Shown here: positions 1-8,607 of the stretch, one piece after another
Layout of the letters: each line of letters opens with the position of its first letter
How positions within the stretch are numbered: position 1 is the first letter of the stretch
NCBI GenBank assembly: GCA_903943625.1
Contig: CAJAPL010000064.1
Span: forward strand, 1-8,607
Reading direction: 5' to 3'
Length of the DNA: 8,607 nt
Origin: an uncultured bacterium
GTDB taxonomy: Bacteria > Patescibacteriota > Gracilibacteria > Absconditabacterales > Absconditicoccaceae
The notes under the pieces: generated by a model
The model's input: the letters and a program-made list of their open reading frames with translations, nothing else
Database searches by the model: none
What the model was told of the DNA's origin: nothing
Program-made: the position numbers and the translations under genes

Positions 1-768
1 ATCAGAATTTTGTATGTTCATTTTAAATTGAGTTCCCTCAGATTTTCATATCCGATTCCTTTCAAGATCTTTCATAGATTCTTCTCGGTTTAGTTTGTCT
101 AGTCAATCAATTAATCTTTGTGCGTATTTGGTGATTCTAAGTACTCGTTGTTTCATTGGTTTCTGTTCTACCTGACTTCCACAGCGTTCGCATTTACCAT
201 CATCGAGATCTTCGTTTGCGAGTCCTGTCATACAACTAGGACATCGGTTAATGGGCTTGTAGTCTACGTATGCAAGACGTTCCTGTCTGCTTGGATCTGT
301 AATAGGCATTGCTTTGTTCAAAGTTTCATCATAATAATGATTATACATTTTTAGAAAAATTCGCTGTGTCCATTTAAAATATTTTGGATCGGCTGTATTT
401 ACAGATCTAGATCGATCGTATGTAGTCCCAAACATTTCAAGCTGCTTGATATAGTTTTCTATATTCTGTTTTGCTACATCCTGTGGCTTCATCTTGTGTT
501 CTATAGCGTAGTTTTCCGTTCATAATCAAAATGTGTCAAATCACATAGGATGTAGGACGTTGTATCATTGAAGCATTTTTTTTCTTGCTATGGTGTCACT
601 GGCTATATATCATTTGGGGTGTCATACATGCAATCCAGCCCCTGAAGGATAGGGGAACATATCTAGGATATAAAATTTTTCTTTTTTGCTATCTTCAACG
701 ACTTTATAAATTCAGCTTTCTTTTCGCTTTTTTTGTCGTTTGGAGTCAAGCGATTTGGGATCTATCAT
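1..768 (-). CDS. leuS: Leucyl-tRNA synthetase, N-terminal part (partial, recoded UGA and CGA/CGG)
   Basis: Class I aminoacyl-tRNA synthetase that charges tRNA-Leu in the cytoplasm. The first 256 codons are in the window; the family is usually over 800 residues, so the C-terminal two thirds lie beyond position 1. The ATG at 766-768 is the first in-frame start after a TAA at 778-780. Visible in order: the ATP-binding HIGH motif as HVGH (residues 47-50) after MFPYPSGAGL; a GYNVLHPMG segment near 70-80; KWTQ near 133; and a zinc-binding pair CPSC (176-179) and CERC (193-196). The frame is open only if UGA is glycine, including the second G of the HIGH region and MG-FDTFGL. CGA at residues 11, 15, 119, 136, 175, 208 and 228 and CGG at 239 all sit where LeuRS has Trp; with the standard code they would be implausible arginines. 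CGU and CGC codons here stay at Arg positions, as in CERCG. The gene is transcribed away from the tRNA cluster. A weak promoter may lie at 856-884 on this strand (TATAAG with a poor -35). Family assignment is very secure. Confidence 0.95.
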
Positions 769-905
769 GTTTAATATTTATTTAGTCTAAATGTGCGAGT
801 TTTTAAAATAAATTTTCTATTCCAAAAAACAAGGTAAAGTTTCATATCCTCAAAACTTATAACAAATCAAAAAAATTGAATCAGATTTTTTTTGAGCATT
901 TTGAC

Positions 906-935
906 TTGAAATTAAAACGTACATAATTATATAAC
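906..935 (+). promoter_or_regulatory. Probable sigma70-type promoter for the tRNA cluster
   Basis: TTGAAA (906-911) and TATAAC (930-935) are separated by 18 bases, giving a predicted start near 942, about 40 bases before tRNA-Phe. An overlapping TTGACT at 901-906 is a better -35 match but is badly spaced. The position, just upstream of a tRNA cluster and divergent from leuS, supports the call. In AT-rich DNA such matches arise by chance, so this is moderate support only. Confidence 0.45.
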
Positions 936-979
936 GCATTACGTTTCTTGTTTTTTTGTATCAAAAAAATCAAATGTAT

Positions 980-1054
980 GCCAAGGTAGCTCAGTGGTAG
1001 AGCAGAGGCCTGAAAAGCCTTGTGTCGGCAGTTCAATTCTGCCTCTTGGCACCA
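980..1054 (+). tRNA. tRNA-Phe (anticodon GAA)
   Basis: Complete cloverleaf. The acceptor stem GCCAAGG pairs with TCTTGGC (last pair G-T). The D stem is GCTC/GAGC. The anticodon stem GAGGC/GCCTT encloses loop CTGAAAA with anticodon GAA. The T stem GGCAG/CTGCC encloses TTCAATT. Discriminator A is followed by an encoded CCA at 1052-1054. It is first of three tandem tRNA genes. Confidence 0.96.
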
Positions 1055-1088
1055 TTAAATTAAAATAAAAATTAGACTGAAGGTATGT

Positions 1089-1165
1089 GGGCATATAGCT
1101 CAGTTGGTTAGAGCGCGTCTCTGATAAGGACGAGGTCGGTGGTTCGAGTCCACCTATGCCCACCA
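1089..1165 (+). tRNA. tRNA-Ile (anticodon GAT)
   Basis: Complete cloverleaf. The acceptor GGGCATA pairs fully with TATGCCC. The D stem is GCTC/GAGC. The anticodon stem CGTCT/GGACG encloses loop CTGATAA with anticodon GAT (reads AUU/AUC). The T stem is GGTGG/CCACC with loop TTCGAGT. Discriminator A is followed by an encoded CCA at 1163-1165. It lies 34 bases after tRNA-Phe and 14 before tRNA-Pro, so the three are probably one transcript. Confidence 0.96.
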
Positions 1166-1179
1166 CTAAAAAAATTATC

Positions 1180-1252
1180 GGGGATTAGCTCAGATGGCTA
1201 GAGTACTTGGTTTGGGACCAAGGGGTCGCGAGTTCGAGTCCCGCATCCCCGA
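1180..1252 (+). tRNA. tRNA-Pro (anticodon TGG)
   Basis: Cloverleaf with acceptor CGGGGAT pairing fully with ATCCCCG, including the C1-G72 start typical of bacterial tRNA-Pro. The anticodon stem CTTGG/CCAAG encloses loop TTTGGGA with anticodon TGG. The T stem GCGAG/CCCGC contains one A-C mismatch (1231 with 1241). Discriminator A at 1252 is not followed by an encoded CCA, unlike the two tRNAs upstream, so the CCA would have to be added by nucleotidyltransferase. Confidence 0.94.
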
Positions 1253-1289
1253 ATGTAATTGATTGCAAGGCAAGAATTTGTTTCAACTT

Positions 1290-1482
1290 TGTTAGATGAG
1301 AATCTTATAAACGTTGTCGTCTAAGTATGACTATAAAGTCTACTTAGCTAACATGGGTATGAGAAGATCAACGTTATGTCTATGAGTACAATGATCTTTT
1401 GACTAAGGTTAATTACTTGTAGAGTGAGTTTCGGTAAATAAATGTATAGCTTAACATTGGTTAGTGACTATCGTTTATCCGA
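1290..1482 (+). ncRNA. Candidate structured RNA or tuf leader, unidentified
   Basis: Several complementary segments suggest folding. CTAAGTA-t-GACT (1321-1332) pairs with AGTC-TACTTAG (1337-1347) around an ATAA loop, an 11-bp stem with one bulge. TGTTAG (1290-1295) pairs with CTAACA (1348-1353) and encloses that hairpin, so the two could stack. AGAAGATC (1362-1369) can pair with GATCTTTT (1393-1400). TCGGTAAA (1431-1438) can pair with TTTATCCGA (1474-1482). ACTAA/GTTAA (1402-1412) can pair with TTAAC/TTAGT (1451-1465), which would cross the previous stem. No known family (6S, SRP, tmRNA, RNase P) was recognised. It could be processed from the tRNA transcript, be an independent small RNA, or be spacer DNA. 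Confidence 0.3.
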
Positions 1483-1483
1483 G

Positions 1484-1509
1484 ATAGATATTTTTTTAAA
1501 AAAATCTAT
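1484..1509 (+). repeat. A/T palindrome, possible weak terminator
   Basis: ATAGA (1484-1488) pairs with TCTAT (1505-1509), and seven T (1491-1497) pair with seven A (1498-1504), with a TA bulge. It has no GC-rich stem, so a termination role is uncertain. It separates the possibly structured RNA upstream from the tuf promoter region. Confidence 0.35.
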
Positions 1510-1545
1510 TGAAATTTGTTCTGGAAATCTTATTTAGTATGTTAC

Positions 1546-1574
1546 TTGATTTTGTTTCTGAATTATTTTATTAT
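1546..1574 (+). promoter_or_regulatory. Probable promoter for tuf
   Basis: TTGATT (1546-1551) and TATTAT (1569-1574) are separated by 17 bases, giving a predicted start around 1581 and a leader of roughly 30 bases before the tuf ATG. Both hexamers are close to sigma70 consensus. The background is AT-rich, so support is moderate. Confidence 0.45.
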
Positions 1575-1612
1575 ACAAAATTTTTCTTTTTTAATCTATA
1601 ATTATTATTAAA

Positions 1613-2794
1613 ATGGCTAACAAACCACATGTTAACGTTGGTACTATCGGACATGTAGACCACTGAAAAACAACATTGACGGCAGCTATTACAGCAGTAT
1701 GCGCTACAAAATGATGAGCTAAATTTATGGCTTATGATGCAATTGATAATGCTCCAGAAGAAAAGGCGAGAGGTATTACTATCAATACAAGACACGTAGA
1801 ATATGAAACTGAGGCTAGACACTATGCACATATAGATTGTCCAGGACATGCCGATTATGTAAAAAATATGATAGTATGAGCTGCGCAGATGGATTGAGCA
1901 ATATTAGTTGTTGCTGGTACTGATTGACCTATGCCTCAAACAAGAGAACATATTCTTTTGGCTAAACAAGTTAATGTTCCATCTGTAGTTGTATTTTTAA
2001 ATAAATGCGACATGGTTGATGATATGGATATGCTTGATCTTGTAGAAGAAGAAATTAGAGATCTTTTGAAGAAACAATGATATGGAATAGATAAGCCAGT
2101 GCCTATTATTAGAGGTTCTGCTTTGAAGGCTTTGGAAAATCCAACAGATGCAGAATGAGCTGCAAAATGTATTTGGGAATTACTTAATGCAATAGATACT
2201 TATATACCTATTCCAGAAAGAGATATTGATAAACCTTTCTTGATGCCAGTTGAAGATGTGTTTTCTATTAAAGGAAGATGAACTGTTGCTACATGAAGAA
2301 TAACAAGGGGTGTCGTAAAAATGAACGATGAAGTAGAAGTAATCGGTCTTGGTATGGACCCAAAAAAAACAGTTATTACTTGAGTAGAAATGTTTCACAA
2401 ATCTTTTGATCAGGCAGATGCTGGTATGAATGTGTGATTACTTTTGAGAGGTATAGATAAAGAAATGATAGAAAGGTGACAAGTTTTGTGTAAACCAGGT
2501 TCAGTAAAAGCTCATAAAAAGTTTGAAGCTGAAGCGTATGTTTTGAAAAAGGAAGAAGGATGAAGACATACTCCGTTTATGGGAGGTTACAGACCACAAT
2601 TCTTTTTGTGAACTACAGATGTAACATGAACTGTTGCTCTAAAAGCTGGCACAGAAATGATTATGCCTTGAGATAATGCAAAAATAGATGTAGAACTTAT
2701 ATATCCAGTTGCTATGGAAGCATGAGATAGATTTGCTATCAGAGAATGAGGTAGGACAGTTGGAGCGTGAGTAATTACAAAAATTAATGAATAA
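1613..2794 (+). CDS. tuf: Elongation factor Tu (UGA read as glycine)
   Basis: GTPase that carries aminoacyl-tRNA to the ribosomal A site. The protein is 393 residues, close to family length. With UGA as Gly it reads through without interruption and matches EF-Tu end to end. Visible: G1 loop GHVDHGKTT (residues 13-21, with Gly18 encoded by TGA); switch I region [12 protein letters not shown]3 DCPGH (75-79); G4 NKCD (130-133); G5 GSALKAL; domain 2 RGTVATGR; and domain 3 ending in REGGRTVGAGVITKI. The N-terminus starts [10 protein letters not shown], lacking the short KFERT segment found in many EF-Tu proteins. The single Trp (IWELL) is TGG, and there are no CGA or CGG codons. No Shine-Dalgarno precedes the ATG; the leader is AT-rich. 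fusA, rpsL and rpsG, common partners of tuf, are not adjacent. A hairpin after the TAA may separate it from the S10 operon. Identification is secure. Confidence 0.98.
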
Positions 2795-2803
2795 TATGGA
2801 CTT

Positions 2804-2834
2804 GCCGCGGAGCGATTCGTGGCTTGTCTTTTTG
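2804..2834 (+). terminator. Probable intrinsic terminator after tuf
   Basis: GCCGCG (2804-2809) pairs with CGTGGC (2818-2823), including one G-T pair; a further G-T pair closes an AGCGAT loop. The stem is followed by a T-rich run TTGTCTTTTTG. It stands out as GC-rich in an AT-rich spacer 10 bases after the tuf stop. It could also act as partial attenuation, with some readthrough into rpsJ. Confidence 0.55.
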
Positions 2835-2840
2835 TAAATT

Positions 2841-2869
2841 TTGCCTAAGCAATAATTTATATTTATTTT
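2841..2869 (+). promoter_or_regulatory. Possible promoter for the S10 operon
   Basis: TTGCCT (2841-2846) and TATTTT (2864-2869) with 17-base spacing lie between the putative tuf terminator and the rpsJ start. The match is weak and the call rests mainly on position. Confidence 0.28.
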
Positions 2870-2884
2870 GAATAATTGTTTTCT

Positions 2885-3214
2885 ATGTCAATTACAAAGA
2901 AAGATCAAACTCCAAAATTGAGAATAAAGTTGAAGAGTTATGATATCAAAATGTTGGAATCTTCTATGGGAAAGGTGGTTTCTTTGCTTATAAAATCATG
3001 AGCAACTGTAAAATGACCTATACCATTGCCTAAAAAAAGAAAACTTTATACTGTGTTAAAATCAAACTTTAAGTATAAGGATTCTAGAGAGCAATTTGAA
3101 AGAATGACTTATTCTAGGCTTATAGATGTTGTAGAAACATGATCAAAAACAATAGAATATTTACAAAATTTGTCTATTCCTGTTTGAGTTTTGGTTGATG
3201 TGAAGGTATTTTAA
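2885..3214 (+). CDS. rpsJ: 30S ribosomal protein S10
   Basis: Small-subunit head protein, also known as NusE in antitermination. The protein is 109 residues, slightly longer than the usual 102-105 because of an N-terminal [10 protein letters not shown] stretch before the conserved start [10 protein letters not shown]. Diagnostic segments: GATVKGPIPLPKK around residues 43-55, with glycines by TGA; SREQFE; and RLIDVVE. The ATG at 2885 is the first start in frame with this core. No Shine-Dalgarno is visible. It opens the S10 operon and is followed 16 bases later by rplC. The conserved GPIPLP motif makes the identity secure. Confidence 0.96.
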
Positions 3215-3230
3215 TTAATGAATTTTGATG

Positions 3231-3839
3231 ATGAAAAATACTAAGTGAGGTCTTGTAGTGCAAAAAAAAGAAATGACAAGATTGTGGGTTGAAGATAAAC
3301 ATACTCCAGCTACAATAGTGAAGATTATGCCACAGGAGATTGTAAGATATAAAAATGAAGCAAAGGACTGATATATTTCAGCAGTTATTGGTGTAGAAAA
3401 AAAAGAACTAAAAAAAGAGAAATGAAAAAAGATTGATTATAAGATGGTTACTGAATTTGATGTTGATGATACATTTACACAATCACACGAGGCTTGAAAG
3501 GTTATAAACCAGGATTTATTGAAAGATGTAAAAACAGTTAGCGTGATATGATACTCAAAATGAAAATGATATCAGTGAGCTGTGAAGAGATTCCACTTAG
3601 ACTGATGACCCAAAACACATGGTTCAAAATTTCATAGACATGTAGGTTCTATGGGTAATAGAAAGCCAAGAAGAACTTTGAAGTGACATCCTCATGCATG
3701 ACATATGTGAGATGAAAAAATAACATTGAAAAATATCCAAATACTTGATTTTGTTGATTCTGATAAAGAAAGTTTAATTATTGTTAAATGATCTTTGCCT
3801 GGTGCATACAATGGTTTATTGAAGTTTGTTATAGAATAA
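3231..3839 (+). CDS. rplC: 50S ribosomal protein L3
   Basis: Large-subunit protein that binds near the 3' end of 23S rRNA and reaches toward the peptidyl transferase centre. The protein is 202 residues, near family length. N-terminal GLVVQKKEMTRLW corresponds to the usual GKKLGMTR region. The central loop KRFHLDGGPKTHGSKFHR and the following HVGSMGNRKPRR and HAGHMGDEKIT are characteristic, and the C-terminal VKGSLPGAYNGLLKF matches the usual VKGAVPG segment. Many glycines are TGA. A second in-frame ATG lies directly upstream at 3228, so the start may be three bases earlier. No ribosome binding site separates these choices. It is second in the S10 operon, 20 bases before rplD. Confidence 0.96.
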
Positions 3840-3859
3840 TATTTTATGATTTTGCGTTT

Positions 3860-4492
3860 ATGAAGATGGTATACTCTGTAGATATTTATAACAAAGAATG
3901 AAAGGTTGTCTCAAAAATACAATTAAATGAGAGTATTTTTTCTGATTCTCCTGTAAATTCAAATTTGTTACATGAACATTATTTATATCAAGTGTCCAAT
4001 GCTCGCGCGAGTATTGCTCATACAAAAACTAGATGAGAGGTTGCTTGATCAAATAAAAAATTGTTCAAACAAAAGTGAACTTGAAATGCTAGAGCATGAG
4101 AAAAAAGATCTCCGATTAGAAAATGATGATGAGTAGCTTTTGGTCCTAGATCAAATAGAAACTTTTCAAAATCTATGAATAAAAAAGCTAGAAGACTCGC
4201 TATAAACTGACTTATATCATTGAAAGCAAAAGATAATGAAATTATATGATTGGATGCGTTTGATGTAAAAGAAATGAAAACAAAGAGTGCTATTTCTGTT
4301 TTGAAAAACATCTGAATAGAAAAAAATAAAGTTCTTTTTGTTATGGATAAGAGAGATTTAATAGCAGAGAAGTCTTTTAAAAATATTGCAAATGTAAAAT
4401 ACATATTAGTTGACTATATCAATCCTCGTGATTTGATGTATCACAATAAAATATTGTTTCTACAGTCAGCTTTGGAGAAAATAAACAAATAA
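3860..4492 (+). CDS. rplD: 50S ribosomal protein L4
   Basis: Large-subunit assembly protein whose extended loop lines the exit tunnel; in E. coli it also represses its own operon. The protein is 210 residues. Visible: N-terminal strand VDIYNKEGKVV; then HTKTRGEV, KQKGTGNARAG and SPIRKGGGVAFGP, the canonical tunnel loop, where residues 89-91 are three consecutive TGA codons for the conserved GGG. The C-terminal half KKARRLAINGLIS, the DAFDVKEMKTKSA segment and a late VLFVMDK strand fit the globular domain. ATG at 3860 and ATG at 3866 are both possible, two codons apart. Arginine at NARAS is CGC and at NPRDL is CGT, while no CGA or CGG occurs. It lies 21 bases before rplW. Confidence 0.95.
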
Positions 4493-4513
4493 TTTATCAG
4501 ATATAATATATAG

Positions 4514-4855
4514 ATGACATTTAAAGAAATATTACAACAAAGAGCAAAGAAAAACTCAGCTACAAAAGCTATTAAGAAGTTTTCTACTTATGACATTATT
4601 CTTGCTCCTATGATTACAGAAAAAACTTATAAGCAGCAAGAGTCTGTAAATAAATATTATTTTAAGATTCATAAAGATGCAAATAAGAATGATATTAAAG
4701 AGGCTATAATTTATTTGTACAAGGTGACTCCATTAAAAATTAATGTTGTAAACGTGACATTTAAATGAAGAGGTCAAAAAAAATTAGTCAGAAAATCTTA
4801 TAAGAAAGCTGTTATTACTCTGAATAAAAAAGATAAGATAGAGATTTGAGTGTAA
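4514..4855 (+). CDS. rplW: 50S ribosomal protein L23
   Basis: Large-subunit protein at the tunnel exit, docking site for trigger factor and the signal recognition particle. The protein is 113 residues. The core begins at about residue 28 with DIILAPMITEKTY, the family signature, followed by YYFKIHKDANKNDIKEAI and VTPLKINVVN. GRGQKKLVRKSYKKAVITL is the C-terminal part and is reached only by reading the TGA after VTFK as glycine; standard translation would stop at residue 84. The first 27 residues (MTFKEILQQRAKKN onward) are a basic extension longer than in E. coli L23. The start is the first ATG of the open frame, 21 bases after rplD, without a Shine-Dalgarno. Confidence 0.95.
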
Positions 4856-4880
4856 AATTTTAAATATATGAAATGATTCA

Positions 4881-5729
4881 ATGCCCATAAAGAAGTACAA
4901 GCCCTATACTCCATCTAGACGTTTCATGGTATGATATGATTTTAGCGATATCACCAAAACCAAGCCAGAAAAATGATTAACAGTTTTTTTGGGTAAAACT
5001 TGATGAAGAAACAACAAATGAAGAATTACATCTAGATTTATGTGAGGAGGCCACAAAAGACTTTATAGAATAGTTGATTTTAAGGGTTATGACAAAGCTG
5101 CTGTACCTGCAAAGGTTTTGAGCGTAGAGTATGACCCGTATAGAAGTGCTAGAATAGCTTTGATATCCTATGCTGATTGAGAAAAAAGATATGTTTTGGC
5201 ATGGAAAAATATAAAGATTTGAGACACTGTGCTCAATGGAGATACTGCCCCAATACAAGCAGGGAGTAGAAAACAGTTAAAGGATATTCCAGAAGGTATG
5301 AATGTGTTTTGTTTGGAAATCACGCCATTTAGCAAGTGAAAACTTATAAAGTCTGCTTGAACTATGGCAAGTATTGTTTGAAAAGATGAACTGCAGAAAT
5401 TGGTTTTTGTTAAATTGCCATCATGAGAAGTAAGAAAATTTAATGAAAATTGCCGAGCTACTATATGAGAAATAGGCAATGAACAACACAAAAATGTTGT
5501 TATCTGAAAAGCGTGAAGACAGAGACGACTCGGGAAGAAACCACATATACTTTGAAAAAATATGAATCCAGTTGATCATCCACATGGATGATGAGAATGA
5601 CACTCTCCAATCTGATCAAAGAGGGGGCCAAAATCATTTAGTTGAAAATTGGTTGGTTCATGAATCAAGACCAGAAAGAATAAGAAACGATCTACAAAAT
5701 TTATTGTTTCTAAGAGAACAAAAAATTAA
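4881..5729 (+). CDS. rplB: 50S ribosomal protein L2 (UGA Gly; CGA at a Trp site)
   Basis: Primary 23S rRNA binding protein needed for subunit association and peptidyl transferase activity. The protein is 282 residues, close to the usual 273-280. N-terminal [12 protein letters not shown]; rRNA-binding [40 protein letters not shown]; and the C-terminal signature [13 protein letters not shown] at residues 228-240, with two of its GGG glycines and the later one as TGA. CGA occurs three times. At residue 216 (context AGRQR-x-LGKKP) the family has Trp, so it fits CGA=Trp. At residue 192 (NC-x-ATIG) the family varies and is often Arg. Residue 270 (KNKK-x-STKF) is variable. The ATG at 4881 is the only start in frame upstream of the core. 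It is followed by a 51-base spacer before rpsS. Confidence 0.97.
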
Positions 5730-5780
5730 TTCGAATGTGTATTTAGATACAAATTTTATTTGTTTAAGACTGCTAAATAG

Positions 5781-6038
5781 ATGGCAAGATCTCTTAAAAA
5801 GTGATTTTATGTGAATGAAAAGATTTTGAACAAGGTCAACAAGATGACAGAATGATGAGAAAAAAAAGTAGTTAAAATATGGGATAGAGCGTGTCATATA
5901 GTGCCGCCTATGGTTTGATTTACTTTTGCTGTCCACAATTGAAAGCAATTTGTGAGTGTTTATGTTACTGAAGATATGATATGACATAGGCTTGGTGAAT
6001 TTGTTCCCACTAGGACATTTAGATGACATCCCTTTTAA
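5781..6038 (+). CDS. rpsS: 30S ribosomal protein S19
   Basis: Small-subunit head protein that contacts the 16S rRNA 3' domain and S13. The protein is 85 residues, somewhat short of the usual 90-95. Conserved sequence is continuous: MARSLKKGFYV at the start; IVPPMVGFTFAVHNGKQFV in the middle; and [22 protein letters not shown] at the end, with glycines largely as TGA. The single Trp (KIWDRA) is TGG. The start ATG follows an AT-rich spacer without Shine-Dalgarno. It lies between rplB and rplV as in most bacteria; a 57-base spacer with a 7-bp tandem repeat follows. Confidence 0.97.
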
Positions 6039-6044
6039 AAATTT

Positions 6045-6072
6045 GAATTCTAAATTCTGAATTCTGAATTAA
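6045..6072 (+). repeat. 7-bp tandem repeat in the rpsS-rplV spacer
   Basis: Four head-to-tail units: GAATTCT, AAATTCT, GAATTCT, GAATTAA. The first three differ by at most one base and the fourth is diverged at its end. It fills nearly half of the 57-base spacer. No function is evident; replication slippage in AT-rich DNA is a simple explanation. Confidence 0.75.
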
Positions 6073-6095
6073 ATTTATTATTTATATATTTGATC

Positions 6096-6440
6096 ATGAG
6101 TAATACTGCTGAAGCTACCTTAAAATATGCTTTGACATCTGATAAGAAATTGTCTTTGATGGCAAAGTTGGTTAAATGAAAAAAAGCTCAAGAAGCATTA
6201 GATGCTTTGCAATTTATACCCAAAAGGACTGCTAAAATACTATATAAAGTTATCAAATCTGCTATGAGCAATGCTACAAATGCATGATTAAAATTGGAAG
6301 ATTTGTGTATCAAGAACATAGAGGTTTGAAGGTGACCAAAAATAAAAAGGATAAGATTTGTATCTAGATCGAGAGTAAATTATATAATAAAACATAGAGC
6401 TTTTGTGAAAGTTGTTTTATCCAACGCTAAAGCGGGATAA
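6096..6440 (+). CDS. rplV: 50S ribosomal protein L22
   Basis: Large-subunit protein whose beta hairpin reaches into the exit tunnel. The protein is 114 residues, near family length. Visible: LKYALTSDKKLSLMAKLVKGKK, helical ALDALQFIPKRTAKILYKVIKSAMSNATNA, the hairpin region IEVGRGPKIKRIRFVSRSRVNYI and a final strand HRAFVKVVLS. Three helix and hairpin glycines are TGA. The last six codons and the stop (encoding NAKAG after S) lie inside a palindrome with GC-rich core, so the C-terminus appears to have been created or altered by that element; related proteins end soon after the VVLS-like strand. No Shine-Dalgarno is seen. It is followed by a 64-base spacer before rpsC. Confidence 0.95.
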
Positions 6441-6475
6441 AAACGACGTTACCCCGCAATGGCGGGATTTGCGTC
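6417..6475 (+). repeat. Pair of GC-rich palindromes spanning the rplV stop codon
   Basis: Palindrome 1: TTATCC-aa-CGCT (6417-6428) pairs with AGCG-GGATAA (6431-6440) across an AA loop; its right half includes the rplV TAA. Palindrome 2: CCCGC (6453-6457) pairs with GCGGG (6462-6466) around AATG, with an outer GACG (6445-6448)/CGTC (6472-6475) stem and a TTATTTT tail. Related core sequence in both units suggests a REP-like repeat family. It could equally act as an attenuator or as an mRNA-stabilising hairpin between rplV and rpsC. Confidence 0.6.
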
Positions 6476-6504
6476 TTATTTTAAATACTAATGTAAATTT
6501 AATT

Positions 6505-7170
6505 ATGTGACAAAAAGTCAATCCAATTTGAATGAGAGTATGAATAATGAAGTCTTGGCCAGCTGAATGGTTTGCAAAAACTAAAATGGCTAGTGCTGAC
6601 TTTTTTGTTGAAGACATAAAACTTAGAAGATTTATAGATAAAACCTTCCCAAGGGTTGGTATATCCAAAGTTGTTATACGTAAAACTGCTAGAGAGTGAG
6701 AGATTATAATATTTGCTTCAAAGGTAGGTGTAATTATGTGAAAACAATGAATAAAAATAAAAGAAGCTGAGGATGCTTTGAAAAAAACTTTCTGAAAAGA
6801 ATTTAAAATAAATATCAAGGAAGTTAGACTACCAGAATTGTCGGCTAGAGTAATGGGTGAGTTTATAGCTGCACAACTGGAAGCCAGAATGCCTTATAGA
6901 AAAGTAGCTAAAAATACTTTAGCAAAAATACTTGAGAAATGAGCATTGTGAGCAAAAATACAGATATGATGAAGATTAAATGGATCAGATATAGCAAGAA
7001 CAGAAAAGTTTATCGATTGAAGGGTTTCTTTACAGACGTTTAGATCTGATATAGACTATCATTATTTACAAGCGATGACAAAATATTGAGTTTTGTGAGT
7101 AAAAGTGTGGATAGAGAAGTGAACTTTGTATTGAAATAAAAAGAAAGCAAAAAAACCAGTTAGTTTTTAA
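6505..7170 (+). CDS. rpsC: 30S ribosomal protein S3
   Basis: Small-subunit head protein at the mRNA entry channel. The protein is 221 residues, within the family range. It begins MGQKVNPIGMRVG (Gly2, Gly9 and Gly13 are TGA). A KH domain is seen with the GxxG loop GKQG at residues 79-82, both glycines encoded by TGA, followed by IKIKEAEDALKK. The C-terminal domain carries QLEARMPYRKVAKNTLAKILEKGA, KIQIGGRLNGSDIARTEKF and GVKVWIEKG, all typical. Trp is TGG at all three sites. No CGA or CGG is present; Arg62-type position VVIRK is CGT. The start follows the palindrome region and lacks a Shine-Dalgarno. rplP begins 18 bases downstream. Confidence 0.97.
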
Positions 7171-7188
7171 TAATTTGTATCAAGTAAA

Positions 7189-7608
7189 ATGTTATTAACT
7201 CCCAAAAGATGGAAATTTAGAAAAAGACACGTTAAACCTTTGAAAGGAAAAAGCGTAAGATGAAGTTATATGTCTTTTTGAGAATATTGACTCAAGGCAA
7301 CTACGAGTTGATATCTTACCAATAAGCAGCTAGAAGCAGCTAGAAAGGTTGTTGTTAGAAATATTAAAAAAGTATGACAGCTTTGGTTTAGAGTATTCCC
7401 TGATGTTCCTCTTACAAAAAAGTGATTGGAAATGCCTATGGGTACCTGAAAATGAGATGTTGATATATATGCTGCAGCTGTTAGAAAATGAAGAATAATC
7501 TTGGAACTTACTTGATTGTCGCCTGAGCAGGCTCAAAAAGTTTTGATTTCTGCTTGAAAAAAATTGCCGATAAAGACTAGGGTTATTACAAAATGAGAGA
7601 TTAGGTAG
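7189..7608 (+). CDS. rplP: 50S ribosomal protein L16
   Basis: Large-subunit protein near the A site and the central protuberance. The protein is 139 residues, typical length. MLLTPKRWKFRKRH at the start, then FGEYGLKA, the helix [44 protein letters not shown] and a C-terminal GRIILELTG strand followed by SPEQAQKVLISAGKKLPIKTRVI. Twelve of its fourteen glycines are TGA and only two are GGN, the clearest example of how dominant UGA is. The Arg hydroxylated in E. coli L16 lies in the segment read here as EMPMG, where proline replaces it. It ends in TAG. The spacer to rpmC is 27 bases. Confidence 0.97.
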
Positions 7609-7635
7609 TGTTTTATTTTATTCAAATTATTGAAA

Positions 7636-7863
7636 ATGAAAGGTAAGTGATTGTTTATGAAGGAGTTGTCTGATAAATCACCAAAAGAACTCGTACTGAT
7701 GAGAAAAAAAATGAAATCAGAATTGTATTCTTTTAAGATGAAAAACTCTATCCGTGGATTGAAAAAAACTAGTGAAATAGGTGATACTCGCAAAAAAATA
7801 GCTAGAGTAAATACTGTTTTAAAATCTAAAATAACAGAAAAATATGACAATAATATGAAATAA
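7636..7863 (+). CDS. rpmC: 50S ribosomal protein L29
   Basis: Small coiled protein next to L23 at the tunnel exit. It has 75 residues from ATG 7636, or 68 from the in-frame ATG 7657, whose MKELSDKSPKEL aligns best with the usual MKAKELREKS start. The longer form needs a TGA glycine at 7648-7650. The choice is unresolved because no clear Shine-Dalgarno precedes either start. The rest forms two helices: LVLMRKKMKSELYSFKMKN and DTRKKIARVNTVLKSKI, the latter matching the RKxIARVxTVL family motif. Its last 20 bases overlap the start of rpsQ. It carries CGT and CGC arginine codons but no CGA. Confidence 0.93.
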
Positions 7864-8095
7864 AAATATCAAGGAACTTACCGGAGAGGTAATTAGCGAT
7901 AAAGTAAGTACTACTCGTATAGTTTGGGTTAGAACTGTCAAAACGCATCCTTTGTATAAAAAGAGATTTGTAGTAAGAAAGAAATATTATGCTCATGATG
8001 AAAAAAACGAATCTAAATTATGAGATAAGGTTTTGATAAGAGAGACTACGCCGATGAGCAAGTTGAAAAGACGAAAATTAGTTAAAGTTTTATAG
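7844..8095 (+). CDS. rpsQ: 30S ribosomal protein S17 (CGA at the conserved Trp)
   Basis: Small-subunit primary 16S rRNA binding protein with an OB fold. The protein is 83 residues, normal length. The core starts LTGEVISDKVSTTRIVWV, then VKTHPLYKKRF and the family signature [26 protein letters not shown]. It ends LKR-x-KLVKVL, where x (codon 77, 8072-8074) is CGA; this family has Trp at that place, supporting CGA=Trp. The ATG at 7844 is inside rpmC, a 20-base overlap, and codon 5 is a TGA glycine. There is no later ATG before the core, so this start is forced unless a non-ATG codon is used. It is followed 23 bases later by rplN. Confidence 0.94.
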
Positions 8096-8118
8096 TTTTT
8101 ATATTCTAGGTTTTTATA

Positions 8119-8499
8119 ATGTTACAAAACGAATCTGTTGTGGTAGTGGCTGATAATAGCTGAGCAAAGAAAGCTAAGATAATCAGGATAATAAAGTCCT
8201 CTACAGCAAAAAAAGCAAAAATATGAGATAAGGTTGTTGTCGCGATTCAGGAAGCTACACCTGCTTGATCAGTTAAAAAATGACAAGTTGTGCGAGCTAT
8301 AATCGTCAGGACAAGGAAAGAAACTAGGAGAGCGGACTGATCTTATATAAGATTTGGCGACAATGCTATTGTCCTTTTGACTAAAGATGCCAAATGAGAA
8401 CTTAGCCCTATATGAAAGAGAGTGTTTGGTCCTGTAGCTAGAGAATTAAAGGATTTGTGATACAAAAATATTACCAATATGGCAGAAGAGGTGCTTTAG
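8119..8499 (+). CDS. rplN: 50S ribosomal protein L14
   Basis: Large-subunit protein at the subunit interface, contacting 16S helix 14. The protein is 126 residues, normal length is about 122. Visible: VVVADNSGAKKAKIIRI near the start; GDKVVVAIQEATPAGSVKKGQVV; the segment [28 protein letters not shown]; and the end PIGKRVFGPVARELKDLGYKNI with a final MAEEVL. Glycines are mostly TGA. One CGA occurs at codon 59 (VV-x-AIIVRT), where relatives carry a variable, often basic residue, so it does not decide between Arg and Trp. The gene opens the spc part of the ribosomal operon and ends in TAG, 47 bases before rplX. Confidence 0.97.
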
Positions 8500-8524
8500 A
8501 AATTATAAATGTTAAATTATAAAT
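8500..8524 (+). repeat. 11-bp direct repeat in the rplN-rplX spacer
   Basis: AAATTATAAAT occurs at 8500-8510 and again at 8514-8524, followed by a related TTTTAAATTAA stretch. The spacer is entirely A/T apart from single bases. This is low-complexity sequence without a clear function. Confidence 0.6.
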
Positions 8525-8546
8525 TTTAAATTAACAATAGAAAGAA

Positions 8547-8607
8547 ATGAATAAATTAAAAAAATCAGACCCTGTAATCGTTATCTCATGAAAAAATAAA
8601 TGAAAGA
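8547..8607 (+). CDS. rplX: 50S ribosomal protein L24, N-terminus (partial)
   Basis: Assembly-initiating large-subunit protein near the tunnel exit. Only the first 20 codons are in the window. They read MNKLKKSDPVIVISGKNKGK, with both glycines as TGA, which matches the KOW motif at the start of L24 (DxVxVISGKdKGK). Position directly after rplN is the canonical order. A weak purine-rich GAAAG sits just before the ATG at 8547. The gene continues past the window end, so length and C-terminus are unknown. Confidence 0.9.

Follow-up and report, generated by a model that had tools for sequence, protein, structure and literature searches.

What do CGA and CGG specify in this genome? Almost all organisms use both as arginine codons. 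The window, the whole 8,607-nucleotide stretch of DNA analysed here, opens with part of a leucyl-tRNA synthetase gene (leuS), in which an initial annotation, made from the letters alone, had noted seven CGA codons and one CGG codon at positions where the protein family carries tryptophan. From this it had proposed that both codons are read as tryptophan. We find this reading supported by the conservation of the alignment columns, by exchange with TGG among relatives, by a genome sample outside the window and by two Trp-type tRNA genes. CGA and CGG stand at tryptophan positions and are, with high confidence, predicted to be translated as tryptophan via tRNA-UCG and tRNA-CCG, both of which are likely charged with tryptophan by the single tryptophanyl-tRNA synthetase (TrpRS) found.

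A 16S rRNA gene was looked for in the present genome and not found. Placement in the Absconditabacteria is likely, judging by the record names of the nearest named relatives: leucyl-tRNA synthetase (LeuRS) identity is 79% to L037 (candidate division SR1) and 66% to P0025 (Candidatus Absconditabacterales), with 83% to L035 and 70% to L038, two records titled Candidatus Gracilibacteria. The titles of some near relatives describe them as lake MAGs.

Results

The minus-strand frame 768-1 holds 256 open codons when UGA is read as glycine, nine of them UGA, and encodes the 5′ part (256 residues) of LeuRS, cut by the contig end; its product matches LeuRS sequences in the PDB to E 1.4e-54. CGA occurs at residues 11 (736..738), 15 (724..726), 119 (412..414), 136 (361..363), 175 (244..246), 208 (145..147) and 228 (85..87) and CGG at residue 239 (52..54), all on the minus strand, and these eight are the total of CGA and CGG in the segment. 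All eight lie in tryptophan columns, as initially described, and none occupies an arginine position; the other arginine codons of the segment are AGA (five), AGG, CGT and CGC (one each). The only TGG (370-372, minus strand, residue 133) occupies a ninth conserved tryptophan column. If codons were placed at random on the 256 positions, all eight would land on these nine columns with a chance of 2.2e-14, a figure that describes the placement model only.

Alignment to LeuRS homologues, which the initial annotation had suggested, identifies the CGA/CGG columns as tryptophan. Across 73 distant loci from other records, tryptophan fills 571 of the 574 aligned cells at the eight sites, a count that is biased because the loci were found by patterns holding W at some of these sites. 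By column, it occupies 68 of 68 aligned rows at residues 11 and 15, all 73 rows at residues 119, 136, 208 and 239, 72 of 73 at residue 175 and 71 of 73 at residue 228. The TGG column at residue 133 is likewise tryptophan in 73 of 73 distant rows, and is written CGA or CGG in four of seven near rows. Nine genomes that share the class but not the family, chosen by kinship and with loci among the 30 top matches of a query bearing W, carry TGG at 66 of 70 aligned codons of the eight sites, phenylalanine codons at four and arginine at none, with 2 of 72 cells unaligned; eight of these outgroup frames are free of UGA and that of G048 has one.

Queries bearing arginine at the eight sites lead to the same columns. 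The LeuRS structure 3ziu has W at seven of the eight sites and Y at 119, and three variants of an 880-residue (E. coli-size) LeuRS have W at five, with V at 11, K at 136 and, at 228, H next to an inserted W; arginine stands at none of the eight sites in the four solved LeuRS sequences aligned with this query. When proteins were searched with the Arg-bearing query, 7971 matched, of which the best 120 were used and 60 rows inspected; the full series WWWWWWWW appears in 15 of these 60 rows, at 47-57% identity. Among the best 120 rows of the same search, R appears in 8 to 47 rows per site; in the 60 rows inspected, such rows belong, by identity, mainly to nearer relatives, for which the database translation presumably uses arginine for CGA and CGG.

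Codon exchange among close relatives bears directly on the alternative that the code is unchanged and that a degenerate LeuRS tolerates plain tryptophan-to-arginine substitutions. Among 20 further family genomes (those with a place in the 30 LeuRS loci matched to the W-bearing query), the nine tryptophan sites (n = 180) are written CGA 85 times, TGG 79 times, CGG 6 times and otherwise 8 times, with two cells unaligned. Arginine in these columns among close relatives, named at the outset as the finding that would contradict the tryptophan reading, was looked for, and CGT, CGC, AGA and AGG were found 0 times in the 178 aligned cells. At six LeuRS arginine sites of the same 20 genomes (n = 120), the codons are AGA 91, AGG 11, CGT 10, CGC 3 and other 5, with CGA and CGG at 0. 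The most variable of the tryptophan sites within the family is residue 136, where some relatives have TCA, ACA, ACT, AAA or GCA. That the sites alternate between CGA/CGG and TGG over 20 genomes without once showing AGA, AGG, CGU or CGC argues strongly against plain substitution, as do the same trend in ribosomal proteins L2 and S17 and in the genome sample and the presence of dedicated Trp-type tRNAs, all described below. Nothing favours an unchanged code except the standard code table itself; provided that the alignments are right, the exchange test already rules it out, and we regard it as vanishingly improbable.

The recognised genes of the window contain 13 CGA/CGG codons, of which 12 support tryptophan and one, in L14, does not. 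Three CGA codons lie on the plus strand in rplB (L2), compared over 30 family genomes including the present one, with row L035 excluded because its coordinates coincide with those of G001. Codon 191 (5454..5456) is TGG in 17 genomes, CGA/CGG in 10 and Tyr/Phe in 3, with His in the outgroup G051; codon 215 (5526..5528) is TGG in 23 and CGA/CGG in 7, with TGG in G051; and codon 269 (5688..5690) is TGG in 27, CGA in 2 and Thr in 1, with Pro in G051, so that the outgroup has TGG at only one of the three sites. In rpsQ (S17), the CGA at codon 77 (8072..8074, plus strand) faces TGG in L035 and Phe in G051, the sole two aligned rows. The CGA at codon 59 of rplN (L14; 8293..8295, plus strand), again with two aligned rows, gives no support for tryptophan because G051 has CGC (Arg) there and the near relative L035 has CGA.

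The ratio of CGA/CGG to TGG is uneven across the genes of the window, at 8:1 in LeuRS, 3:1 in L2, 0:1 in EF-Tu, 0:3 in S3 and 0:2 in L16, and the L3 frame (3219-3839) contains one TGG, no CGA and no CGG. A cluster of tRNA-Phe, tRNA-Ile and tRNA-Pro genes (980-1253, plus strand) lies between leuS and tuf, before an S10-type ribosomal operon. In an L2 tree built from 27 of the 30 family rows and one outgroup (G016, G025 and G033 having been removed by the length filter), 10 of the 25 inner branches are open, and we therefore do not use it to order events. Within TrpRS, the one tryptophan column that passes an 80% cut is TGG in 10 of 12 family genomes, CGA in G028 and CGG in G031.

To look beyond the window, we took a 186-kb sample of the genome (GC 0.25) that combines the window with 40 of the 216 contigs and three others, of which one was included in part. 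With CGA and CGG masked, the sample was aligned to 400 kb of G016, a relative in which TGG is mostly retained, yielding 51 aligned frames. Opposite CGA (n = 42) stood TGG 25 times, CGA/CGG twice and arginine codons 0 times; opposite CGG (n = 18), TGG 9 times, with CGA/CGG and arginine codons both at 0. A profile dominated by arginine, the second contrary outcome foreseen at the outset, was not seen in this 186-kb sample, where arginine codons face 0 of the 60 CGA/CGG codons compared with G016. Something other than TGG or CGA/CGG stood opposite 15 of the 42 CGA and 9 of the 18 CGG codons (Gln in four cases for CGG), and opposite 25 of the 56 TGG codons that served as a control (Arg in two cases), which otherwise faced TGG 25 times and CGA/CGG 6 times. 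In the arginine control (CGT 33, CGC 21, AGA 197, AGG 71), TGG appeared opposite 0 of 322 codons.

Against the standard-code G051 (21 frames), CGA of the sample (n = 16) faced TGG 10 times and arginine once, and CGG (n = 3) faced TGG twice and CGA/CGG once. Against G021, TGG stood opposite 19 of 40 CGA and 7 of 16 CGG codons, with arginine outside the seven commonest residues listed. Read in the other direction, the 101 TGG codons of G016 correspond in the present genome to TGG 31, CGA 26 and CGG 9, and the 73 of G021 to TGG 21, CGA 23 and CGG 8. Conserved tryptophan sites are thus written CGA or CGG in 35 of 66 cases (versus G016) and 31 of 52 (versus G021).

The sample also bears on the idea that C-to-U editing of the mRNA restores tryptophan codons. 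By codon logic, editing would turn CGG into UGG and so into tryptophan; against this, CGA is the commoner of the two codons, and its edited form UGA would yield glycine, not tryptophan, because UGA faces glycine in this genome (267 of 375 versus G016, itself read with UGA as Gly, and 143 of 176 versus the standard-code G051). We consider editing even less probable than plain substitution.

ARAGORN detects tRNA loci with anticodons UCG and CCG in the genome, each in two places and labelled Arg by anticodon. The rule used by Shulgina and Eddy (2021, methods; PMC8629427) classes a tRNA as Trp-type when it has G73 and not A20, with A/G1:U72 as weak support that is not required. The tRNA-UCG has G73, U20 and G1:C72, and hence lacks the weak element A/G1:U72, and the tRNA-CCG has A1:U72, G73 and U20. 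By eye, tRNA-Trp-CCA has A1:U72 and G73, and tRNA-Arg GCG and CCU have A20 and A73. A search for UCG and CCG tRNAs with tryptophan identity elements, also proposed in the initial annotation, therefore finds both present, with G73 and without A20.

These features extend across the family. Exact patterns matched tRNA-UCG in 22 and tRNA-CCG in 25 of 36 family genomes, and the Trp-type combination (G73, not A20) is found in 21 of the 22 and in all 25, respectively. Outside the family, the UCG pattern matched in 17 genomes, 8 of them with loci, and G73 without A20 occurs in 0 of the 8: six have A73 and A20, G036 has G73 with A20, and G056 has A73 with C20. A looser tRNA-UCG pattern applied to 17 genomes gave three matches, from which, judged by eye on the matched letters, no new family tRNA-UCG was accepted. 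The single-contig genomes G007 and G011 have no tRNA-UCG or tRNA-CCG by the exact patterns, an absence of a kind that is weak evidence. In the present genome (88% complete), tRNA-Arg-UCU and tRNA-Gly-UCA were not found; G001, a near-complete genome (96%) of the same genus, has a tRNA-Arg-UCU and a tRNA-UCA, which ARAGORN labels SeC and which we take to be the glycine tRNA for UGA.

The copies of tRNA-CCG and tRNA-UCG in G000, two places each with identical cores, lie on separate contigs C19, C152, C68 and C177 (L029, L030, L019 and L020); those on C19 and C68 lie 40 bases or less from the end of their contig, and the pairs are either true duplicates or assembly breaks. In another family of the class, locus L340 of G046, a genome with in-frame UGA, carries a tRNA-CCG with A1:U72 and G73 but with A at what we read as position 20, which may relate to the predictions of CGG as tryptophan in some Gracilibacteria.

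In one family member, G029, the tRNA-UCG is Arg-type and the tRNA-CCG Trp-type, a combination that suggested a split code in genus g20 with CGA as arginine and CGG as tryptophan. We rejected this candidate as likely contamination. Three other G029 loci have 24-27% GC, but the value is 37% in the locus holding the Arg-type tRNA-UCG (L297, contig C58 of G029), and although the five tRNA genes of L297 raise this value, the remainder still has 35%. The tRNA-Pro of L297 is only 81% identical to that of G021 over 80 bases, while the tRNA-CCG genes of the two genomes show no difference across 75 bases. By these sequence comparisons, the contig is probably foreign.

Charging of both tRNAs would fall to a single enzyme, as the genome contains one trpS match, which spans 299 of 328 profile positions. 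Compared with tRNA-CCA, the anticodon differs at position 36 in both tRNA-UCG and tRNA-CCG, and in tRNA-UCG also at position 34. TrpRS reads anticodon positions 34 and 36, and C35 and G36 are features recognized by the arginyl-tRNA synthetase (ArgRS). The anticodon of tRNA-UCG with its C35 and G36, the G1:C72 pair that this tRNA retains and the arginine at the L14 site in one outgroup would all be in keeping with ambiguous decoding, whereby the CGA/CGG tRNAs accept both tryptophan and arginine and give mixed proteins, tryptophan being favoured where it matters. Set against this are the unambiguous arginine codons, which face none of the 60 sample codons compared with G016 and stand in none of the 178 LeuRS tryptophan-site cells, and the lack in both tRNAs of A20, a main arginine feature in the 2021 rule. 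We judge ambiguous decoding to be very unlikely; according to the authors of Codetta, such translation is decidable by experiment alone (PMC8629427).

The use of CGA and CGG differs among three genomes of the family. In columns of G021 (L344-L363) aligned to G016, CGA occurs 6 times and CGG 3 times against 86 TGG. These codons are too rare in G021 to assign: versus G016, its CGA (n = 6) faces Arg once, CGG once and TGG 0 times and its CGG (n = 3) faces TGG once, and versus G051 its CGA (n = 1) faces Pro and its CGG (n = 4) faces TGG once. Such near-absence would be expected of codons that have been emptied and not, or not yet, captured. G016 has 17 CGA and 8 CGG against 101 TGG in columns aligned to the present genome; versus the present sample, its CGA (n = 17) faces TGG 3 times and Arg twice, the rest being mixed, and its CGG (n = 8) faces TGG 3 times and CGA twice, and versus G051 its CGA (n = 9) faces TGG once and Arg once. 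By these counts, CGA does not stand out as a tryptophan codon in G016.

Discussion

The codon positions, the way CGA/CGG and TGG replace one another among relatives, and the tRNA genes with their nucleotides are observed; from them we infer that TrpRS charges tRNA-UCG and tRNA-CCG, that ArgRS does not recognize them and that tryptophan is the amino acid placed in the protein. Under this reassignment, Trp-charged tRNA-UCG would read CGA and CGG, Trp-charged tRNA-CCG would read CGG and the ordinary tRNA-CCA would read UGG. Arginine would be left to AGA, AGG, CGU and CGC, likely read by tRNAs with arginine features, and TrpRS would need to accept G36 instead of A36. The most likely history is one of capture: in an AT-rich genome (sample GC 25%), the two codons would first have become scarce, then acquired a new meaning and finally regrown as tryptophan codons.

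With about half or more of its conserved tryptophan sites using former arginine codons, the present genome appears to stand at a late stage of such a history. We consider it about an even chance that, in the present genus, the former arginine codons have become the usual spelling of tryptophan and that the family would form a live codon-capture series running from G021 (9 CGA/CGG versus 86 TGG) through G016 (25 versus 101) to the present genome (35/66 and 31/52), one TrpRS having learned UCG and CCG; the gradient rests on three genomes, and we infer its order in time. Since family members differ in how much they use these codons, codon capture can be put to the test here. Bacterial sense-codon changes are few, and one could well be proved in a genome where CGA and CGG commonly stand for tryptophan. 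There is also a practical consequence, since annotation by tables 11 or 25 puts arginine for tryptophan, an error that would damage alignments and structure models as well as attempts at gene expression.

The change is not new in kind, and the present genome is a strong further case of a published prediction. As the initial annotation had correctly stated, the Codetta screen of Shulgina and Eddy (2021, eLife, PMC8629427), which reported five bacterial sense-codon changes, predicted for the Absconditabacteria (SR1) that UGA encodes glycine and that CGA and CGG both encode tryptophan; in one species, CGA and CGG (30 and 24 per 10,000) together exceed UGG (35). A 2026 paper also has the Absconditabacterales decoding both CGA and CGG as tryptophan. 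Support for this code in the published work consulted comes from sequence, not peptides, and among the titles and abstract openings surveyed we saw no experimental test of it.

The Absconditabacteria code described in PMC8629427 has the three changes in common with that of the present genome, and the two also share a very low GC content, a tRNA-GCG that serves CGU and CGC, and Trp-type tRNA-UCG and tRNA-CCG; the share of CGA/CGG at conserved tryptophan sites was obtained here from alignment to relatives and not from Pfam columns. NCBI table 25, for SR1 and Gracilibacteria, shares UGA as glycine with the present genome but keeps CGA and CGG as arginine, and would therefore mistranslate these genes. 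According to PMC8629427, Anaerococcus and the RFN20 Bacilli read CGG as tryptophan via a Trp-type tRNA-CCG, as predicted here; in those lineages, however, CGG alone has changed and CGA presumably remains arginine via an inosine tRNA, whereas in the present genome CGA is the commoner of the two changed codons.
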